IMG/VR virus record: IMGVR_UViG_3300045240_000091 | Location: 1-47,717 of that record | Length of the DNA stretch: 47,717 nucleotides | Reading direction: 5' to 3' (one strand) | From: a virus | Shown: in pieces, positions 1 to 47,717 of the stretch | Layout of the letters: the number at the start of each line of letters is the position of its first letter | How positions within the stretch are numbered: the stretch's first letter is position 1 | Translations under genes and position numbers: made by a program | The notes under the pieces: model-generated | What the model was told of the DNA's origin: nothing | Seen by the model: only the letters and a program-made list of their open reading frames with translations | Databases searched by the model: none

Positions 1-96
1 ATAACCGAGCTGAACCCGAGCACCATCTGCCAAGCCCCCCGCGGCCCCCGCCGCCTCCATCGAAGCTTCGTCGGGGAAAATGTAAACCTGCCCGCC
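1..96. repeat. Terminal overlap, left copy
   Basis: This 96-base stretch is identical to 47598-47693. The gene running off position 1 on the minus strand continues in frame at 47597, so the repeat is best explained as the overlap of a circular assembly and not as two genomic copies. A true short terminal repeat of a linear virion genome is less likely because the repeat lies inside a coding sequence. Confidence 0.9.
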
Positions 97-1266
97 ACCG
101 CCCCCGCCTCCGCCGCCTTCGCCGCCTTCTACCCCCTTTAACCCGGACGCCCGAACTGCATCGCCTTCTGCGGCGGCATTCCTGCCGCGCTGCGCACGGT
201 AGGACGGTCCAGCGTTCGGGTCCGTCGTGCGAGTTTCAACATAGTGCTGCGCCGCGTCAGCATTGGCGGCTTGAGCTTGCAAATGCGCTCGCACCCAGGC
301 CATCGACGACAAAAAGCCGTTGGGGTCAGTTTCCGGGTCTGGGATTTGATCGATGATGAGCTGAGTCTGCCTTGGCGAGAACGGCGCTCCCGCTGAATCC
401 CGCAGGCCCCCGACGAACGTCAGGAGCTGACCCCTGATCAGCTTTTTGGCAGCAGCGGAATCGAGATAGGTTTCCGGCGAAAGCCCGAGCGCGGTGACCG
501 CTTTCGTCTTGAGGTCGCCGACGAGCTTGGTCCCCGGGTTCGCCATGCCGGGCGCGATCACATCTTTATAAAGATCGATGATCGGATCGATCTTGCCGAG
601 GTTGGCTCGCGCCGCGTTTCCCGTCTCAAGATCCGCATTGGCCTGACCAAGGTCGGCGGTGCCCGCGGCTTCGTCGCCCGCATGCGCGTAAGACGAACCG
701 CCGCCGATCGTCGGACCGCCAGGCTGTCCGGTGGTGTTGATGACCTGGCCAGGCGAAAGCGGCGTCGTCGCGCGCGTCGCCACCGCTTGATCGGTGCCGC
801 CAGGCCCCATGGTCCGCGACTGCCCGATGTTGATCGCCGTCTTAAGCGCGTCCGGCGACATCCGCCCAGCCAACACTTCGTTGGCGATATATTGCTGGAA
901 CGGCGTCATGCTCGCGGTGTTGACAACCCCACGCCCAGCCGAGCCTTGCGTGCTCTGCCCGGTGTTGACCGTTGGCGGCTGCGCCGTGGCGGCGAGCGTG
1001 CCGGCGACAGTGCCGCCATCGGCGGCAGGCGGCGTGGCGTTCGCGCCAAACGTCGACAAAAGACCGCCGGCGTTCGCGGCGGCGGATTCGGTCGCCGGCA
1101 CTTGGCTCGACAGCAGGCGATTGTTCCAATCCGCTTGCTCAGTCTGCTCCTTCAGGAGCTGCGCCCTGGCGGCGGCTTCCGGCGACATGTTGGTGGCGAT
1201 GCCGCCGAGGATGTTGCCGAGCGCGCTCGATGTCTGGCCACCGTCATTGATATAAATCCCGGGCAT
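1..1266 (-). CDS. Probable virion protein crossing the circle junction (5' part)
   Basis: The ATG at 1266 (MPGIYINDGG) opens a frame that runs off position 1 after 422 codons. Joined at 47597 it continues 14 more codons to a TAG at 47553-47555, giving 436 aa. The protein is rich in Ala, Gly, Gln and Thr. It has a poly-Gly run near residues 376-391, then a short tail domain beginning QVYIFPDEAS. No enzyme motif is seen. It sits between the 225-aa MCDPIS protein and the 665-aa protein and is spaced 1 bp from each, in the place where podoviruses carry internal or ejection proteins. That role is inferred from position and composition only. The poly-Gly codons (C-rich on the plus strand) are where the assembly breaks. 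Confidence 0.8.
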   Translation of the reverse strand, partial: MPGIYINDGGQTSSALGNILGGIATNMSPEAAARAQLLKEQTEQADWNNRLLSSQVPATESAAANAGGLLSTFGANATPPAADGGTVAGTLAATAQPPTVNTGQSTQGSAGRGVVNTASMTPFQQYIANEVLAGRMSPDALKTAINIGQSRTMGPGGTDQAVATRATTPLSPGQVINTTGQPGGPTIGGGSSYAHAGDEAAGTADLGQANADLETGNAARANLGKIDPIIDLYKDVIAPGMANPGTKLVGDLKTKAVTALGLSPETYLDSAAAKKLIRGQLLTFVGGLRDSAGAPFSPRQTQLIIDQIPDPETDPNGFLSSMAWVRAHLQAQAANADAAQHYVETRTTDPNAGPSYRAQRGRNAAAEGDAVRASGLKGVEGGEGGGGGGGGGQVYIFPDEASMEAAGAAGGLADGARVQLGY

Positions 1267-1267
1267 C

Positions 1268-1945
1268 TTACGTCCCCACCCCCGACGCTTTCAGGCTTTT
1301 GGCAAAACCGCTGCCAGCGATATTGGCCAGCGAGCCGGCAAGCGAACCGGCAATGTTCGAACCTTGGGTGTATTGAATCGGCTGGATCTGCTGCGTGACC
1401 CCGAGCGTCGCGGTGTCGCCCTTGCGGAAGTCGGAGGCGAGGTTGATTCCTTCCGCCGAATTGGCCAGCGCCTGGTTCGCAGTCGAACCCATGTCACCAT
1501 AACCGCCGCCATAGGATGTGATGCCCGCCAGCGCGGCGATGCGCCCCTGCGCCTCCCGGGCGGCGTTGGTGACCCTGCTCGCCATGTCCGTGCTGACCGA
1601 TGTGTCTGCACCGCCCGCCGGCTGACCGAGCAATTGGACGTTGGAGTTCGACGCCGCCGGCGATCCGGCCAGCATCTGAGTGTTGAGGTTGGTCGCCGCC
1701 GTCTGTTGCGTCTGCGTCTGGTTGGCCGGCGAGAGCTTGTCTTGCGCGACATTGAGCGAGGCTTGCGCCTTCTGCTGATTGACGGCGTCTTTCTGAGCGG
1801 CGGCTTGCGCCGCCGCGCTCTGCTGCGCGACCCAATCCTGATTAGACTGGTTCTGCGCGCTCACCGCAGCCTGCTGCCCTTCGTAGCCGACGCCAGCGGA
1901 GATCGCTGAGCCGGCGAGCGCGATGGCGCTGATGGGGTCACAAAT
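1268..1945 (-). CDS. Probable internal virion/ejection protein with ATT start
   Basis: The frame has no in-frame ATG upstream of a GTG at 1864. Extending it upstream gives the N-terminus (M)CDPISAIALAGSAISAG, and MCxP-type starts followed by a small hydrophobic stretch are common in podoviral internal virion proteins. The start would then be ATT at 1945, preceded by AGGAGG (complement of 1951-1956) at 5-nt spacing and 9 bp after the upstream stop. The 225-aa product is Gln/Ala-rich with a probable coiled coil at about residues 30-85 (many AQ and NQ), then a Gly-rich part. No catalytic motif is seen. If ATT is not used, GTG at 1864 would give 198 aa but would leave the SD unused. Confidence 0.75.
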   Translation of the reverse strand: MCDPISAIALAGSAISAGVGYEGQQAAVSAQNQSNQDWVAQQSAAAQAAAQKDAVNQQKAQASLNVAQDKLSPANQTQTQQTAATNLNTQMLAGSPAASNSNVQLLGQPAGGADTSVSTDMASRVTNAAREAQGRIAALAGITSYGGGYGDMGSTANQALANSAEGINLASDFRKGDTATLGVTQQIQPIQYTQGSNIAGSLAGSLANIAGSGFAKSLKASGVGT

Positions 1946-1954
1946 CGCCGCCTC

Positions 1955-2932
1955 CTATCGATAGTTTATTGTCTTGCCAGCTGAAGCATTCGACGCCGCC
2001 GGAACCGGACCCGATACCCCAGCGGTGGGTTGCGCCACATACGGGGTGTAGGGGCTGCTCAGATAATTCGCCGTTGAACCAACTGCGGTCAGCGCCGGCG
2101 TGAACAACGAGGCCGCCGGCGTCAAGGTCGGGTCTTGCAGTTGGCTCGCCTTCGCGCTCGACTCCGCCAGGTTGGCGGTCAGCGTCGGGTCGTCGGTAGC
2201 GTAAAGCTGATTGATCAGATCCTGCTTGTTCGACTGGATCTGGTTCTGCAGATTGCCGGTCTGGGTGTTGGCGTTGGCAACGATGTTCGCCTTCTGCAAA
2301 GCATCGTCATAGGCCAGGTCGCCTTGCTTATCGGCCTCCGTCGATGAAGTCAGCGTGCCGGCGCGGGCCAGATTGTAAGTCAGGTCGCGCTGCGCCTGCT
2401 TGTATTGGCGCTGCTCGTCCGGCTGGTAATAGTCGAGAATTTTCTGCTTGTAGTTGTTGTAGAACGCATCGTCAAAACCGCCGGTCCTCTGCCCGGTGTC
2501 ATATTGTGACATGATGCTGAGCGGATCACCCTGCTTGGTGATGTTGCCGCTCGCGTCCTTCAGCCCCCAAGTCGAGGGCGTCGTTGTGCCTAAGGACGCG
2601 GCTGACACCGGAGCCTTATCAGGCGCATATTGGTTTCGACCAGCGCCCACCTGGCCAAATTGCTGAGTCGTTGGAGACGCCGCAGACGTCGTCGTCACCC
2701 CCGGAATCTGCACCGCCGTGTAGCCGGCCGGCGCTTGCCCCGGTTGAAAAGTCGACCAGTCGTAATTGCTGGTCTTGGTGCCCATCACCGGCGCGCCATT
2801 GAAAATCTGGTCGATCAGCGTCTGGCCCTGCTGCAGCGAAGCTTGGCGGGCGGCTTCCTTCGCGTCAGCTTCGGCAGCCTGCTGCTTCTCGAAATCGACG
2901 GCGGCGGTGTTGGTGGGGGCTGAGCCTGACAA
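1955..2932 (-). CDS. Virion structural protein, function unknown
   Basis: This encodes 325 aa from a TTG at 2932 (MSGSAPTNTA), one base after the stop of the upstream acetyltransferase gene. Longer frames from 3058 would overlap that gene and look out of frame. The middle part has the aromatic stretch FYNNYKQKILDYYQPDEQRQ, followed by a long charged Gln/Ala/Asn-rich helix that probably forms a coiled coil (about residues 180-270). The C-terminus is rich in Pro, Ala and Thr. I do not recognise a named family. Placement between tail genes and probable ejection proteins suggests a particle component, perhaps an internal protein. Confidence 0.7.
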   Translation of the reverse strand: MSGSAPTNTAAVDFEKQQAAEADAKEAARQASLQQGQTLIDQIFNGAPVMGTKTSNYDWSTFQPGQAPAGYTAVQIPGVTTTSAASPTTQQFGQVGAGRNQYAPDKAPVSAASLGTTTPSTWGLKDASGNITKQGDPLSIMSQYDTGQRTGGFDDAFYNNYKQKILDYYQPDEQRQYKQAQRDLTYNLARAGTLTSSTEADKQGDLAYDDALQKANIVANANTQTGNLQNQIQSNKQDLINQLYATDDPTLTANLAESSAKASQLQDPTLTPAASLFTPALTAVGSTANYLSSPYTPYVAQPTAGVSGPVPAASNASAGKTINYR

Positions 2933-2933
2933 T

Positions 2934-3413
2934 TTAGAGCACCTTACTGAAAGCTCCGCCCATCGGTTCAAAACCGAACGTGCGGAACAGATGGCAGAGC
3001 GATTGGCCGCCAGGCGAGGTCGGCGCAACGGTGGCGAAGAACGCGCACGCGCCTTCACGTCTCGCGATGTCCATAGCCGACCAGATCAGCCGCCGGCCGA
3101 CTGCGCCATGCCGATATTCCGGCCGCACGTAGATCGTCCACAAGACTGCGATCGGCGCGACGGTGAAGACATGCATCATCGTCCAGCTCATCCAGCCGGC
3201 GAATTCGCCACCGATCTCAGCCAGGATGAACGGCGTGTCGTCGCGCTCGACTTGGGCGCACATTTCACGAATGGCGCGCTCAAGATCGAAAGTCGAAAAT
3301 TTGCCGAAACCGCCTTCGTAAAAATGATCAGCGCCGTGCTTGGTCAACAGCGGCGCGACGTCGTCGACCTTGCCGACCCGCAGCGTAAGGTTGTCAATGA
3401 CATCGTGGCGCAT
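2934..3413 (-). CDS. GNAT-type N-acetyltransferase
   Basis: The 159-aa protein has the GNAT layout. Beta strand 4 and motif A lie at residues 91-110 (LWTIYVRPEYRHGAVGRRLI), with the acetyl-CoA pyrophosphate-binding loop R-H-G-A-V-G at 101-106, and a C-terminal strand and helix region (SLCHLFRTFGFEPMG) typical of motif B. It overlaps the upstream GNAT-like gene by 20 bp, so the two are probably translated together. Phages carry GNAT proteins near tail genes, for example the T7 gp13-like internal protein class. The substrate is unknown. It could be a virion component instead of a free enzyme. Confidence 0.85.
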   Translation of the reverse strand: MRHDVIDNLTLRVGKVDDVAPLLTKHGADHFYEGGFGKFSTFDLERAIREMCAQVERDDTPFILAEIGGEFAGWMSWTMMHVFTVAPIAVLWTIYVRPEYRHGAVGRRLIWSAMDIARREGACAFFATVAPTSPGGQSLCHLFRTFGFEPMGGAFSKVL

Positions 3414-3870
3414 GGCCGGTCACTCGCGCACAAAGAACGAAGTCTTCGCGCCCCTGGCCGAATTGGGCGGTAACGGCCTCCCGCTTGAACCCCAGCATTT
3501 CCAGCCAGCGGATCGAAGCAGTATTGGCGGCCATGGCGCGGCATTCGATGCGATGCACGCCGCGGCGATCGAGCGTGGGCAAGATATGCTGTTTCATCGC
3601 CCGCGTCACCTCGATGACGACGTCACCCCAGCGATCGGTGCCCCACATCCAGCCGGACCCCATGCCAGGCCAAACCGGGACAAAGCCCCCGATCGCCGCC
3701 GGCTCGTCACCAGCGCGCGCTTCCCATTTCGGCCCGGGGATCGAGGCGATCAGCTTGGCGGTCGCCTCCGCGCTCTCCCGGCCGATCGTCGCCCGCAGTT
3801 CCGCCTCGTCGGCGTCACGCAAATTGCCAAGCACGAACTCAAGGCCAAAGGGGGTCAAGCCGCCGATCAA
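3394..3870 (-). CDS. GNAT-fold phage protein, gp13-like (DUF2833-type)
   Basis: The start is TTG at 3870, overlapping the TGA of the upstream tail gene (TTGA) and preceded by GGGAG at 6-nt spacing, giving 158 aa. The N-terminus (TPFGLEFVLGNLRDADEAEL) and the central WPGMGSGWMWGTDRW recall small podoviral proteins near the tail nozzle, such as T7 gp13. The C-terminal part RIECRAMAANTASIRWLEMLGFKRE is the GNAT pattern of a strand followed by a helix and the LGF motif. The Gly loop of motif A is not clear, so catalytic activity is doubtful. A particle-assembly role is as likely as acetyl transfer. Confidence 0.75.
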   Translation of the reverse strand: MIGGLTPFGLEFVLGNLRDADEAELRATIGRESAEATAKLIASIPGPKWEARAGDEPAAIGGFVPVWPGMGSGWMWGTDRWGDVVIEVTRAMKQHILPTLDRRGVHRIECRAMAANTASIRWLEMLGFKREAVTAQFGQGREDFVLCARVTGHAPRCH

Positions 3871-5276
3871 TCTGTGCTCCCGTCGTCGAAGATCAGGTTG
3901 ACCTGGCCAATTCGGCAGCGCTCGGCGTCGGTGGTGCGGAAGCGCAGCGAAATGTGGGTGCTCGATTCCGGCATGCTCATCGTTGGGTTCACAAACGTGG
4001 ACCCGGTGAAGGTCGCGACCGTTTCTTCGGTCGCCTGGTTGTTCGGGTCGCAACCGACCGACAGCGTCCAGGTGCCCTCCGCGCCGACGTCGAAAGCGTG
4101 AAAGAGCTTGTTCTTCGACGAGCTGTCGCACGACAAGGCCGGCGTGATCACTTCGGCTTCGGTCGCGTCATAAGTCGCCGCGACGTCGCTGCCATAGAGG
4201 TAGAGATTGTTGTCGCTGCCCCGGATCAGCACCCACGGGTCGGCGACACAAGCGTCGGCAAAATTAAACGGCGCGTCGAAACTGCTCCAGGCGGTGATCG
4301 CCGGCTCCTGGAAGGTCGACAGCATGTAGATCCGATCCGGCAGCACCACCATCACGCGACCGCTGCGCGGCTGGATCAGAGTGCGCGCGCCGGCAAACCA
4401 GGCCGCGCCATTCTGGATGATCAAGTCCCGGAAGATTTCGTCGATCGGCGTGCCGATGTCGGTGGTGCCGGCGGTCAGCGAGATGTTCTGCACCTTGAGC
4501 GAACGCACGCCATGCGATGAGACATAGAGCACGTCCTGGCCAAACTGGACGAGCCCCTGCGCCGCGAGAAGGCCGGTCGAGCGCAGAAGCTGGACAAACT
4601 GATTGAGCGATGGGTCGGGGTCGAGCTTCCAAATCTGGGTCGACAGGGTGGAGAAGACCGCCATGTTGCCGAGATAGACCTCAAGCCCGATCAGGTTGGT
4701 CGAATCGGCGTCCTGCGCCGAGAGATCGATATAGCCCGAGCCATCGTTGGTGCCGCCGCTGGGCGGCGTCCAGTGGGTCGGATCGTTGATCGCCGAGAAG
4801 CGCAAGAGCCGACCATCGACGCCGTACATCTTCGACCCGAACGTGCGCACCGACGAGGCGGTCGCCATCGCGTCGGTGACCAGAACCTGATTGTAAAAGT
4901 GATAGTAGCGACCATCGCTGCCGGCCATGACGATGTAGAACTGACCGTTGAATAGGTCCCAATCCGCAACGCGGGTCATGCCGATCGGAAACGGCAGTGA
5001 AATAATGCCCGGCTGGCCGTTCGGATTATTGCCAGACCAATCGGTGATCCCGGACGGCCCATTGACGACGACAAAAAACTCACCATTGCGCGACAGCACG
5101 CCAAAGCTGCCAGACGGCGCAGGCCCCCATAAAATAAACGCGGTGCGCTTCTCGATCTCCGCCCCGGCGCTAATGATGCAATTGCGCAAAACCCGCAACG
5201 ACCCCGCAGGGGCAGTGGCGTAGCTTTTGCGGAGATCAAGCCCGCTCTTGAAGTCCTGGATTTGATAGACCGGCAA
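3867..5276 (-). CDS. Tail nozzle / tail tubular protein B-like (P22 gp10 size class)
   Basis: The 469-aa protein begins MPVYQIQDFKSGLDLRKS. This is the typical start of tail nozzle or DNA-stabilisation proteins, in which the strand after 'F.GGLD' enters a beta-propeller. Repeated blade-like segments (DGRYYHFYNQVLV, VDGRLLRFSAIND, NNLYLYGSDV) support a propeller. The length matches P22 gp10 (about 470 aa) and is well short of T7 gp12 (about 790 aa). It follows the adaptor gene with a 3-bp gap. Its expected role is to extend the tail below the adaptor and gate the DNA channel. Confidence 0.85.
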   Translation of the reverse strand: MPVYQIQDFKSGLDLRKSYATAPAGSLRVLRNCIISAGAEIEKRTAFILWGPAPSGSFGVLSRNGEFFVVVNGPSGITDWSGNNPNGQPGIISLPFPIGMTRVADWDLFNGQFYIVMAGSDGRYYHFYNQVLVTDAMATASSVRTFGSKMYGVDGRLLRFSAINDPTHWTPPSGGTNDGSGYIDLSAQDADSTNLIGLEVYLGNMAVFSTLSTQIWKLDPDPSLNQFVQLLRSTGLLAAQGLVQFGQDVLYVSSHGVRSLKVQNISLTAGTTDIGTPIDEIFRDLIIQNGAAWFAGARTLIQPRSGRVMVVLPDRIYMLSTFQEPAITAWSSFDAPFNFADACVADPWVLIRGSDNNLYLYGSDVAATYDATEAEVITPALSCDSSSKNKLFHAFDVGAEGTWTLSVGCDPNNQATEETVATFTGSTFVNPTMSMPESSTHISLRFRTTDAERCRIGQVNLIFDDGSTD

Positions 5277-5279
5277 GGC

Positions 5280-6011
5280 TCAAGGCCCCGGAATGTAGTC
5301 GAGGTAAGGGGTCGCGCCACTGGTGTTGGTCGGCTGCGCCGTTCGCCCCTGACCCATCGCCGAGATGTCGCGCTTGTTCGCGCCCGAGCGGCCGAGCAGG
5401 CGGCGAATGTAGGCTTGCGCTTTCTGGCCCTTGAGTGCGGCTGTTTCACCCTTCTGCGCCCCAAGAAGCTCGGCCGCAGCGGTTAATACAATTGCTGTAC
5501 TGTCAATCATACATTGATCGCTGTCCACCTTGAGCGGATTGAGCGGCGCTTGCCCGTGCCAGCGCATGTGCGAGAGCTGCGACGGGATTGGCCAGATTTG
5601 CGCCTGGCCAGCGAACTGGGTCAGACCGCTTGTCGCATCGACCGTGACCACGTTGCGCCACCGGGTCGGCGGATACGAATGCAGCAGCTCGTTGATTGAA
5701 TCCTCGAAGCCGTAGCGCAATTGAATCCACGGCTGTTGGTTCGAGGGATTATAATTGCGCCACAGGCTGATGACGTTCTCGAACGGCATTGTCGGGTCAA
5801 AGCTGACAAATTGTGTATTCGCCGCCAGGTCAAAATCGATTTTGTAATCGAGATGCGGCCAAGCATAGAGGTTCCACAATTCGCGCTGGGTGCGCTCCAG
5901 GATGGTGTTCTGCATGTCGACGGCCGAGAGCCCATGCGCCGGCAACAGGCTCGAATAGATTTCGGCTCTTAGCTCGTAGCGCAGCTCCGACAGCGCGACA
6001 CCCAGCGGCAT
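5280..6011 (-). CDS. Head-tail adaptor / tail tubular protein A-like
   Basis: The ATG at 6011 has GAGG at 6-nt spacing and lies 1 bp after the upstream stop. An upstream TTG at 6023 is possible but less well placed. The 243-aa product starts MPLGVALSELRYELRAEI, then has QNTILERTQRELWNLYAWPHL, a helical pattern seen in podoviral adaptor proteins (T7 gp11, P22 gp4). It sits directly before the tail nozzle gene, as in those phages. The C-terminus is flexible and rich in Gly, Pro and Thr. The protein would form the ring joining portal and nozzle. Confidence 0.85.
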   Translation of the reverse strand: MPLGVALSELRYELRAEIYSSLLPAHGLSAVDMQNTILERTQRELWNLYAWPHLDYKIDFDLAANTQFVSFDPTMPFENVISLWRNYNPSNQQPWIQLRYGFEDSINELLHSYPPTRWRNVVTVDATSGLTQFAGQAQIWPIPSQLSHMRWHGQAPLNPLKVDSDQCMIDSTAIVLTAAAELLGAQKGETAALKGQKAQAYIRRLLGRSGANKRDISAMGQGRTAQPTNTSGATPYLDYIPGP

Positions 6012-6012
6012 C

Positions 6013-6447
6013 TCATACCTCAACCTGCGCCGGACGCTTATTCTTATGGTTCTCTCGATGCCCCCCTATTGGGGAAGGCAGCGGGGTCTCGATCGGCAGT
6101 TCCTGCTGCGCCGGGTCCGACCGCTGGATGTCGGCGATCAATTTGCGCTCCGGCCGCTTGACCGCGAGCGGCTCCCTGTCGCCGGGAAAGTCCATTTCCA
6201 TCATCGGCCGCGCGCCGGGATAGCAGATGTTGACGGCTTCACTCCCATAGAGTCCGAGCAACCGCATTTTCTCGGCTTGGGCGACAGCATGCTCAGAGCG
6301 GACAAATTCGCAGTCGAAGACGTTGTCCTCGCCGTGCAGATGCTGCAGCACCCGGATCTCCGGCCACGACACCGGCACATCGGGGCCGCGATACAGGACG
6401 TTGTTTGAATCGCCGCCGAGGGCGACCTTGCAAGCGACAAAATCCAT
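6013..6447 (-). CDS. Conserved-looking phage protein of unknown function
   Basis: The ATG at 6447 (MDFVACKVALGG) is preceded by GGAGG (complement of 6453-6457) at 5-nt spacing. An in-frame TTG at 6459 overlaps the SD and is rejected as the start. The 144-aa protein has an alpha/beta-looking N-terminus with VSWPEIRVLQHLHGEDNV and EHAVAQAEKMRLLGLYG, and a charged, Pro-rich C-terminus. It lies between the capsid/HNH genes and the adaptor. This place often holds a small head-completion or unknown protein. I cannot assign a function. Confidence 0.75.
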   Translation of the reverse strand: MDFVACKVALGGDSNNVLYRGPDVPVSWPEIRVLQHLHGEDNVFDCEFVRSEHAVAQAEKMRLLGLYGSEAVNICYPGARPMMEMDFPGDREPLAVKRPERKLIADIQRSDPAQQELPIETPLPSPIGGHRENHKNKRPAQVEV

Positions 6448-6461
6448 TCCATCCTCCAAGG

Positions 6462-6490
6462 GTAGGGCGTCGTGCAGAACGACGCCCTAC
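6462..6490. terminator. 12-bp perfect hairpin before the 144-aa gene
   Basis: GTAGGGCGTCGT (6462-6473) and ACGACGCCCTAC (6479-6490) form a perfect 12-bp stem with a 5-nt loop. Neither strand has a T-run after it. On the minus strand it lies after the HNH gene and directly before the SD of the 144-aa gene. It may be a partial terminator or an mRNA processing/stability element. The structure is certain; the role is inferred. Confidence 0.7.
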
Positions 6491-6552
6491 ACTCTGGTCA
6501 AACCGTCTCGGCGGCAAGGGAGGATTTGCACGTCGCGGCGGTAGCCAATCCC

Positions 6553-7020
6553 TCAAACGACCTCGTTACGCTTTCGCCGGTTCTCCGGCATCGTCAAATA
6601 TTGCAAGTTCCAGGGAACATGCAGGCCGCAGAAACCATCGCCCTTAATTGGTTCGATATGGTCGACCTCCATCGCTACGGGGCAAGCATCATAAAATGCC
6701 CGCGTCTCGACAGCGAACGCCGCAGCAATCCCCTGCCGAAAATGACGGTTGCGATCGAGAACCCTATGGTACCGGCAGTTCTGCCGATGCTTAGCTCGGT
6801 AAGCCAAGTCATGCAGCATTCGATCACGATGCCGCGCGTTTGACTCAGCACGGAGACGTTCTGGCTCGCGAGCCCGCGCCTCACGCATCCGCCGCTGGCG
6901 ACCCTCTCGGTTACGGGCATAACACTCACGCTGAATCTCCGCCCAACGTTCTGGATTACGGTCCCGCCACTCCTGCATGTATTCCCGATGGCGTTTTCGC
7001 TGCTCCTCAGTCTTAACCAT
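6553..7020 (-). CDS. HNH homing endonuclease, free-standing
   Basis: The 155-aa protein has an Arg/Glu-rich N-terminal helix (QRKRHREYMQEWRDRNPERW) and a C-terminal HNH core: VDHIEPIKG with the catalytic D-H pair, then GLHVPWNLQYLTMPENRRK with the N and the final helix. The His of the third position is replaced by N-R, as in many phage HNH enzymes. The gene is inserted between the capsid gene and the next late gene. Its ATG at 7020 has AGGAGG at 6-nt spacing, partly locked in a hairpin (7029-7059). It probably cuts related phages lacking the insert and spreads by repair. Confidence 0.9.
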   Translation of the reverse strand: MVKTEEQRKRHREYMQEWRDRNPERWAEIQRECYARNREGRQRRMREARAREPERLRAESNARHRDRMLHDLAYRAKHRQNCRYHRVLDRNRHFRQGIAAAFAVETRAFYDACPVAMEVDHIEPIKGDGFCGLHVPWNLQYLTMPENRRKRNEVV

Positions 7021-7028
7021 TAAGCGCC

Positions 7029-7059
7029 TCCTGTTAGGACCAATATAGCCCTAACAGGA
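7029..7059 (-). promoter_or_regulatory. Hairpin covering the SD of the HNH gene
   Basis: TCCTGTTAGG (7029-7038) and CCTAACAGGA (7050-7059) form a perfect 10-bp stem with an 11-nt loop between the capsid stop and the HNH start. On the minus-strand RNA the 3' arm carries the first four bases of the AGGAGG SD (complement of 7027-7032). The stem could lower translation of the HNH gene from capsid mRNA. It could also protect the 3' end of the capsid message. No T-run follows. Confidence 0.65.
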
Positions 7060-7077
7060 AGCTCACTTAATGTCAAT

Positions 7078-8187
7078 CTATTTTATCTCAATGACCAAGC
7101 TACTGTTTCTCTGAGTAGCAACCATTTGCCCAGTTGAAGTAATACTCTTATAAAGCACGAACTGATTTGCTGGTCTAGCTGGCGTATGATCTTTCCGCCA
7201 TTCGTCCGTCATTTGAACGAGGAAGATTTTCTTCGGATCAAACCAATAACAACGCTTGTTCAGACCGAGACCGTCCAAGGTCGGATCATATTGAAAATCA
7301 GTGCCCATGTAAGACAATTGACCGACCGAGACGTCACGGGAATTGGCGAAGCCCTGCATCGAATAATTGCCGTTCGCCCTGACCTCGACCTCCATCGCGC
7401 CAAGGAAGTCAGAACCGCACAGCGCCATCGTCGGCTTGCCGCCATAGCGGATAAGCTGGCGATATTCGGTCTGCAGCACAGTGATCAACGCGCCGCCGTT
7501 GGTCGGGCTCGAGGTGATCGAGTCGCCGCCCCACGCCGCCAGCGCCGGCGTGCCGCCGACCGCAACGCCGAACGCCGTGGTGCGCGCCCGGTTGCGCCAC
7601 CAGGAATTGTTGGCAAGCGACTGATCGAGGCCCCCAACCGTACCGACCGAGGGATTGGCCGAGATCAGGAACTGCAGGCCGGCAAGCGCCTTCGGGTCGG
7701 TGGTGCCGTCACCCCAGAGCAGACCGTTCATGCCACGCGCATATTGCTCGCCCAGCTCGAACAGCTTGTCCTGGAACAGATTGACCAGCACCGTCTCATC
7801 GCGATCAGTGTGCTCGGTGGTGTTCTCACCATTGGTGTCGGTGACGCTGATCCCATCCATTTTCAATTCGGTATGGGTCAACGTTAAGCCGAGGTGGTGT
7901 TCCCTCCAGGGATAATTGCCCCGAACGATGTTCGCCGGCGTGAAAAAGCCCACCGTATCATTGTGGGTGTAGCCTTTGACGACGTCGTTGCCCGAGCCGT
8001 CGCCGAATTGACCGTGCAGCGCGACCGAGATGTTGCCCTTGCCACCGGGGAATTTCTTAGGATTGCTCTCCGCCCACTTCAGGAGCGGCTTGTCTTGCAG
8101 GGTCTGGAAGAACTCTTCTGGCCGGCCCCAATAAAAGTCGAGCGCGGCATTGGCGATATTGGTGATTTCTCCGGCTGTAAAAGCCAT
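7078..8187 (-). CDS. Major capsid protein
   Basis: The 369-aa product is of usual size for a podoviral HK97-fold coat protein. It lies directly after the scaffold gene. It starts MAFTAGEITNIANAALDFYW and has a charged helix LFQDKLFELGEQYARGMNG, a domain with KPTMALCGSDFLGAMEVEV (spine-helix-like), and a beta-rich end KRCYWFDPKKIFLVQMTDEW. No signal or protease motif is seen. The last ~130 bp (7078-7210) are visibly richer in A+T than the rest, next to the homing endonuclease gene. Assignment rests on position, size and sequence pattern. Confidence 0.88.
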   Translation of the reverse strand: MAFTAGEITNIANAALDFYWGRPEEFFQTLQDKPLLKWAESNPKKFPGGKGNISVALHGQFGDGSGNDVVKGYTHNDTVGFFTPANIVRGNYPWREHHLGLTLTHTELKMDGISVTDTNGENTTEHTDRDETVLVNLFQDKLFELGEQYARGMNGLLWGDGTTDPKALAGLQFLISANPSVGTVGGLDQSLANNSWWRNRARTTAFGVAVGGTPALAAWGGDSITSSPTNGGALITVLQTEYRQLIRYGGKPTMALCGSDFLGAMEVEVRANGNYSMQGFANSRDVSVGQLSYMGTDFQYDPTLDGLGLNKRCYWFDPKKIFLVQMTDEWRKDHTPARPANQFVLYKSITSTGQMVATQRNSSLVIEIK

Positions 8188-8215
8188 GGCTAAAAGCGCT
8201 CCGAGCGCGTGCTCG

Positions 8216-9271
8216 TCAACGCGATCGCTCTATCGCGAAATGAATCGCCTCCTTCAGGCTCTTCGGTTCCGTCCGAGCGCCGTTGACCCGATTGATGCTG
8301 CTCGGAACCTGATGCGTACCCCGTGGACTCGGCATGAAACGCGAAGCCATTCCTCTCGCCCGCTCGTAAGCCTGTTTCGCGATCTCGACGGCTTCGGCTG
8401 GCGAGTGTGGCGGGCCGCGCTCATGCACGACGGCGTGCAGCAGCTCCCTCACAACGGGTTCTGTGCGCGCGTAGTCGGGGTCGGATCGTCGAACCCCCTT
8501 CTCCCAGTCGGAAACCGCACCCGCCACTGAAGCCTGAAAATTACGCACGGCTTCAGCATGGTCGCGTTGAGACGTCTCCTGCGTCACCCGACCGAGCTGC
8601 GCCGCAGCAAGTTGCTGCTGCGCCCTCACCTGGGCGGTGTACCGTGCCGCGTCCGCGGTCATATGCCCGCCCTGGACCGCCGCTTGGAGGTCAGCCGGGA
8701 GCTGTATGCCGAGGCTCTCCTGCGCCAATTTGACGTAGGGCGCGACGCCCTCCAGGAACGTCCTGAAGTCGCCACGTCGCATCGCCGCGGCCAGATCCAG
8801 CACGAGCCCGAAATCTTCCTTGGCGATGTCCGCCTGTTTCAGGAAGCTCTGCAGCGCTTGCGTCGTCTGAGCCTGAGCTTGGAGCGGCTGAATCTGAGAC
8901 TGGAGCCCCTTGATCTGCGCTCTAAACTCGTCGATGCGTTTTCGCGTGCGCGGTGAGAAAGCGTCTATTTCCGCCTGAGTCAGCGGTCCTGGATCATCTT
9001 TCGACTGCGCGCCGGGAGCTGCCGATTCTCCCGACCTCGAGACGCCACGTTCGTCGCCGGGACCAGGCTGCGCTTCCCTGCGGGGAGCGGCCTTACGGAC
9101 GACGTCGAGCAGCGACTCGCGGCTCTCGGCCTTTTCGCCGGATGGGGTCGACGATTCCCCCGATACGTCAGGCGAGGCTGGGGTTGAGGCAGCAGCGCCT
9201 TGAGCTTCACCACCAGCCGGCGCTGGCGTCGAAACTGATTCAGTTGCGACGGTGGACGTCCCGTCTTCCAT
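8216..9271 (-). CDS. Scaffolding protein
   Basis: The 351-aa protein has a low-complexity N-terminal third rich in Ala, Ser, Gly, Pro and Glu, then a long helical centre (EFRAQIKGLQSQIQPLQAQA, QQQLAAAQLGRVTQETSQRD) and a basic C-terminal end (SLKEAIHFAIERSR). A disordered N-terminus, a coiled-coil core and a positively charged C-terminus next to the capsid gene are the usual marks of a phage scaffold. It would guide procapsid assembly and leave before packaging. No protease motif is present, so self-cleavage is not indicated. Confidence 0.8.
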   Translation of the reverse strand: MEDGTSTVATESVSTPAPAGGEAQGAAASTPASPDVSGESSTPSGEKAESRESLLDVVRKAAPRREAQPGPGDERGVSRSGESAAPGAQSKDDPGPLTQAEIDAFSPRTRKRIDEFRAQIKGLQSQIQPLQAQAQTTQALQSFLKQADIAKEDFGLVLDLAAAMRRGDFRTFLEGVAPYVKLAQESLGIQLPADLQAAVQGGHMTADAARYTAQVRAQQQLAAAQLGRVTQETSQRDHAEAVRNFQASVAGAVSDWEKGVRRSDPDYARTEPVVRELLHAVVHERGPPHSPAEAVEIAKQAYERARGMASRFMPSPRGTHQVPSSINRVNGARTEPKSLKEAIHFAIERSR

Positions 9272-9337
9272 CTATTCACGTCCCATGGGTTTGAGGTTGT
9301 GCCGCATTTCTGGCCAACCCGCAACACCACAGTCAAA

Positions 9338-11833
9338 TTAATGCGTCGGCCCAGTCAATCGACCCATGCCCGGCGTCGGCGTCGCCGGTCCTGACGCTGG
9401 ACCTGGCGTCGGCGGCGGAAAACTACCGCCGGGGCGCGGGTTCTGCGGCGGGTTCTGCTCGCCAGCCGGCCCCTGCATCTGCGGCGATTTCGGCGTCGCC
9501 CCAGCAGACGGCGTCGCCACCTGGCCGACGCCAGGCGGTCCGCCAGGCCCGCGCGCCATGGTGTTCATCGCCACGATCGACGGCAGCGGCGACTTGAACG
9601 CTTGGGTGAGATCAAGCTTGTCGTCGAGACGGTGCAAGAGATCGCGAGCGAGAAACTCCGGGTCGATGCCGGGAATCTGCATCACCAGCGGATAGATCTT
9701 CTGGGCGTTGGCGATCTCTTGCGCCTGGTTCGGGTTGCCCGAGCTGCCGGCCTCGATCTCCAGCCAAACCTCTTCCGCGATCTGCTGCCGGGTCAGATCC
9801 GGCCAGACCGCACCAGGCCCGACGATCCGCTTCACCGTCGCTTCGTTGACGTTGGAGAACAAGAGCTGGCCGCCGTACTTGGCGAGATGGGTCAGGAGAT
9901 CGTCGAGGTCGTCGACATTCGAGTCGTTGGTGGTGGTGCGCGAGGACTCAGCAATCTGCGATTGGGTCGCGGTGTCCGAATTGGTCGGCCCCATATTCGC
10001 TTCTTGGAAGCCAACCACCCGCAGCGTGTCGTCGAAATAGGGCGCAACATCGTAGAGCGCCGGATTGATTTCCGGCCCGGTGAACGCTTGCAAGAGGTCG
10101 TCAACCTTCTGCCCAGGCTGCAGCCCATTCAATTCGAGGATGGCGTTCGAGGGATGCGATTCGAGCTTCTCGACATCCTCCGCATCGAGCGCGCCGGCGC
10201 TGACCACCGTCTTCGGCCGCGCTGCGCGACGGTGCTCGCGCATGCCTTGCCGAGCGGTGTTGTAGTCGAGCTGCATGTCCTTCATCAGCCGCACGTCGGA
10301 CGGCGGGAAGATATCGTCCTCGTGGTCTGTCTCATTGAAGGTCAGGGTGAACCAGGGCCAGAAACGCTCAAGCGGCGTGTCGGGCGCGGCCGGCTCGCGC
10401 AAGAAATCGACGTAACCGTCGCAGACCAGGTAAACCAATCCGTCCTTGCGGTTGTAAATCTCCCAGATGCAGCAACATTGCTTGTCGTCGCCGGTGCCCT
10501 TTTCCTTGTCGTTGGGACCGAGCTGCATCAATCCGCTGGCGCGCGCGTCGGCGCTTAACCCCCCGTCCGGTCGGCTGTAGGAAACGTAAGACTTGCCGAC
10601 GTCGATGCTGTAGATTTCCTTCACTTCGTTGGGGCTGAGAACGTATTCCTGCGCCACCCAGTCGGAGCCGAGAAAGCCGCGCAGGTGAATGCACTTGGTG
10701 TCGGGGATGATCGAGAACGAACTCGGGTAATCATAGGTCAGCCCCTCGTGGGCGATGAATTCCTGCTCGTTCTGCAGGTCCAGGATCATCAGGCGCAGTT
10801 GCTCCGCTTCGGCTGAATCCGGGTCGCTCTCTTGATCGGCGATATCGGCCGCCAAGCGTTCCAAGGTGCCGAGGCGCTCGTTGATGTCGCTGAGCTTGGC
10901 GATCACATCCGGGCGCTTCTCCATCACCCTTTCAAAACCGAGCTTGACATAGGCCACGCCGACCGTCAGCGCGCGTCGCACTGTCATCTTCATCAATTGC
11001 TTGAACGGGTGGAGCTGCTGAGAAACATTGTAAGCGTAGAGCAACTCCAACGTTTTCGCGATCTTATCGAGCAGGTCCGTCTGCTGCTTGACCTGGCTGG
11101 CGTCCTGAATGATCGCCATGCCCTGCTGCATCATCTGCGGCAGCATCGGGTTGGGCGACGGCGCGCCTGGAGGCCCACCACCCAACCCCGGAGGCATGCC
11201 AGGAGGCGCGCCAGGAGGCCCAAGAGGCGCTCCCATGCCCGGCGGAGCCCCAGGAGGCGGCATAGCCGGCCCAGGCGGTCCTGGAGGCCCTCCAGGCAGC
11301 GGAGGCGGCCCAGCGACCGCGCCAGCGCCTGGAGCGCCTGGAATCGGCGGTTGACCAATCGACGCGCCGGCCAGTTGGCCGCTCTGCAGCGCCATCTGAC
11401 CGGCTTCCTGGATCGCCTGCAAACTCTGCTCGGTGCCGTCCCACACCGTGTTGAGGATCATCTCGCGCCGACGCGCGACCGCCTTCGGATTGCGCGCGTA
11501 GAGGAACGACACCCGCTGCGTCACCTCGCGCAGGGTGATGTTGGCGACGTAGCGCTTCTCTTTCGGGTTCTTCGACCATTGCTTGCCAAGGCAAAAATCC
11601 TGGTCCTCCTTCATCCGTTCGAAGGCCGGCTTCCAGTGCTTCTTGGCGTGCTTGACCTCCGCGCCCCAGGCTTTGACAAGCGCTTTGCGTTGCTGCGGCG
11701 GGTCCGGCCGCTCGCGCTCGATCATCTTGGCGTCGGCTTCGCCCGTCTGCAGGATCTGCGCGCCCGAGACGCCCTGCGGGGTGCCGAACAGCGCCTGCAC
11801 CACTGCGTCGTTGGGGTCTTGGGGGCCAGGCAT
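9338..11833 (-). CDS. Portal protein with collagen-like insert
   Basis: The ATG at 11833 overlaps the upstream stop (TGATG); the codon before it is GTG and is probably not the start. The 831-aa protein has the portal pattern: KHWKPAFERMKEDQDFCLGK near the start, RYVANITLREVTQRVSFLYA, then LDKIAKTLELLYAYNVSQQL and DYPSSFSIIPDTKCIHLRGF, with a long C-terminal helical region. It is larger than the usual 500-750 aa. Residues about 160-229 are an extra Pro/Gly-rich stretch with Gly-Pro-Pro-type triplets (11147-11356). The C-terminal 80 residues are also Pro/Gly-rich. It forms the dodecameric DNA gate at one capsid vertex. Confidence 0.92.
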   Translation of the reverse strand: MPGPQDPNDAVVQALFGTPQGVSGAQILQTGEADAKMIERERPDPPQQRKALVKAWGAEVKHAKKHWKPAFERMKEDQDFCLGKQWSKNPKEKRYVANITLREVTQRVSFLYARNPKAVARRREMILNTVWDGTEQSLQAIQEAGQMALQSGQLAGASIGQPPIPGAPGAGAVAGPPPLPGGPPGPPGPAMPPPGAPPGMGAPLGPPGAPPGMPPGLGGGPPGAPSPNPMLPQMMQQGMAIIQDASQVKQQTDLLDKIAKTLELLYAYNVSQQLHPFKQLMKMTVRRALTVGVAYVKLGFERVMEKRPDVIAKLSDINERLGTLERLAADIADQESDPDSAEAEQLRLMILDLQNEQEFIAHEGLTYDYPSSFSIIPDTKCIHLRGFLGSDWVAQEYVLSPNEVKEIYSIDVGKSYVSYSRPDGGLSADARASGLMQLGPNDKEKGTGDDKQCCCIWEIYNRKDGLVYLVCDGYVDFLREPAAPDTPLERFWPWFTLTFNETDHEDDIFPPSDVRLMKDMQLDYNTARQGMREHRRAARPKTVVSAGALDAEDVEKLESHPSNAILELNGLQPGQKVDDLLQAFTGPEINPALYDVAPYFDDTLRVVGFQEANMGPTNSDTATQSQIAESSRTTTNDSNVDDLDDLLTHLAKYGGQLLFSNVNEATVKRIVGPGAVWPDLTRQQIAEEVWLEIEAGSSGNPNQAQEIANAQKIYPLVMQIPGIDPEFLARDLLHRLDDKLDLTQAFKSPLPSIVAMNTMARGPGGPPGVGQVATPSAGATPKSPQMQGPAGEQNPPQNPRPGGSFPPPTPGPASGPATPTPGMGRLTGPTH
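11147..11356 (-). repeat. Collagen-like Pro/Gly coding stretch inside the portal gene
   Basis: About 70 codons encode repeated GAP, GPP, PPG and MPPG units. The plus strand shows repeated GGAGGCCC/GGAGGCGC-type words. It interrupts the portal between an N-terminal helical part and the helix NPMLPQMMQQGMAIIQDASQ. Confidence 0.8.
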
Positions 11834-12000
11834 CACCGATCCATTTCATCGAACCAGGCGCGAAGCGTTTCCCGTTCGCCGGCGTCAGGAATATCAGCAA
11901 CCCATTGACAGGTCAGACAGCGTTTGCGGACCTCGCCAAGAGCATCGAACACGACAGCTCCGCAGTCTTCGCAGATGAAAGTCGGACCCTCGTCAGGCAT
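11833..12000 (-). CDS. Small zinc-ribbon protein
   Basis: The ATG at 12000 overlaps the terminase stop (TGATG). The 55-aa protein MPDEGPTFICEDCGAVVF has CxxC at residues 10-13 and a second CxxC at 29-32 (CLTC), a four-Cys zinc-binding knuckle, then an acidic amphipathic end. It is wedged between the terminase and portal genes. It may assist packaging or protein contacts at the portal, but nothing in the sequence proves this. Confidence 0.8.
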   Translation of the reverse strand: MPDEGPTFICEDCGAVVFDALGEVRKRCLTCQWVADIPDAGERETLRAWFDEMDR

Positions 12001-13565
12001 CACCAGCCATCCATCGCGGCGCGCGCTTCCCGTTCGGCGCGCTTCGAATTCTCCTTCACCCAACCGAGGGTGAATTCCTTCGGACCCTCGTCACGCGCCT
12101 TCGGCTTCCCCCGCGCCGGAATCTGCTTCATCAGCCCGAGCCCGATCAGCGACAGCGTATCGACGAAGTCATCAAAACCAGAATGGGGGAATTTTAGCAA
12201 TTGGTCGCGCGCGTCAGCGAACCAGCGGGCGAAGCGCGGAAAGTAGACCCGGCCCATGCTCATGCGAGCGGCGATCGATTGCGCGCGGGCCTGCTTGTCG
12301 GCAACCGGGGCGATCTCGTCGATCGAGCAGAACACCCGTTTCTCGAGCATGCGCTTGCGCAGGAAAGGCCCGATCGATTTCGAAATCGAGCCCTTCTCGC
12401 CCCACCACAGCATCGGCCGATATTTCGCCATCAGGTTGATGATGGCGTCGATCGACATGTCGGACGGCAGGCGCGACCAAATGAGATCCGGCATGATCCA
12501 AATGTTGTCGTTCTCGTCGACCCCAACCACCATATGACAGCTCTTGTCGTTCTCCTGCTTAGTCGCCACCGCAAAATCGGATGCACCGTAATAACGGAGC
12601 GAATCCGGATGCGGCAGGTCGGACATCTTGTTGTACATGCGAATGTGGTCGGTCTTGAAGAACGAGCCTTCCGCCGGCGTCGGCCGACCCTGGTAGAGGG
12701 CAGTGAAGCCGCGCGCGTCGGCGCGGCGCTGGTCGAGCAAAAACGCGGTCCCGAACCGCGACGGCCAGAGCGGCGCGTCAAGCGGCCGGCCGAGCGGGTC
12801 ATCTTCTTCGGCGAGCGCCGGCAGATTGATAATGCTCCAGGTCGCCGCCTCCTCCTCGTTGTAATAGGGATTGGTCGGATCAGTGTGGCGACCGATGATG
12901 TCGTCCTCGTTCCAGCGCGTGGCGATGATCACCAGCGCCGCATCCTGGGTCATCATCCGATAGCGCAGGACGTTGTTGTACCAGGCCCACAAGGCTTCGC
13001 GCACGATCGGCGAGTCGGCTTCCTTGCGGTTCTTGACCGGATCGTCGAGGATGTTGATGTCGCCGCCGCGGCCAGTCAGCGTGCCGCCGACGCCGACGAA
13101 AAACAAGTCTCCGCCATCGACAATGCGCAACCGATCGTTGGCCGCGCCGCCGTAGCGCAGCTCGAGTTTCGGAAAGACGTGCTTATAGAGCGGCGACTGC
13201 ATCGTCGTCTTGACGACGCCGCCGATGTCCTGGGCGAACTTGTCGTTGTAGGTGGCGAAGACGATCGACTTGCGCGGATTGCGGCCGACCGCCCAGGTCG
13301 GGAACAGCATCGAGGCGAGCTTGGTCTTGCCATGCCGCGGCGGGCACGAGATCATCAGCCGCTTGATCCGGCCAGCCTCGACCTCCTCCAGCGCCGCCCC
13401 AATCACCCGGTGGTGACGCGCCACTTCGTAAGCCGAGCGGTTAGGGTCGACCCGGTGGTCCGGGTCGGGGCTCATGTAGCGCGCGAACGGAATGAGGCTC
13501 GCGCGCGATTTGAGGATCTCCTTCTTCCGTTCGAGAAGAAGAAGCCGGCGATCGGCGTTGTTCAC
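12000..13565 (-). CDS. terL: Terminase large subunit
   Basis: The start is probably GTG at 13565, overlapping the upstream stop (GTGA); GTG at 13580 is an alternative. The 521-aa protein has an N-terminal ATPase: Walker A-like SCPPRHGKT at residues 73-81, Walker B with catalytic acid NILDDP at 171-176, and an ATR coupling motif (IIATRWNEDD) near 214. The C-terminal nuclease starts at YYGASDFAVAT (Asp 330) and has acidic residues in HSGFDDFVDTL near the end. This is the motor that cuts and packages DNA through the portal. The small subunit is not recognised with certainty. Confidence 0.95.
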   Translation of the reverse strand: MNNADRRLLLLERKKEILKSRASLIPFARYMSPDPDHRVDPNRSAYEVARHHRVIGAALEEVEAGRIKRLMISCPPRHGKTKLASMLFPTWAVGRNPRKSIVFATYNDKFAQDIGGVVKTTMQSPLYKHVFPKLELRYGGAANDRLRIVDGGDLFFVGVGGTLTGRGGDINILDDPVKNRKEADSPIVREALWAWYNNVLRYRMMTQDAALVIIATRWNEDDIIGRHTDPTNPYYNEEEAATWSIINLPALAEEDDPLGRPLDAPLWPSRFGTAFLLDQRRADARGFTALYQGRPTPAEGSFFKTDHIRMYNKMSDLPHPDSLRYYGASDFAVATKQENDKSCHMVVGVDENDNIWIMPDLIWSRLPSDMSIDAIINLMAKYRPMLWWGEKGSISKSIGPFLRKRMLEKRVFCSIDEIAPVADKQARAQSIAARMSMGRVYFPRFARWFADARDQLLKFPHSGFDDFVDTLSLIGLGLMKQIPARGKPKARDEGPKEFTLGWVKENSKRAEREARAAMDGW

Positions 13566-13981
13566 TGCCCATTGCCCCACGACCCTAGAGGCATCGGCAA
13601 AGTCCGGGCGCGCTGAACATCCTGATCCAGAAAATCATGCATCTGCTGATAACGCGCCTCCGCTTCGTCAGTGCTTCCGTAGGACGGGAAGTTCTGGATG
13701 CCCGCTTGCTGCGCCTGCTGAAGCGCCTGATCAGGCGGCAGGATGCGCCCGCCCCAAACTGTCGGCAGGTTGTAAACACGGTCGCCAATATTGGTGCTCA
13801 TCTGGCGCAGGGTTGAACGACTGCCATTGAAGTTCGTCACACCACCAGGGCCAAGCAGATTCTGAAGATGTATCTGATAGAGGTAATTCTCCTGCGGCGT
13901 GAGATTCAACGAATCGATCGTCGCAGGAGGTTGAGCAATCTGAGACAGAGTGCTCGCAAGGTCAGGCATAGCCGTCGCCAT
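13562..13981 (-). CDS. Small virion-associated domain protein
   Basis: The protein has 139 aa from ATG at 13981, or 135 aa from ATG at 13969; neither has a clear SD. The C-terminal half DRVYNLPTVWGGRILPPDQA followed by GIQNFPSYGSTDEAEARYQQ and MHDFLDQD matches a module I have seen at the ends of phage structural and lysozyme-bearing proteins ('NIPTVW.G...FPSF.S.EEA..R...MH'). Its function is unknown. It lies just before the terminase, where a small terminase subunit could sit, but it does not look like one. Confidence 0.7.
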   Translation of the reverse strand: MATAMPDLASTLSQIAQPPATIDSLNLTPQENYLYQIHLQNLLGPGGVTNFNGSRSTLRQMSTNIGDRVYNLPTVWGGRILPPDQALQQAQQAGIQNFPSYGSTDEAEARYQQMHDFLDQDVQRARTLPMPLGSWGNGQ

Positions 13982-14237
13982 CGTCGTTCAGTTCGGAGCC
14001 GGACGGGATCTCGTCCGACGAGCCGCCGCCACGGCCGGGCCGGTACTTCGCCACCATCGCGTCGCCGTCGGGGCTCTCGCCGCCGCGCGCCATCGACTTG
14101 AAGCCGCCACTGTCGTCGCGGCCCATGCCGACATGGCCGCCGTCGCTGGGCGAGCCAACGCCATGGCCGTGCGGATCACAGAAGTCGTCGCTCTGGCTCG
14201 ACTTGCCCGGCGAGCGCGGATCAATTTTGGGGATCAT
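13962..14237 (-). CDS. Gly/Asp/Ser-rich small protein
   Basis: The ATG at 14237 (MIPKIDPRSPGKSS) follows AGGAGAGA at close spacing. The 91-aa protein is hydrophilic, with many Gly, Asp, Ser and His, and no hydrophobic core or known motif. It is probably disordered. It overlaps the next gene by 20 bp, which supports it being translated. Earlier in-frame starts up to 14450 would overlap the Ig-like gene fully and are not supported. Confidence 0.6.
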   Translation of the reverse strand: MIPKIDPRSPGKSSQSDDFCDPHGHGVGSPSDGGHVGMGRDDSGGFKSMARGGESPDGDAMVAKYRPGRGGGSSDEIPSGSELNDDGDGYA

Positions 14238-14251
14238 TATTCTCTCCTGGT

Positions 14252-14629
14252 TTACGGCACTGTCACCGCATTGCTCTTGGCGACGACACCGCCATTGCCG
14301 TTGGTCGCAGTGACTTCGCACTCGACTTGATAGCCGGAATCGACGGCGGCAAGCGTATAGGTCGCCGCCGTCGCGCTCGGAATATTCGCCCCCTTGCGCC
14401 GCCATTGATAGACGTAAGTCGGCGTGTTGAGCCAGGTTCCCGGACTGCACGTCTGCACCTGGCCGACCGTCGCCGTTCCCGTGACCGCCGGCGCGGCGGT
14501 GCAGACTGGAAGACCATTCTTATGATTCTGCTTCGCCACCTTGAGCAGTGGTTTCTGCGCGGTGACAACGGCGCTCGGATGCGCCTGGATGTAAGCAAGA
14601 TCGGCTGCGCTCACTGCCGCGACGGGCAT
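14252..14629 (-). CDS. Ig-like domain protein, probable capsid or tail decoration
   Basis: The ATG at 14629 has GGAGG at 6-nt spacing. The 125-aa protein has a 45-residue N-terminal part (MPVAAVSAADLAYIQAHPSA), then a bacterial Ig-like domain: PAVTGTATVGQVQTCSPGTW, YVYQWRRKGANIPSATAATY, VDSGYQVECEVTATNGNG. The order of W, YQW and Y-x-C is the Ig-like signature often seen in phage decoration proteins. It may bind host surface sugars weakly, as is known for some Ig-like phage domains. The position among appendage genes fits. Confidence 0.75.
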   Translation of the reverse strand: MPVAAVSAADLAYIQAHPSAVVTAQKPLLKVAKQNHKNGLPVCTAAPAVTGTATVGQVQTCSPGTWLNTPTYVYQWRRKGANIPSATAATYTLAAVDSGYQVECEVTATNGNGGVVAKSNAVTVP

Positions 14630-14632
14630 GGC

Positions 14633-15043
14633 TTACCTCCCTTTCGCTTGCGTCGTCACCGGCGTCTCCAATGCAGCGACCCGCAATTGAAGGTCGGCGA
14701 CTTCAGTGTCGAGCAGCGCGATCGCGGACGCATTGGCGTCGATCGCGGCCTGCATAGCCGCCAACGTCTCGCCAGCGCCGGCAAGACCTTTGGCCTCGAC
14801 GTAGATGTAGACCGTCTCGCCTGACGCCCACTCAGCGCCAGTCAAGTTGGTGACGGTCGCGGCTGCGCCACTGAATGCGACCGTCGCTTGGTCGGGCACG
14901 ACGACGACGTCATTGCCGACCGCAAGCTCGACGCTATTGGCGTCGACAAGCGCCGCATCATAGCCAGGAGTGGAAACTTCGACCGAGGCTTGATCAGCGA
15001 CCGCGGCGTTGAGGAGAAGGCTCCAGCTCGCAGACTTGGCCAT
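14633..15043 (-). CDS. Probable virion protein with beta domain and C-terminal coiled coil
   Basis: The 136-aa product starts MAKSASWSLLLNAAVADQAS. A beta-rich first part (VVVVPDQATVAFSGAAATVT) ends in YIYVEAKG, then a heptad-like helix (TLAAMQAAIDANASAIALLD, EVADLQLRVAALE) follows. Such a head plus coiled coil is common in trimeric phage fibres and head decorations. AGGAG lies about 9 nt before the ATG. No exact family is recognised. Confidence 0.65.
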   Translation of the reverse strand: MAKSASWSLLLNAAVADQASVEVSTPGYDAALVDANSVELAVGNDVVVVPDQATVAFSGAAATVTNLTGAEWASGETVYIYVEAKGLAGAGETLAAMQAAIDANASAIALLDTEVADLQLRVAALETPVTTQAKGR

Positions 15044-15045
15044 GT

Positions 15046-15291
15046 CTAGGGCTCCTTCTTCGCCGCTGCAGCTTTTGCGGCGGCATGCTTGTCGGCTTCC
15101 TGCTTCTCGACCTTGTCGGCCTCCTCGTCACTGATCGGCTGACCCGTGACGTAATCCTTATCGCCAGGCTGCGGCAGGGGGCGTTTGTACTTCTGCGGCT
15201 CTTCACTATCGACCGCCGGTTTCGACGCGGGCTTCGCCGGTTGCTGCGGCGGGGGCGGCGGCGAATGCGGATGGGTTGGCGTCGTGGTCAT
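15046..15291 (-). CDS. Pro/Lys/Ala-rich small protein
   Basis: The ATG at 15291 follows AAGGA. The 81-aa protein begins MTTTPTHPHSPPPPPQQPAK, continues with a charged part PLPQPGDKDYVTGQPISDEE and ends in a Lys/Ala-rich helix. It is certainly low complexity and may be a flexible linker-like virion component. It is followed by the coiled-coil protein after a 2-bp gap. No function can be given. Confidence 0.6.
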   Translation of the reverse strand: MTTTPTHPHSPPPPPQQPAKPASKPAVDSEEPQKYKRPLPQPGDKDYVTGQPISDEEADKVEKQEADKHAAAKAAAAKKEP

Positions 15292-15313
15292 GACAATGTC
15301 CTTCCTTGGGGTT

Positions 15314-15337
15314 GGCCGCCCCGGCGTCAAGGCGGCC
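15314..15337. terminator. 7-bp hairpin between late genes
   Basis: GGCCGCC (15314-15320) and GGCGGCC (15331-15337) form a perfect stem with a 10-nt loop in the 68-bp gap upstream (on the minus strand) of the 81-aa gene. No T-run follows on either strand. It resembles the other gap hairpins in this genome. Confidence 0.5.
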
Positions 15338-15359
15338 CTACACGCTACACTAAACGCGC

Positions 15360-15968
15360 TTAGCGCCAACGACCCTTCGGTTCCGGGGTTGGCGGCAATC
15401 CTTGGTCTGGGTAAGTATCGTAAGCTTTCACATCCCAAGGCTCATTCGGCTTCTTCACCGCCACAACCATCTTGTCGGCGTATGCCGGGGGAACTTCCGG
15501 CAGAGGCGGTTGAATTTCTTCGGGCGGGACGGGAAGCCCCTGGTCGGGATGTCCCGGCGACGGCCAAATCCCCGGAGGCTGGCCGGGCAGACCCTGGTCG
15601 GGATACATCGGAGGCCCGCCCCAAATGCCCGGCGGGCTGCCTCCTACCGGCGGATAGTAGATCGGGTGCTCGGGCGTTCCACCAACGCTGTTCGGCGGCA
15701 GAACGATCGGATGTGACGGATGACCCGGAGGCATGGGCGGCGTGTAGATCGGATGCTCGGGCGTGCCGCTGATCGAGCCGGGCGGCAAGGCAATCGGATG
15801 CGACGGGTGACCGGGACTGGGCCAGACGCCGACGCCGCCCGGAGGCAAGCCCTGATCGGGGTATGGGGGAGCACCACCCCAAATACCCGGCGGCCGACCA
15901 GGCAGGCCCTGATCGGGCTGGCCACCGCTGCTCAACGGGGTGATCAATGCAAGATAAGGCTGCGTCAT
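15360..15968 (-). CDS. Pro-rich tandem-repeat phage protein
   Basis: The ATG at 15968 (MTQPYLALITPLSS) has a strong AAGGAGG SD at about 5-nt spacing and gives 202 aa. An in-frame ATG at 16106, 1 bp after the upstream stop, would add 46 residues (MATFVWDAAVQWPPPANILL...) and cannot be excluded; it would remove a 139-bp gap. The body repeats PDQGLP..PPGIW and GHPSHPI.LPP.S..GTPEHPIY units, each several times. The product is probably an extended, unstructured spacer. Similar repeat proteins occur near tail genes of alphaproteobacterial phages; the function is unknown. Confidence 0.7.
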   Translation of the reverse strand: MTQPYLALITPLSSGGQPDQGLPGRPPGIWGGAPPYPDQGLPPGGVGVWPSPGHPSHPIALPPGSISGTPEHPIYTPPMPPGHPSHPIVLPPNSVGGTPEHPIYYPPVGGSPPGIWGGPPMYPDQGLPGQPPGIWPSPGHPDQGLPVPPEEIQPPLPEVPPAYADKMVVAVKKPNEPWDVKAYDTYPDQGLPPTPEPKGRWR

Positions 15969-16107
15969 GCTTTCCTCCTTAGTTTCGCCCCGACGATCGC
16001 GCCGCGACGACAGTAAAACGCCGCCAGGAGCGACGACGTCGTAGTTCAGCAAGATATTGGCCGGCGGCGGCCACTGCACTGCAGCATCCCAAACAAATGT
16101 CGCCATT

Positions 16108-16359
16108 TCATCCACTCAGAACAGACAGCATACCGACACGTCCAAACAGGCCGGCGCATTCAGCCAGCCTCCACAAGAACAACAGGATGAGAATGGCAAC
16201 GACGCCGCCGATGACGATTTGAATGATATTCCAATAGGGGCCGGAGGTAAGGCTAGCGAAAATATCGCCCACCAGGACGCGAAGAAGCGCCAGGACGACC
16301 AGCACGACAATAACGAAGATCGCGACCTGAAAAATCGTGGCGATTCCAAAACCACACAT
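16108..16359 (-). CDS. Two-transmembrane small protein (holin candidate)
   Basis: The 83-aa protein has two strongly hydrophobic segments, IFQVAIFVIVVLVVLALLRV (about residues 9-28) and IIQIVIGGVVAILILLFLWR (about 45-64), with a short polar loop between. GAGGTGA lies 5 nt before the ATG at 16359. Size and topology fit a class II holin. It is followed upstream by a secreted Cys protein and a lipoprotein, so the three could form a lysis or envelope cassette. The cell-wall hydrolases are 20 kb away along the circle, so this remains a suggestion. Confidence 0.7.
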   Translation of the reverse strand: MCGFGIATIFQVAIFVIVVLVVLALLRVLVGDIFASLTSGPYWNIIQIVIGGVVAILILLFLWRLAECAGLFGRVGMLSVLSG

Positions 16360-16368
16360 TTCATCACC

Positions 16369-16557
16369 TCAATAGCAAACGCGCCGCCCCGCCCGCCAAC
16401 GACAAACATTCGCGCCATAGTGCGGATAGCGGCGTCGAACGACCGCCCCGCCGCGCGGCCCGACGCAGCCGGCGCGATAGACGCCGGCATGGCAGTAGGC
16501 AGCGTCCGCCTCCGGCATTGCAAGCATGAGGCCAATGGCTATGAACATCCATTTCAT
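16369..16557 (-). CDS. Small secreted Cys-containing protein
   Basis: The 62-aa product starts MKWMFIAIGLMLAMPEADA, a signal peptide with a cleavage site after ADA. The mature part AYCHAGVYRAGCVGPRGG has two Cys, and two more lie near the C-terminus (NVCRW, RVCY), so two disulphides are possible. The YRAGCVGP pattern is familiar from small exported proteins of Rhizobiales and their prophages. It overlaps the lipoprotein gene by 4 bp (ATGA). It probably acts in the periplasm; the role is unknown. Confidence 0.75.
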   Translation of the reverse strand: MKWMFIAIGLMLAMPEADAAYCHAGVYRAGCVGPRGGAVVRRRYPHYGANVCRWRAGRRVCY

Positions 16558-16826
16558 CGCGCCAACTGCCTGGTTAGAGTTCGGACCTTTTGCGCTTGCT
16601 CAAGCCCGGTGATGACCGTTTGGATAGGGGATTCCGCCGGCTCCGCTGGAGCAGGTGGTTGGAGCAGCGAGTTCGGCTCTTCAATAAAACCACCCCCGCC
16701 CAGCGGCACCGCAGTGAAGCCAGGAATGACCGGCGCGGCGGTGCTCCAAGCCGCCGGGCCGAGCGCGAACTGGCTGGTGCAACCGTCGAGCATGAACGCG
16801 AAGAGAGCGATGACAAGCCTCCTCAT
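16554..16826 (-). CDS. Small lipoprotein (possible outer spanin)
   Basis: The 90-aa product starts MRRLVIALFAFMLDGC, a lipoprotein signal with the lipobox FMLDGC (Cys 16). The mature part is Gly/Pro-rich (PLGGGGFIEEPNSLLQPPAP) and ends in a helix (TVITGLEQAQKVRTLTRQLA). A short Pro-rich lipoprotein beside a small membrane protein would fit an outer spanin, but no partner inner spanin is obvious. It starts with a 4-bp overlap to the upstream gene. Confidence 0.72.
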   Translation of the reverse strand: MRRLVIALFAFMLDGCTSQFALGPAAWSTAAPVIPGFTAVPLGGGGFIEEPNSLLQPPAPAEPAESPIQTVITGLEQAQKVRTLTRQLAR

Positions 16827-17023
16827 CCGGTCTTGAGCGCGGGCTTGGATGCGGGCGGCGGGGTATAGGGGGTAGGCACACCGCCATCTTCTAAGAATTG
16901 AAGATAAATCTGATAGTCGCGGTTGGCTTCATCGAACGGAATGAACGCTTGATCTTCGTCGCGCTGGATGACGCTGTCGCTGACTTGGTTCTTCATATTG
17001 TCCCAGACTTGACTATAGGTCAT
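16823..17023 (-). CDS. Small tail-fibre-associated protein
   Basis: The ATG at 17023 is preceded by GGAG at 8-nt spacing, and the gene starts just after the tail fibre stop. A TTG at 17029 is an alternative. The 66-aa protein has DYQIYLQFLEDGGVPTPYTP, a pattern common in short phage proteins next to tail fibres ('Y..YL.WL..GN.P.P'). It may be a fibre assembly or attachment protein. Nothing else can be said. Confidence 0.75.
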   Translation of the reverse strand: MTYSQVWDNMKNQVSDSVIQRDEDQAFIPFDEANRDYQIYLQFLEDGGVPTPYTPPPASKPALKTG

Positions 17024-17025
17024 GG

Positions 17026-18558
17026 TCAAAGCTCCGCGTTGAGAAATGCTGTTCCTGCCGCGTAGGAAATACCGCCAGTAGCAGTAACTGTCACTTGACC
17101 AACAAACAATTGTGGTAATGACGTATTGGTTGTTATGACAGATGCGTTACCATATACAATGCCACCAAAACTAACAGTTGGTGCAGCGCGCATTACAACC
17201 GGCAACTGCACTGGTGTATAAACCGCCCCACCAGTAGCGCCATATCCAACCACAAATATGGTGCTTGGCGCACCTAATGTTTGATAATACCTCTGACAAT
17301 CGGCCATGCTCTTGGCCAGCGACTGCCGGTTGTAGGGCGTTGCTACGGAGCCGATCTCCAGCTTGACGCCGGTTACACCAAAAAACGCTCCGTTAGTCCC
17401 AACAATACTGACTGCGCCAGTTGCGCCCTGATAATTTGCCGACGCCCACGCATTGGCCGGACCGCGAAAATTCGCACCGCAACCGAGATCAAAAGACAAA
17501 CCAAATGCAGCGGCGTTACCGCTCATCACCCATGTTCCGGCAGTGTCGCCGGGGATCGTAATCGCGATCTTCGTCCAAGTACTTGCAACAGGAATTGAAA
17601 ATGTGAACGGATATGATCGGGTGGATGGAATTGGATAATTACGAATTGCGCCGCCAAACGTCCCGGTTAGATTTGAATATGCCCAAAACGAGAGCGTCGC
17701 CGATTGTGCGTTTACAGTTCCCCAGGCGAAGTCGCTGACCGTGTCAGCTTCAATCGGCTGATTAAAATTAAACTGATCTGTTGCTAACGATGCATAGGCT
17801 GAAGTCGATGATGCGCCAAGATAATATGGAAACTGAGCTGCAACCCCTAACCCGCTATAGTTCCTCCCCCAATTGAATTTACCGGCCTGCGTCGATCCGT
17901 AGGCCCATCGATCAACCATATACCCTGCCGCTGTCCCGCTCGTCCCACCATTGCGCTGATCGATCCGCATGTCGCCGTTGATGAGCCTGTTGTCGTTCAA
18001 GCCGGTGTTCGCCCCACCAGCGACAGGCATGAACGCGCCAGCATCGACGTAAGCCTTGGTCGCAGCGTCAAGCGCGGCGGTCGGCGGCCCAGCCAGCGTC
18101 AGCTTGCCGGTCAGCGTTCCGCCCGCCAACGGCAGAAACGGCGCGGCGCTCACCTTGCCGTCGACATATTGCTTGGTCGCTGCGCCCAGCGCCGCGCCAG
18201 GGTCAGCATTGAGGACAAGCGCGCCGGTCAGCGTTCCGCCAGCGAGCGACAGATAAGGGCCGCCGGCGTCGGTCGGCGCAGCGATCTGCGTCCATTGCGT
18301 GGCGTTGAACGCCCCCGCCGTCACCGCGACTTTCGCCGCGTAGAGCACGCCCGCTTGGATGACGAAATCACCGACGACGTAATTCGCCGTGGTCGAGAAG
18401 TAGCGCACGGCGACCAGCCTCTGCGCGTTCCTCGATGCGTCGATGACGCCGAGCTGCAGGTCGGGAAAGGTCGTCCACAACTCGCCAGGCTGGCGCGTGC
18501 CGGCGGCTGGTTGAGCGCCGGGCGTCGAGGAGCGAAGGATTTGGTTCCGCGTCGTCAA
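17026..18558 (-). CDS. Tail fibre, probable receptor-binding protein
   Basis: The start is TTG at 18558 (GGAGG 10 nt before); no ATG lies near. The 510-aa protein has an N-terminal part, then the fibre repeat LSLAGGTLTG / PLAGGTLTG, each followed by ALxAATKxYVD, and then NRLINGDMRIDQRNGGTSGT. That last motif opens a C-terminal jelly-roll carbohydrate-binding region found in many phage fibres and ends with PYNRQSLAKSMADCQRYYQ. The C-terminal half (17030-17950) is visibly richer in A+T than its neighbours, which suggests exchange of the receptor-binding end. Confidence 0.88.
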   Translation of the reverse strand: MTTRNQILRSSTPGAQPAAGTRQPGELWTTFPDLQLGVIDASRNAQRLVAVRYFSTTANYVVGDFVIQAGVLYAAKVAVTAGAFNATQWTQIAAPTDAGGPYLSLAGGTLTGALVLNADPGAALGAATKQYVDGKVSAAPFLPLAGGTLTGKLTLAGPPTAALDAATKAYVDAGAFMPVAGGANTGLNDNRLINGDMRIDQRNGGTSGTAAGYMVDRWAYGSTQAGKFNWGRNYSGLGVAAQFPYYLGASSTSAYASLATDQFNFNQPIEADTVSDFAWGTVNAQSATLSFWAYSNLTGTFGGAIRNYPIPSTRSYPFTFSIPVASTWTKIAITIPGDTAGTWVMSGNAAAFGLSFDLGCGANFRGPANAWASANYQGATGAVSIVGTNGAFFGVTGVKLEIGSVATPYNRQSLAKSMADCQRYYQTLGAPSTIFVVGYGATGGAVYTPVQLPVVMRAAPTVSFGGIVYGNASVITTNTSLPQLFVGQVTVTATGGISYAAGTAFLNAEL

Positions 18559-18599
18559 GGCTGTCTAGCCTCCCTAGGGTGCGTGTCTACGCAGGGTTT

Positions 18600-19088
18600 T
18601 TAGAACGTCCCCGAATCCAGCGTGAAGTTGTCGAGGGTGGAGAAGCTGGGGTTGCCGCCATCGATGCGAACGACGGGCGAAGCGGTTGCAGTGAAAACGA
18701 GGTTGGCGGCGGCGACGAACGTGCCGCCGAGCGTGGTGGTGACGGCGTTGCCGAGCGCCATCACCGTGCCGATCGTCGTGTCCTGCCAGGTCAGCGCGGC
18801 GTCGCTCAGCAGCATCTGATTTTGCGCCGTCGCCGGCGGCACGCTGGCTGCAGCCGCCGGATTGAGCACCAGGCTCCAAGCGAAAGTCGGGCCAGGGCCG
18901 GAAAGCAGGATCTGATTCTGCGCATTGGCGGCCGGCATCGACGCGCCGACCGTGACGCCGGGTTGGGAGCCGACCACCAGGGGCTTGAACTGGGTGGCGA
19001 ACGGCGGCCCGAGGGCGGAGACGACGACGCCATCGCCAACGTTGGCCGGGACCGGCACGAACAAGGCGAGGTCGAAAGCTTTAGTCAT
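18600..19088 (-). CDS. Tail-associated protein with internal repeats
   Basis: The ATG at 19088 (MTKAFDLALFVPVPANVGDG) gives 162 aa; the SD is weak. Two related segments, ASMPAANAQNQILLSGPGPT and ASVPPATAQNQMLLSDAALT, repeat the NAQNQILLS pattern, then a beta-rich C-terminus follows. It overlaps the repeat protein upstream by 4 bp. It is probably an appendage or fibre-network component between two large fibre genes; the function is unknown. Confidence 0.65.
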   Translation of the reverse strand: MTKAFDLALFVPVPANVGDGVVVSALGPPFATQFKPLVVGSQPGVTVGASMPAANAQNQILLSGPGPTFAWSLVLNPAAAASVPPATAQNQMLLSDAALTWQDTTIGTVMALGNAVTTTLGGTFVAAANLVFTATASPVVRIDGGNPSFSTLDNFTLDSGTF

Positions 19089-19300
19089 GCCATCACCATC
19101 ACGCGCGCCTGCGCGCCGCCAGGAAGAAGCGTCGGGACGATCTGCGCCCATTGCTCCAGCGCAACCTGGGTGACTATGGCCTGCCCGGTGATCGTCGCGG
19201 TCGTCGCCCATTGCTCGATTGTGACCTGGGTAGCCTGCCCGCGCGGATTGGCGGTCGCAAACTCCTCGATCGAGACTTGAGTGACGCGATTGTCGGTCAT
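19085..19300 (-). CDS. Small VTQ-repeat protein
   Basis: The ATG at 19300 overlaps the upstream stop. The 71-aa protein contains three similar units: VTQVSIEEFATANPRG, ATQVTIEQWATTATITG and VTQVALEQWAQIVP. The pattern x-T-Q-V-x-(I/L)-E-(E/Q)-(F/W) is a strand repeat I know from phage structural proteins. It is likely part of the tail appendage, perhaps a beta-solenoid piece. Confidence 0.7.
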   Translation of the reverse strand: MTDNRVTQVSIEEFATANPRGQATQVTIEQWATTATITGQAIVTQVALEQWAQIVPTLLPGGAQARVMVMA

Positions 19301-20772
19301 GCAATCGTCACCGGCCCGACCTGGGCGTTGTTGACCGCCGCTGGCGTCCACGCCGCGCCGGTGTTCGGGTCAGTCAAATCGGTGCGCCACGCCCACTGAA
19401 AGCCGGAGGTCGTCAGCACCAACGTCGGTGAAGCGACCGTCGTCACGCCCGACTTGAGTTGCACGGCAGCGGTGCGCGCGCCAGCGTCAGATTTCTGCAT
19501 ATAGGCGCGGGTCGTGGTGGCGATGACGGCCACGGGGGTCGAAGCGATGGAACCGACGCCATAGAAGTCGGCGTCGCCAGGAGTGCTGTCATAGACATAG
19601 GAAGCAAGCGCGTCCTGCTGCGCGTCATTGACCAGGCTGAAGCTGGCGTTGGGCGTGATCGTCCACGAGCAGATGATCGGCTGATTGGCGCTGGTCGCCG
19701 GATTGGCGACCGGGAAGGACGCATAGGAGATCGAATTGTTGAGCTGGCCCCCAGAGCCGGCGACCGAGAACGCCAGCGCATAGGTCCCGTCGGCGATGAA
19801 CCCCAGCCAATATTGCGTTCCGGCCACCACGGTGAACGGCGTCGGGAAGGTGATGGCGTTGACGCCGGTCACCGGGTTGACGAGCGTGGTGGCGGAACTC
19901 AGGACGGTTCCGACCACGCCGGCGTTGTTGTTGAAGACGCTGCATTTGAGGTTGCCGGTGAAGCCCGCGTTGAGCGTGACGCTCGCCGCTCCGACCGTTC
20001 CGCCCACCTTGGCGACGAACGGCATGTAGAACGACCAGGCGGCGTTCGACCCCAGGGAGCTGGCAGCGACAAAGGGCGACTGCGTCACCGGGGCGCGGGA
20101 GAACTGCACGCCCTGGTCGCTGGCGGGCATCCGGGCGTAGCAGCGGATGTCGCCCAGCCACGCTCCGGTCGCCGCGCCGCTCTGCCAGAACAGATCGTCC
20201 AAAAGCTGAACAGTCGCCGCCCCTGCGCCTTGGGCGATGGACAGCCGGTTGGCGTAGTTGTTGGCCGTGCCGCCTCGTGTGTTGAGCGCCGTCGCAGTGA
20301 AGTCGTTGACCGGATTGCCGTTCTTGCGCACCGCGAAGCTGCCGGTGGTGTTGTTGATGACGACCTCGAACTCGAACGCGTACCAAGTGTTGATCGCCAC
20401 GAACGCCCCGGTGTAGGTCGCCAGCGTCGTTCCGCCCGCCACGCCCGATTGCAGCAGGATCGCCCCGTCGCTCCTGAAGACGATGGAGCATTGCGGCGTC
20501 GCGCCGTCTCCAAGTTGCAACGACGTGTAGAGGTTCGACCCGGTTATCGTCATGCCGGTCTGGTAGGCCACGACGATATGGTGGACGGCGTCGTTGGCCC
20601 CGCTGTTCTTGAACCACATGACCACGTTGGCGTTGATCAGTTGGATGGCGCGACTGCCGGCAAACCGCCCGGCCACGAGATTGAAGATGTTGGTCGTGAT
20701 GCCGTCCCAGAAACTGAGGGCGTCACCGACCGCCGTGTACAGATCGAAGCTGTCGCCAAAGGACCAGGCCAT
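19297..20772 (-). CDS. Tail appendage protein with lectin-like domain
   Basis: The ATG at 20772 (MAWSFGDSFDLYTAVGDALS) gives 491 aa, 2 bp after the stop of the upstream fibre gene. The frame stays open far upstream, but that part is in the shadow of the fibre gene. Residues about 1-190 look like a concanavalin/LamG-type jelly roll (NVVMWFKNSGANDAVHHIVV, TWYAFEFEVVINNTTGSFAV, LLDDLFWQ). A second beta domain follows (AKVGGTVGAASVTLNAGFTG, TQYWLGFIADGTYALAFSV). Glycan binding is likely but unproven. Confidence 0.75.
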   Translation of the reverse strand: MAWSFGDSFDLYTAVGDALSFWDGITTNIFNLVAGRFAGSRAIQLINANVVMWFKNSGANDAVHHIVVAYQTGMTITGSNLYTSLQLGDGATPQCSIVFRSDGAILLQSGVAGGTTLATYTGAFVAINTWYAFEFEVVINNTTGSFAVRKNGNPVNDFTATALNTRGGTANNYANRLSIAQGAGAATVQLLDDLFWQSGAATGAWLGDIRCYARMPASDQGVQFSRAPVTQSPFVAASSLGSNAAWSFYMPFVAKVGGTVGAASVTLNAGFTGNLKCSVFNNNAGVVGTVLSSATTLVNPVTGVNAITFPTPFTVVAGTQYWLGFIADGTYALAFSVAGSGGQLNNSISYASFPVANPATSANQPIICSWTITPNASFSLVNDAQQDALASYVYDSTPGDADFYGVGSIASTPVAVIATTTRAYMQKSDAGARTAAVQLKSGVTTVASPTLVLTTSGFQWAWRTDLTDPNTGAAWTPAAVNNAQVGPVTIA

Positions 20773-20774
20773 CG

Positions 20775-22484
20775 TCAGGCCCTCAACGCCAGAAGCGTGA
20801 TCCCGACATCGGCGAGGGCGCTGTCCTGGGCGACCGGCGCGACGACTTGGAGGTCGTCGCCGATCGCCAGCGATCCGCCAGCGCCGGCGAGGATCGCAGA
20901 AGTATGCGAAGTTGGCGCAATCGTCACCGTGCCAAGCGCCGTGACCACCCCGCCCGAGATCTTGTTGACAGTGAAGATCGCATTCGCCGTCGCCTGGGTC
21001 GTGGCGTAAGCCGTCGTCCCGGCGAGGCCCGCGGGAATGGTCATGGCGAAGGCGACGGGGACATTGACGATTGCGCCGCTGGCGGGCTTGCCCTGGAACG
21101 GGAAGGACACCGGAACTTGCTGGACGGCGGCCGGCAACTGCGCATAGCCAAGCGGCGACGCCGAGCCGCCGGGGCCAAACCAGACAATAAAGATATTGGC
21201 GGTGGCAAGGGGCGCTTCGGCGAACGTGATCTGAGCCACGGAAGCATTGTAGGCCGCGCCCGGCTGCTGCTGGACGCCGTCCACGGAGACGAGAAGCTCC
21301 TCGTTCCTGGCGACGTTCAGGGGATTGCCGTTGGCGGCGACGGTCAGCCCAGTGAACACGGTCTTGACGCCATCGGGAACGATGGGGCTGACCAGGAGGG
21401 TGTTGGCGCTGCCGGCTGGACTGAGTTGGGTCGTCGGGGTCAGGATGTCGAAAGTGGCAAGGGCATTGGCGCTGAGAGGGCGAAGGAAGGTGACGCTGGA
21501 GCCGACCGTGTCGACGGTGAAGTCGACGGTCGGTTCGAGGCGCACGCCGTTGACGAGCGCCTGCAAGCCTTCGGTCGCGGCCTGGTTGAAGGCGAAGACA
21601 TGGCCGAACCTGTCGGCCGTGCCGAGAGGGAAGACCGTCTGCCCAGCGGTCGCCAGATAGTACAGGCTCGAGGTGGTCGCCTTGGCCGGGCCTTGGGCCA
21701 AGGGAACCCAGCTCGAACCGTTCCAGACCAGCATCATGCCAAGATTGGTGTCGAAATACATGCCGCCGTCCGGGATCGGCTGCCCGGTCGGAGTGAGCGG
21801 GGTGCTGGGAGGGGGTCCGGGCCAAGCGCCCATGTACCACCAGGCAAGCATGCCGAACGCGTTGGCGCTGCGATTGGCCCACCAGCGGGAGGACCAATGA
21901 TCGCCGGAGATCGCATTGATCGCCATGGTCTGATTGGGGATGGTGTCGGGCATGTGCTCCGCCCAGTCGATCGCGACTTGGGCGTAGTCGGCGCTGGTCG
22001 CCGTCGCGCCTTTGTCGTCGCCGGCGTAGGGGCCGCCAGCGCCAACAAAGAGTGTCGGGTTCGGCAGGGTGTTGGCGGGCAATCCGGCCTGGGCTTGCGG
22101 GGCGGAGGTCTGCGCAGCCTTTTCGACCGCGGCTTGAAGCCGGGCTTCGGCGCGATCGGCGAGGTCGCGAGCGCGATCGACCTCGACCCAGATCCGCTTG
22201 AGCTGCAGCGCCGCCTGGTCGACAAGCGCCTGCGCATGGCTCGACGATCGGGCGATCTCGGCCGCGGCCCGCTCGGCGTTGAACAGGACAGCGCGCGCCG
22301 GAGCGCCGACGTCGATCGGGGCCGGCATGGCCTGCACGAGCTTCTCGACCGCAAGTTGGGTGGCGGCGATGGCGTCGGCATGGTTCTGGAGTTGAGCGTC
22401 GATCCGATCGCCGGGCGGCGGCGTGGCCGGTTGCCGGCGGGCGAAAGCCGTGAAATCGTAAACCTTGGACGGTCGCGCGAGCAT
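20775..22484 (-). CDS. Tail fibre with N-terminal virion anchor
   Basis: The 569-aa protein starts [20 protein letters not shown] followed by [18 protein letters not shown], the N-terminal pattern by which many podoviral fibres bind the particle. Residues 40-130 form a long helix rich in Ala and Arg (probable trimeric coiled coil). After [11 protein letters not shown] come beta-rich repeats, including [20 protein letters not shown] and [12 protein letters not shown]. It is the first gene of the tail cluster, and the late promoter should lie upstream. No clear SD precedes the ATG. Confidence 0.82.
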
Positions 22485-22540
22485 CGGCGTCTGGGGTTGG
22501 GCCGCCGGGAAGTGTTAGCGACAAACCCCTGGAGGCGCAA

Positions 22541-22780
22541 ATGGGCCTGTGGCGGTTGTTTCGAACTTGGTGGCGGCTACGCCAGCGTCAGCAGGATTGC
22601 GAGCTGTTGTGGCCCTCCCTAGTCGACGGGGCGGAGGGCGATGTGCGATGGGCGCAGAACGCCATGCTCACGCACTGCCTGTCGGACAGGGCGTGGCGCG
22701 ACGAGATGGATGAGCTCGAGATTTATCGGGTGATCGCCAGGCTCACAGAGCACGAATACGCCGGTAATAGGTCGCCTTAG
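22541..22780 (+). CDS. Small conserved phage protein, opposite strand
   Basis: The ATG at 22541 has GGAGG at 5-nt spacing. The 79-aa protein MGLWRLFRTWWRLRQRQQDC continues with ELLWPSLVDGAEGDVRWAQN and ends DELEIYRVIARLTE. The pattern 'DC.LLWP.....A.GD...A......H......W......EI...I..L' is one I know from small proteins of alphaproteobacterial phages. It reads away from the late operon and overlaps the next gene tail to tail by 38 bp. The function is unknown. Confidence 0.75.
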   Translation: MGLWRLFRTWWRLRQRQQDCELLWPSLVDGAEGDVRWAQNAMLTHCLSDRAWRDEMDELEIYRVIARLTEHEYAGNRSP

Positions 22781-22919
22781 AAAGGCCCAGCTCCTTCCAA
22801 GGAGTTTTCACTCCGGTCGGCGGCCGGCCGCGCTTGCGCGCCTGGGGCGCGACCTCCCGTTTTCCGGCAGCCGCCTCGTTGGCAGGCGGCAGGGGCATTC
22901 GTCTATTTCCCGAGATCAT
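22743..22919 (-). CDS. Small HTH DNA-binding protein
   Basis: From ATG at 22919 the product has 58 aa; ATG at 22898 is an alternative (51 aa). The body is RKRGRPPTGVKTPWKELGLS followed by KATYYRRIRAL. KRGRP is an AT-hook-like motif and the end is a helix-turn-helix like that of resolvases. It may control the late genes that start 0.25 kb downstream. The SD is weak. Confidence 0.7.
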   Translation of the reverse strand: MISGNRRMPLPPANEAAAGKREVAPQARKRGRPPTGVKTPWKELGLSKATYYRRIRAL

Positions 22920-23136
22920 GGGCCGCAGCACCCACAGCATGTGCGATCGACCGCACAACAAGGATATGGGCACGGCCTAAGCCCCTGGGGAGCCCGCTGA
23001 GCGGCATCGGGGCTTCCGGCGGCATCATGGAGCCTCCGAGGACAGAAAGCCGTCCTGGGGCTTCCTGGGGCCGGCAATCGCCATTTTTCAGAGGGGGCGA
23101 AATTTCGGTGTGCGAGCCTAGCAGGTGCAGGCGCGG

Positions 23137-23158
23137 CCCTGGGGAGGACCCCCCAGGG
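23137..23158. terminator. 8-bp hairpin in gene-free region
   Basis: CCCTGGGG (23137-23144) and CCCCAGGG (23151-23158) form a perfect stem with a 6-nt loop. No T-run follows. It could end minus-strand transcription from the 23449-24170 genes, or be a protein site. Confidence 0.4.
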
Positions 23159-23279
23159 GTGAATTGCGGCCTTCCCACGCGCCAAATCGACCAGCACGCC
23201 AGTGGCCATGGCGTCAACGTCCTGGCCAAGTGCTTGAAATGATTGTGATATCATGCCCTATCCCACAAGCATCTGACGT

Positions 23280-23314
23280 CTATCCACCCAGCCCACCCAC
23301 CCGGCCCATCCACC
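23280..23314. repeat. Three 13-bp-phased CTATCCACC-type sites
   Basis: CTATCCACC starts at 23280, CCACCCACC at 23293 and CCATCCACC at 23306, exactly 13 bp apart. They are the complement of the GGTGGATAG pairs at 40516/40529 and 40748/40761, which have the same 13-bp step. This spacing recalls tandem excisionase sites. The middle copy matches 7 of 9 bases. Confidence 0.6.
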
Positions 23315-23448
23315 AGTGGTTTACGTGACTGAGCCGCTCAATCTGTTGCGACGTTGTTGCGACAGTACGCTTTGTTCTCGTGCTGGGCCAATCATATCAA
23401 CGGCTTAGGCTCGAGGTTCACGTCCCTCATAGGGAGGTGAGCCTTGGT

Positions 23449-23667
23449 TTAGACCCGGCCAAGCTTGGTGATCTCCCTGTCGATGTCCTCGACCGAGAGG
23501 CGCTCGGGGTCCAGGTCGTCGGCCCTATCCTCTTGATCTCGTTGGTCTTTCGACCGCGCGCCGATCGCGCCGACCAGCTCCAGCGCGGTGCGGACCGCCG
23601 CGGCGCGGACGTTGGCGGGCACGCCCGGTGCAATTATCAGAAGCTCAAGCGCAGCTTCCGCTTTCAA
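23449..23667 (-). CDS. Small helical protein, translationally coupled
   Basis: The frame overlaps the upstream gene. The simplest start is TTG at 23667, which overlaps the upstream TGA (TTGA) and gives 72 aa: MKAEAALELLIIAPGVPANV, then a helix AAAVRTALELVGAIGA and an acidic end DDLDPERLSVEDIDREITKL. No SD is visible, so reinitiation after the upstream stop is assumed. In-frame TTGs further up (23673, about 23752) are possible. It might be a small terminase-like or DNA-binding partner of the upstream protein; this is a guess. Confidence 0.5.
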   Translation of the reverse strand: MKAEAALELLIIAPGVPANVRAAAVRTALELVGAIGARSKDQRDQEDRADDLDPERLSVEDIDREITKLGRV

Positions 23668-24170
23668 ACGCAAACGCGAATAGATTTTGTTTCGCGTTGA
23701 TTCAATTGACGAATTAGGCTCAGGTAGACCGCTGGACCGCTGATCCAAGCCTTCGCCAATTTCATTCTCGTCCAGCCGTCCGCCTTCAGGTACGTCGGTA
23801 ACCGCGTCAGCTCGACCGGTATGACGGGCGATCGGCCCTCGACCATTGCCGCACGATACTCCGCGGCTCTTGCTGCCGACCTTCCGGTCTTTAGCAGCCT
23901 GCCCTCTCGCGCCCATTGCTTGAACCCTCCATGTGCTCCGCAAACCTTCATGCCCTTAAACGCCAGCATGCCGCATGGCGTCCCGTCGCGCTTGACGGCT
24001 GAGCACTTTCGGTGGTTAACTCGCCCAGGTTTGAAATACGTCTGCTTGGCCGCCGCAAGAAAAGCCGGCGGGGCTGTCTTCCTTCCGCCCCACGGTTTGA
24101 CCCGCTTCTGCATCACGCGGCGGGTCTTCGAAGCCCGCCAGGTTTCACGGGTGAAGAATTCATCCGACAT
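23664..24170 (-). CDS. HGG-motif Cys/His phage protein
   Basis: The ATG at 24170 (MSDEFFTRETWRASKTRRVM) has AGGAGG 9 nt upstream and gives 168 aa. Residues about 52-80 hold KCSAVKRDGTPCGMLAFKGM followed by KVCGAHGGFKQW. This C-x8-C-x9-C-x2-H arrangement ending in HGG is a common phage and prophage motif, presumably zinc-binding. A basic helix follows. Such proteins often sit near packaging or DNA-modifying genes; their role is unproven. The gene lies directly downstream of the AT-rich block, which probably holds its promoter. Confidence 0.72.
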   Translation of the reverse strand: MSDEFFTRETWRASKTRRVMQKRVKPWGGRKTAPPAFLAAAKQTYFKPGRVNHRKCSAVKRDGTPCGMLAFKGMKVCGAHGGFKQWAREGRLLKTGRSAARAAEYRAAMVEGRSPVIPVELTRLPTYLKADGWTRMKLAKAWISGPAVYLSLIRQLNQRETKSIRVCV

Positions 24171-24241
24171 CGACCAAAACCTCCTCATATACACAGATAC
24201 AGCACACACACGCTTTTCCGTTTTCTCTGCCTGACGCCCCT

Positions 24242-24269
24242 CGCGCGCGCACGCGTACGCGCGTACGCG
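24242..24269. other. 28-bp perfect alternating pyrimidine/purine run
   Basis: From 24242 to 24269 every base alternates pyrimidine and purine, mostly CG with two TA steps and one CA step (CGCGTACGCGCGTACGCG at its core). This is a classic Z-DNA-prone sequence. It lies between the HGG gene and the AT-rich block. Confidence 0.75.
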
Positions 24270-24277
24270 AGGGTGTA

Positions 24278-24350
24278 CATAGAGAAAATATAATATTATC
24301 TTATTATATTATATTATGTATATTAGTATTACTATCTCTATAACCTATTG
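24278..24350. promoter_or_regulatory. AT-rich block, origin or promoter candidate
   Basis: About 70 bases are almost only A and T, with repeated TATAAT/ATTATA words on both strands, in an otherwise GC-rich genome. The region 24237-24500 has no gene. It could be an unwinding element of a replication origin, or a strong promoter for the minus-strand HGG gene at 24170. The lower-GC stretch continues to about 24420. Confidence 0.6.
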
Positions 24351-24471
24351 AACCTAAAAACCAATTTGACCATCACCCAAATTTTAACTGTTAATCATTC
24401 TCTACATTCTGGTTTGTTATTTTACAGCGGGAGAGCGAGCATTCGGGGGTTAAAACGCTTCGCCCTCCCTA

Positions 24472-24498
24472 GATTGACCGAATGCGAATCGGTCAATC
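24472..24498 (-). terminator. 10-bp hairpin after the PEP-CTERM gene
   Basis: GATTGACCGA (24472-24481) and TCGGTCAATC (24489-24498) form a perfect stem with a 7-nt loop, 11 bp past the stop of the PEP-CTERM gene. No T-run follows on the minus strand. Position suggests a terminator that isolates this gene. Confidence 0.6.
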
Positions 24499-24509
24499 AT
24501 CTCTGAGAC

Positions 24510-25229
24510 TTAAATTGCTAAGTGTGCTGACCGTGCCTTGCGCATGCCAAAGAGAGACATAAAACCAAATCCCAATGCCAACATGGCCCATATGCTGGGC
24601 TCGGGAACGCCGCTCTCCATCGCTTGGTTGAAGCCCGTGATGCTGCCGCCGGAGCGCAGCACCAGTGCTGCTCCCTCTGTCATCGAGAAGGGTGCTGCAG
24701 CATCGAACGCCGTGACCCGCGACCCAGCGAAGCTGTCCGGGTCGGTCAGCGCATGCCCCGCCACGCTCTCCAACAGCGTCCCTGGCGTGTTCGAGGAATT
24801 CGCCCCTTGCCGATCGAGGGGATCGGCGAAGAAGCTTAAGCGGCTGTCGGGCGCGCCGACATTGGCGTTGAACGTCAGCGAGCCCGAATTGTTGATGAAG
24901 GAGACGGGTGCGGTGAAGCCGGTGTCGGACGCCAAGAGCGTGACCGTGATCGGAATCCCAAGCGTGTCCTCGATGTTCGCGCTCGAAAGCTGCAGGGCAT
25001 CGACCTTGCCGAACGTCGACTGCGCCAGCGTGAGCTGGACGAACGCGCCCCCGACCGTCTGGTCGATCGTCAACAGGTTGTTCGCGCCGCCGCTCACGTC
25101 GCAGGAGAGCTGACCGTCGAAGCAGGTGAACGTCGAGGCCCCGACGCCGATCGAGAGCTGCAGCCTCGCTTCGGCTCCGCCGGCCATCAGCGCCAGCGCG
25201 CTGCTTAAAACCAAGAATCGCTTGAGCAT
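24510..25229 (-). CDS. PEP-CTERM exported protein (cargo gene)
   Basis: The 239-aa protein has a signal peptide (MLKRFLVLSSALALMAGGAE-A) and a beta-rich middle with two Cys (36 and 43). Its C-terminal sorting signal is V-P-E-P-S at 208-212, hydrophobic IWAMLALGFGFMSLFG to about 228, then basic RKAR. This is the PEP-CTERM tripartite signal recognised by exosortase, a bacterial export/surface system usually tied to exopolysaccharide. No exosortase is in the window, so the host would supply it. The gene stands alone: a hairpin follows it and a divergent gene lies upstream. GAGGGA lies about 9 nt before the ATG. It is probably expressed in lysogens and alters the host surface (inference). Confidence 0.88.
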   Translation of the reverse strand: MLKRFLVLSSALALMAGGAEARLQLSIGVGASTFTCFDGQLSCDVSGGANNLLTIDQTVGGAFVQLTLAQSTFGKVDALQLSSANIEDTLGIPITVTLLASDTGFTAPVSFINNSGSLTFNANVGAPDSRLSFFADPLDRQGANSSNTPGTLLESVAGHALTDPDSFAGSRVTAFDAAAPFSMTEGAALVLRSGGSITGFNQAMESGVPEPSIWAMLALGFGFMSLFGMRKARSAHLAI

Positions 25230-25272
25230 GGTGATGTGTCCCTCATCGAGCCTGTTGGGTGTCGGGTCGACT

Positions 25273-25296
25273 CTCCGCCCGACCCTCCGCCCGACC
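25273..25296. repeat. 12-bp tandem repeat between divergent genes
   Basis: CTCCGCCCGACC occurs twice in tandem at 25273-25284 and 25285-25296, in the ~100-bp gap between the PEP-CTERM gene and the plus-strand gene at 25329. An inverted GTCGGG precedes it at about 25262. It may be an operator for one or both genes. Confidence 0.5.
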
Positions 25297-25328
25297 CATC
25301 TTGCACATATCAGGCCAGGATGTCAGTC

Positions 25329-25562
25329 ATGTCGCACATGAGCCGGTCCAGGGCGTATGAAAAAGCGGCTTTGGCCCAGATGCTGATTGCGCTGGTCGAG
25401 GCCGGCCAGCCAGAGGTCATGCTCGCCTGCCTGAGGCGGGTGGTCGAGCACAAGGCTTTTGGCGTCACCACTGGCTTGATCGGGGTCGAGGAGGCCGATC
25501 GCTGGCTGGTGCTGGCCAATGCGCTCAGGGCGGCCGAGGAAACCCTGAAGAAAGCCGCATGA
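25329..25562 (+). CDS. Small helical protein
   Basis: The ATG at 25329 follows AGGA at 8-nt spacing; ATGs at 25320 and 25338 are in frame. The 77-aa product MSHMSRSRAYEKAALAQMLI continues as helices (EAGQPEVMLACLRRVVEHKA, VEEADRWLVLANALRAAEET). It has an amphipathic, all-alpha look and no known motif. It is a single gene on the plus strand, facing the end of the repressor operon 38 bp away. It could be a small regulator. Confidence 0.6.
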   Translation: MSHMSRSRAYEKAALAQMLIALVEAGQPEVMLACLRRVVEHKAFGVTTGLIGVEEADRWLVLANALRAAEETLKKAA

Positions 25563-25600
25563 CCGATTTCACAAAGTTCATGCCGTCTCATCCGCCAGCA

Positions 25601-25807
25601 TCACGGCATCATCTCGATCAGCAGCTCCTCTGCGCCGTAGACTTCGTGATCGCCGCAGGCTTCGCAGCGATGGCGGCGCGCGTCCGGCTCGCAGCCGCCC
25701 TGCTCATTGCCGCAGGCCAAGCAGAAGCCGGGGTCATCGAGGCTCGTCGTCCGACGCTCGCAAGCGTCAAGGATGCGGTCTTCAGTGATCGTCAGGTGCA
25801 TTTTCAT
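25601..25807 (-). CDS. Small zinc-ribbon protein (C-x2-C...C-x2-C)
   Basis: The ATG at 25807 overlaps the upstream stop (ATGA). The 68-aa protein MKMHLTITEDRILDACERRT has SLDDPGFCLACGNEQGGCEP followed by DARRHRCEACGDHEVYGAEE, which are two CxxC knuckles plus an extra Cys, so one zinc is likely. The ending AEELLIEM fits a family of small proteins I have seen in phages and alphaproteobacteria ('PGFCLACG.EQ..CEPDAR...CEACG...VYGAEELL'). Function unknown. It is the last gene of the repressor operon. Confidence 0.8.
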   Translation of the reverse strand: MKMHLTITEDRILDACERRTTSLDDPGFCLACGNEQGGCEPDARRHRCEACGDHEVYGAEELLIEMMP

Positions 25808-26124
25808 GGGGTCCACCACGTCGGAACCTTAGAATTGTGCAGCACTGTGATTTCCTCGACGAGCAGAGGTTCTAGAGCCTCCCAATCCTCATCGGATAGG
25901 TTATCGAGCAGACGGCAGGCGGCGATGCAGCGCGCGACAACCTGCCGGCTCGGCCCAGGACTGTTCACGCCATTGAGATAAGCCTGGACCGCCTGCTTGA
26001 CCTCATGCTCCACTGCATAGCGGCGTATCCACTCTGGGAAGGCGGGACGGTGGTCGGATGATACGTGCGATATGACGACGTGCGATATGACGACGTTCGT
26101 GTCGAACATGATGCCGCCCATCAT
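25804..26124 (-). CDS. Hypothetical protein of the repressor operon
   Basis: The 106-aa protein is linked to the upstream gene by a 4-bp ATGA overlap. The N-terminus MMGGIMFDTNVVISHVVISH contains a duplicated VVISH coded by a 15-bp tandem repeat. The rest is helical (EWIRRYAVEHEVKQAVQAYL, ARCIAACRLLDNLSDEDWEA). No motif is recognised. FDTNVVIS looks like the start of a PIN-type nuclease, but the following acidic residues of that family are not evident. Confidence 0.65.
   Translation of the reverse strand: MMGGIMFDTNVVISHVVISHVSSDHRPAFPEWIRRYAVEHEVKQAVQAYLNGVNSPGPSRQVVARCIAACRLLDNLSDEDWEALEPLLVEEITVLHNSKVPTWWTP
26065..26094. repeat. 15-bp perfect tandem duplication
   Basis: GTGCGATATGACGAC occurs at 26065-26079 and again at 26080-26094. 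It is in frame and codes the repeated VVISH of the 106-aa protein. It looks like a recent slippage event. Confidence 0.85.
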
Positions 26125-26621
26125 TTACCACCTTTTTCCAGCTCATCAAGCCGGCCGCGGATCTCATCCAGCGTCAGCCCGAGCTTGGTGGTCGGCAGGA
26201 TCTCGTTGCGCTCCCACACCAGGCGCTCAAGCATCTCGATCCGCTTCGACATGCCGGACTGAGTGGTCAGCGCGCTTTTGACATCCCTGGCCGCGGTCGT
26301 CAGCGTCCGGTCAAGGCGGACCACTACGTAGACGACCATTGCCGCAATGACGATGATGCCAGCAGTCTGCACCGCATCGATAAATTCACCTCTTGGCATG
26401 CCGTCGAAGCTTCCAAAGCCTAGAACCGGCGTGGGCGAAGGCGCGCGCGGCGCGAACTCACGGCCGAACCAGAAGCCGACCGCGGCCGCGATCGCCGCCG
26501 CGACCCCGACCAGGATGGCGATGTTGCGCGGCGTCTCCCAGAATTCCTGCTTGCGCCTGAGCTTGAGATCGGCGGCCAGAAGCTCCAATTCGAGCTGTCT
26601 TTTGTCGCCGTCGTCGGTCAT
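26121..26621 (-). CDS. Membrane protein with two TM helices and C-terminal coiled coil
   Basis: The ATG at 26621 overlaps the upstream stop (ATGA) and gives 166 aa. A charged N-terminal helix (KRQLELELLAADLKLRRKQE) is followed by TM1 (IAILVGVAAAIAAAVGFWFG, about 35-54), a Pro-rich loop, TM2 (AGIIVIAAMVVYVVVRL, about 85-101) and a coiled coil (MSKRIEMLERLVWERNEILP, LDEIRGRLDELEKG). Both ends would be cytoplasmic. Because it is co-transcribed with the repressor it may be made in lysogens, and superinfection exclusion is a reasonable guess. Confidence 0.72.
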   Translation of the reverse strand: MTDDGDKRQLELELLAADLKLRRKQEFWETPRNIAILVGVAAAIAAAVGFWFGREFAPRAPSPTPVLGFGSFDGMPRGEFIDAVQTAGIIVIAAMVVYVVVRLDRTLTTAARDVKSALTTQSGMSKRIEMLERLVWERNEILPTTKLGLTLDEIRGRLDELEKGGK

Positions 26622-26851
26622 CGCGCTGGCGCTAGGCCGGGTGTCAAGCGCTGCACGCCATTGATCGCCCTGATCAAGTCGAACGTCTCGAACCCGCTCT
26701 CCAGCCATACGTCGGCCAGGATCGAGGCCATCACCAGCACCACCGCCGGCCCGGCGTCGTCCCACGCGTCCCCCAAGCCCGGCAGCACATGCACTTGCAC
26801 CGCGGAATAGGCCCGATCGATTTCCTCCTTGGAGCTATTGTTATTTGTCAT
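26618..26851 (-). CDS. Small protein after the repressor
   Basis: The ATG at 26851 has AAGGA at 6-nt spacing and overlaps the repressor gene by 11 bp. The 77-aa protein MTNNNSSKEEIDRAYSAVQV has a central hydrophobic helix (AGPAVVLVMASILADVWLES) and ends RLTPGLAPAR. It might be membrane-associated. No family is recognised. Confidence 0.65.
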   Translation of the reverse strand: MTNNNSSKEEIDRAYSAVQVHVLPGLGDAWDDAGPAVVLVMASILADVWLESGFETFDLIRAINGVQRLTPGLAPAR

Positions 26852-27338
26852 CGCTATTCCTTTGTGCTCTAGGTTGTTTACCGGCCCCCGCTAGTTTCTG
26901 GTCGGCCTTGATGAAAAGACCGATGATCTCATGCGCGATATCATCCGGCAGGTAGCGCGCCGCCTGGAGGAACGACACGCCGACCTCACCGTGCGGCTTG
27001 GTGATCGACCAGTCGGCGGCGACGCTGTGCGCCGCCTTCAATTCGGCTTCCGGGGCTAGTTCGCTGACCTTGAGATGCTTGGCCAGTTTCTCCAGGTTCT
27101 CGCGGTCGGGAAAATTCTTGCCCGCGACCCACACTGAAATCCGGTCGCGGCCCTTGGCGACGTCCTTGCCTTCGGAACTGATATGCCGGCCCCAGATCTT
27201 GGCGGCGAGATCCGACTGTGACAGCTCCCGCTCCGACATCAATTGTCTCAGCCGCTTGGCGAAGTTGATGTCTCTCGCGCGTTCGATTGGCAGCCGCGCC
27301 CCTGCGACGCGCGGTAGTTGGTTGACGAATTTGGTCAT
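26841..27338 (-). CDS. XRE-type HTH protein, candidate phage repressor
   Basis: The 165-aa protein has an XRE/Cro-type HTH at about residues 26-92: FAKRLRQLMSERELSQSDLA, AAKIWGR, then ISVWVAGKNFPDRENLEKLA. A charged loop of about 15 residues (RHISSEGKDVAKGRD) between the second and third helices is longer than usual. The C-terminal part (VGVSFLQAARYLPDDIAHEI) is helical, with no LexA/CI peptidase motif, so control would not be by RecA-driven self-cleavage. It is divergent from the early operon and heads a five-gene operon, the standard place for the lysogeny repressor. Confidence 0.75.
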   Translation of the reverse strand: MTKFVNQLPRVAGARLPIERARDINFAKRLRQLMSERELSQSDLAAKIWGRHISSEGKDVAKGRDRISVWVAGKNFPDRENLEKLAKHLKVSELAPEAELKAAHSVAADWSITKPHGEVGVSFLQAARYLPDDIAHEIIGLFIKADQKLAGAGKQPRAQRNSDDK

Positions 27339-27399
27339 AGTGTTGAGCCTCCCAATTAACAGCCGGGAATCGCCGACTGCGCATGGTAATTACAACAAT

Positions 27400-27416
27400 G
27401 TTGGTCAATTGACAAC
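27400..27416. promoter_or_regulatory. Candidate repressor operator
   Basis: GTTGGTCAATTGACAAC is a palindrome with one mismatch pair and a perfect 10-bp core. It lies 62 bp upstream of the repressor ATG and overlaps a second GTTG/CAAC palindrome on its left. Which protein binds is inferred. Confidence 0.5.
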
Positions 27417-27487
27417 TCCTAACCCTACAACCCAACTTAGTGTTCCACAACAAACATTCTTTTGGCCCGGTTGCAATAGTTTTGTCA

Positions 27488-27510
27488 CCTCCCCAACAAA
27501 TAGGGGGAGG
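27488..27510 (+). terminator. GC-rich hairpin with short T-run in the switch region
   Basis: CCTCCCC (27488-27494) and GGGGAGG (27504-27510) form a 7-bp stem with a 9-nt loop, followed by CTGTTTTA on the plus strand. It could stop or attenuate read-through before the early promoter. Confidence 0.45.
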
Positions 27511-27542
27511 CTGTTTTATGACGCCCTGTTGATAAATTTTTC

Positions 27543-27572
27543 TTGACCGGAGTTGGGCGGCGTCGGTATGGT
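27543..27572 (+). promoter_or_regulatory. Candidate early promoter
   Basis: TTGACC (27543-27548) and TATGGT (27567-27572) are spaced 18 bp, a fair sigma-70-type match, 30 bp before the SD and start of the first early gene at 27603. The -10 lies between the arms of a 9-bp inverted repeat (27551-27559 / 27582-27590, AGTTGGGCG / CGCCCAACT). Confidence 0.5.
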
Positions 27573-27602
27573 GCGGGCGTTCGCCCAACTCTGTGAGGCG
27601 CA

Positions 27603-27812
27603 ATGCCAGCCATCCTGCAAACGCAGCCGTTTCGACCCAAATATAATTTCGACGCCATGCGCCACGGCGACGCGATCGAAGTCGAGAACACCAACGCCGC
27701 CCGCGAGATGTTCGCCCGCTGGAAACGCAAGACCGGCCGGAGCGGGCGCTTGGTCACCTCACGCGACTTTCCCAACCGATTATTTTTCCTCGACGACAGC
27801 GACCTCGTCTGA
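27603..27812 (+). CDS. First early gene, small basic protein
   Basis: The ATG at 27603 has GAGG at 5-nt spacing. The 69-aa protein MPAILQTQPFRPKYNFDAMR continues with HGDAIEVENTNAAREMFARW and a basic part KRKTGRSGRLVTSRDF. The 'G...V.......A...F..W....GR' pattern suggests a small DNA-binding or regulator protein. It heads the early operon and overlaps the next gene by 1 bp. Function unknown. Confidence 0.75.
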   Translation: MPAILQTQPFRPKYNFDAMRHGDAIEVENTNAAREMFARWKRKTGRSGRLVTSRDFPNRLFFLDDSDLV

Positions 27813-28330
27813 TGCGTTTCATTGACAGGACGGGCTCACGCTTCGGTCGATTGACGGTTTTGTGTCTTCACAGCGTAAGACGAAGGCCCGGACAGTCAAC
27901 GAAATGGGTTTGCGCTTGCGCCTGTGGGGCTGAAACAATTGTCGGCAGCACTGATCTGGTTACAGGAAACACGCGAAGTTGTGGGTGCATTAAGCGAGAA
28001 GAAACTGTCGCCCGCAACGTAACGCATGGCCACGCAAAAAAGGGGACGCCGCAGCGTCGCTTATACGCTCGCTGGGCCGGTATGCTCGCCCGATGCAACA
28101 ACCCGAACGCTACGAATTGGCCCCGATATGGCGGGCGCGGAGTCACCGTTTGCGACCGTTGGCGTAAATTTGAAAATTTCCTTGCGGATATGGATGTGCC
28201 GCCGCCCGGACTTACGCTCGACAGGAAGGACAACAATCTCGGATATTTCAAGGAAAACTGCTGGTGGGCGACCGTTAGCGAGCAAAACCGCAACCACCGC
28301 AAGCCTTCGCCCCCAGCGCCTCATGACTAG
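27812..28330 (+). CDS. HNH/AP2-type homing endonuclease-like protein
   Basis: The 172-aa protein starts MRFIDRTGSRFGRLTVLCLH and has a zinc ribbon (WVCACACGAETIVGSTDLVT, then TRSCGCI). The part LYARWAGMLARCNNPNATNW followed by PRYGGRGVTVCDRWRKFENF and LTLDRKDNNLGYFKENCWWA is the pattern of phage HNH/AP2-like nucleases ('W..M..RC.NP....Y..YGGRGI.VC.RW..F.NF..DMG..P...LDR.DN.G.Y...NCRWAT'). It is probably a selfish DNA element within the early operon. It overlaps the resolvase gene by 8 bp. Confidence 0.82.
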   Translation: MRFIDRTGSRFGRLTVLCLHSVRRRPGQSTKWVCACACGAETIVGSTDLVTGNTRSCGCIKREETVARNVTHGHAKKGTPQRRLYARWAGMLARCNNPNATNWPRYGGRGVTVCDRWRKFENFLADMDVPPPGLTLDRKDNNLGYFKENCWWATVSEQNRNHRKPSPPAPHD

Positions 28331-28778
28331 GATTCTAGGAGTCGACCCAGGCGCGGTGAGCGGCGCTTACGCCCTGCTCGTCAAGAACATGCAGCCGATC
28401 GCCGACGACATCCCGGTCGTCGACCGCCAGGTCGACGCCGCCGAATGGAGCCGCATCATCGCGCGCCTCAAGCCTGACGTCGCGGTGGTCGAGCAGGTTG
28501 GCGCAATGCCCGGTCAAGGCACCAGCAGCATGTTTCGATTTGGCATGGGATGCGGCCTGATCCGCGGCGTGCTGGCGGGGGCAGGGGTTCCCATCATTAG
28601 CGTCACGCCGGCAAAATGGAAGAAACATTTCAGTCTCGACAGCGACGCTGAAAAAAGCCGCGCCCTCGCCATCCGCCGGTTTCCCGGAGTGACGACGCTG
28701 GCGCGCAAAAAAGATCACGGCAGGGCCGAGGCTTTGCTGCTCGCCTTGTGGAAAATTGAAACCGACGACCCCGTCTAA
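28323..28778 (+). CDS. RuvC-like Holliday junction resolvase
   Basis: The ATG at 28323 lies inside the end of the previous gene. The 151-aa protein has the RuvC-type RNase H fold pattern: MTRILGVDPGAVSGAYALL with Asp 8, VAVVEQVGAMPGQGTSSMFR with Glu 57, and LARKKDHGRAEALLLALW with Asp 131 and Glu 136 as acidic candidates. The MPGQG and RFGMG motifs are typical of the phage branch. It would cut branched DNA during replication or recombination. Confidence 0.85.
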   Translation: MTRILGVDPGAVSGAYALLVKNMQPIADDIPVVDRQVDAAEWSRIIARLKPDVAVVEQVGAMPGQGTSSMFRFGMGCGLIRGVLAGAGVPIISVTPAKWKKHFSLDSDAEKSRALAIRRFPGVTTLARKKDHGRAEALLLALWKIETDDPV

Positions 28779-28793
28779 ACCGAGGAAACGCTA

Positions 28794-30128
28794 TTGGCCC
28801 TGTGGCAGCACCAGGTCGAAGCCGCCGCTTTCATCATGCGGGTGAAACGGGGCGCGCTGTGGCACGACACCGGCACCGGCAAGAGCCAGAGCGCGATCGA
28901 GGTCGCCGACCAGGTCGGCGCGATGTTCATCCTCAATCTCTGCCCGGTGATCGCGCTCGAGCACTGGAAGGAGCAATTCGCCAAGCACGGCAAGCTGCGC
29001 CGCAACGTCACGCTCGTGCGCTCGCCGGATGCACCGCTGTGGTGTGCGAACGTCATCGTCGTGCCGTTCTCTTTAATCTCGAAATATCCGGCGCTGGCGA
29101 GGCGATTGCGGCAATATCGGTTCGACCTCCTGATCATCGACGAGGCGCATGCGCTGAAGTCGATGGATTCGAACCGCACCCAGGCGATCTACCGGATTGG
29201 CGACGAGCGCGGCGGCCTGCAGGATTGCGCGCCCCTCACCGTGCTCCTGTCGGCGACGCTGGCCCCCAACGGCTTCCCAAATGAGCTTTACCCGCACCTA
29301 AGAGCTTTGCGGCCGGATCTGCTCGGGCCGGCGATCGGCTATGATTCCTTCGTCGCCCGCTATTGCGAAGTGAAGTTCAGCCGCAACATCGAGCGCGTTG
29401 TGGGCATGAAGAAGACCACCGCGCCCGAATTGAAGCGGATCATGGCGAAGTTCGCCCATCGGGTGAAGAAGAAGGACGTGCAGAAGGATCTGCCGCCGTT
29501 CATGGTCGATGTCTGGCCGGTCAATGTCGCCGACCTGGTCGTGCCCGACGCCCTCAAGCTCGAATGGGAGACTTCAGAGTCGTTGCTGGCGCGCGACGTC
29601 GGCAAGGCGACCGGCGAAGACGCATTGGCGATTGCGCGCTCGTCGCCGCATTCGGCGACCAATCGCCGCCTGACCGGCATGATCAAAGTGCAGGCGATGG
29701 CTGCATTGCTTGAGCCCAACCTGGCGACCGGCCGCAAGGTCATCGCCTTCAGCGTTCATCACGATGTGATCGACGCGCTTGCCGAGCGGTTCAAGGGCCA
29801 GGTCGTCACCCTCGACGGTCGCACGCCGGCGGCGAAGCGCCAGGCCAACATCAAAGCTTTCCGCGACAACCCAAAGGTCCATTTGTTCAATGGGCAGATC
29901 AGCGCCGCCGGCGAAGTGATCGACCTCACGCCGTGCTCGCTCATGTACATCTTCGAACAAGACTGGGTGCCGAAAACAATCACCCAGGCGATCGGCCGCG
30001 CCAACCGGCCCGGCCAGGTCGAGCCGCTGATGGTGTGGGTGCTGACGCTCGCCGGCTCGATCGACGATGCGCTCAGCCGGACCCTGATCCACAAAACCCG
30101 CGACATTGAGACGCTGGAGCCAGTTTGA
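28794..30128 (+). CDS. SNF2-type superfamily 2 helicase
   Basis: The start is TTG at 28794 with GAGG 8 nt upstream. The 444-aa protein has Walker A DTGTGKS (residues 25-31), DEAH at 116-119, motif III LSATLAPNG at 152-160, and near residue 398 motif VI QAIGRANRPGQ. It begins at once with WQHQVEAAAFIM, the Q-motif-like start of SNF2 enzymes. The size is the compact phage type without extra domains. It probably acts in replication or branch migration with the RuvC-like enzyme. Confidence 0.9.
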   Translation: MALWQHQVEAAAFIMRVKRGALWHDTGTGKSQSAIEVADQVGAMFILNLCPVIALEHWKEQFAKHGKLRRNVTLVRSPDAPLWCANVIVVPFSLISKYPALARRLRQYRFDLLIIDEAHALKSMDSNRTQAIYRIGDERGGLQDCAPLTVLLSATLAPNGFPNELYPHLRALRPDLLGPAIGYDSFVARYCEVKFSRNIERVVGMKKTTAPELKRIMAKFAHRVKKKDVQKDLPPFMVDVWPVNVADLVVPDALKLEWETSESLLARDVGKATGEDALAIARSSPHSATNRRLTGMIKVQAMAALLEPNLATGRKVIAFSVHHDVIDALAERFKGQVVTLDGRTPAAKRQANIKAFRDNPKVHLFNGQISAAGEVIDLTPCSLMYIFEQDWVPKTITQAIGRANRPGQVEPLMVWVLTLAGSIDDALSRTLIHKTRDIETLEPV

Positions 30129-30135
30129 AACGCCA

Positions 30136-30164
30136 ATTGGTAGTGGCGGCCCCTTGCTACCAAT
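30136..30164 (+). terminator. 8-bp hairpin after the helicase gene
   Basis: ATTGGTAG (30136-30143) and CTACCAAT (30157-30164) form a perfect stem with a 13-nt loop in the gap after the helicase stop. No clean T-run follows, so it may be a weak terminator or RNA processing site. Confidence 0.45.
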
Positions 30165-30193
30165 CAACTTTCACAGGGGCTGGAGTACTAAAG

Positions 30194-30547
30194 ATGGCAA
30201 AGCAGCCAAACTCAATGCTCTACCCGCTGCCAGATAAGCGCCCAATCAGCGCCAAGCCGGCTGCCTTCCTCAATCAGGTGGATAGTCTGTTGTCCAAATA
30301 TTGGGGCACGGTCAAGAAGCTCCTCGATGCGGTGAGCAACGCCTCATCGATCAACGGCAAGGTCGAGATTGACCGCGCCTTCGCCGCCAAAGTTTTGCAG
30401 GAGAAGGCCGCAGACGACGGCATGGGCGATGTGGCTTCCGCCAAGATCACCAAGATCATGCGCGGGATCGACACGCTTCTGCGCCGTGAGAATCTCGGCA
30501 CCAAACAGCGTCGCTTGGCGATGAACTCAGCCACAACGGCAGGGTAA
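30194..30547 (+). CDS. Hypothetical early protein
   Basis: The ATG at 30194 (MAKQPNSMLYPLPDKRPISA) follows GGAG at about 9-nt spacing and gives 117 aa. A frame from 30125 would add 23 residues but cross the hairpin. The body is helical (AAFLNQVDSLLSKYWGTVKK, ITKIMRGIDTLLRRENLGTK) and weakly basic. No motif is seen. Its place suggests a replication or regulatory accessory. Confidence 0.65.
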   Translation: MAKQPNSMLYPLPDKRPISAKPAAFLNQVDSLLSKYWGTVKKLLDAVSNASSINGKVEIDRAFAAKVLQEKAADDGMGDVASAKITKIMRGIDTLLRRENLGTKQRRLAMNSATTAG

Positions 30548-30554
30548 AATAACA

Positions 30555-30581
30555 GGGGATGGGATTCACGGCCCCATCCCC
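30555..30581 (+). terminator. 9-bp hairpin between early genes
   Basis: GGGGATGGG (30555-30563) and CCCATCCCC (30573-30581) form a perfect stem with a 9-nt loop, 7 bp after a stop and just before the SD of the next gene. No T-run follows. The position is like the other gap hairpins. Confidence 0.5.
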
Positions 30582-30598
30582 CACCGAAAAGGAAAACA

Positions 30599-30829
30599 AT
30601 GATGAAAACAGCAGATAACATTGCGGAAGCTCTCGCTCAACTTGAAAAATTTGAGGTCGATGATTGGAGCGGCAGTTCCACCAGCTTTGGCCCTTGCGAC
30701 ATCGCCGCGCTTGCCATCATGGGCAGCGACCCGGCACGGCTGAGGATCATCCTAGAATCATTTGATGGCCCCGTGCCCACGGCAGTTATTTACAGACGAT
30801 GGAGAGGCGTCGTGGAGGCTATGCGATGA
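30599..30829 (+). CDS. Small hypothetical early protein
   Basis: The ATG at 30599 has AAGGA at 5-nt spacing; ATG at 30602 is also possible. The 76-aa protein MMKTADNIAEALAQLEKFEV has SSTSFGPCDIAALAIMGSDP, then a helix ending RRWRGVVEAMR. It overlaps the next gene by 4 bp. No family is recognised. Confidence 0.65.
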   Translation: MMKTADNIAEALAQLEKFEVDDWSGSSTSFGPCDIAALAIMGSDPARLRIILESFDGPVPTAVIYRRWRGVVEAMR

Positions 30830-31752
30830 ACGCTCAACCTCCTCCTGTCACTTTTGCGCCTCTGCGCCTTTATGAGAACGCCAGCGCGGCGCTCGCTGAA
30901 TTGCATCGCATCGATGAAGTCAAAGACATTCGCGACAAAGCGGTGGCGTTAGAAATCTACGCCCGCCAAGCGAAGGACACTGAGCTTATCGACAGAGCCA
31001 CTGAAATCAGGATGAGGGCTGAAATTAGAGCGGGTCAGCTTCTACGTGAAATGGAGAAAGCAAAGGGTGGCGAACAATATCATAAATGCACCGGTTCTCC
31101 ACAGGAACCAGTGCATACCCTCGCTGATCTCGGTGTCACCAAAAAACAGAGTCATAAATGGCAGAAATTAGCTGCGTTATCGGAAGCAGAACAAAACACC
31201 ATCATTGCTGAGGCCAAGTCACCACGCACAAGGGAGGGTCGAGGGTCCAAAGCTGAGAAGCTCAACGCCGCGCTGAGGCATGCTCAAGCGGCTGAAGCCC
31301 AGACCGGCAAGCTGCCACCTGAGAAGGAACTGGCCGCCGCTGCTGGCGTCTCGCCTGCGACCGCTAACGAGGCGCTCCAGATCATCCGCCACAACCGGCC
31401 AGAGGACATTGGCCGGGTCCAGCTCACCAAGACCACCAACGATCACATTGAAGCGGCGATGAAACATCGTTTGCGTGAGTGGGAGAAGGACTTCGATGAG
31501 CGCGTACGCCTCGCCATGCTGGAGCACAACAAAGACTATCGCTCTGTTCTTGAGGAATCAAAAAAGCGGGCCGAGGAAAAAGAGGAACGCTACAACAACC
31601 TCATTAATGACTTTAAGCCGCTCTTCACCGAGACGGAATACACTGTCATCCTTACCTGTCTTCATCCCGATAACGTCGCATCCAAGGAAAAGCGCGACAC
31701 CGCGTTCAAGGCGTTCAACGCCATGAAGTTTCAACTAACAGGGAAAAAATGA
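30826..31752 (+). CDS. Conserved phage protein, KAGQLL type, with helical C-terminus
   Basis: The ATG at 30826 has GGAGG at 7-nt spacing and overlaps the previous stop. The 308-aa protein has a helical N-terminal domain (ALAELHRIDEVKDIRDKAVA, LIDRATEIRMRAEIRAGQLL, REMEK) followed by LADLGVTKKQSHKWQKLAAL. This combination is common in phage and mobile-element proteins and is sometimes grouped with ParB-like regulators. A second HTH-like part (KELAAAAGVSPATANEALQI) and a charged coiled coil follow. It is probably DNA-binding; the role in replication is unproven. The region has visibly lower GC than its neighbours. Confidence 0.72.
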   Translation: MNAQPPPVTFAPLRLYENASAALAELHRIDEVKDIRDKAVALEIYARQAKDTELIDRATEIRMRAEIRAGQLLREMEKAKGGEQYHKCTGSPQEPVHTLADLGVTKKQSHKWQKLAALSEAEQNTIIAEAKSPRTREGRGSKAEKLNAALRHAQAAEAQTGKLPPEKELAAAAGVSPATANEALQIIRHNRPEDIGRVQLTKTTNDHIEAAMKHRLREWEKDFDERVRLAMLEHNKDYRSVLEESKKRAEEKEERYNNLINDFKPLFTETEYTVILTCLHPDNVASKEKRDTAFKAFNAMKFQLTGKK

Positions 31753-32027
31753 AAGCCCTGCTGGTTGTCGTCTTTGCGTTGGCGGCGATTCCAGTCGAGG
31801 CGCACTGCTATTCGCACTGGTATTACCCAAGGCCGCAGGACTGCCGATCAACGCTGGTGCGGCTGCATCGAACATGGATCGCTGAAGCGCCGCCAGCGCC
31901 AGTCGCAGCGGCTCCCGACATCGATCCAATTCTCATTCCGCCAGGTTGGGATGAAGAACAAGAACGCGCCGAGGCGCTCCGGCAGGCTGAGCGCAAACTT
32001 GAGGAGGAAAAGCGTAATGGCGATTGA
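31749..32027 (+). CDS. Small exported protein
   Basis: The ATG overlaps the previous stop (ATGA). The 92-aa protein has a signal peptide (MKALLVVVFALAAIPVEA), then HCYSHWYYPRPQDCRSTLVR with two Cys and aromatic residues, a Pro/Ala linker and a charged C-terminal helix. A periplasmic protein inside a replication operon is unusual. It could influence the envelope early in infection. Similar 'CHSxWYYPxPQxC' starts occur in Rhizobiales prophages in my recollection. Confidence 0.72.
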   Translation: MKALLVVVFALAAIPVEAHCYSHWYYPRPQDCRSTLVRLHRTWIAEAPPAPVAAAPDIDPILIPPGWDEEQERAEALRQAERKLEEEKRNGD

Positions 32028-32451
32028 AATCGACATCAGGATTATCGGCGAGACGACGGCCCAGGTGGTGGAGGGGCTGCAGTCGTTCGCTGCTCATTTG
32101 TCCAGTGGGTTGGGAGTTGGGGCGCGTGCAACGGACACTCAAGACACCGCTAACGCCCAAGCGCCGGCGGCGACCGAGGGCAATGGCGCAGGCAAGCCGG
32201 CGAGCACTCGCAAGCGCGCCGCGGCGACGACTGCCGCAGCGCCCGAGGCTCCCAAAATCGACCGGGCGGCGATCATCGACGGGCTGACCAAAATCTACTC
32301 GAAGGGCGACGAGGACGTTCGCCTGGCGATCACCAAGTTCCGCGACGGGCAGGGGGCCGATCGCCTGCGGGATCTCAAGGACGACGCCCTACCGGCTGCA
32401 GCCGAGCTGTTGACCGAGCTGAAGCTCGCCGCTGAGCAACCGTCAGTCTGA
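32017..32451 (+). CDS. Hypothetical protein next to DUF2800 nuclease
   Basis: The ATG at 32017 follows GAGGAGG. The 144-aa protein starts MAIEIDIRIIGETTAQVVEG, has an Ala/Lys/Thr-rich linker and ends with a small helical domain (AAIIDGLTKIYSKGDEDVRL, ITKFRDGQGADRLRDLKDDA). Position in front of the DUF2800/DUF2815 pair fits a recombination or replication accessory. Function unknown. Confidence 0.7.
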   Translation: MAIEIDIRIIGETTAQVVEGLQSFAAHLSSGLGVGARATDTQDTANAQAPAATEGNGAGKPASTRKRAAATTAAAPEAPKIDRAAIIDGLTKIYSKGDEDVRLAITKFRDGQGADRLRDLKDDALPAAAELLTELKLAAEQPSV

Positions 32452-33662
32452 TGACCGAGCACGCCGAGCTGGGGGCATCGTCATCAGCACGTTGGCTGCA
32501 TTGCCCCGGCTCGGTCCCGCTCGCGCGGCCTTACCTGGGCGGGCCCGCGTCTTCATACGCCGCGGAAGGAACGGTCGCCCATACGATCGCCCAGGCGGCT
32601 TTGGCTAAGGAGCCATTGCCGGCGATCGGCGCGACGGTCACGGTCGACGGCCACGAGATCCTCGTCACCGAGGAGATGCTCGACGCCGTCAACGAATATC
32701 TCGACATCGTGCGGCCCCTGCTCGCCAAGGCGCAGGACGGCGGGGTCGAGATCCGAGTGCACATCAGCTCGGTGCCACCGACCGCCGAGTGCTACGGCAC
32801 CGCTGACTTCGTCGCCATCATCGGCCGCAAGCTTTTCATCGTTGACCTGAAATACGGCAAGGGCGTGCGGGTCAGCGTCGCCAACAATAGTCAGGCTTTG
32901 TTCTACGCGCTCGCGGTGGTCGAGACGCTGCACCTCGACGGCCTGATCGACCAGATCGAGATCATCATCTGCCAGCCCCGCATCGATGGGGCCGAGCGTC
33001 AATCGTGGGAGATCGACATCATCGATCTCTGGATGTGGCGCGACGCCAAGCTGGTGCCGGCGGTGCAGCGCATCCTGGATGGCGACACAAGCCTCCAGGA
33101 TGGCCCCTGGTGCCGCTTCTGCCCGGCGCTCGCCATCTGCCCCCTCAAGCATGAGCTGGCCTACCAGGCGGCCGAGGATGCCTTCGACACGGGCTTCGAC
33201 GACATGCGCAACAATGACGACCTGCCGCCGGAGGGGGTCGCTGAGCGGCTCAACCTGGCGCTCCGCCTCGAGGATTGGATCGACAAGCTCAAAGAGCACG
33301 CCGCCCTGATGATCCACCGCGGCGAGGACGTGCCGGGGTTCAAGCTCGTCGAAGGCCGCTCGAACCGCAAATGGGCGGGCGAGGATGCCGACATCCTGCG
33401 CGAGCTGGTCGAGCGCGGCAAGTTCACCCCCAAGGACGCCGAGCGCTTCTACAAACCGGCCGAGCTGCAGTCGCCGGCGGGCATCGAGAAAACGCTCAAA
33501 CGCATGGGCCGCACGCAGACCCAGTTTCTGCTCAACGGCCTGATCAACAAACCAGCCGGCAAGCCATCCCTGGTGCCCGCCGACGACCCGCGGCCGGCGA
33601 TGGCGATCCTGACCGCCCGCGAAGCTTTCCGTTTGTCAGCGACCGACGAGGAAGAAGTGTGA
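32451..33662 (+). CDS. DUF2800-type PD-(D/E)XK nuclease
   Basis: The 403-aa protein starts with SSSARWLHCPGSVPLARPYL, the usual start of the family. The nuclease core is YGTADFVAIIG (Asp 119) and FIVDLKYGKGV (Asp 132-x-Lys 134). A Cys-rich end of the core, WCRFCPALAICPLK, resembles the iron-sulphur Cys set of Cas4/AddB-type nucleases. Next to the ssDNA-binding protein it probably acts as a recombination exonuclease. The start overlaps the previous stop. Confidence 0.85.
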   Translation: MTEHAELGASSSARWLHCPGSVPLARPYLGGPASSYAAEGTVAHTIAQAALAKEPLPAIGATVTVDGHEILVTEEMLDAVNEYLDIVRPLLAKAQDGGVEIRVHISSVPPTAECYGTADFVAIIGRKLFIVDLKYGKGVRVSVANNSQALFYALAVVETLHLDGLIDQIEIIICQPRIDGAERQSWEIDIIDLWMWRDAKLVPAVQRILDGDTSLQDGPWCRFCPALAICPLKHELAYQAAEDAFDTGFDDMRNNDDLPPEGVAERLNLALRLEDWIDKLKEHAALMIHRGEDVPGFKLVEGRSNRKWAGEDADILRELVERGKFTPKDAERFYKPAELQSPAGIEKTLKRMGRTQTQFLLNGLINKPAGKPSLVPADDPRPAMAILTAREAFRLSATDEEEV

Positions 33663-33862
33663 TGATTCCAATGGAGGCGGAGGAAATCCGTGACGACCTT
33701 AAAGCGTTGATCGGTATTGGGGTCGTCGACGAAGCTCTGATCGCCGCAGCAGTCTTGCACCTGGGCGATCGTCTCATCAATTCGCTGGACGCCATCGAAT
33801 CCGCGCTCTGCGACATCAACGAAAACCTCGAAAAAATCTGGAAGGGCATGCCCGAGTCGTGA
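33662..33862 (+). CDS. Small helical protein
   Basis: The ATG at 33662 overlaps the previous stop (TGATG). The 66-aa protein MIPMEAEEIRDDLKALIGIG is a run of amphipathic helices ending in NENLEKIWKGMPES. It lies between the nuclease and the ssDNA-binding protein, so it may be a partner of one. No motif. Confidence 0.65.
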   Translation: MIPMEAEEIRDDLKALIGIGVVDEALIAAAVLHLGDRLINSLDAIESALCDINENLEKIWKGMPES

Positions 33863-34062
33863 GCCCCGAACAACTCGCCAACCGCAACGCCAAAATTTCC
33901 GCCGGCCAGGCGCGAGCCTGGCGTGACCCCGAGATCCGAGCACGTCGGACGACCGCCATCGCCAATGCCTGGGATGACGCACTCCTGCGGGCTCAGATGC
34001 GCGAACGCGCTTTGAAGCGCGGCGCGACCCCACCGCGTACCGTCAAGAAGGAATACCGTTGA
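33859..34062 (+). CDS. Small basic, NUMOD-like protein
   Basis: The GTG at 33859 overlaps the previous stop (GTGA). The 67-aa protein MSPEQLANRNAKISAGQARA is followed by WRDPEIRARRTTAIANAWDD and a basic end. The 'KIS.......W.DPE.R.R...A' pattern resembles DNA-binding repeats found in homing endonuclease proteins. It is probably DNA-binding. No nuclease domain is attached. Confidence 0.65.
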   Translation: MSPEQLANRNAKISAGQARAWRDPEIRARRTTAIANAWDDALLRAQMRERALKRGATPPRTVKKEYR

Positions 34063-34604
34063 TGACTGCGATTCAGAGCCCCGTCGTCACCCTGTCCTAC
34101 CCCCATCTCTGGAAACCGACGCCCAAGGCGGAGGGCAGTGCTGAGCTGGTCTTTTCCGCGGTTGGGCTGCTCAATGAGCAGCAGATGAAATCGCCTGCAT
34201 GGGCGGCGCTCAAGAAGGCGGTTGAGGCGGAATCCTTGGCGGCGTTTCCCAAGCTCATCTTAGGCAAGGGGGTCAAGTCGCCGTTTCGCTCAACCGAGGA
34301 GAAGGAAAACTTTCCGCAGGAGTACAAGATTTTCTTCAATTGCTGGTCGAAATCGAAGCCTGGCGTCGTCGACACCGGCCGCAACCACATCACCGATTCG
34401 AACGAGGTTTGGGCCGGTCAATATGTCCGCTTCTCGCTCAATCCGTTTTCCTGGGAGCACTCGGGCAAGAAGGGCGTCTCGCTCGGCTTGAACCATGTGC
34501 AGATCATCAAGTCGGAGGGGCTGAAGCGCCTCGATGGTCGCAAGCCAGTCGAGGAAAGCTTCGACGACGAGTTCGACGACGCCAACGACGACGACGAAGT
34601 CTGA
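34062..34604 (+). CDS. DUF2815-type single-strand DNA-binding protein
   Basis: The ATG at 34062 overlaps the previous stop (TGATG); the preceding TTG is not needed. The 180-aa protein has the DUF2815 pattern: VVTLSYPHLWKPTP, ELVFSAVGLL, PFRSTEEKENFPQEYK, and SNEVWAGQYVRFSLNPFSWE followed by GKKGVSLGLNHVQIIKSEG. The acidic tail EESFDDEFDDANDDDEV is typical of ssDNA-binding proteins such as T7 gp2.5. A terminator follows at 34618-34649. Confidence 0.85.
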   Translation: MTAIQSPVVTLSYPHLWKPTPKAEGSAELVFSAVGLLNEQQMKSPAWAALKKAVEAESLAAFPKLILGKGVKSPFRSTEEKENFPQEYKIFFNCWSKSKPGVVDTGRNHITDSNEVWAGQYVRFSLNPFSWEHSGKKGVSLGLNHVQIIKSEGLKRLDGRKPVEESFDDEFDDANDDDEV

Positions 34605-34617
34605 TCCAACCTGAAAC

Positions 34618-34649
34618 GGCGCGGGCGCAAGCTCGCGCCAATTTTATTT
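34618..34649 (+). terminator. Rho-independent terminator with GNRA loop
   Basis: GGCGCGGGC (34618-34626) and GCTCGCGCC (34631-34639) form a 9-bp stem (one G-T pair) closed by a GCAA tetraloop, followed by AATTTTATTT. This is one of few gap hairpins here with a T-run. It would reduce transcription into the polymerase genes. Confidence 0.8.
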
Positions 34650-34661
34650 CGGGAGGCGGTT

Positions 34662-35093
34662 ATGCGCGATCACCGGCAGGTTATCGACGAGATCCACTCG
34701 CTCGACCTCAGTCTGAAAATTCCTCTTGTTCTGCTGCGGCTCGGCGCGGCGCTCAACCGTGCCCGCGACGACCTGGGCGGCGATTACCAAGCCTTGCGCG
34801 ATTCGTTGCGCTGTCTTCGTCACAACAGCGATTTTAGGGAGAAAATAACCCGCGATAAAGACACGCGCTTGATGAAATTCGCCGAGATCAAAACATGCTG
34901 GCAGCATCACACCCAGATCCCGCGCCTTGGCTGGTCGATCTGCCGGCAATTCTCCTGCCTCTGCCCAAACGGCGATGAGACGCTTCTAACCAACCTGTTC
35001 AAGACCGGAACGATTCGACCGAGCATGAGGCGCGAACAGCTCGACGCGCTGCGCTCACTGATGCGTGATGATCCGATTGCACCGAGACATTGA
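34662..35093 (+). CDS. Hypothetical protein before the DNA polymerase
   Basis: The ATG at 34662 has GGGAGG 5 nt upstream. The 143-aa protein starts MRDHRQVIDEIHSLDLSLKI and has helical segments (LRLGAALNRARDDLGGDYQA, RREQLDALRSLMRDD) and four Cys between about 53 and 99, too scattered for a clear zinc site. It overlaps the polymerase start by 1 bp. Function unknown. Confidence 0.65.
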   Translation: MRDHRQVIDEIHSLDLSLKIPLVLLRLGAALNRARDDLGGDYQALRDSLRCLRHNSDFREKITRDKDTRLMKFAEIKTCWQHHTQIPRLGWSICRQFSCLCPNGDETLLTNLFKTGTIRPSMRREQLDALRSLMRDDPIAPRH

Positions 35094-37075
35094 TGGTCCT
35101 GCGGCTGTCGGGAGATTTTGAGACGACGTCGCGCGGTTCGCTGCCGCAGATCGGCACGCACAAATACGCCCGCCACCCCTCGACCCGCATCCTTTGCTTC
35201 GCCTACGCGATCGAAGAGGACGACCCCCTCGTCTGGTACCCGACGCTGCAGCCTCCGCCAGAGGATCTGATCGAGGCGACCCGCGACTCCAGCCTTGAGT
35301 TTCGCGCCTGGAACGCCGCTTTCGAATTTAACATCTGGAATGCTTGCGCGATGCGGCATGGTCTGCCGCCGCTGCCGATCGAGCGCTTCCACTGCACCAT
35401 GGCCCAAGCGCTGGTGTGGGGCGTGCCGCCCAAGCTCGAACAAGCCGCAATCGCGCTCCGCACCAATATCAAGAAGGACAAAGAGGGCGCGAAACTGATG
35501 CGCAAGATGATGCGCCCGCGCCCGCACAAGAACAGCACGGAAACCTGGTGGGATCAGGACGAGCCCGAGCTGCTCTGGCGCTTAGGCGAATATTGCGCCC
35601 AGGATGTGCGCGCGGAACGGGCTATTGGTCATCGCCTGCGCCCCATGCCGACCGACGAGCGGCGCTTGTGGGTGCTCGACCAGCACATGAACAACCGCGG
35701 CCTGAAGGTCGACACCATCGCAGTCGAGAAGATGCAGACGGTGGTCGACGGTGAGCTGGTCCGCATCGGCAGGGGCCTGGCCTATCTGACCGACAGCGAG
35801 ATCACCAGCCCAACCCAAACCGCGCGCCTGCTCGCCTACCTAAAAGCCAAGGGCGTCGCGATTGACAGCCTCGACAAGCGGGTGCTGCCGCTGGTGCTCA
35901 AGGATGACCTCCTCGACCGTCATCGCGAGGTCATCACGCTTTACCAGCAAGGCGCGAAATCATCGACCGCCAAGCTCCGCTCGATGACCAACTACCTTGA
36001 CGCCGACGATCGCATCAGGGGCCTGACGCAATATGGCGGCGCAATGCGGACGCTGCGCTGGGCGGGCAGAGGCCCCCAGATCCAGAATTACCCGCGCCCC
36101 TCGAAAGAGATCGACGCTCGCGCCGCGATCGACGACATCATCTGGGGCGTCGACGCCGAGACAATCGACTTTGTCCACGGCAATCCAATGGACGTCGTCA
36201 GCCAATGCCTGCGCGGGGCTTACGTGCCGGCCGCAGGCCATGCGTTCGCAGTCTGCGACTATTCCGGCATCGAGGCTCGCGTGGTCGCCTGGCTGGCCGG
36301 CCAGGAGGATGCGCTAGATGTTTTTCGCCGCGGCAGCGACATCTACAAGAAAGCCGCCCACGACGTTGGCTCGAACAGCCGCGATCTGGGTAAGCTCCTG
36401 GTGCTGTCGTGCGGCTTCGGCGCAGGACCGCGGCGCGTTCGCATCATCGCGCAAAACCCGCCCTACTTCATCGAGTTGAGCCCCGAGGAATCCGTTCGGA
36501 ATGTGTATGGTTGGCGGGCCGCTAATCATCACATCCGCTTCTTTTGGTACGAAGTCGACGACATCATCCGCATGGTCATCAAGGGTCGGGTCTCCGATCG
36601 GTGGACCTGGGTCAGCACCAAGCGGATCGCTTTTCGCATGGCCACCGACGAGCGCCTCGCCGGCGCGCTGCTCATGCGGCTCCCGAGCGGCCGGAAGATC
36701 GTCTACCGCAACGCCAGCATCGACGCGATCATCAACGACCCGGACGGCGCGGCCGACGTCGAGGATGTGATCCGCTACGACGGTCTGGACTGGACAAAGA
36801 AGTGGACCCGGATTCGATCCTGGGGCGGCAAATTTGTCGAGAATATGACCCAAGCGGTCGCCCGCGATCTGCTCGCCGGCGCGGTCCTGCAGCTCGACAA
36901 TGACGACGACGATCTCTTGACCACTATCCACGACGAAATCATCGCCGAGCCGGTTTCTGGGCGCGCTGACGCCCGTCTGCGTGAGATGAAGGCGGTGATG
37001 GGCGAAGCTCCGTCTTGGGCCTGCGGGCTGCCCCTGAAGGCCGAGGGCGCGGTGATGGCGAGATACGGAAAATGA
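35093..37075 (+). CDS. polA: Family A DNA polymerase with 3'-5' exonuclease
   Basis: The ATG at 35093 overlaps the previous stop (TGATG) and gives 660 aa. The exonuclease motif I is GDFETT (Asp 8, Glu 10). Polymerase motif A is CDYSGIEARVVAWLAG (Asp 389), motif B is seen around LGKLLVLSCGFGAG, and motif C is TIHDEI with His-Asp-Glu at 613-615. The size and order fit phage replicative polymerases related to Pol I. It is followed by a clamp-like protein and the primase-helicase, forming a compact replisome. Confidence 0.93.
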   Translation: MVLRLSGDFETTSRGSLPQIGTHKYARHPSTRILCFAYAIEEDDPLVWYPTLQPPPEDLIEATRDSSLEFRAWNAAFEFNIWNACAMRHGLPPLPIERFHCTMAQALVWGVPPKLEQAAIALRTNIKKDKEGAKLMRKMMRPRPHKNSTETWWDQDEPELLWRLGEYCAQDVRAERAIGHRLRPMPTDERRLWVLDQHMNNRGLKVDTIAVEKMQTVVDGELVRIGRGLAYLTDSEITSPTQTARLLAYLKAKGVAIDSLDKRVLPLVLKDDLLDRHREVITLYQQGAKSSTAKLRSMTNYLDADDRIRGLTQYGGAMRTLRWAGRGPQIQNYPRPSKEIDARAAIDDIIWGVDAETIDFVHGNPMDVVSQCLRGAYVPAAGHAFAVCDYSGIEARVVAWLAGQEDALDVFRRGSDIYKKAAHDVGSNSRDLGKLLVLSCGFGAGPRRVRIIAQNPPYFIELSPEESVRNVYGWRAANHHIRFFWYEVDDIIRMVIKGRVSDRWTWVSTKRIAFRMATDERLAGALLMRLPSGRKIVYRNASIDAIINDPDGAADVEDVIRYDGLDWTKKWTRIRSWGGKFVENMTQAVARDLLAGAVLQLDNDDDDLLTTIHDEIIAEPVSGRADARLREMKAVMGEAPSWACGLPLKAEGAVMARYGK

Positions 37076-37087
37076 GGAGGAACGACA

Positions 37088-37744
37088 ATGGAAGCCGCGC
37101 TCAATCTCAACGCCCTTCAGGCTGTTGCTTGCGCCGTCTCGATCAAGGAGACGCGCTATTACCTTCGAGGTGTTTGCGTCGAAATTTCCCCGCGCCAGAC
37201 AATTTATGTGGCGACAAACGGCGGCATTCTTTTCGCCTACCGAGATGTCATCACCGATGGCGGAAATAACGATCTTCTCGGAACTTGGATCATTCCCGGC
37301 ACGATCATCAAGACCATAAAAATCAGAAAAGGCCGCAACGCATCTATCGAGTACGCAACGCTCACTGGTGAACTCGGCAAGGTCGAGCTTTCGCTTAAAC
37401 GGCTTGATGGATCGAACCTAGGCTTCAGGGCGATCGACGGAACGTTTCCCGACTGGCGTCGTGTTGTTCCCGAGAAGACCGAGCAAAAAGGGCCGATTTA
37501 TCTTTTCGACCCCGACTTACTCAAAAAGCTCTGGAAGGCTGGAGAGATGCTCGACGAGGGTCAGCCCAGCATGGACTACAACAGCGACGGCCCCGCGCTC
37601 CTCAAGTACAAAACCGACAACGCACTTGGCGTGATCATGCCGCTCCGCAATTCCGTCGCCGTCGTGACGAAACCGGCATGGGCCTGCCCACCCGACAAGA
37701 AAACCGAATCCGTTTCATCGCTTGAAAGCGTTGACGAGGTTTGA
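37088..37744 (+). CDS. Two-domain beta sliding clamp-like protein
   Basis: The ATG at 37088 has GAGGAGG upstream. The 218-aa protein resembles domains II and III of DnaN. YYLRGVCVEISP and VATNGGILFAY (residues about 24-50) match the 'YLNGV.... ATDG.RLA' strand pair. GFRAIDGTFPDWRRVVP (about 116-132) matches the 'IDG.FPDYRRVIP' entry to the third domain. LGVIMPLR near the C-terminus matches the final 'VVMPMR'. A normal DnaN has three domains and about 370 aa, so one domain is missing; the length is near that of phage T4 gp45 (228 aa). It would tether the polymerase encoded just upstream. Confidence 0.78.
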   Translation: MEAALNLNALQAVACAVSIKETRYYLRGVCVEISPRQTIYVATNGGILFAYRDVITDGGNNDLLGTWIIPGTIIKTIKIRKGRNASIEYATLTGELGKVELSLKRLDGSNLGFRAIDGTFPDWRRVVPEKTEQKGPIYLFDPDLLKKLWKAGEMLDEGQPSMDYNSDGPALLKYKTDNALGVIMPLRNSVAVVTKPAWACPPDKKTESVSSLESVDEV

Positions 37745-37748
37745 GCGA

Positions 37749-40127
37749 ATGATCAAGTGTCACGTCGATTATGTCCGGGACTACGCGAAAAACCTCGTTC
37801 CCGTAATTCCCCACGACGCGACGCTTTCCCCAAACTCAAAAATCGACCCCTTGAACCGCGGCAAGGTGCCGGGGCAACGCAAGGCTGACGGGACATGGTA
37901 CGGCGGCTGGAAGGACCTCGGCAACGCCACGATGGCGCTGGCCAAGAAGTGGGACGAGTGGGGCGCTTTCATCGGCAACCGCACCGGCCTGGCCGGCGTG
38001 ATCGCGCTCGACGTCGACCTGACCGTGCGCGAGGACGCCGAGCGGGTGCTGGCGCTCGCTTATGGAATCTTCGGTCGGAACCTTAGCGTTCGGCGCGTCG
38101 ATCACCCGGCGCATGCGAAACTGCTCATCTGCCTGCGCCTCGAAGGACCGATGCCGGCGTCGTTCAACCTCGACGTCGTGCAGAACGACGGCACGCATGG
38201 CCAGATCCAGTTCCTGGGGCCGGGCCGATATTTCAACATGCATGGCGTCCACCCTAAGCGCCTCAAGCCATACATCTGGGAAAACGACCCCGCCGACGTT
38301 CCCCTGGTGTCCATCAACCTGGCCGAGTTCGAAGCGTTCTGGGTCGCGGTCGGGCAAGATTTCGAAGTCACCCACCGGCCTCGCCTGCATGCGTTCAACC
38401 AGGTTCAGCGCGAGCCCGAACGCTGCACGCCGGAGGAGATGGAGGCGCTGATCGAGCTGATCCCCAACGACGAGACGTTCGAGCCTTACGACAACTTCAT
38501 CACCATGGGTGCGGCGATGTATGGCGCAAGCGCCGGCGCTGACTGGGGCCGGGTGCAATGGCTCGCCTGGTGCGACCAGGTTGACCAGCCACAGGACCGC
38601 AAGCCAGAAATTTTTTGGGATTCAATGCAGCAAGCGCGCGTCGGCGCGGACGTGCTGCGCATGTTCGCCAACGTCCGCCAACCACTCGAAATGGCGCGCC
38701 GGGACTTTGCCGACCCGCCGATCGAGGAGCTCGAGCCTGAGTTGGTCGCGCAAGCTGACGCCGACGCCGACATAGCGAAAACGACCCTCGATGAATGGTG
38801 CTTAGTCGGCGGGTCTGATTTCTATTTGATCAAGCGCCCGCGCTTGCCTTTGACGTCGACCGCTTTCGGCATGGTGCATGCGCGGCGTGAGAAGGCGCTG
38901 AAGCGCGCGCTTGGCGGCGATAAGCGTCTTTCGCTCGGCAAGCTATTCGCCAGGCGCAGCCAGAACCTGGTTGACGACATCGTGCATGAGTCCGGCCAGC
39001 CGCGCTTCATCGAGCGTGACGGGCAGCGCTATCTCAACCTCTGGAGCCCACCACCGCGGCCCCACCAGGGACGGCCGATCGACCTCAAGGTGATCGATTT
39101 CTATCGCGACCTGGTCGAGTTCGTTCTCGGCTCGCCGGAGGAAACCGCGCTGTGGCTGAAGTGGCATGCGTGGCTCTTGCAGAACCCGGACAAGGCTCCA
39201 GGCTGGCATTGGATCGTGCAGACCGGCCAGGGCCGCGGCAAAGATTTCATCCTGCGGCCGATTGGGCTCGCGCATGGCGACGACTACACGCCGATTCACC
39301 CCAAGGATCTGTCCGCTCCCTACAACGACTATGCCGAGAAGCATCTGATCTCGGCCAGTGAGATGAAGGAGCGGGGCCGCGATGACGCTTACGTGATGCT
39401 GAAGGCGATCACTTCCGGCACGCCGCAGGTTCCAATTCGCATCCCCTACCGCAAGCGCTACCTGGCGGCCAACGTCGCCGCCTTCGTCGTCTTTTCCAAC
39501 GAAGAACACCCGCTGAAGATCGATCACGACGATCGCCGCCTGCATGTTGTGTCCAACTTCAGCGACGAGCGCCGATCGCCGGACTATTATGCTCACGCGC
39601 TCCGGCTCCTGAACGAGCACTGGGCGATGATCGGCGAGCATCTCCTGCTCCTGCCGCTGACCGACGCCGACGTTGATCTCCTGACCGGCAATGCGCCCAA
39701 GAGCGACGCTAAGGCAGAGATGGCGGAGCAGATCGCCGAGAGCGCCATTCTCGACATCATCGGCGAAATCGAGAGCGACAAGCCGCCGCCGAATTACCTG
39801 CCGGTCGCGACCACCGGCGATGTGATCGAGTGGCTCAAGCATGAGCATCTCCGGCCGCACGAGCTGCCGAGCCGGCAGGAGCTGCCGAGCCTGCTCTACC
39901 GGCTAGGGGCGCGCCCTTTGAACCCGAACCGCCGCAACCCAAAGCGGGCTGAGCCCATCCAGGGCGCGCGCCTGTGGCGACTGGCCAAAACCTGGGTCGA
40001 GCAGGGACGCGAGTGGAACCTTGAATCCGTCACCCCCGCCCGGCTGGCCAAGCTCTATTCCGACCGCGCCATGCCGCCGGCGACCAAGGGCGATTTCAAG
40101 GTGGTCGACGAGGAAGGTGAGATATGA
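37749..40127 (+). CDS. Primase-helicase (Prim-Pol N-terminus, DUF5906-type helicase)
   Basis: The ATG at 37749 is used; TTGs upstream at 37722 and 37731 are possible. The 792-aa protein begins with a bifunctional primase/polymerase domain whose acidic pair is D-V-D at 88-90 (GVIALDVDLT), with GQIQFLGPGRYFNMHG further on. The second half is a DUF5906/SF3-like helicase with Walker A GQGRGKDF (493-500), in which the usual Thr/Ser is Asp, as in part of this family. KHLISASEMKE and FVVFSNEEHPLKI fit Walker B and sensor parts. It probably makes primers and unwinds the fork. Confidence 0.88.
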   Translation: MIKCHVDYVRDYAKNLVPVIPHDATLSPNSKIDPLNRGKVPGQRKADGTWYGGWKDLGNATMALAKKWDEWGAFIGNRTGLAGVIALDVDLTVREDAERVLALAYGIFGRNLSVRRVDHPAHAKLLICLRLEGPMPASFNLDVVQNDGTHGQIQFLGPGRYFNMHGVHPKRLKPYIWENDPADVPLVSINLAEFEAFWVAVGQDFEVTHRPRLHAFNQVQREPERCTPEEMEALIELIPNDETFEPYDNFITMGAAMYGASAGADWGRVQWLAWCDQVDQPQDRKPEIFWDSMQQARVGADVLRMFANVRQPLEMARRDFADPPIEELEPELVAQADADADIAKTTLDEWCLVGGSDFYLIKRPRLPLTSTAFGMVHARREKALKRALGGDKRLSLGKLFARRSQNLVDDIVHESGQPRFIERDGQRYLNLWSPPPRPHQGRPIDLKVIDFYRDLVEFVLGSPEETALWLKWHAWLLQNPDKAPGWHWIVQTGQGRGKDFILRPIGLAHGDDYTPIHPKDLSAPYNDYAEKHLISASEMKERGRDDAYVMLKAITSGTPQVPIRIPYRKRYLAANVAAFVVFSNEEHPLKIDHDDRRLHVVSNFSDERRSPDYYAHALRLLNEHWAMIGEHLLLLPLTDADVDLLTGNAPKSDAKAEMAEQIAESAILDIIGEIESDKPPPNYLPVATTGDVIEWLKHEHLRPHELPSRQELPSLLYRLGARPLNPNRRNPKRAEPIQGARLWRLAKTWVEQGREWNLESVTPARLAKLYSDRAMPPATKGDFKVVDEEGEI

Positions 40128-40309
40128 ACAAGCCCGAGGTCAAGCGCGTCGGCTACACGATCAGCGAAGTGGTGGAGATGACCGGCCGCAACCGGACCAC
40201 CATCCACCGATGGCTGGAGCGCGGCGTGCTGCGCGCCATCCAGGTGCCCGGCGGCAAGCGCATGGTGCAGGCGGCGTCGCTGGAGCGCCTGGTCAGCGGG
40301 CAACGATGA
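40124..40309 (+). CDS. Excisionase-like HTH protein, copy 1
   Basis: The ATG overlaps the previous stop (ATGA). The 61-aa protein has a MerR/excisionase-type winged HTH: KRVGYTISEVVEMTGRNRTT followed by IHRWLERGVLRAIQVPGGKR. A second copy at 42044-42262 is nearly the same from KRVGY to the end. The pair flanks the integrase. The likely role is control of excision or transcription near the 13-bp-phased repeats. Confidence 0.82.
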   Translation: MNKPEVKRVGYTISEVVEMTGRNRTTIHRWLERGVLRAIQVPGGKRMVQAASLERLVSGQR

Positions 40310-40524
40310 TTAACGATCAGGTTTGGAAAGATGCCGCTGGAGCCACAATAATCACCCTGCGTGAGGAGAACGCGCGGCTGCGGGAGGCGCTTAACGAGGC
40401 GACTGCCGAGCTGATCTACCTGCGCCAATATGGCAAGGATGGAGCTGTATGGTGGGCCAATGAGAGCAAAAACGTTTGGCGTGATAAAGCCCGCGCCACT
40501 CTCAAGGACGCGCCTGGTGGATAA
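40306..40524 (+). CDS. Small coiled-coil protein
   Basis: The ATG overlaps the previous stop (ATGA). The 72-aa protein MINDQVWKDAAGATIITLRE has a heptad helix (ENARLREALNEATAELIYLR) and a Trp-rich end. The gene's last codons GGT GGA TAA are the first of the GGTGGATA repeats. It is the last gene of the early operon. Function unknown. Confidence 0.68.
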   Translation: MINDQVWKDAAGATIITLREENARLREALNEATAELIYLRQYGKDGAVWWANESKNVWRDKARATLKDAPGG

Positions 40525-40537
40525 GCCGGGTGGATAG
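40516..40537. repeat. GGTGGATA pair, 13-bp step
   Basis: GGTGGATAA (40516-40524) and GGTGGATAG (40529-40537) start 13 bp apart. The first also codes the end of the upstream gene. The pair matches that at 40748-40769 and, inverted, the sites at 23280-23314. Confidence 0.7.
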
Positions 40538-40633
40538 CTCCAAACCCGTGCAACATCAGCTGCCGTTTTCGGCTTCTTTTCAATGTCTTAGCCACACATA
40601 CTGACGCCATCGCCCATGGCGTTCTAGGGTTGG

Positions 40634-40661
40634 GTGTAGGCTTTGATATGCCTACACTTTT
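40634..40661 (+). terminator. Rho-independent terminator of the early operon
   Basis: GTGTAGGC (40634-40641) and GCCTACAC (40650-40657) form a perfect 8-bp stem with an 8-nt loop, followed by TTTT (40658-40661). It separates the replication genes from the integrase. Confidence 0.78.
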
Positions 40662-40747
40662 CGGCCAAGCCGTTGAAATGTCAGGCCACAAGCCGGAGTT
40701 GGGAGTTGCGCAGTGTTGCACAACACCCTATCTTATGGCCTCACTCT

Positions 40748-40769
40748 GGTGGATAGGATAGGTGGATAG
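40748..40769. repeat. GGTGGATAG pair, 13-bp step, at the integrase SD
   Basis: GGTGGATAG occurs at 40748-40756 and 40761-40769, 13 bp apart. The second copy supplies the AGGTGG SD of the integrase ATG at 40771. A protein bound here would block integrase translation or transcription. Confidence 0.7.
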
Positions 40770-40770
40770 A

Positions 40771-41976
40771 ATGTTGAAACCCTCTGACGTGATGAAGCTG
40801 CCGGAAGGCCGGCACTGTGACGGCGACTACCTCTATCTCGCGGTCGTAGGCGCGAGCCGATCGTGGGTCGTGCGCACCCCGATGATCAACGGCAAGCGCC
40901 GCGAAATCGGACTCGGCTCGGCCGCCAAGGTTTCGCTGGCGCTGGCCCGCAAGGGCCGCGACGCCCTCATCGAACAATTGCGCAACGGCGTCGACCCCGT
41001 CGCCGAGCGGCAGGAGGCCAAGGAGGCCGCGGCCAAGCGCAAGACCTTCGCCGAGGCGGCCGAGGCGGTGATCGAGAAGAACCGCGCCGGCTGGAAGACC
41101 TCGCTTGAGGGGCGCTGCTCGACGCTCGACCAATGGCGTCGCGACGTCGAGATCACCTGCAAGCCGATCGCGCGCAAGCTCCTCGACGAGATCACCATCG
41201 CCGACATCAAGGGCGTGCTGCAGCCGTACTGGGACCGCGGGCAGCTTGACAGCGCTTCAAGCTTGCGTAAGCGGATCGAGGCGGTGCTCGACTACGCAAC
41301 CGCGCATGGCTGGCGCGCCGGCGACAATCCGGCGTCATGGAACATCTTTAAGCATCTGTGGCCGGGTGAGAAGCCCCAGGACGTGCATCACGCCGCGTTG
41401 CCCTGGCGCGACGCGCCGGAGTTCCTGCAGCGCTTGCGCCAGTCGGATGCGACCAGCGCTCGCCTGCTTGAGTTCATCATGCTGACCGCCGTCCGCTCGA
41501 ACGAGGCGCGCGGCGCGACCTGGTCGGAGATCGATCTCATGGCCCGCGTGTGGACGATCCCGGCAGCGCGGATGAAGATGCACCGCGACCATGACGTGCC
41601 GCTCAGCGAGCCGGCGGTGGCGCTCCTGCGCAGCCTGGAGAAGACCGGCGAGTTTGTGTTCGTTGGCGGGCGCGGCGCAGACAAGGCGAAGGGCAAGCCG
41701 ATGCGCAACGCCAGCCTGCATGCGCTGATGAAGCGCTCGGCCGGCGAGGCGACCACGCATGGGTTCCGCTCTTCGTTCCGCGACTGGTGCGGCGAGACTG
41801 GCGTCGATCGCGAATTGTCCGAGCGCTGCATCGCCCACAAGGTCGGCAGCGACGCCGAGAACGCTTACGCCCGCTCCAGCCTGATCGCCCGCAGGCGGCC
41901 GGTCATGGAAGCGTGGGGCGCGTTTGTCGACGGCGCTCGCGACAACGTCGTGGCGTTCGTGCGTCAGGTGGCGTGA
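40771..41976 (+). CDS. int: Tyrosine integrase, P4 type
   Basis: The ATG at 40771 has AGGTGG at 5-nt spacing; an upstream GTG at 40762 is less likely. The 401-aa protein has an N-terminal DUF4102-like arm (KLPEGRHCDGDYLYLAVVGA, GKRREIGLGSAAKVSLALAR), a core-binding domain and a catalytic domain. The active site residues are Arg 242 (TAVRSNEARG), His 330-x-x-Arg 333 (HGFRSSFRDW), His 356 and Tyr 366 (AENAYARSS). It integrates the phage into the host chromosome and marks it as temperate. The att site is not identified. Confidence 0.95.
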   Translation: MLKPSDVMKLPEGRHCDGDYLYLAVVGASRSWVVRTPMINGKRREIGLGSAAKVSLALARKGRDALIEQLRNGVDPVAERQEAKEAAAKRKTFAEAAEAVIEKNRAGWKTSLEGRCSTLDQWRRDVEITCKPIARKLLDEITIADIKGVLQPYWDRGQLDSASSLRKRIEAVLDYATAHGWRAGDNPASWNIFKHLWPGEKPQDVHHAALPWRDAPEFLQRLRQSDATSARLLEFIMLTAVRSNEARGATWSEIDLMARVWTIPAARMKMHRDHDVPLSEPAVALLRSLEKTGEFVFVGGRGADKAKGKPMRNASLHALMKRSAGEATTHGFRSSFRDWCGETGVDRELSERCIAHKVGSDAENAYARSSLIARRRPVMEAWGAFVDGARDNVVAFVRQVA

Positions 41977-42007
41977 AGTTGACTGTTGAGGCACCAAGCC
42001 CCATATA

Positions 42008-42032
42008 CCTGGCGGGTGATCGGCCCGCCAGG
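42008..42032 (+). terminator. 9-bp hairpin after integrase
   Basis: CCTGGCGGG (42008-42016) and CCCGCCAGG (42024-42032) form a perfect stem with a 7-nt loop in the gap after the integrase stop, just before the second HTH gene. No T-run follows. Confidence 0.55.
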
Positions 42033-42043
42033 AAACCGGGAAA

Positions 42044-42262
42044 ATGCGCAAAACTGAGTATAAAAACGAGCGCAGGTACGACAACATCAAGCGTGTTGGC
42101 TACAGCCTTACTGAAGTAGCGATAATGACCGGCCGCAACCGCACCACCATCCACCGCTGGCTGGAGAAGGGCGTGCTACGCGCCATCCAAGTCCCTGGCG
42201 GCAAGAGGATGGTTCAGGCTGACTCGCTTGATCGTCTCATCAACGGGCGTCCACAAAAATGA
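42044..42262 (+). CDS. Excisionase-like HTH protein, copy 2
   Basis: From ATG at 42044 the product has 72 aa, with a longer charged N-terminus (MRKTEYKNERRYDN) than copy 1. From IKRVGYSLTEVAIMTGRNRT onward it matches the protein at 40124-40309 almost residue for residue, including HRWLE.GVLRAIQVPGGKRM. The DNA is also similar, but many third bases differ, so the duplication is old or came from two sources. It is a good candidate for the excisionase beside the integrase. Confidence 0.82.
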   Translation: MRKTEYKNERRYDNIKRVGYSLTEVAIMTGRNRTTIHRWLEKGVLRAIQVPGGKRMVQADSLDRLINGRPQK

Positions 42263-42307
42263 TCCTGCGCTGGCCCCCCGACAAATCGCCAACGGAGTTG
42301 GACTAAA

Positions 42308-42535
42308 ATGGCTTTGCAATTGGGTGCGCTGCGCGAGGCGCTAATCGACGCCGGCGCTTCGCTTGAGAAAGCAAACAACGCGGCCGAGGAAGTGGCCAGC
42401 TATGAAAACCGATTAGCCAGCATCGAGACGAAGCTTGCTCTCCTGACGTGGATGGTCGGCACTAACGTCGCGATGACGTTCGGCGTTCTATGGCTGCTTG
42501 TGCGCGTCGCCTCCAAAACTGGAACGCTTGGATGA
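42308..42535 (+). CDS. Small coiled-coil membrane protein
   Basis: The ATG at 42308 is preceded by GGAG about 10 nt upstream. The 75-aa protein has an N-terminal helix (LGALREALIDAGASLEKANN, then ASYENRLASIETKLAL) and a C-terminal membrane helix (NVAMTFGVLWLLVRVA). This 'A.EA..AAEEVA......I......LL.W.V......' layout is known from small phage and alphaproteobacterial proteins with a C-terminal anchor. It may be an envelope or exclusion factor. It overlaps the next small gene by 4 bp. Confidence 0.72.
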   Translation: MALQLGALREALIDAGASLEKANNAAEEVASYENRLASIETKLALLTWMVGTNVAMTFGVLWLLVRVASKTGTLG

Positions 42536-42630
42536 TCCACGCTGAGACATTGAAGGCGATCGCCATTCTACTCAGCACGATGACGGCGATGGCGGCGCTC
42601 ATCCTGACCGTCGCGCACTTCATCAAATAA
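42532..42630 (+). CDS. 32-residue single-TM peptide
   Basis: The ATG at 42532 overlaps the previous stop (ATGA). The 32-aa peptide starts MIHAETLKAIAILLSTMTAM and ends AALILTVAHFIK before TAA at 42628. It is one hydrophobic helix with short polar ends. Coupling to the upstream membrane protein and the terminator 10 bp downstream support it being real. Role unknown. Confidence 0.6.
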   Translation: MIHAETLKAIAILLSTMTAMAALILTVAHFIK

Positions 42631-42639
42631 CAATACCAC

Positions 42640-42673
42640 TGCGGGGAAAGATTAAGAACCCCCGCAATTTTTT
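42640..42673 (+). terminator. Strong terminator between converging operons
   Basis: TGCGGGG (42640-42646) and CCCCGCA (42660-42666) form a perfect 7-bp stem with a 13-nt loop, followed by ATTTTTT (six T at 42668-42673). It ends the plus-strand operon just before the end of the late operon at 42717. Confidence 0.85.
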
Positions 42674-42716
42674 CTGGAGCGTATGAGGTAGCCTCGACTG
42701 GGCGGCGTTTGGTCGG

Positions 42717-43022
42717 TTAGGCGCGGCCAATTGGAGGCGCTCCCCCTCCGCCCATCGCGCCGCCAGGCCCACCAGCGCCGCCGAACATTCTCGCCATCAA
42801 CATCGCCTTGATCGCCGCGGGCACAGCCGCCTGCGGCATGCCGCCAGCGACTGGCGGCGGCGCGGCCGGGGCCGCCATGGGCGGCGCAGGCGCGCGCATG
42901 CCATTGAGCGGCGGCTGAGGCGGAGCCGCCGCCATCGCCGGCGGTTGAGATCGCTGGGCGAGCATCGCCGCGATCGACGACTTGCCGCTAGCCTTGGGGA
43001 TGTTTTCTCTGACGATCGCCAT
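42717..43022 (-). CDS. Pro/Ala/Gly-rich last late gene
   Basis: The ATG at 43022 (MAIVRENIPKASGKSSIAAM) gives 101 aa; GTG at 43031 is in frame. After the short N-terminal helix the protein is made of Pro, Ala, Gly and Met (PPLNGMRAPAPPMAAPAAPP, FGGAGGPGGAMGGGG). It is probably disordered. It is the last gene of the late operon and a probable particle component; the function is unknown. Confidence 0.65.
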   Translation of the reverse strand: MAIVRENIPKASGKSSIAAMLAQRSQPPAMAAAPPQPPLNGMRAPAPPMAAPAAPPPVAGGMPQAAVPAAIKAMLMARMFGGAGGPGGAMGGGGAPPIGRA

Positions 43023-43036
43023 GCTGATCACCCTTT

Positions 43037-43654
43037 TCACTGAGACGCGATTTGAGGCGAGGTCGGGAAGATCCGGCCCGGCCCCTCTGAACCACCGACA
43101 AATACATTGCCGCCGATCTTCGTCGAGTTCAGTTGAGCTAACGTTGCTCCCCACGTCGGCGGGCGGCCTCCCGGCATCGAGGCTGGAGCGTAATAGTGCG
43201 TCGCGCCTCCAGTCGGATCGGGGATCGCGCCGCTGTAGACCTGATCGACGAGGTTTCCAATCGCCTGATATTGCGGATCTGCGGGCGTGATCGTGTGCGT
43301 GATCTTGCTGTAATCCGGCATGCCGGGTGCGTTCCACACCGAGAACTGATGAAACTGCGAGCCCGGCTTGACCGGGGCTTCGGCTGCGCCCTGGATGCTC
43401 TGGTCTGGGCTATACCCGCCGAGGGCGGCGCGATTGAGGATCACATGGGCGACTGCGGCTTGTCCCAATGCAGGTTCACCGCCCGCTTCGCCAGCAATGG
43501 TCTTAATCATCACATCGCGATCTTGATCAGCCAACGGCGGCGCATTCCAGCCCAGCGGCGGCGAGACAGGATAACGCGCATCGCTGCCGACGCCGCCAGC
43601 CGCCGGCGGCGTCGCTATGCGACTTAAAACGCCGCCAAGATCGTCGTCAGCCAT
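43037..43654 (-). CDS. SleB-type cell wall hydrolase
   Basis: The 205-aa protein has a SleB/Hydrolase_2 domain after a short Pro-rich lead: DRDVMIKTIAGEAGGEPALG with catalytic Glu 56, QAAVAHVILNRA, and FHQFSVWNAPGMPDYSKI. The family end IPDPTGGATHYYAPASMP follows, then a short tail. SleB enzymes cut the glycan backbone of peptidoglycan. There is no signal peptide, so it needs a holin or is carried in the particle. A related domain opens the next gene upstream. Confidence 0.88.
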   Translation of the reverse strand: MADDDLGGVLSRIATPPAAGGVGSDARYPVSPPLGWNAPPLADQDRDVMIKTIAGEAGGEPALGQAAVAHVILNRAALGGYSPDQSIQGAAEAPVKPGSQFHQFSVWNAPGMPDYSKITHTITPADPQYQAIGNLVDQVYSGAIPDPTGGATHYYAPASMPGGRPPTWGATLAQLNSTKIGGNVFVGGSEGPGRIFPTSPQIASQ

Positions 43655-43657
43655 GGT

Positions 43658-45259
43658 TCACGCCGTCGGAAAGAGAAGCTTCATCAAGTTCTGCGCCGAC
43701 GCCAGCATCGATCCCGGCAGCATCGAGGTTTGCTGATCTGGCGGCGGCTGGCCGAACGGATTGGTCATCGCCGGGAAGCCCATCGACGGCGCGCCTTCTG
43801 TCATCGCCGGCCTGCCGGTGACGCCGCTACCCGGCAGTGCGTATTTGGTGACATCGGGGATCGTGCTCGAATCGGTCGGCGTCGTCGCGCCCCAATTGGT
43901 CACGATTGACGCCATCGGCGAGCTCGGCGGCTCGTTGACGGGCGCGCCTGGCGGGGGCGTTGGCGCGGGGATCTCTCTTGTCGATGGCTGTCGATCTGAC
44001 GCCGGCCGCGGGACAGGCAGGGGCGCTGCGGCCGGTGCAGCCGGCGGTGCGACTGGAGGCGCTCCGCCGAACAGGTTGCCCCAATTCGCCGCCGTGGTGA
44101 TTTGGGGGTTGTGACTGGTGCCGGACGTGATGCTCTTCACCAACGAGACTTTGTCGCTTCCTGGGCCTACGAAACCCGCTGATGAGTTTGCCGGCGCAGT
44201 CGCCGAGACGGGTTGTGCATTGGCCGCAGGAACATTCGGACTGGGGACAATCGTGGAAACCGCCGGCGGCCCAGGCGATGCCGTACCGAGGGGCGCACTA
44301 GCGTCGGAGCCTATTCCGCCCTGGCCGATCGGCTTGGCAGGTGCGTTCGCCCCCGCCTCAAGGAGTGGCGCGGTCTTGCCTTCCGCCGCCTGGAAGTGGA
44401 CGCGATCGGGGGTGGCGAAATGCGCGCCGGCGGTGATGCCCCGGCCGGGTTGGTCCGCCAGCGCAATGAGCGCCTGCTGCTGCGCCGGATTGTCCGCCAC
44501 CAAGTCAACAGCGCGGCCGAACTGGTGGTAGCTCGACCCAGGCGCGGCGGCTAAGCCTTGCGCGCCCAGCTTTGCATAGTCGGCCGCTTGGCTGGTGTTG
44601 TCGCGATAGCCGTCCGTCAAGTGGGTCTTAATGCCGGCAGCGGCGGCATCGGCTTGGAGCTTATCGATGCGCGCCTTGAACACCGGCTCCAGATGGCGCG
44701 TGTCGACGCCAGGATCTTGCGGCGACGCACCGCCATAAACAAAGCCTGGGGCTGGAGCCGGCGCGGCTGACCCTCCCACCCCAACCATCGACGGACTAGT
44801 GACGGCGGTGCCGCCGGTGGTCGCGGCGGTGAACGGCAGCTTGTAGAAATAGTGACCGCCGATCATCGCGACCGGCGTCTGCCCCTGCGACCAGTCAGGA
44901 TGCACATCCGGCGTGTGATAGTTGGTTGCACCGCCGGTAGGGTCGGGGATGTCGTTGCCAAACACGCCATCGACGATCGCCGCCGCGCGCTGATAAAGAG
45001 GAGAGTCTGTCGGGACCGCCTTGGAACTCGCCGCGAGCGCCAGCAATTTCGGGTTGTCGGTATTCCACATCGAAAATTGCTTCGGCGCGGTGATGGCTCG
45101 CGTCAGCCCGCCCTTGGTCGGGTCGCCCCAAGCGCCGGAATCGGCGCGGGTCTTAATCACATGCGCAACCGAAATCATGCCTTCCGGCGTCTTATTGGAC
45201 TCGCCGAGGAGAGTGCGGATCACCAGATCCCTGGCCTGCGGGTTAGTCCAGACCGCCAT
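43658..45259 (-). CDS. Two-domain lysin: SleB-like hydrolase plus M15 peptidase
   Basis: The 533-aa protein starts with a SleB-like domain: RDLVIRTLLGESNKTPEGMI with Glu 20, VAHVIKTR, KQFSMWN and IPDPTGGATNYHTPDVHPDW. Residues about 185-290 form an M15/VanY-type D,L-peptidase: TDGYRDNTSQAADYAK, SSYHQFGRAVDLV (His 245, Asp 252) and PDRVHF (His 288), the expected zinc ligands. The last 240 residues are a Pro/Ser/Ala-rich tail typical of particle proteins. It could open the cell wall during DNA entry or at lysis. Confidence 0.87.
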   Translation of the reverse strand: MAVWTNPQARDLVIRTLLGESNKTPEGMISVAHVIKTRADSGAWGDPTKGGLTRAITAPKQFSMWNTDNPKLLALAASSKAVPTDSPLYQRAAAIVDGVFGNDIPDPTGGATNYHTPDVHPDWSQGQTPVAMIGGHYFYKLPFTAATTGGTAVTSPSMVGVGGSAAPAPAPGFVYGGASPQDPGVDTRHLEPVFKARIDKLQADAAAAGIKTHLTDGYRDNTSQAADYAKLGAQGLAAAPGSSYHQFGRAVDLVADNPAQQQALIALADQPGRGITAGAHFATPDRVHFQAAEGKTAPLLEAGANAPAKPIGQGGIGSDASAPLGTASPGPPAVSTIVPSPNVPAANAQPVSATAPANSSAGFVGPGSDKVSLVKSITSGTSHNPQITTAANWGNLFGGAPPVAPPAAPAAAPLPVPRPASDRQPSTREIPAPTPPPGAPVNEPPSSPMASIVTNWGATTPTDSSTIPDVTKYALPGSGVTGRPAMTEGAPSMGFPAMTNPFGQPPPDQQTSMLPGSMLASAQNLMKLLFPTA

Positions 45260-45305
45260 TGATGTTAGACCCGTGAGACATTAAATACCAGGCTCCCGTT
45301 CAACC

Positions 45306-45560
45306 ATGCCCCCGAGATACCCGATGCACCTCGTTCACCTTTTGCTGTTGATTGTTTTCGCCTGGTTCGCCCTTTCCACCGTCTATATGCTGATCAAGAT
45401 GGCTATCACCACGCAGGATCACTTCTTCGGTTGGGCAACCAAAAAGATCGTCGGCGACGGATTCTGGCAGCGCGTCGTCGACAAGCTTGTAATTGGCGGC
45501 ATGGCCGCCGCTCCCGCCTTGATTTTCGCTGCCTTGATTTGGTCGAAACTCGCTCATTGA
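45306..45560 (+). CDS. Two-TM membrane protein on the opposite strand (holin candidate)
   Basis: The 84-aa product has TM1 MHLVHLLLLIVFAWFALSTV (about 7-26) and TM2 LVIGGMAAAPALIFAALIW (about 62-80), with TTQDHFFGWATKKIVGDGFW between. It is the only plus-strand gene within this part of the late operon and lies directly upstream of the lysin gene. The first ATG at 45306 and a second at 45324 have poor SDs. The hydrophobic pattern is far more protein-like than the opposite frame. It may be a holin or antiholin, or a separate cargo gene. Confidence 0.6.
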   Translation: MPPRYPMHLVHLLLLIVFAWFALSTVYMLIKMAITTQDHFFGWATKKIVGDGFWQRVVDKLVIGGMAAAPALIFAALIWSKLAH

Positions 45561-47551
45561 CGCCCCGCCGCTAGACCCTGGCGCATGAAATATTGCGCGA
45601 GGATCGCCGGGATGTCCTGACGGTCGGAAACTGCTCGGATCACTGACGGCGTCTCAATCGCCGGCGACAACGCCATCCTAAGCGCCGGGTGCTCCACCGA
45701 CTGCTGCACCAACGAGGCGAGCCACCCTATCGACTTACTCATGCCTGGGCGCTCCGGCGCGATATCGAACGCCCGAGCGCCGGTCGCCGCATTGTTGAGG
45801 TAGGACGTCGCGCCAGGCGCATGCCGGTCAACGAAAGCATTCACCTCCGGCGTCAGCCCGCCATATTCCTGCGCAAATTTGTCCGGAGCGAATTTACCGC
45901 TGCGCTGGCCCAAACGGCTGAGCACGTCGGCGACCGTCGATCGCGCCGCGCCAGGACCGAGCTGCTGTTCGATTTCATTCATGTAGTTCGGATTCTCACC
46001 AGCGATGCCCTCCACCCGGCCGGCAATCGTCGTCGGGCTGACCGCCGGATCATTCCGCTCAAGGCCGCCGCCCTGGCGTTCAAGCCACGGTTGGTTGACC
46101 TGCTTGAACGTCGAGTAATCGAGGTTTGCCTGGTTAAACTCCGGCCCCTGCCCGGCGTTCACAGCGCCGGTCTGCATGGCGTCAGAATAGCCACCATACA
46201 GCCTGTCGTAAGTCGGCCCTTTGATCGGATCGGTGGTCCTGGTCTTTTGCCCGAGGTCGGTGCGCAGGATCTTTAGTTCGTCCCATGGCGAGGTGACATC
46301 GGTCGGATCTTTCTCTCCTGGGCTCAGCGTGTCGTAAAGATCCTGGGCACGCGGGGCCACAACCCGCGTAATCGGGCCAGGCCCCTTGTTCGCTATGCCG
46401 CTAATCAAGTCGACCAACGGCGAAACGGGAGTTTTCTGCCCCGCTTCAGTCGCCATGATCGCGTCTTCGATATCTTGTTCTCTAGACGATAGCGCCGACT
46501 GCTGGTTCGCATTCGCCTCGCGCGACAGGTCAATGATGTTTTGCGCCGTGCGCGTTTCGCTGACCGGCCCCGCACCCGCCGGCCGATCGCCAACAATGCC
46601 GGTGCCGGTATTGATCGAGCGCTGAATCCCCTCGTTCGCGTTCTTGCGCGCCGCGCCGACGCCAAAGTCGATCGGAAACGATTCGAACCCCTTCTCAAGC
46701 CGCTTGCCAGTTTCGTTGGTGACCTGACCAAACGACGGGAATGTGTTCGGTCCTTCGGGGTTCGTCATCGCGTCGAAAACTTGTTCCGACGACGGCAGGC
46801 CAGGAGCGCCGCTGGGCTCCGGCTCTTCAGCCCCCTGCCTCAAACCTTTCCGACCGAGCCAACCGAGCCCCGCCTGGCCGCCTGGGCGCAAGCTGCCGCC
46901 GAACAGCGAGCCGATAAACGCGCCTTGCGGGCCGCCGATGTAGTCACCCGCCATGCCGCCGAGCGTCTGCAGCCCGACATCCGCGCCAGCGCCGACGACA
47001 TGGCCGCCGATCTCCGCGAGCTTAGGGATCGTGCCTTGAGCTTCAGCGGCGCGCGCGAGCTTGCCCTGCCAGCCAGAAAACAGCACCGGCAGCGTCGCAT
47101 CGGCAACCCGCATCGCCACGCCGGAATCGGGGTCCATCTTGATCCCGAGGTCATTAATCAGATTTTGGCTTGGCGGAAGTGTATCCGGCCCGCCAATCAC
47201 CTTACCGTCCGTGTCGACCAGCGTCGGCTGCGGCGACGTGATGCCGAGCTTGTCCGCGCCGGCACCGATCAGTTTCGCTGCGCCGATCCCGAGATCCATC
47301 GGCGACAGCGCCATATGGATCGGCATGCGCGCCGCGAGCTTAAGCCCCGGCTTGGCGTAATCCTCCCACGCGGTGTCGAATATGCTCGGCGGCGTCGGGT
47401 CTGGAACAAAATGTCCTCCCTGCGTCGTTGTCACGGACGTCGGCGCGGGCGCAGCCGCTGCAGGGGCGGCTGCGGGGGGCGTTGACACCACCAGCGGTGG
47501 CGCGGGGGTGGTCGTCATTGTTGGCTGCTGACCATCAGGGACGAACGGCAT
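45554..47551 (-). CDS. Large internal virion / DNA ejection protein candidate
   Basis: The 665-aa product starts 1 bp after the junction-spanning gene. It has a Pro/Ala/Thr-rich N-terminus (residues about 15-45), amphipathic and Gly-rich segments (MALSPMDLGIGAAKLIGAGA, VGLQTLGGMAGDYIGG), a long helical and Gln/Asp-rich centre, and a C-terminal helix (AILAQYFMRQGLAAGRQ). Size and place between small internal proteins and lysins match ejection proteins of podoviruses. No lytic motif is seen in it, and the lysins are separate genes downstream. Confidence 0.75.
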   Translation of the reverse strand: MPFVPDGQQPTMTTTPAPPLVVSTPPAAAPAAAAPAPTSVTTTQGGHFVPDPTPPSIFDTAWEDYAKPGLKLAARMPIHMALSPMDLGIGAAKLIGAGADKLGITSPQPTLVDTDGKVIGGPDTLPPSQNLINDLGIKMDPDSGVAMRVADATLPVLFSGWQGKLARAAEAQGTIPKLAEIGGHVVGAGADVGLQTLGGMAGDYIGGPQGAFIGSLFGGSLRPGGQAGLGWLGRKGLRQGAEEPEPSGAPGLPSSEQVFDAMTNPEGPNTFPSFGQVTNETGKRLEKGFESFPIDFGVGAARKNANEGIQRSINTGTGIVGDRPAGAGPVSETRTAQNIIDLSREANANQQSALSSREQDIEDAIMATEAGQKTPVSPLVDLISGIANKGPGPITRVVAPRAQDLYDTLSPGEKDPTDVTSPWDELKILRTDLGQKTRTTDPIKGPTYDRLYGGYSDAMQTGAVNAGQGPEFNQANLDYSTFKQVNQPWLERQGGGLERNDPAVSPTTIAGRVEGIAGENPNYMNEIEQQLGPGAARSTVADVLSRLGQRSGKFAPDKFAQEYGGLTPEVNAFVDRHAPGATSYLNNAATGARAFDIAPERPGMSKSIGWLASLVQQSVEHPALRMALSPAIETPSVIRAVSDRQDIPAILAQYFMRQGLAAGRQ

Positions 47552-47552
47552 C

Positions 47553-47717
47553 CTATTTCGCTCCCTTGTGGTAGGTGCCGCTCACTCCCTTCGGCCCATA
47601 ACCGAGCTGAACCCGAGCACCATCTGCCAAGCCCCCCGCGGCCCCCGCCGCCTCCATCGAAGCTTCGTCGGGGAAAATGTAAACCTGCCCGCCCCCCCCC
47701 CCCCCCACCCCCCCATA
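47553..47717 (-). CDS. 3' end of the junction-spanning gene (second copy)
   Basis: The frame of the gene at 1-1266 is repeated here. Residues QVYIFPDEASMEAAGAAGGL and the last 15 codons (GPKGVSGTYHKGAK then TAG at 47553) are present. Only 47553-47693 is reliable. The stop lies 1 bp before the start of the 665-aa gene. Confidence 0.85.
   Translation of the reverse strand, partial: YGGVGGGGGGQVYIFPDEASMEAAGAAGGLADGARVQLGYGPKGVSGTYHKGAK
47598..47693. repeat. Terminal overlap, right copy
   Basis: This is identical to 1-96. After 47693 the copies diverge: here poly-C, at 97 onward a mixed GCC-rich sequence coding Gly. Confidence 0.9.
47694..47717. other. Poly-C low-complexity end, probable assembly error
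   Basis: The last 24 bases are nearly all C, whereas the matching place at 97-120 reads mixed ACC, GCC and TCC triplets. The poly-Gly codons make this a hard place to sequence. These bases should not be treated as genome. Confidence 0.8.

Follow-up and report, generated by a model that had tools for sequence, protein, structure and literature searches.

The window analysed here is a stretch of 47,717 nucleotides of viral DNA (IMG/VR record IMGVR_UViG_3300045240_000091). The gene of interest lies at positions 24510–25229 on the minus strand, opens with ATG and encodes a protein of 239 amino acids, whose translation begins MLKRFLVLSSALALMAGGAEA followed by RLQ and later contains VPEPSIWAMLALGFGFMSLFGMRKARSAHLAI. 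Residues 1–21 (25167–25229, minus strand) are predicted to form a signal peptide with a basic n-region, a hydrophobic core and an A-x-A cleavage motif, as judged from the sequence and from a family alignment in which A19 and A21 are nearly invariant. Residues 22–207 (24609–25166, minus strand) constitute an ectodomain which, on the basis of the alignment and an AlphaFold2 model, is predicted to be a jelly-roll beta-sandwich. This region is rich in serine, threonine and asparagine (27% in total), has a net charge of −10 and contains two nearly invariant cysteines (C36 and C43). The remaining residues, 208–239 (24513–24608, minus strand), form a tripartite PEP-CTERM signal comprising VPEPSIWAM, a hydrophobic helix and an RKAR basic cluster, which is apparent both from HMMs and from the model. 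The signal peptide, VPEPS motif, membrane helix and basic RKAR end described in the original prediction are all borne out in the translated frame, and the PEP-CTERM assignment itself is upheld by matches above curated cut-offs to PF07589 (22.0 bits against a gathering score of 20.7) and TIGR02595 (19 bits against 16). With the PEPxxWA-CTERM model NF035944 the protein scores 23 bits, which is under the cut-off of 35, and it was therefore not assigned to that subfamily, unlike several of its relatives, which do pass. Among stop-to-stop open reading frames of at least 100 amino acids, PEPxxW falls within the last 45 residues in 1 of 207 from the window, compared with 1 of 19,844 from codon-shuffled versions of the window. 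This rarity, together with the conservation of the family elsewhere, excludes chance as the source of the C-terminus.

The genes surrounding this one are those of a phage, with matches to capsid protein, portal, terminase, tail fibre, repressor, helicase, exonuclease, DNA polymerase, primase, integrase and endolysin. Domain matches identify a tyrosine integrase typical of temperate phages (40762–41976, plus strand) and an HTH repressor-like gene marking the putative immunity region (26841–27338, minus strand), and on the basis of these two genes the carrier can be classed as temperate by its gene content. The temperate phage setting proposed originally is confirmed, with terminase, portal, capsid protein, HTH repressor and integrase all present in the window. 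The PEP-CTERM gene is on the same strand as the repressor and some 1.6 kb beyond it, in a repressor-side region that a prophage could express. Directly upstream is a small divergent gene (25236–25562, plus strand) whose true start is probably internal and which occupies the same place in a sister contig, L031 (numbers of this form denote loci on other viral contigs). Downstream is a gene (23664–24209, minus strand) with an HGGxSTG-like domain that scores 26.4 bits, below the cut-off of 29, and which is conserved in L057 and L032.

Between the PEP-CTERM gene and this downstream gene are several elements, two of them hairpins on the minus strand. A perfect 10-bp inverted repeat (24472–24498) begins 12 nt past the stop codon, and fold analysis and comparison with the sister phage L057 place a second hairpin, with the loop TAACCCCC, at 24429–24469. 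Taken together, the two give a fold z of −6.3, and at the position of the second hairpin L057 has another stem sequence but nearly the same loop. Beyond them is an AT-rich block (24280–24420; 22.7% G+C), and an AT-rich stretch is present there in L057 too. The hairpin and the AT-rich block that were first described as belonging to the PEP-CTERM gene are thus both present, but the block contains two promoter-like matches on the minus strand, on which basis it is more likely to serve the downstream gene as a promoter region than to be part of the cargo. A long G+C-rich palindrome (CCCTCGCGCGCGCACG...; 24238–24273) adjoins the block and is possibly a replication origin or a regulatory site.

A search for related phages, as suggested by the original prediction, found relatives of the protein on at least 33 IMG/VR viral contigs from approximately 20 metagenomes, with 57–81% identity (a close search of the viral contigs yielded 15 loci and a profile search 33). 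All of the members that were aligned at full length share the arrangement of signal peptide, ectodomain and PEP-CTERM signal, with PEA in place of PEP in two, and the PEPxxWA-CTERM model is matched by 28 of 29 relatives (best E = 8e-12). No relative was detected in two scans of bacterial genomes covering 84,980 species, nor was the family found in the plasmids searched or, by tblastn, in the INPHARED phages, to which the closest named phages, Mae-Yong1326-1 and RHph_N65, belong. It matched no PHROGs family, and a sequence search of the PDB returned no convincing relative. Environmental bacteria commonly encode PEP-CTERM proteins, and one might argue that the carrier contigs are pieces of bacterial chromosome misfiled as viral, the gene being an ordinary host PEP-CTERM gene; some loci from a broader motif scan (see below) indeed lie on short or possibly host-flanked contigs. 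We regard this as highly improbable, given that the window gene is flanked on both sides by phage genes, that many members share their contig with a terminase and that around 85,000 species genomes contain no homologue.

The carriers are phages of several kinds. Their terminases fall into at least four types, of which type A comprises the window (12000–13580, minus strand; identified by sequence match and used for the typing), L057 (92% identical) and L032 (74%). Type B is represented by L023, which is about 27% identical to A, and type C by L022 and L024, while type D is found in L017, L033, L158, L125, L044, L035, L030, L029, L041, L025 and L040. In blastp comparisons types A, C and D show no clear mutual similarity beyond one weak match of 23% between C and D. 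L031 was assigned to type A, and several other contigs to type D, from synteny or from portal genes in common; L036 was placed in type B by shared flanking genes, which is a weaker assignment. The tree of the PEP-CTERM proteins splits type A and conflicts with phage type (AU p = 0.0097), the protein of L032 grouping among those of type D phages.

The position of the gene varies as well. In type A it keeps a single locus, although it is inverted in L032. In type D it is found at the junction between terminase and portal in several arrangements: antisense between the two genes (L026, L029, L035 and L040), with the terminase facing away (L008 and L025), co-directional (L027, L039 and L041), or beyond the portal in one direction (L030, L125 and L002) or the other (L038 and L044). 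In L017, L018 and L019 it instead adjoins the integrase, the two genes converging; the neighbourhood of the integrase is a classic place for lysogenic cargo. This varying position and orientation, together with movement between phage lineages, identifies the gene by genomic comparison as a phage moron outside the core genome, in agreement with the earlier description of it as cargo. Its frequent location between terminase and portal in type D phages might alternatively point to a structural, assembly or packaging-associated role in the virion. That reading is very unlikely to be correct: the protein carries a cleavable signal peptide and a PEP-CTERM signal, the gene frequently lies on the opposite strand from the structural genes (L026, L029, L035 and L040), its position is different in type A and there is no PHROG match. 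The antisense copies led us to reject the terminase/portal neighbourhood as a clue to virion function. The window also encodes, at 15360–16115 (minus strand), a proline-rich protein with PDQGLP, PSHPI and PPGIWGG repeats, and similar repeat proteins adjoin the PEP-CTERM gene in L002, L012 and L014, their homology being uncertain owing to low complexity.

The window and L057 are 92% identical in terminase and 81% in signal peptide but only 56% in ectodomain, whereas the window and L030 are 83% identical in ectodomain and 43% in signal peptide; among pairs in general, the identities of signal peptide and ectodomain vary independently. The contrast between these two pairs points to a mosaic exchange of ectodomains among phages. 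The ectodomain is under strong purifying selection, with dN/dS of approximately 0.1–0.3 in every pair tested except window/L057 (0.5). In all of the pairs dN lies well below dS, the values being, for example, 0.05 and 0.42 for L017/L019, 0.13 and 0.60 for L026/L029, 0.17 and 1.08 for window/L030 and 0.40 and 0.81 for window/L057, the weakest case. At the two ends of the protein, the motif residues V-P-E and W-A-M and the alanines of the signal peptide hardly vary, although the remainder of the C-terminus drifts (mean pairwise identity is only 52% for the C-terminus and 44% for the signal peptide), which is the pattern that recognition by exosortase and signal peptidase would predict. The original observation is confirmed and its interpretation supported in part. 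The sequence comparisons yield a stronger finding, which a single window could not reveal: a widespread and laterally exchanged phage family of predicted PEP-CTERM surface proteins.

The AlphaFold2 model, built from 29 sequences (pLDDT 81, pTM 0.73), contains twelve strands followed by a single C-terminal helix formed by residues 211–238. Its best structural matches are SGBP-B (7kwc; Z = 9.1) and Bd1399 (Z = 9.0), followed by a glucosyltransferase module (Z = 8.2), CBM61 (Z = 8.2) and a K2 tailspike domain (Z = 8.0), and many other CBM and adhesin modules are among the matches of the ectodomain. Z scores of 8–9 are middling, and common beta-sandwiches can attain them by chance; for this reason glycan binding by the modelled ectodomain is a weak suggestion to be treated as a lead only.

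Phage proteins that alter the cell surface are known, and act as lipoproteins, as membrane proteins or through glycosyltransferases. The gene studied here probably represents a different arrangement, in which a mobile phage cargo gene specifies a surface protein that is sorted by the exosortase of the host. No exosortase gene was found in 27 phage records, the window included. As judged from its sequence, the protein would be exported by the Sec machinery and cut by signal peptidase after A-x-A. If the accepted PEP-CTERM model applies, the C-terminal signal would then retain it in the inner membrane until the host exosortase cleaves it and hands the ectodomain to the outer surface or to exopolysaccharide. 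There the jelly-roll ectodomain would sit in the glycan layer of the host, where it may bind glycan and would change the surface of the cell, whether infected or lysogenic. The best reading of the sequence data is therefore that the cargo protein would alter the surface or matrix of its host, and the likely benefit to the phage would be either that competing phages are kept out or that aggregation and matrix are altered. Superinfection exclusion and matrix modification are accordingly the leading candidate uses.

The original prediction favoured a lysogenic conversion factor that changes the host surface, might block further phage attachment and limits the host to bacteria with an exosortase; the data are consistent with each of these as a candidate property. 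In its specific form, superinfection exclusion would mean that the ectodomain, once displayed, hides the glycan receptor of tail spikes or competes for it, such that the lysogen or infected cell resists related phages. Surface-anchored phage proteins that do this job exist (Ltp; PMC3952083), tailspike and glycan-binding domains are among the best structural matches, the gene is common to phages which possibly compete for the same hosts, and the window copy lies in the same orientation close behind the repressor. Against this, strong purifying selection on a highly conserved ectodomain is easier to reconcile with a fixed ligand than with an arms race, and we consider exclusion a tentative explanation that falls short of an even chance. 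Slightly less probable, and on balance rather unlikely, is that the protein is fitness cargo for the host, a component of the exopolysaccharide or matrix which improves aggregation, attachment or biofilm formation by the lysogen and plays no direct anti-phage role. The CBM- and adhesin-like fold of the ectodomain model would fit such a role, a chromosomal PEP-CTERM protein promotes flocs (PMC9850573) and in bacteria of soil and sediment the PEP-CTERM system is associated with exopolysaccharide (PMC1569441). Host benefit would, however, be less useful to the 44–45 kb carriers in which no integrase was detected (G024, G016 and G037). An integrase was found in only 7 of 23 records, many of which are fragments, so that some carriers may be lytic and a purely lysogenic conversion is a weaker proposition.

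Comparison with known systems places the family closest to the PEP-CTERM/exosortase (EpsH) sorting system (Haft 2006, PMC1569441), with which it shares the signal peptide, an ectodomain rich in serine, threonine and asparagine, the PEP motif, the membrane helix and the basic cluster. It differs in being encoded by phages that lack exosortase genes, in having no sigma-54 motif that we could find upstream and in its absence from the bacterial genomes searched. Like the lipoprotein Ltp of superinfection exclusion (PMC3952083), the protein is temperate phage cargo with a predicted endpoint at the cell surface, but it would be sorted by its PEP-CTERM signal and a host exosortase rather than by a lipoprotein signal, and no sequence relation between the two is claimed. 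The floc protein PepA, a PEP-CTERM protein that binds exopolysaccharide into flocs (PMC9850573), is likewise a sorted extracellular protein, as predicted here, and five relatives match the floc_PepA model, with no evidence of an ectodomain in common; PepA is chromosomal and RpoN-dependent, unlike the phage-borne family. TIGR03118 proteins, which also have a C-terminal exosortase-interaction domain and occur on viral contigs, were counted among candidates for horizontal transfer in hot-spring viruses (PMC11003980). They belong to another protein family and, as far as the available text of that study goes, appear as an annotation count only, with no analysis of mobility or context. The open-licence literature on PEP-CTERM or exosortase together with phage or prophage yielded no description of phage-encoded PEP-CTERM cargo.

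The family is not the only one of its kind. The original description of a lone cargo gene holds for the window but not for L021, L022, L023, L024 and L036, each of which carries another, distinct PEP-CTERM gene immediately next to the first or close to it. Scanning the viral contigs for VPEPxxWAM gave at least 122 matches, some on short or possibly host-flanked contigs; among the matches listed, 116 lie within 45 amino acids of the C-terminus and 103 have a signal-peptide-like N-terminus. A second conserved phage PEP-CTERM family (ATLQIEVFDNG...) emerged, whose 14 members used are 26–29% identical to the window protein, and for which the structure model was too poor to use (pLDDT 45). These members (L059, L073, L077, L090, L095, L100, L111–L113, L121, L140, L141, L143 and L162) are 77–96% identical to L113, and in L100, L111, L113, L140 and L143 the gene follows one ending STPLPGS, perhaps a portal gene. 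The occurrence of the same gene in many otherwise unrelated viruses, against none among the roughly 85,000 bacterial genomes searched, suggests a shared and undescribed way of altering the host surface. Whether the phages of exosortase-bearing environmental bacteria draw on a large pool of PEP-CTERM genes, shared and reshuffled among them by recombination, with several ectodomain families and sometimes two genes per phage, which amounts to a hidden class of surface conversion via the host exosortase with the family studied here missing from sequenced chromosomes, is in our judgement evenly balanced. If phage cargo does borrow the exosortase, this would connect the biology of phages with the exopolysaccharide sorting system found in bacteria of soil and sediment. 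The exosortase would become a possible host-range factor for the carriers, and the role of PEP-CTERM proteins at the surface would gain a testable handle. The family could further be used to mark phages that infect exosortase-bearing hosts.

Leads to the host come from the core phage genes. The window terminase and portal (9338–11836) are nearest to those of the Microcystis phage Mae-Yong1326-1 (51–52%), with 42–45% identity to the Rhizobium phage RHph_N65. Microcystis and Rhizobium are an odd pair of hosts, and one of the assignments may reflect a non-axenic culture. The type D terminase is nearest to that of an Ochrobactrum phage and the integrase points to mixed proteobacteria; neither tRNA genes nor Rfam families were found in the window. 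These matches amount at most to a lean towards a host among the Alphaproteobacteria.

Transcription of the PEP-CTERM gene from signals of its own is plausible from the flanking sequence. The −35-like word TGWCA, chosen after viewing the sequences, occurs at −100 to −51 in 13 of 29 members compared with 2.2 in shuffles, and the −10 boxes are weak. A sigma-54 promoter, such as has been associated with chromosomal PEP-CTERM genes, was considered and rejected, there being no site upstream of the family members. Downstream, 42 hairpins were counted in the 500 nt following 128 PEP-CTERM genes, compared with 17 in 100.5 kb of background that was not restricted to gene ends; these hairpins are strong but without a clear T run.

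Hairpins whose loop is rich in C (mostly AACCCCC) but whose stems are unrelated recur just 3′ of PEP-CTERM genes on the same strand, and in many cases GCTG or TAGGGG comes next. Of 16 such hairpins located by a strict scan, 5 fell within the 3% of sequence lying 3′ of PEP-CTERM genes (P ~1e-4, for a loop chosen post hoc), and their stems failed to align with MAFFT. Pairing of the CCCCC loop with the ribosome-binding site of the PEP-CTERM gene, judged by eye only, was inconsistent across members and was discarded. The sites noted are 24429–24469 (minus strand) in the window, approximately 10035 (minus strand) in L057, 579 in L016, 6694 in L014, 4043 in L027, 9243 in L034, 7031 in L041, 11542 in L022 and 10144 (minus strand) in L121.

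Follow-up and report, generated by a model that had tools for sequence, protein, structure and literature searches.

The locus studied here raises the question why the short motif GGTGGATA(G/A) is repeated with a constant 13-bp step in front of a phage integrase gene and again, on the opposite strand, in a remote part of the same genome, which protein would recognize it, and what the remote copies would be for. The window, that is the whole stretch of DNA analyzed, is the complete virus record IMGVR_UViG_3300045240_000091 of 47,717 bases; we interpret it as the circular genome of a phage, since positions 1-117 and 47598-47717 form a mutual repeat of 117 bases at 94%. The final bases of the contig form a C-rich run, which resembles an assembly or sequencing error. 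Genes for a large terminase, a portal protein, a tail fibre, DNA polymerase A, a DUF5906 protein and a Cro/C1-like repressor were recognized in the window, and a megablast search of positions 20001-44000 against the phage collection returned zero matches.

All seven copies reported by the first-pass annotation of this DNA were recovered at their positions, four near the integrase gene (int) and three at the remote place:

40516, 40529, 40748 and 40761, plus strand: copies of GGTGGATA near int, in pairs with a 13-bp step
23280-23288, minus strand: remote copy, exact 9-mer
23293-23301, minus strand: remote copy, 7/9
23306-23314, minus strand: remote copy, octamer at 7/8

Taken alone, the octamer is not enriched in the window (25 matches at up to one mismatch against 17.8 expected, with at least 25 in 8 of 100 shuffles). 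A genome-wide scan for the 13-bp pair, which the annotation had proposed as a check, found it at up to two mismatches in these three places only of the 47,717 bp, the reversed control pattern giving 0; at up to three mismatches, four matches stand against one for the reversed control. Furthermore, a dyad, ACGCCA-N7-TGGCGT, comes after two of the clusters, at a distance of 75 bp from that at 40516 and of 74 bp from that at 23280. This feature is absent from the earlier annotation, and the only perfect copies of the dyad in the window are those at 40604 and 23196. A pattern of arm pair plus dyad, derived from the first place and picked after both sites were already known, matches the second with 2 mismatches of 28, compared to 5 in the best of 200 dinucleotide shuffles. 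Chance origin of the repeats was rejected on the rarity of the pair, the rarity of the dyad and this last comparison. DnaA boxes were set aside as well: the motif is one to two positions off the DnaA box, and the core dyad accompanies the repeats.

The cluster before int delimits a putative lambda-type attP (40516-40769), in which the elements follow in the order arm pair, IHF-like site, core dyad, IHF-like site, arm pair and int ATG:

40516-40537 (40516-40524 and 40529-40537), plus strand: left arm of attP, GGTGGATA(G/A) in two copies, proposed integrase arm-type sites
40578-40590, plus strand: IHF-like site TTTCAATGTCTTA, 12/13 to the consensus, 26 bp before the core
40604-40622, plus strand: putative attP core dyad ACGCCA-TCGCCCA-TGGCGT, proposed 7-bp overlap at 40610-40616
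40666-40678, minus strand: right-side IHF-like site, 12/13
40706-40719, plus strand: TTGC-N6-TTGC, a 10-bp direct repeat, candidate excisionase site
40748-40769 (40748-40756 and 40761-40769), plus strand: right arm of attP, GGTGGATAG in two copies, of which the second overlaps the ribosome-binding region of int
40771-41976, plus strand: int, a tyrosine integrase whose domains are arm-binding, central and catalytic (PF13356, PF22022, PF00589)

The region thus adjoins an integrase with arm-binding and catalytic domains (recognized, with the central one, as Arm-DNA-bind_3, Phage_int_M and Phage_integrase), its arm motif flanks the core on both sides, the core dyad is present, and IHF sites between arms and core are found as sequence matches to the consensus WATCAANNNNTTR. 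These IHF-like matches weigh little as evidence; 33 of 2000 random 53-bp windows reach at least 12/13. The columns of the integrase catalytic motif (R, HxxR, H and Y) are invariant in a 7-row integrase alignment. For lambda, IHF sites are described as lying between the arm-type and core-type sites, and the overlap as 7 bp long; our region resembles lambda attP in having arms on both sides, IHF-like sites between, inverted core sites, a proposed 7-bp overlap and a separate arm-binding domain in Int (PMC4880445).

A search with the integrase revealed four viral contigs (G001-G004) carrying integrases 78-88% identical to it, and a search with a 5-row integrase alignment returned the same four viral loci and one 24% match. 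The attP comparison was performed on the aligned int-upstream regions of these contigs and the window (n = 5). The arm-to-core distance is 75 bp in all five, the dyad reads ACGCC(A/G)-TCGCCCA-TGGCGT with the proposed overlap TCGCCCA identical throughout, and the left IHF-like site scores 12/13 at an equal offset in each; the right one reaches 12/13 in four of the five and 11/13 in G003. The two arm pairs are separated by 231 bp in G003 and by 232 bp in the other four, and the left pair is present throughout, though weak in G002 (5/16 mismatches). The TTGC repeat with its 10-bp step is present a single time in the window; all five attPs have it at an equal offset (one base off in G003), and it was not found at the window's remote site. 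As the first-pass annotation had seen in noting that one cluster overlaps the integrase SD, the copy at 40761-40769 covers the ribosome-binding region; it stops two bases short of the ATG at 40771, which suggests that Int may repress its own gene. The att region of the KplE1 prophage lies likewise before int, with arm sites overlapping the expression signals of intS and resulting in self-repression, according to the part of the source available (PMC2951348).

The remote cluster, judged by its layout, would be a half-attP; its organization is that of attP's left half, and its 7-bp overlap has another sequence:

23280-23314, minus strand: second-site arm copies, exact at 23280-23288, degenerate at 23293-23301 and 23306-23314
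23227-23239, minus strand: IHF-like site TTTCAAGCACTTG, 12/13, 25 bp before the core
23196-23214, minus strand: second-site core dyad ACGCCA-TGGCCAC-TGGCGT, overlap at 23202-23208

This site lies 17 kb from attP and reproduces its spacing nearly to the base (arm to core, 74 vs 75 bp; IHF-like site to core, 25 vs 26 bp). No second arm pair was found beyond its core, so that arms on both sides, as in a complete attP, are lacking and the layout corresponds to the left half. An att hybrid (attL/attR) of the same attP was rejected for 23196-23314, the overlaps being TGGCCAC and TCGCCCA; exchange between attP and the second site, which would invert 17 kb, is unlikely, because 3 of the 7 overlap bases differ in the window and 3 or 4 among all the sequences compared. 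A scan of the remote site with a sigma-70-type consensus found no promoter-like sequence.

The second site is known in six sequences, namely the window, G001, G003, G004, L083 and L091; they are not independent, as five share a common backbone and several were found by dyad search. All 16 positions of the dyad halves plus the GTTG before them are invariant, compared to 12 of 66 in the overlap, spacers and flank together; this comparison leaves out the IHF stretch (5/13 invariant), and its Fisher value is purely descriptive, given the dependence among the sequences. The arm-core distance is 74 bp in the window, G001 and G004, 73 bp in G003 and 63 bp in L083 and L091. The overlap is TGGCCAC in four sequences, TGGCTAT in G003 and TAGCCAC in G004, and never TCGCCCA as in attP. 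The IHF-like match at -25 scores 11/13 in G001, 13/13 in G003 and 12/13 in G004. The arm copies are degenerate in several sequences, with 3 mismatches per 16 in G004 and L083 and 5 in L091. In G004 the element, a piece of about 110 bp (L064:3171-3277), is inverted between unchanged flanks, which disfavors a strictly promoter-bound role.

With the arm-plus-dyad pattern at up to six mismatches, both attP and the second site were matched in the window, G001, G003 and G004, attP and its echo in G002 (a 14.9-kb fragment), and the second site in L083 and L091; extra matches at 4-6 mismatches were register-shifted or P'-arm echoes of these sites, and G008, L096, L097 and L120 gave no match. G003 carries both sites on an unrelated backbone: its terminase (phrog_2) and portal (phrog_1216) differ from those of the window (phrog_38 and phrog_156), and besides the integrase it shares with the window few short matching stretches, mostly in the tail-fibre region. 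Two other contigs, L097 and G008, resemble each other at 91% over 3.4 kb and have a backbone in common with the window (terminase 74%). In L097 no second site was found directly after the gene which precedes it in G001, L083 and L091, and in G008 no integrase relative was found in 30 kb of sequence; as both contigs are partial, this is no more than suggestive of second-site loss going with integrase absence. The PEP-CTERM motif (PF07589) was observed, in a phage, in a 239-aa protein encoded at 24510-25229 on the minus strand of the window; G004, L091 and L097 encode relatives of this protein, and G001 a C-terminal piece.

Over the viral contigs, the arm-pair pattern alone matched 38 stretches, one of them (L047) being a part of G004, and arm pair plus dyad matched 20, eight of which lie in the contigs already known (four attPs, four second sites). 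The other 12 were judged to be chance matches, having no second arm copy at up to three mismatches and no IHF match better than three mismatches. Scanning viral sequences for the dyad TTGACGCCA-N7-TGGCGT gave at least 119 stretches, and no arm pair (up to five mismatches) was found at the 76 other viral dyads among the matches listed; one armless dyad (L082) and two armless core matches (L079, L080) were set aside as chance. Relatives of the integrase in genomes were found in 5 of 14 candidate stretches, the best at 42%. An attB search covered 397 genomes of one order, picked solely because this best relative belongs to it, and 98 of them matched at up to two mismatches; the seven stretches inspected lie inside genes read from translation as cobO-like, argG-like and histidine kinase, and no attB was found in this search.

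Among five phages with distantly related integrases, Caulobacter phage DMCA and Rhodobacter phage RcSalem have arm pairs, stepped by 12-13 bp, at either side of the int-upstream region, and their motifs differ from that of the window: GACTTAGG in DMCA (step 12, with two left copies and three right ones) and TATGGTCT in RcSalem (steps 12 and 13), the latter found by eye, as the arm-pair script demanded equal steps. The arm-pair search gave no such double pair in the tested regions of Alfacinha3, pCB2047-A and Mwe-Yong1. Neither DMCA, of which 49.9 of 51.8 kb were covered, nor the 67.7 kb of RcSalem showed a second arm-pair cluster.

Considering these data, we regard it as rather probable that the GGTGGATA(G/A) copies are arm-type sites of Int, that the four before int are the attP arms, and that the 23280 cluster is a one-armed docking site for Int and IHF which does not recombine with attP. 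This explanation rests on the observed layout, spacing and conservation; from them we infer binding of Int and IHF, and the downstream effect is our guess. At the second site, Int would be joined by IHF and would span arm and core in the manner of a lambda att half-site, the DNA between them being bent by IHF. Docking and regulation tied to the Int level is the leading guess as to purpose: Int might occupy the stretch that precedes the late genes, or the site might pair with attP. Docking is favored by the arm pairs enclosing an array of IHF-like site, core and IHF-like site directly before an arm-binding integrase, by the recurrence of this plan with other motifs in DMCA and RcSalem, and by the retention of the second site in six sequences, including the unrelated backbone of G003. 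It is weakened by the degenerate arms (several second sites and the left attP arm of G002) and by the three of five distant phages in whose tested regions no arm double pair was found; a regulatory role in particular is weakened by the empty promoter scan and the inverted element of G004. More tentatively, and short of thinking it probable, we propose that Int has a second target in its own genome, one-armed and att-like, which persists across unrelated backbones and serves a non-integrative purpose, either Int-level-dependent control of the stretch before the late genes or the resolving of phage genome multimers.

We lean towards docking, with a resolution site as the next candidate. Exchange of lambda attL with attL is known, and the second site could similarly recombine with its own copy, so that Int would resolve genome multimers or circularize redundant ends. 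As both partners would always carry an identical overlap, the latter might drift, and this would suit an overlap unlike that of attP and variable among relatives next to an invariant Int-contact dyad; the second site is laid out as a bent one-armed att site, and a resolution site would tolerate the inversion seen in G004. Nevertheless, the overlap (4/7 invariant) is more conserved than the right flank (3/41), though a free overlap should drift, and we consider self-recombination unlikely, if worth keeping in view. Still less probable is an inactive remnant, perhaps left by a former att hybrid junction: the site is one-armed as such a hybrid would be and its arm copies are partly decayed, but its dyad halves have stayed invariant in six sequences among drifting flanks, it has been retained in G003, and the 11-bp loss in L083 and L091 amounts to about one helical turn.

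A further explanation, put forward by the first-pass annotation, is that the excisionase-like HTH proteins use the repeats as operators and couple excision to late-gene control. The genes in question flank int and are 79% alike over 162 nt:

40124-40309, plus strand: hth1, excisionase-like HTH protein of 61 aa (HTH_17, phrog_66)
42044-42262, plus strand: hth2, second excisionase-like HTH protein of 72 aa (phrog_66)

Their excisionase-like character is borne out by the match to phrog_66, 'excisionase and transcriptional regulator'. In G001, G002 and G004 both HTH queries matched the upstream copy only, and therefore the downstream gene may be a recent duplicate. Besides the position of these genes, the example of phage 186 speaks for HTH operators, as its excisionase Apl binds both att and the distant pR-pL control region, one recombination protein thus having sites at two places; in the part of the source available, however, Apl recognizes direct repeats with a 10-11 bp step and no core dyad, and here the step is 13 and an integrase core dyad accompanies the repeats, so that the 13-bp spacing does not agree with the excisionase type (PMC7498355). 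Moreover, the attP core has the motif on its outer flanks, left and right, the remote site carries the dyad, which is an integrase feature, and the TTGC repeat inside attP appears to be a better candidate for the excisionase site, because its 10-bp step agrees with that of the 186 excisionase. Loss of the repeats in a relative keeping the HTH genes, which the annotation itself had named as speaking against its proposal, is nearly seen in L120, where a 54% identical HTH gene and an attP core occur without the 13-bp arm pair; G003 is uninformative here, its contig beginning 90 bp before the arms. We therefore regard HTH operators as very improbable. The likeliest binder of GGTGGATA would be the arm-binding domain of the integrase, since the motif stands outside the core, to its left and right, and since another motif fills the same layout in two of the five distant phages. 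What stands of the annotation is the single protein at both places: the clusters share one organization and probably one protein, most likely Int and not an HTH protein. No stand-alone arm-binding regulator was found among the window's 680 stop-to-stop frames. In RcSalem, a 71-aa protein, gp100 (L131:27786-28001), is annotated as a stand-alone Arm DNA-binding domain; no relative of its sequence was found among these frames. Least probable of all, the second site would serve integration into a different chromosomal target whose overlap is TGGCCAC. In favor of this, the core is complete with an overlap of its own, but a second arm, which lambda-type integration requires, is lacking beyond the core, and the overlap differs between close relatives.

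Phage integrases are usually described as acting at attP and attB, and some of them shut off their own gene. The phage studied here differs from lambda in having a putative additional one-armed site elsewhere in its genome, and we know of no second one-armed site in lambda; none is reported for KplE1 in the part of the source available (PMC2951348), and our search of titles and abstracts found no phage genome described as having a second, one-armed site for its integrase. If the docking explanation is true, a conserved one-armed site distant from attP would be another address of Int in the phage genome, and it would make a small testable system of one protein, IHF and two DNA fragments. The putative attP, with its arms, core and overlap, would provide a plain definition for this uncultured phage group and a basis for seeking its chromosomal target.
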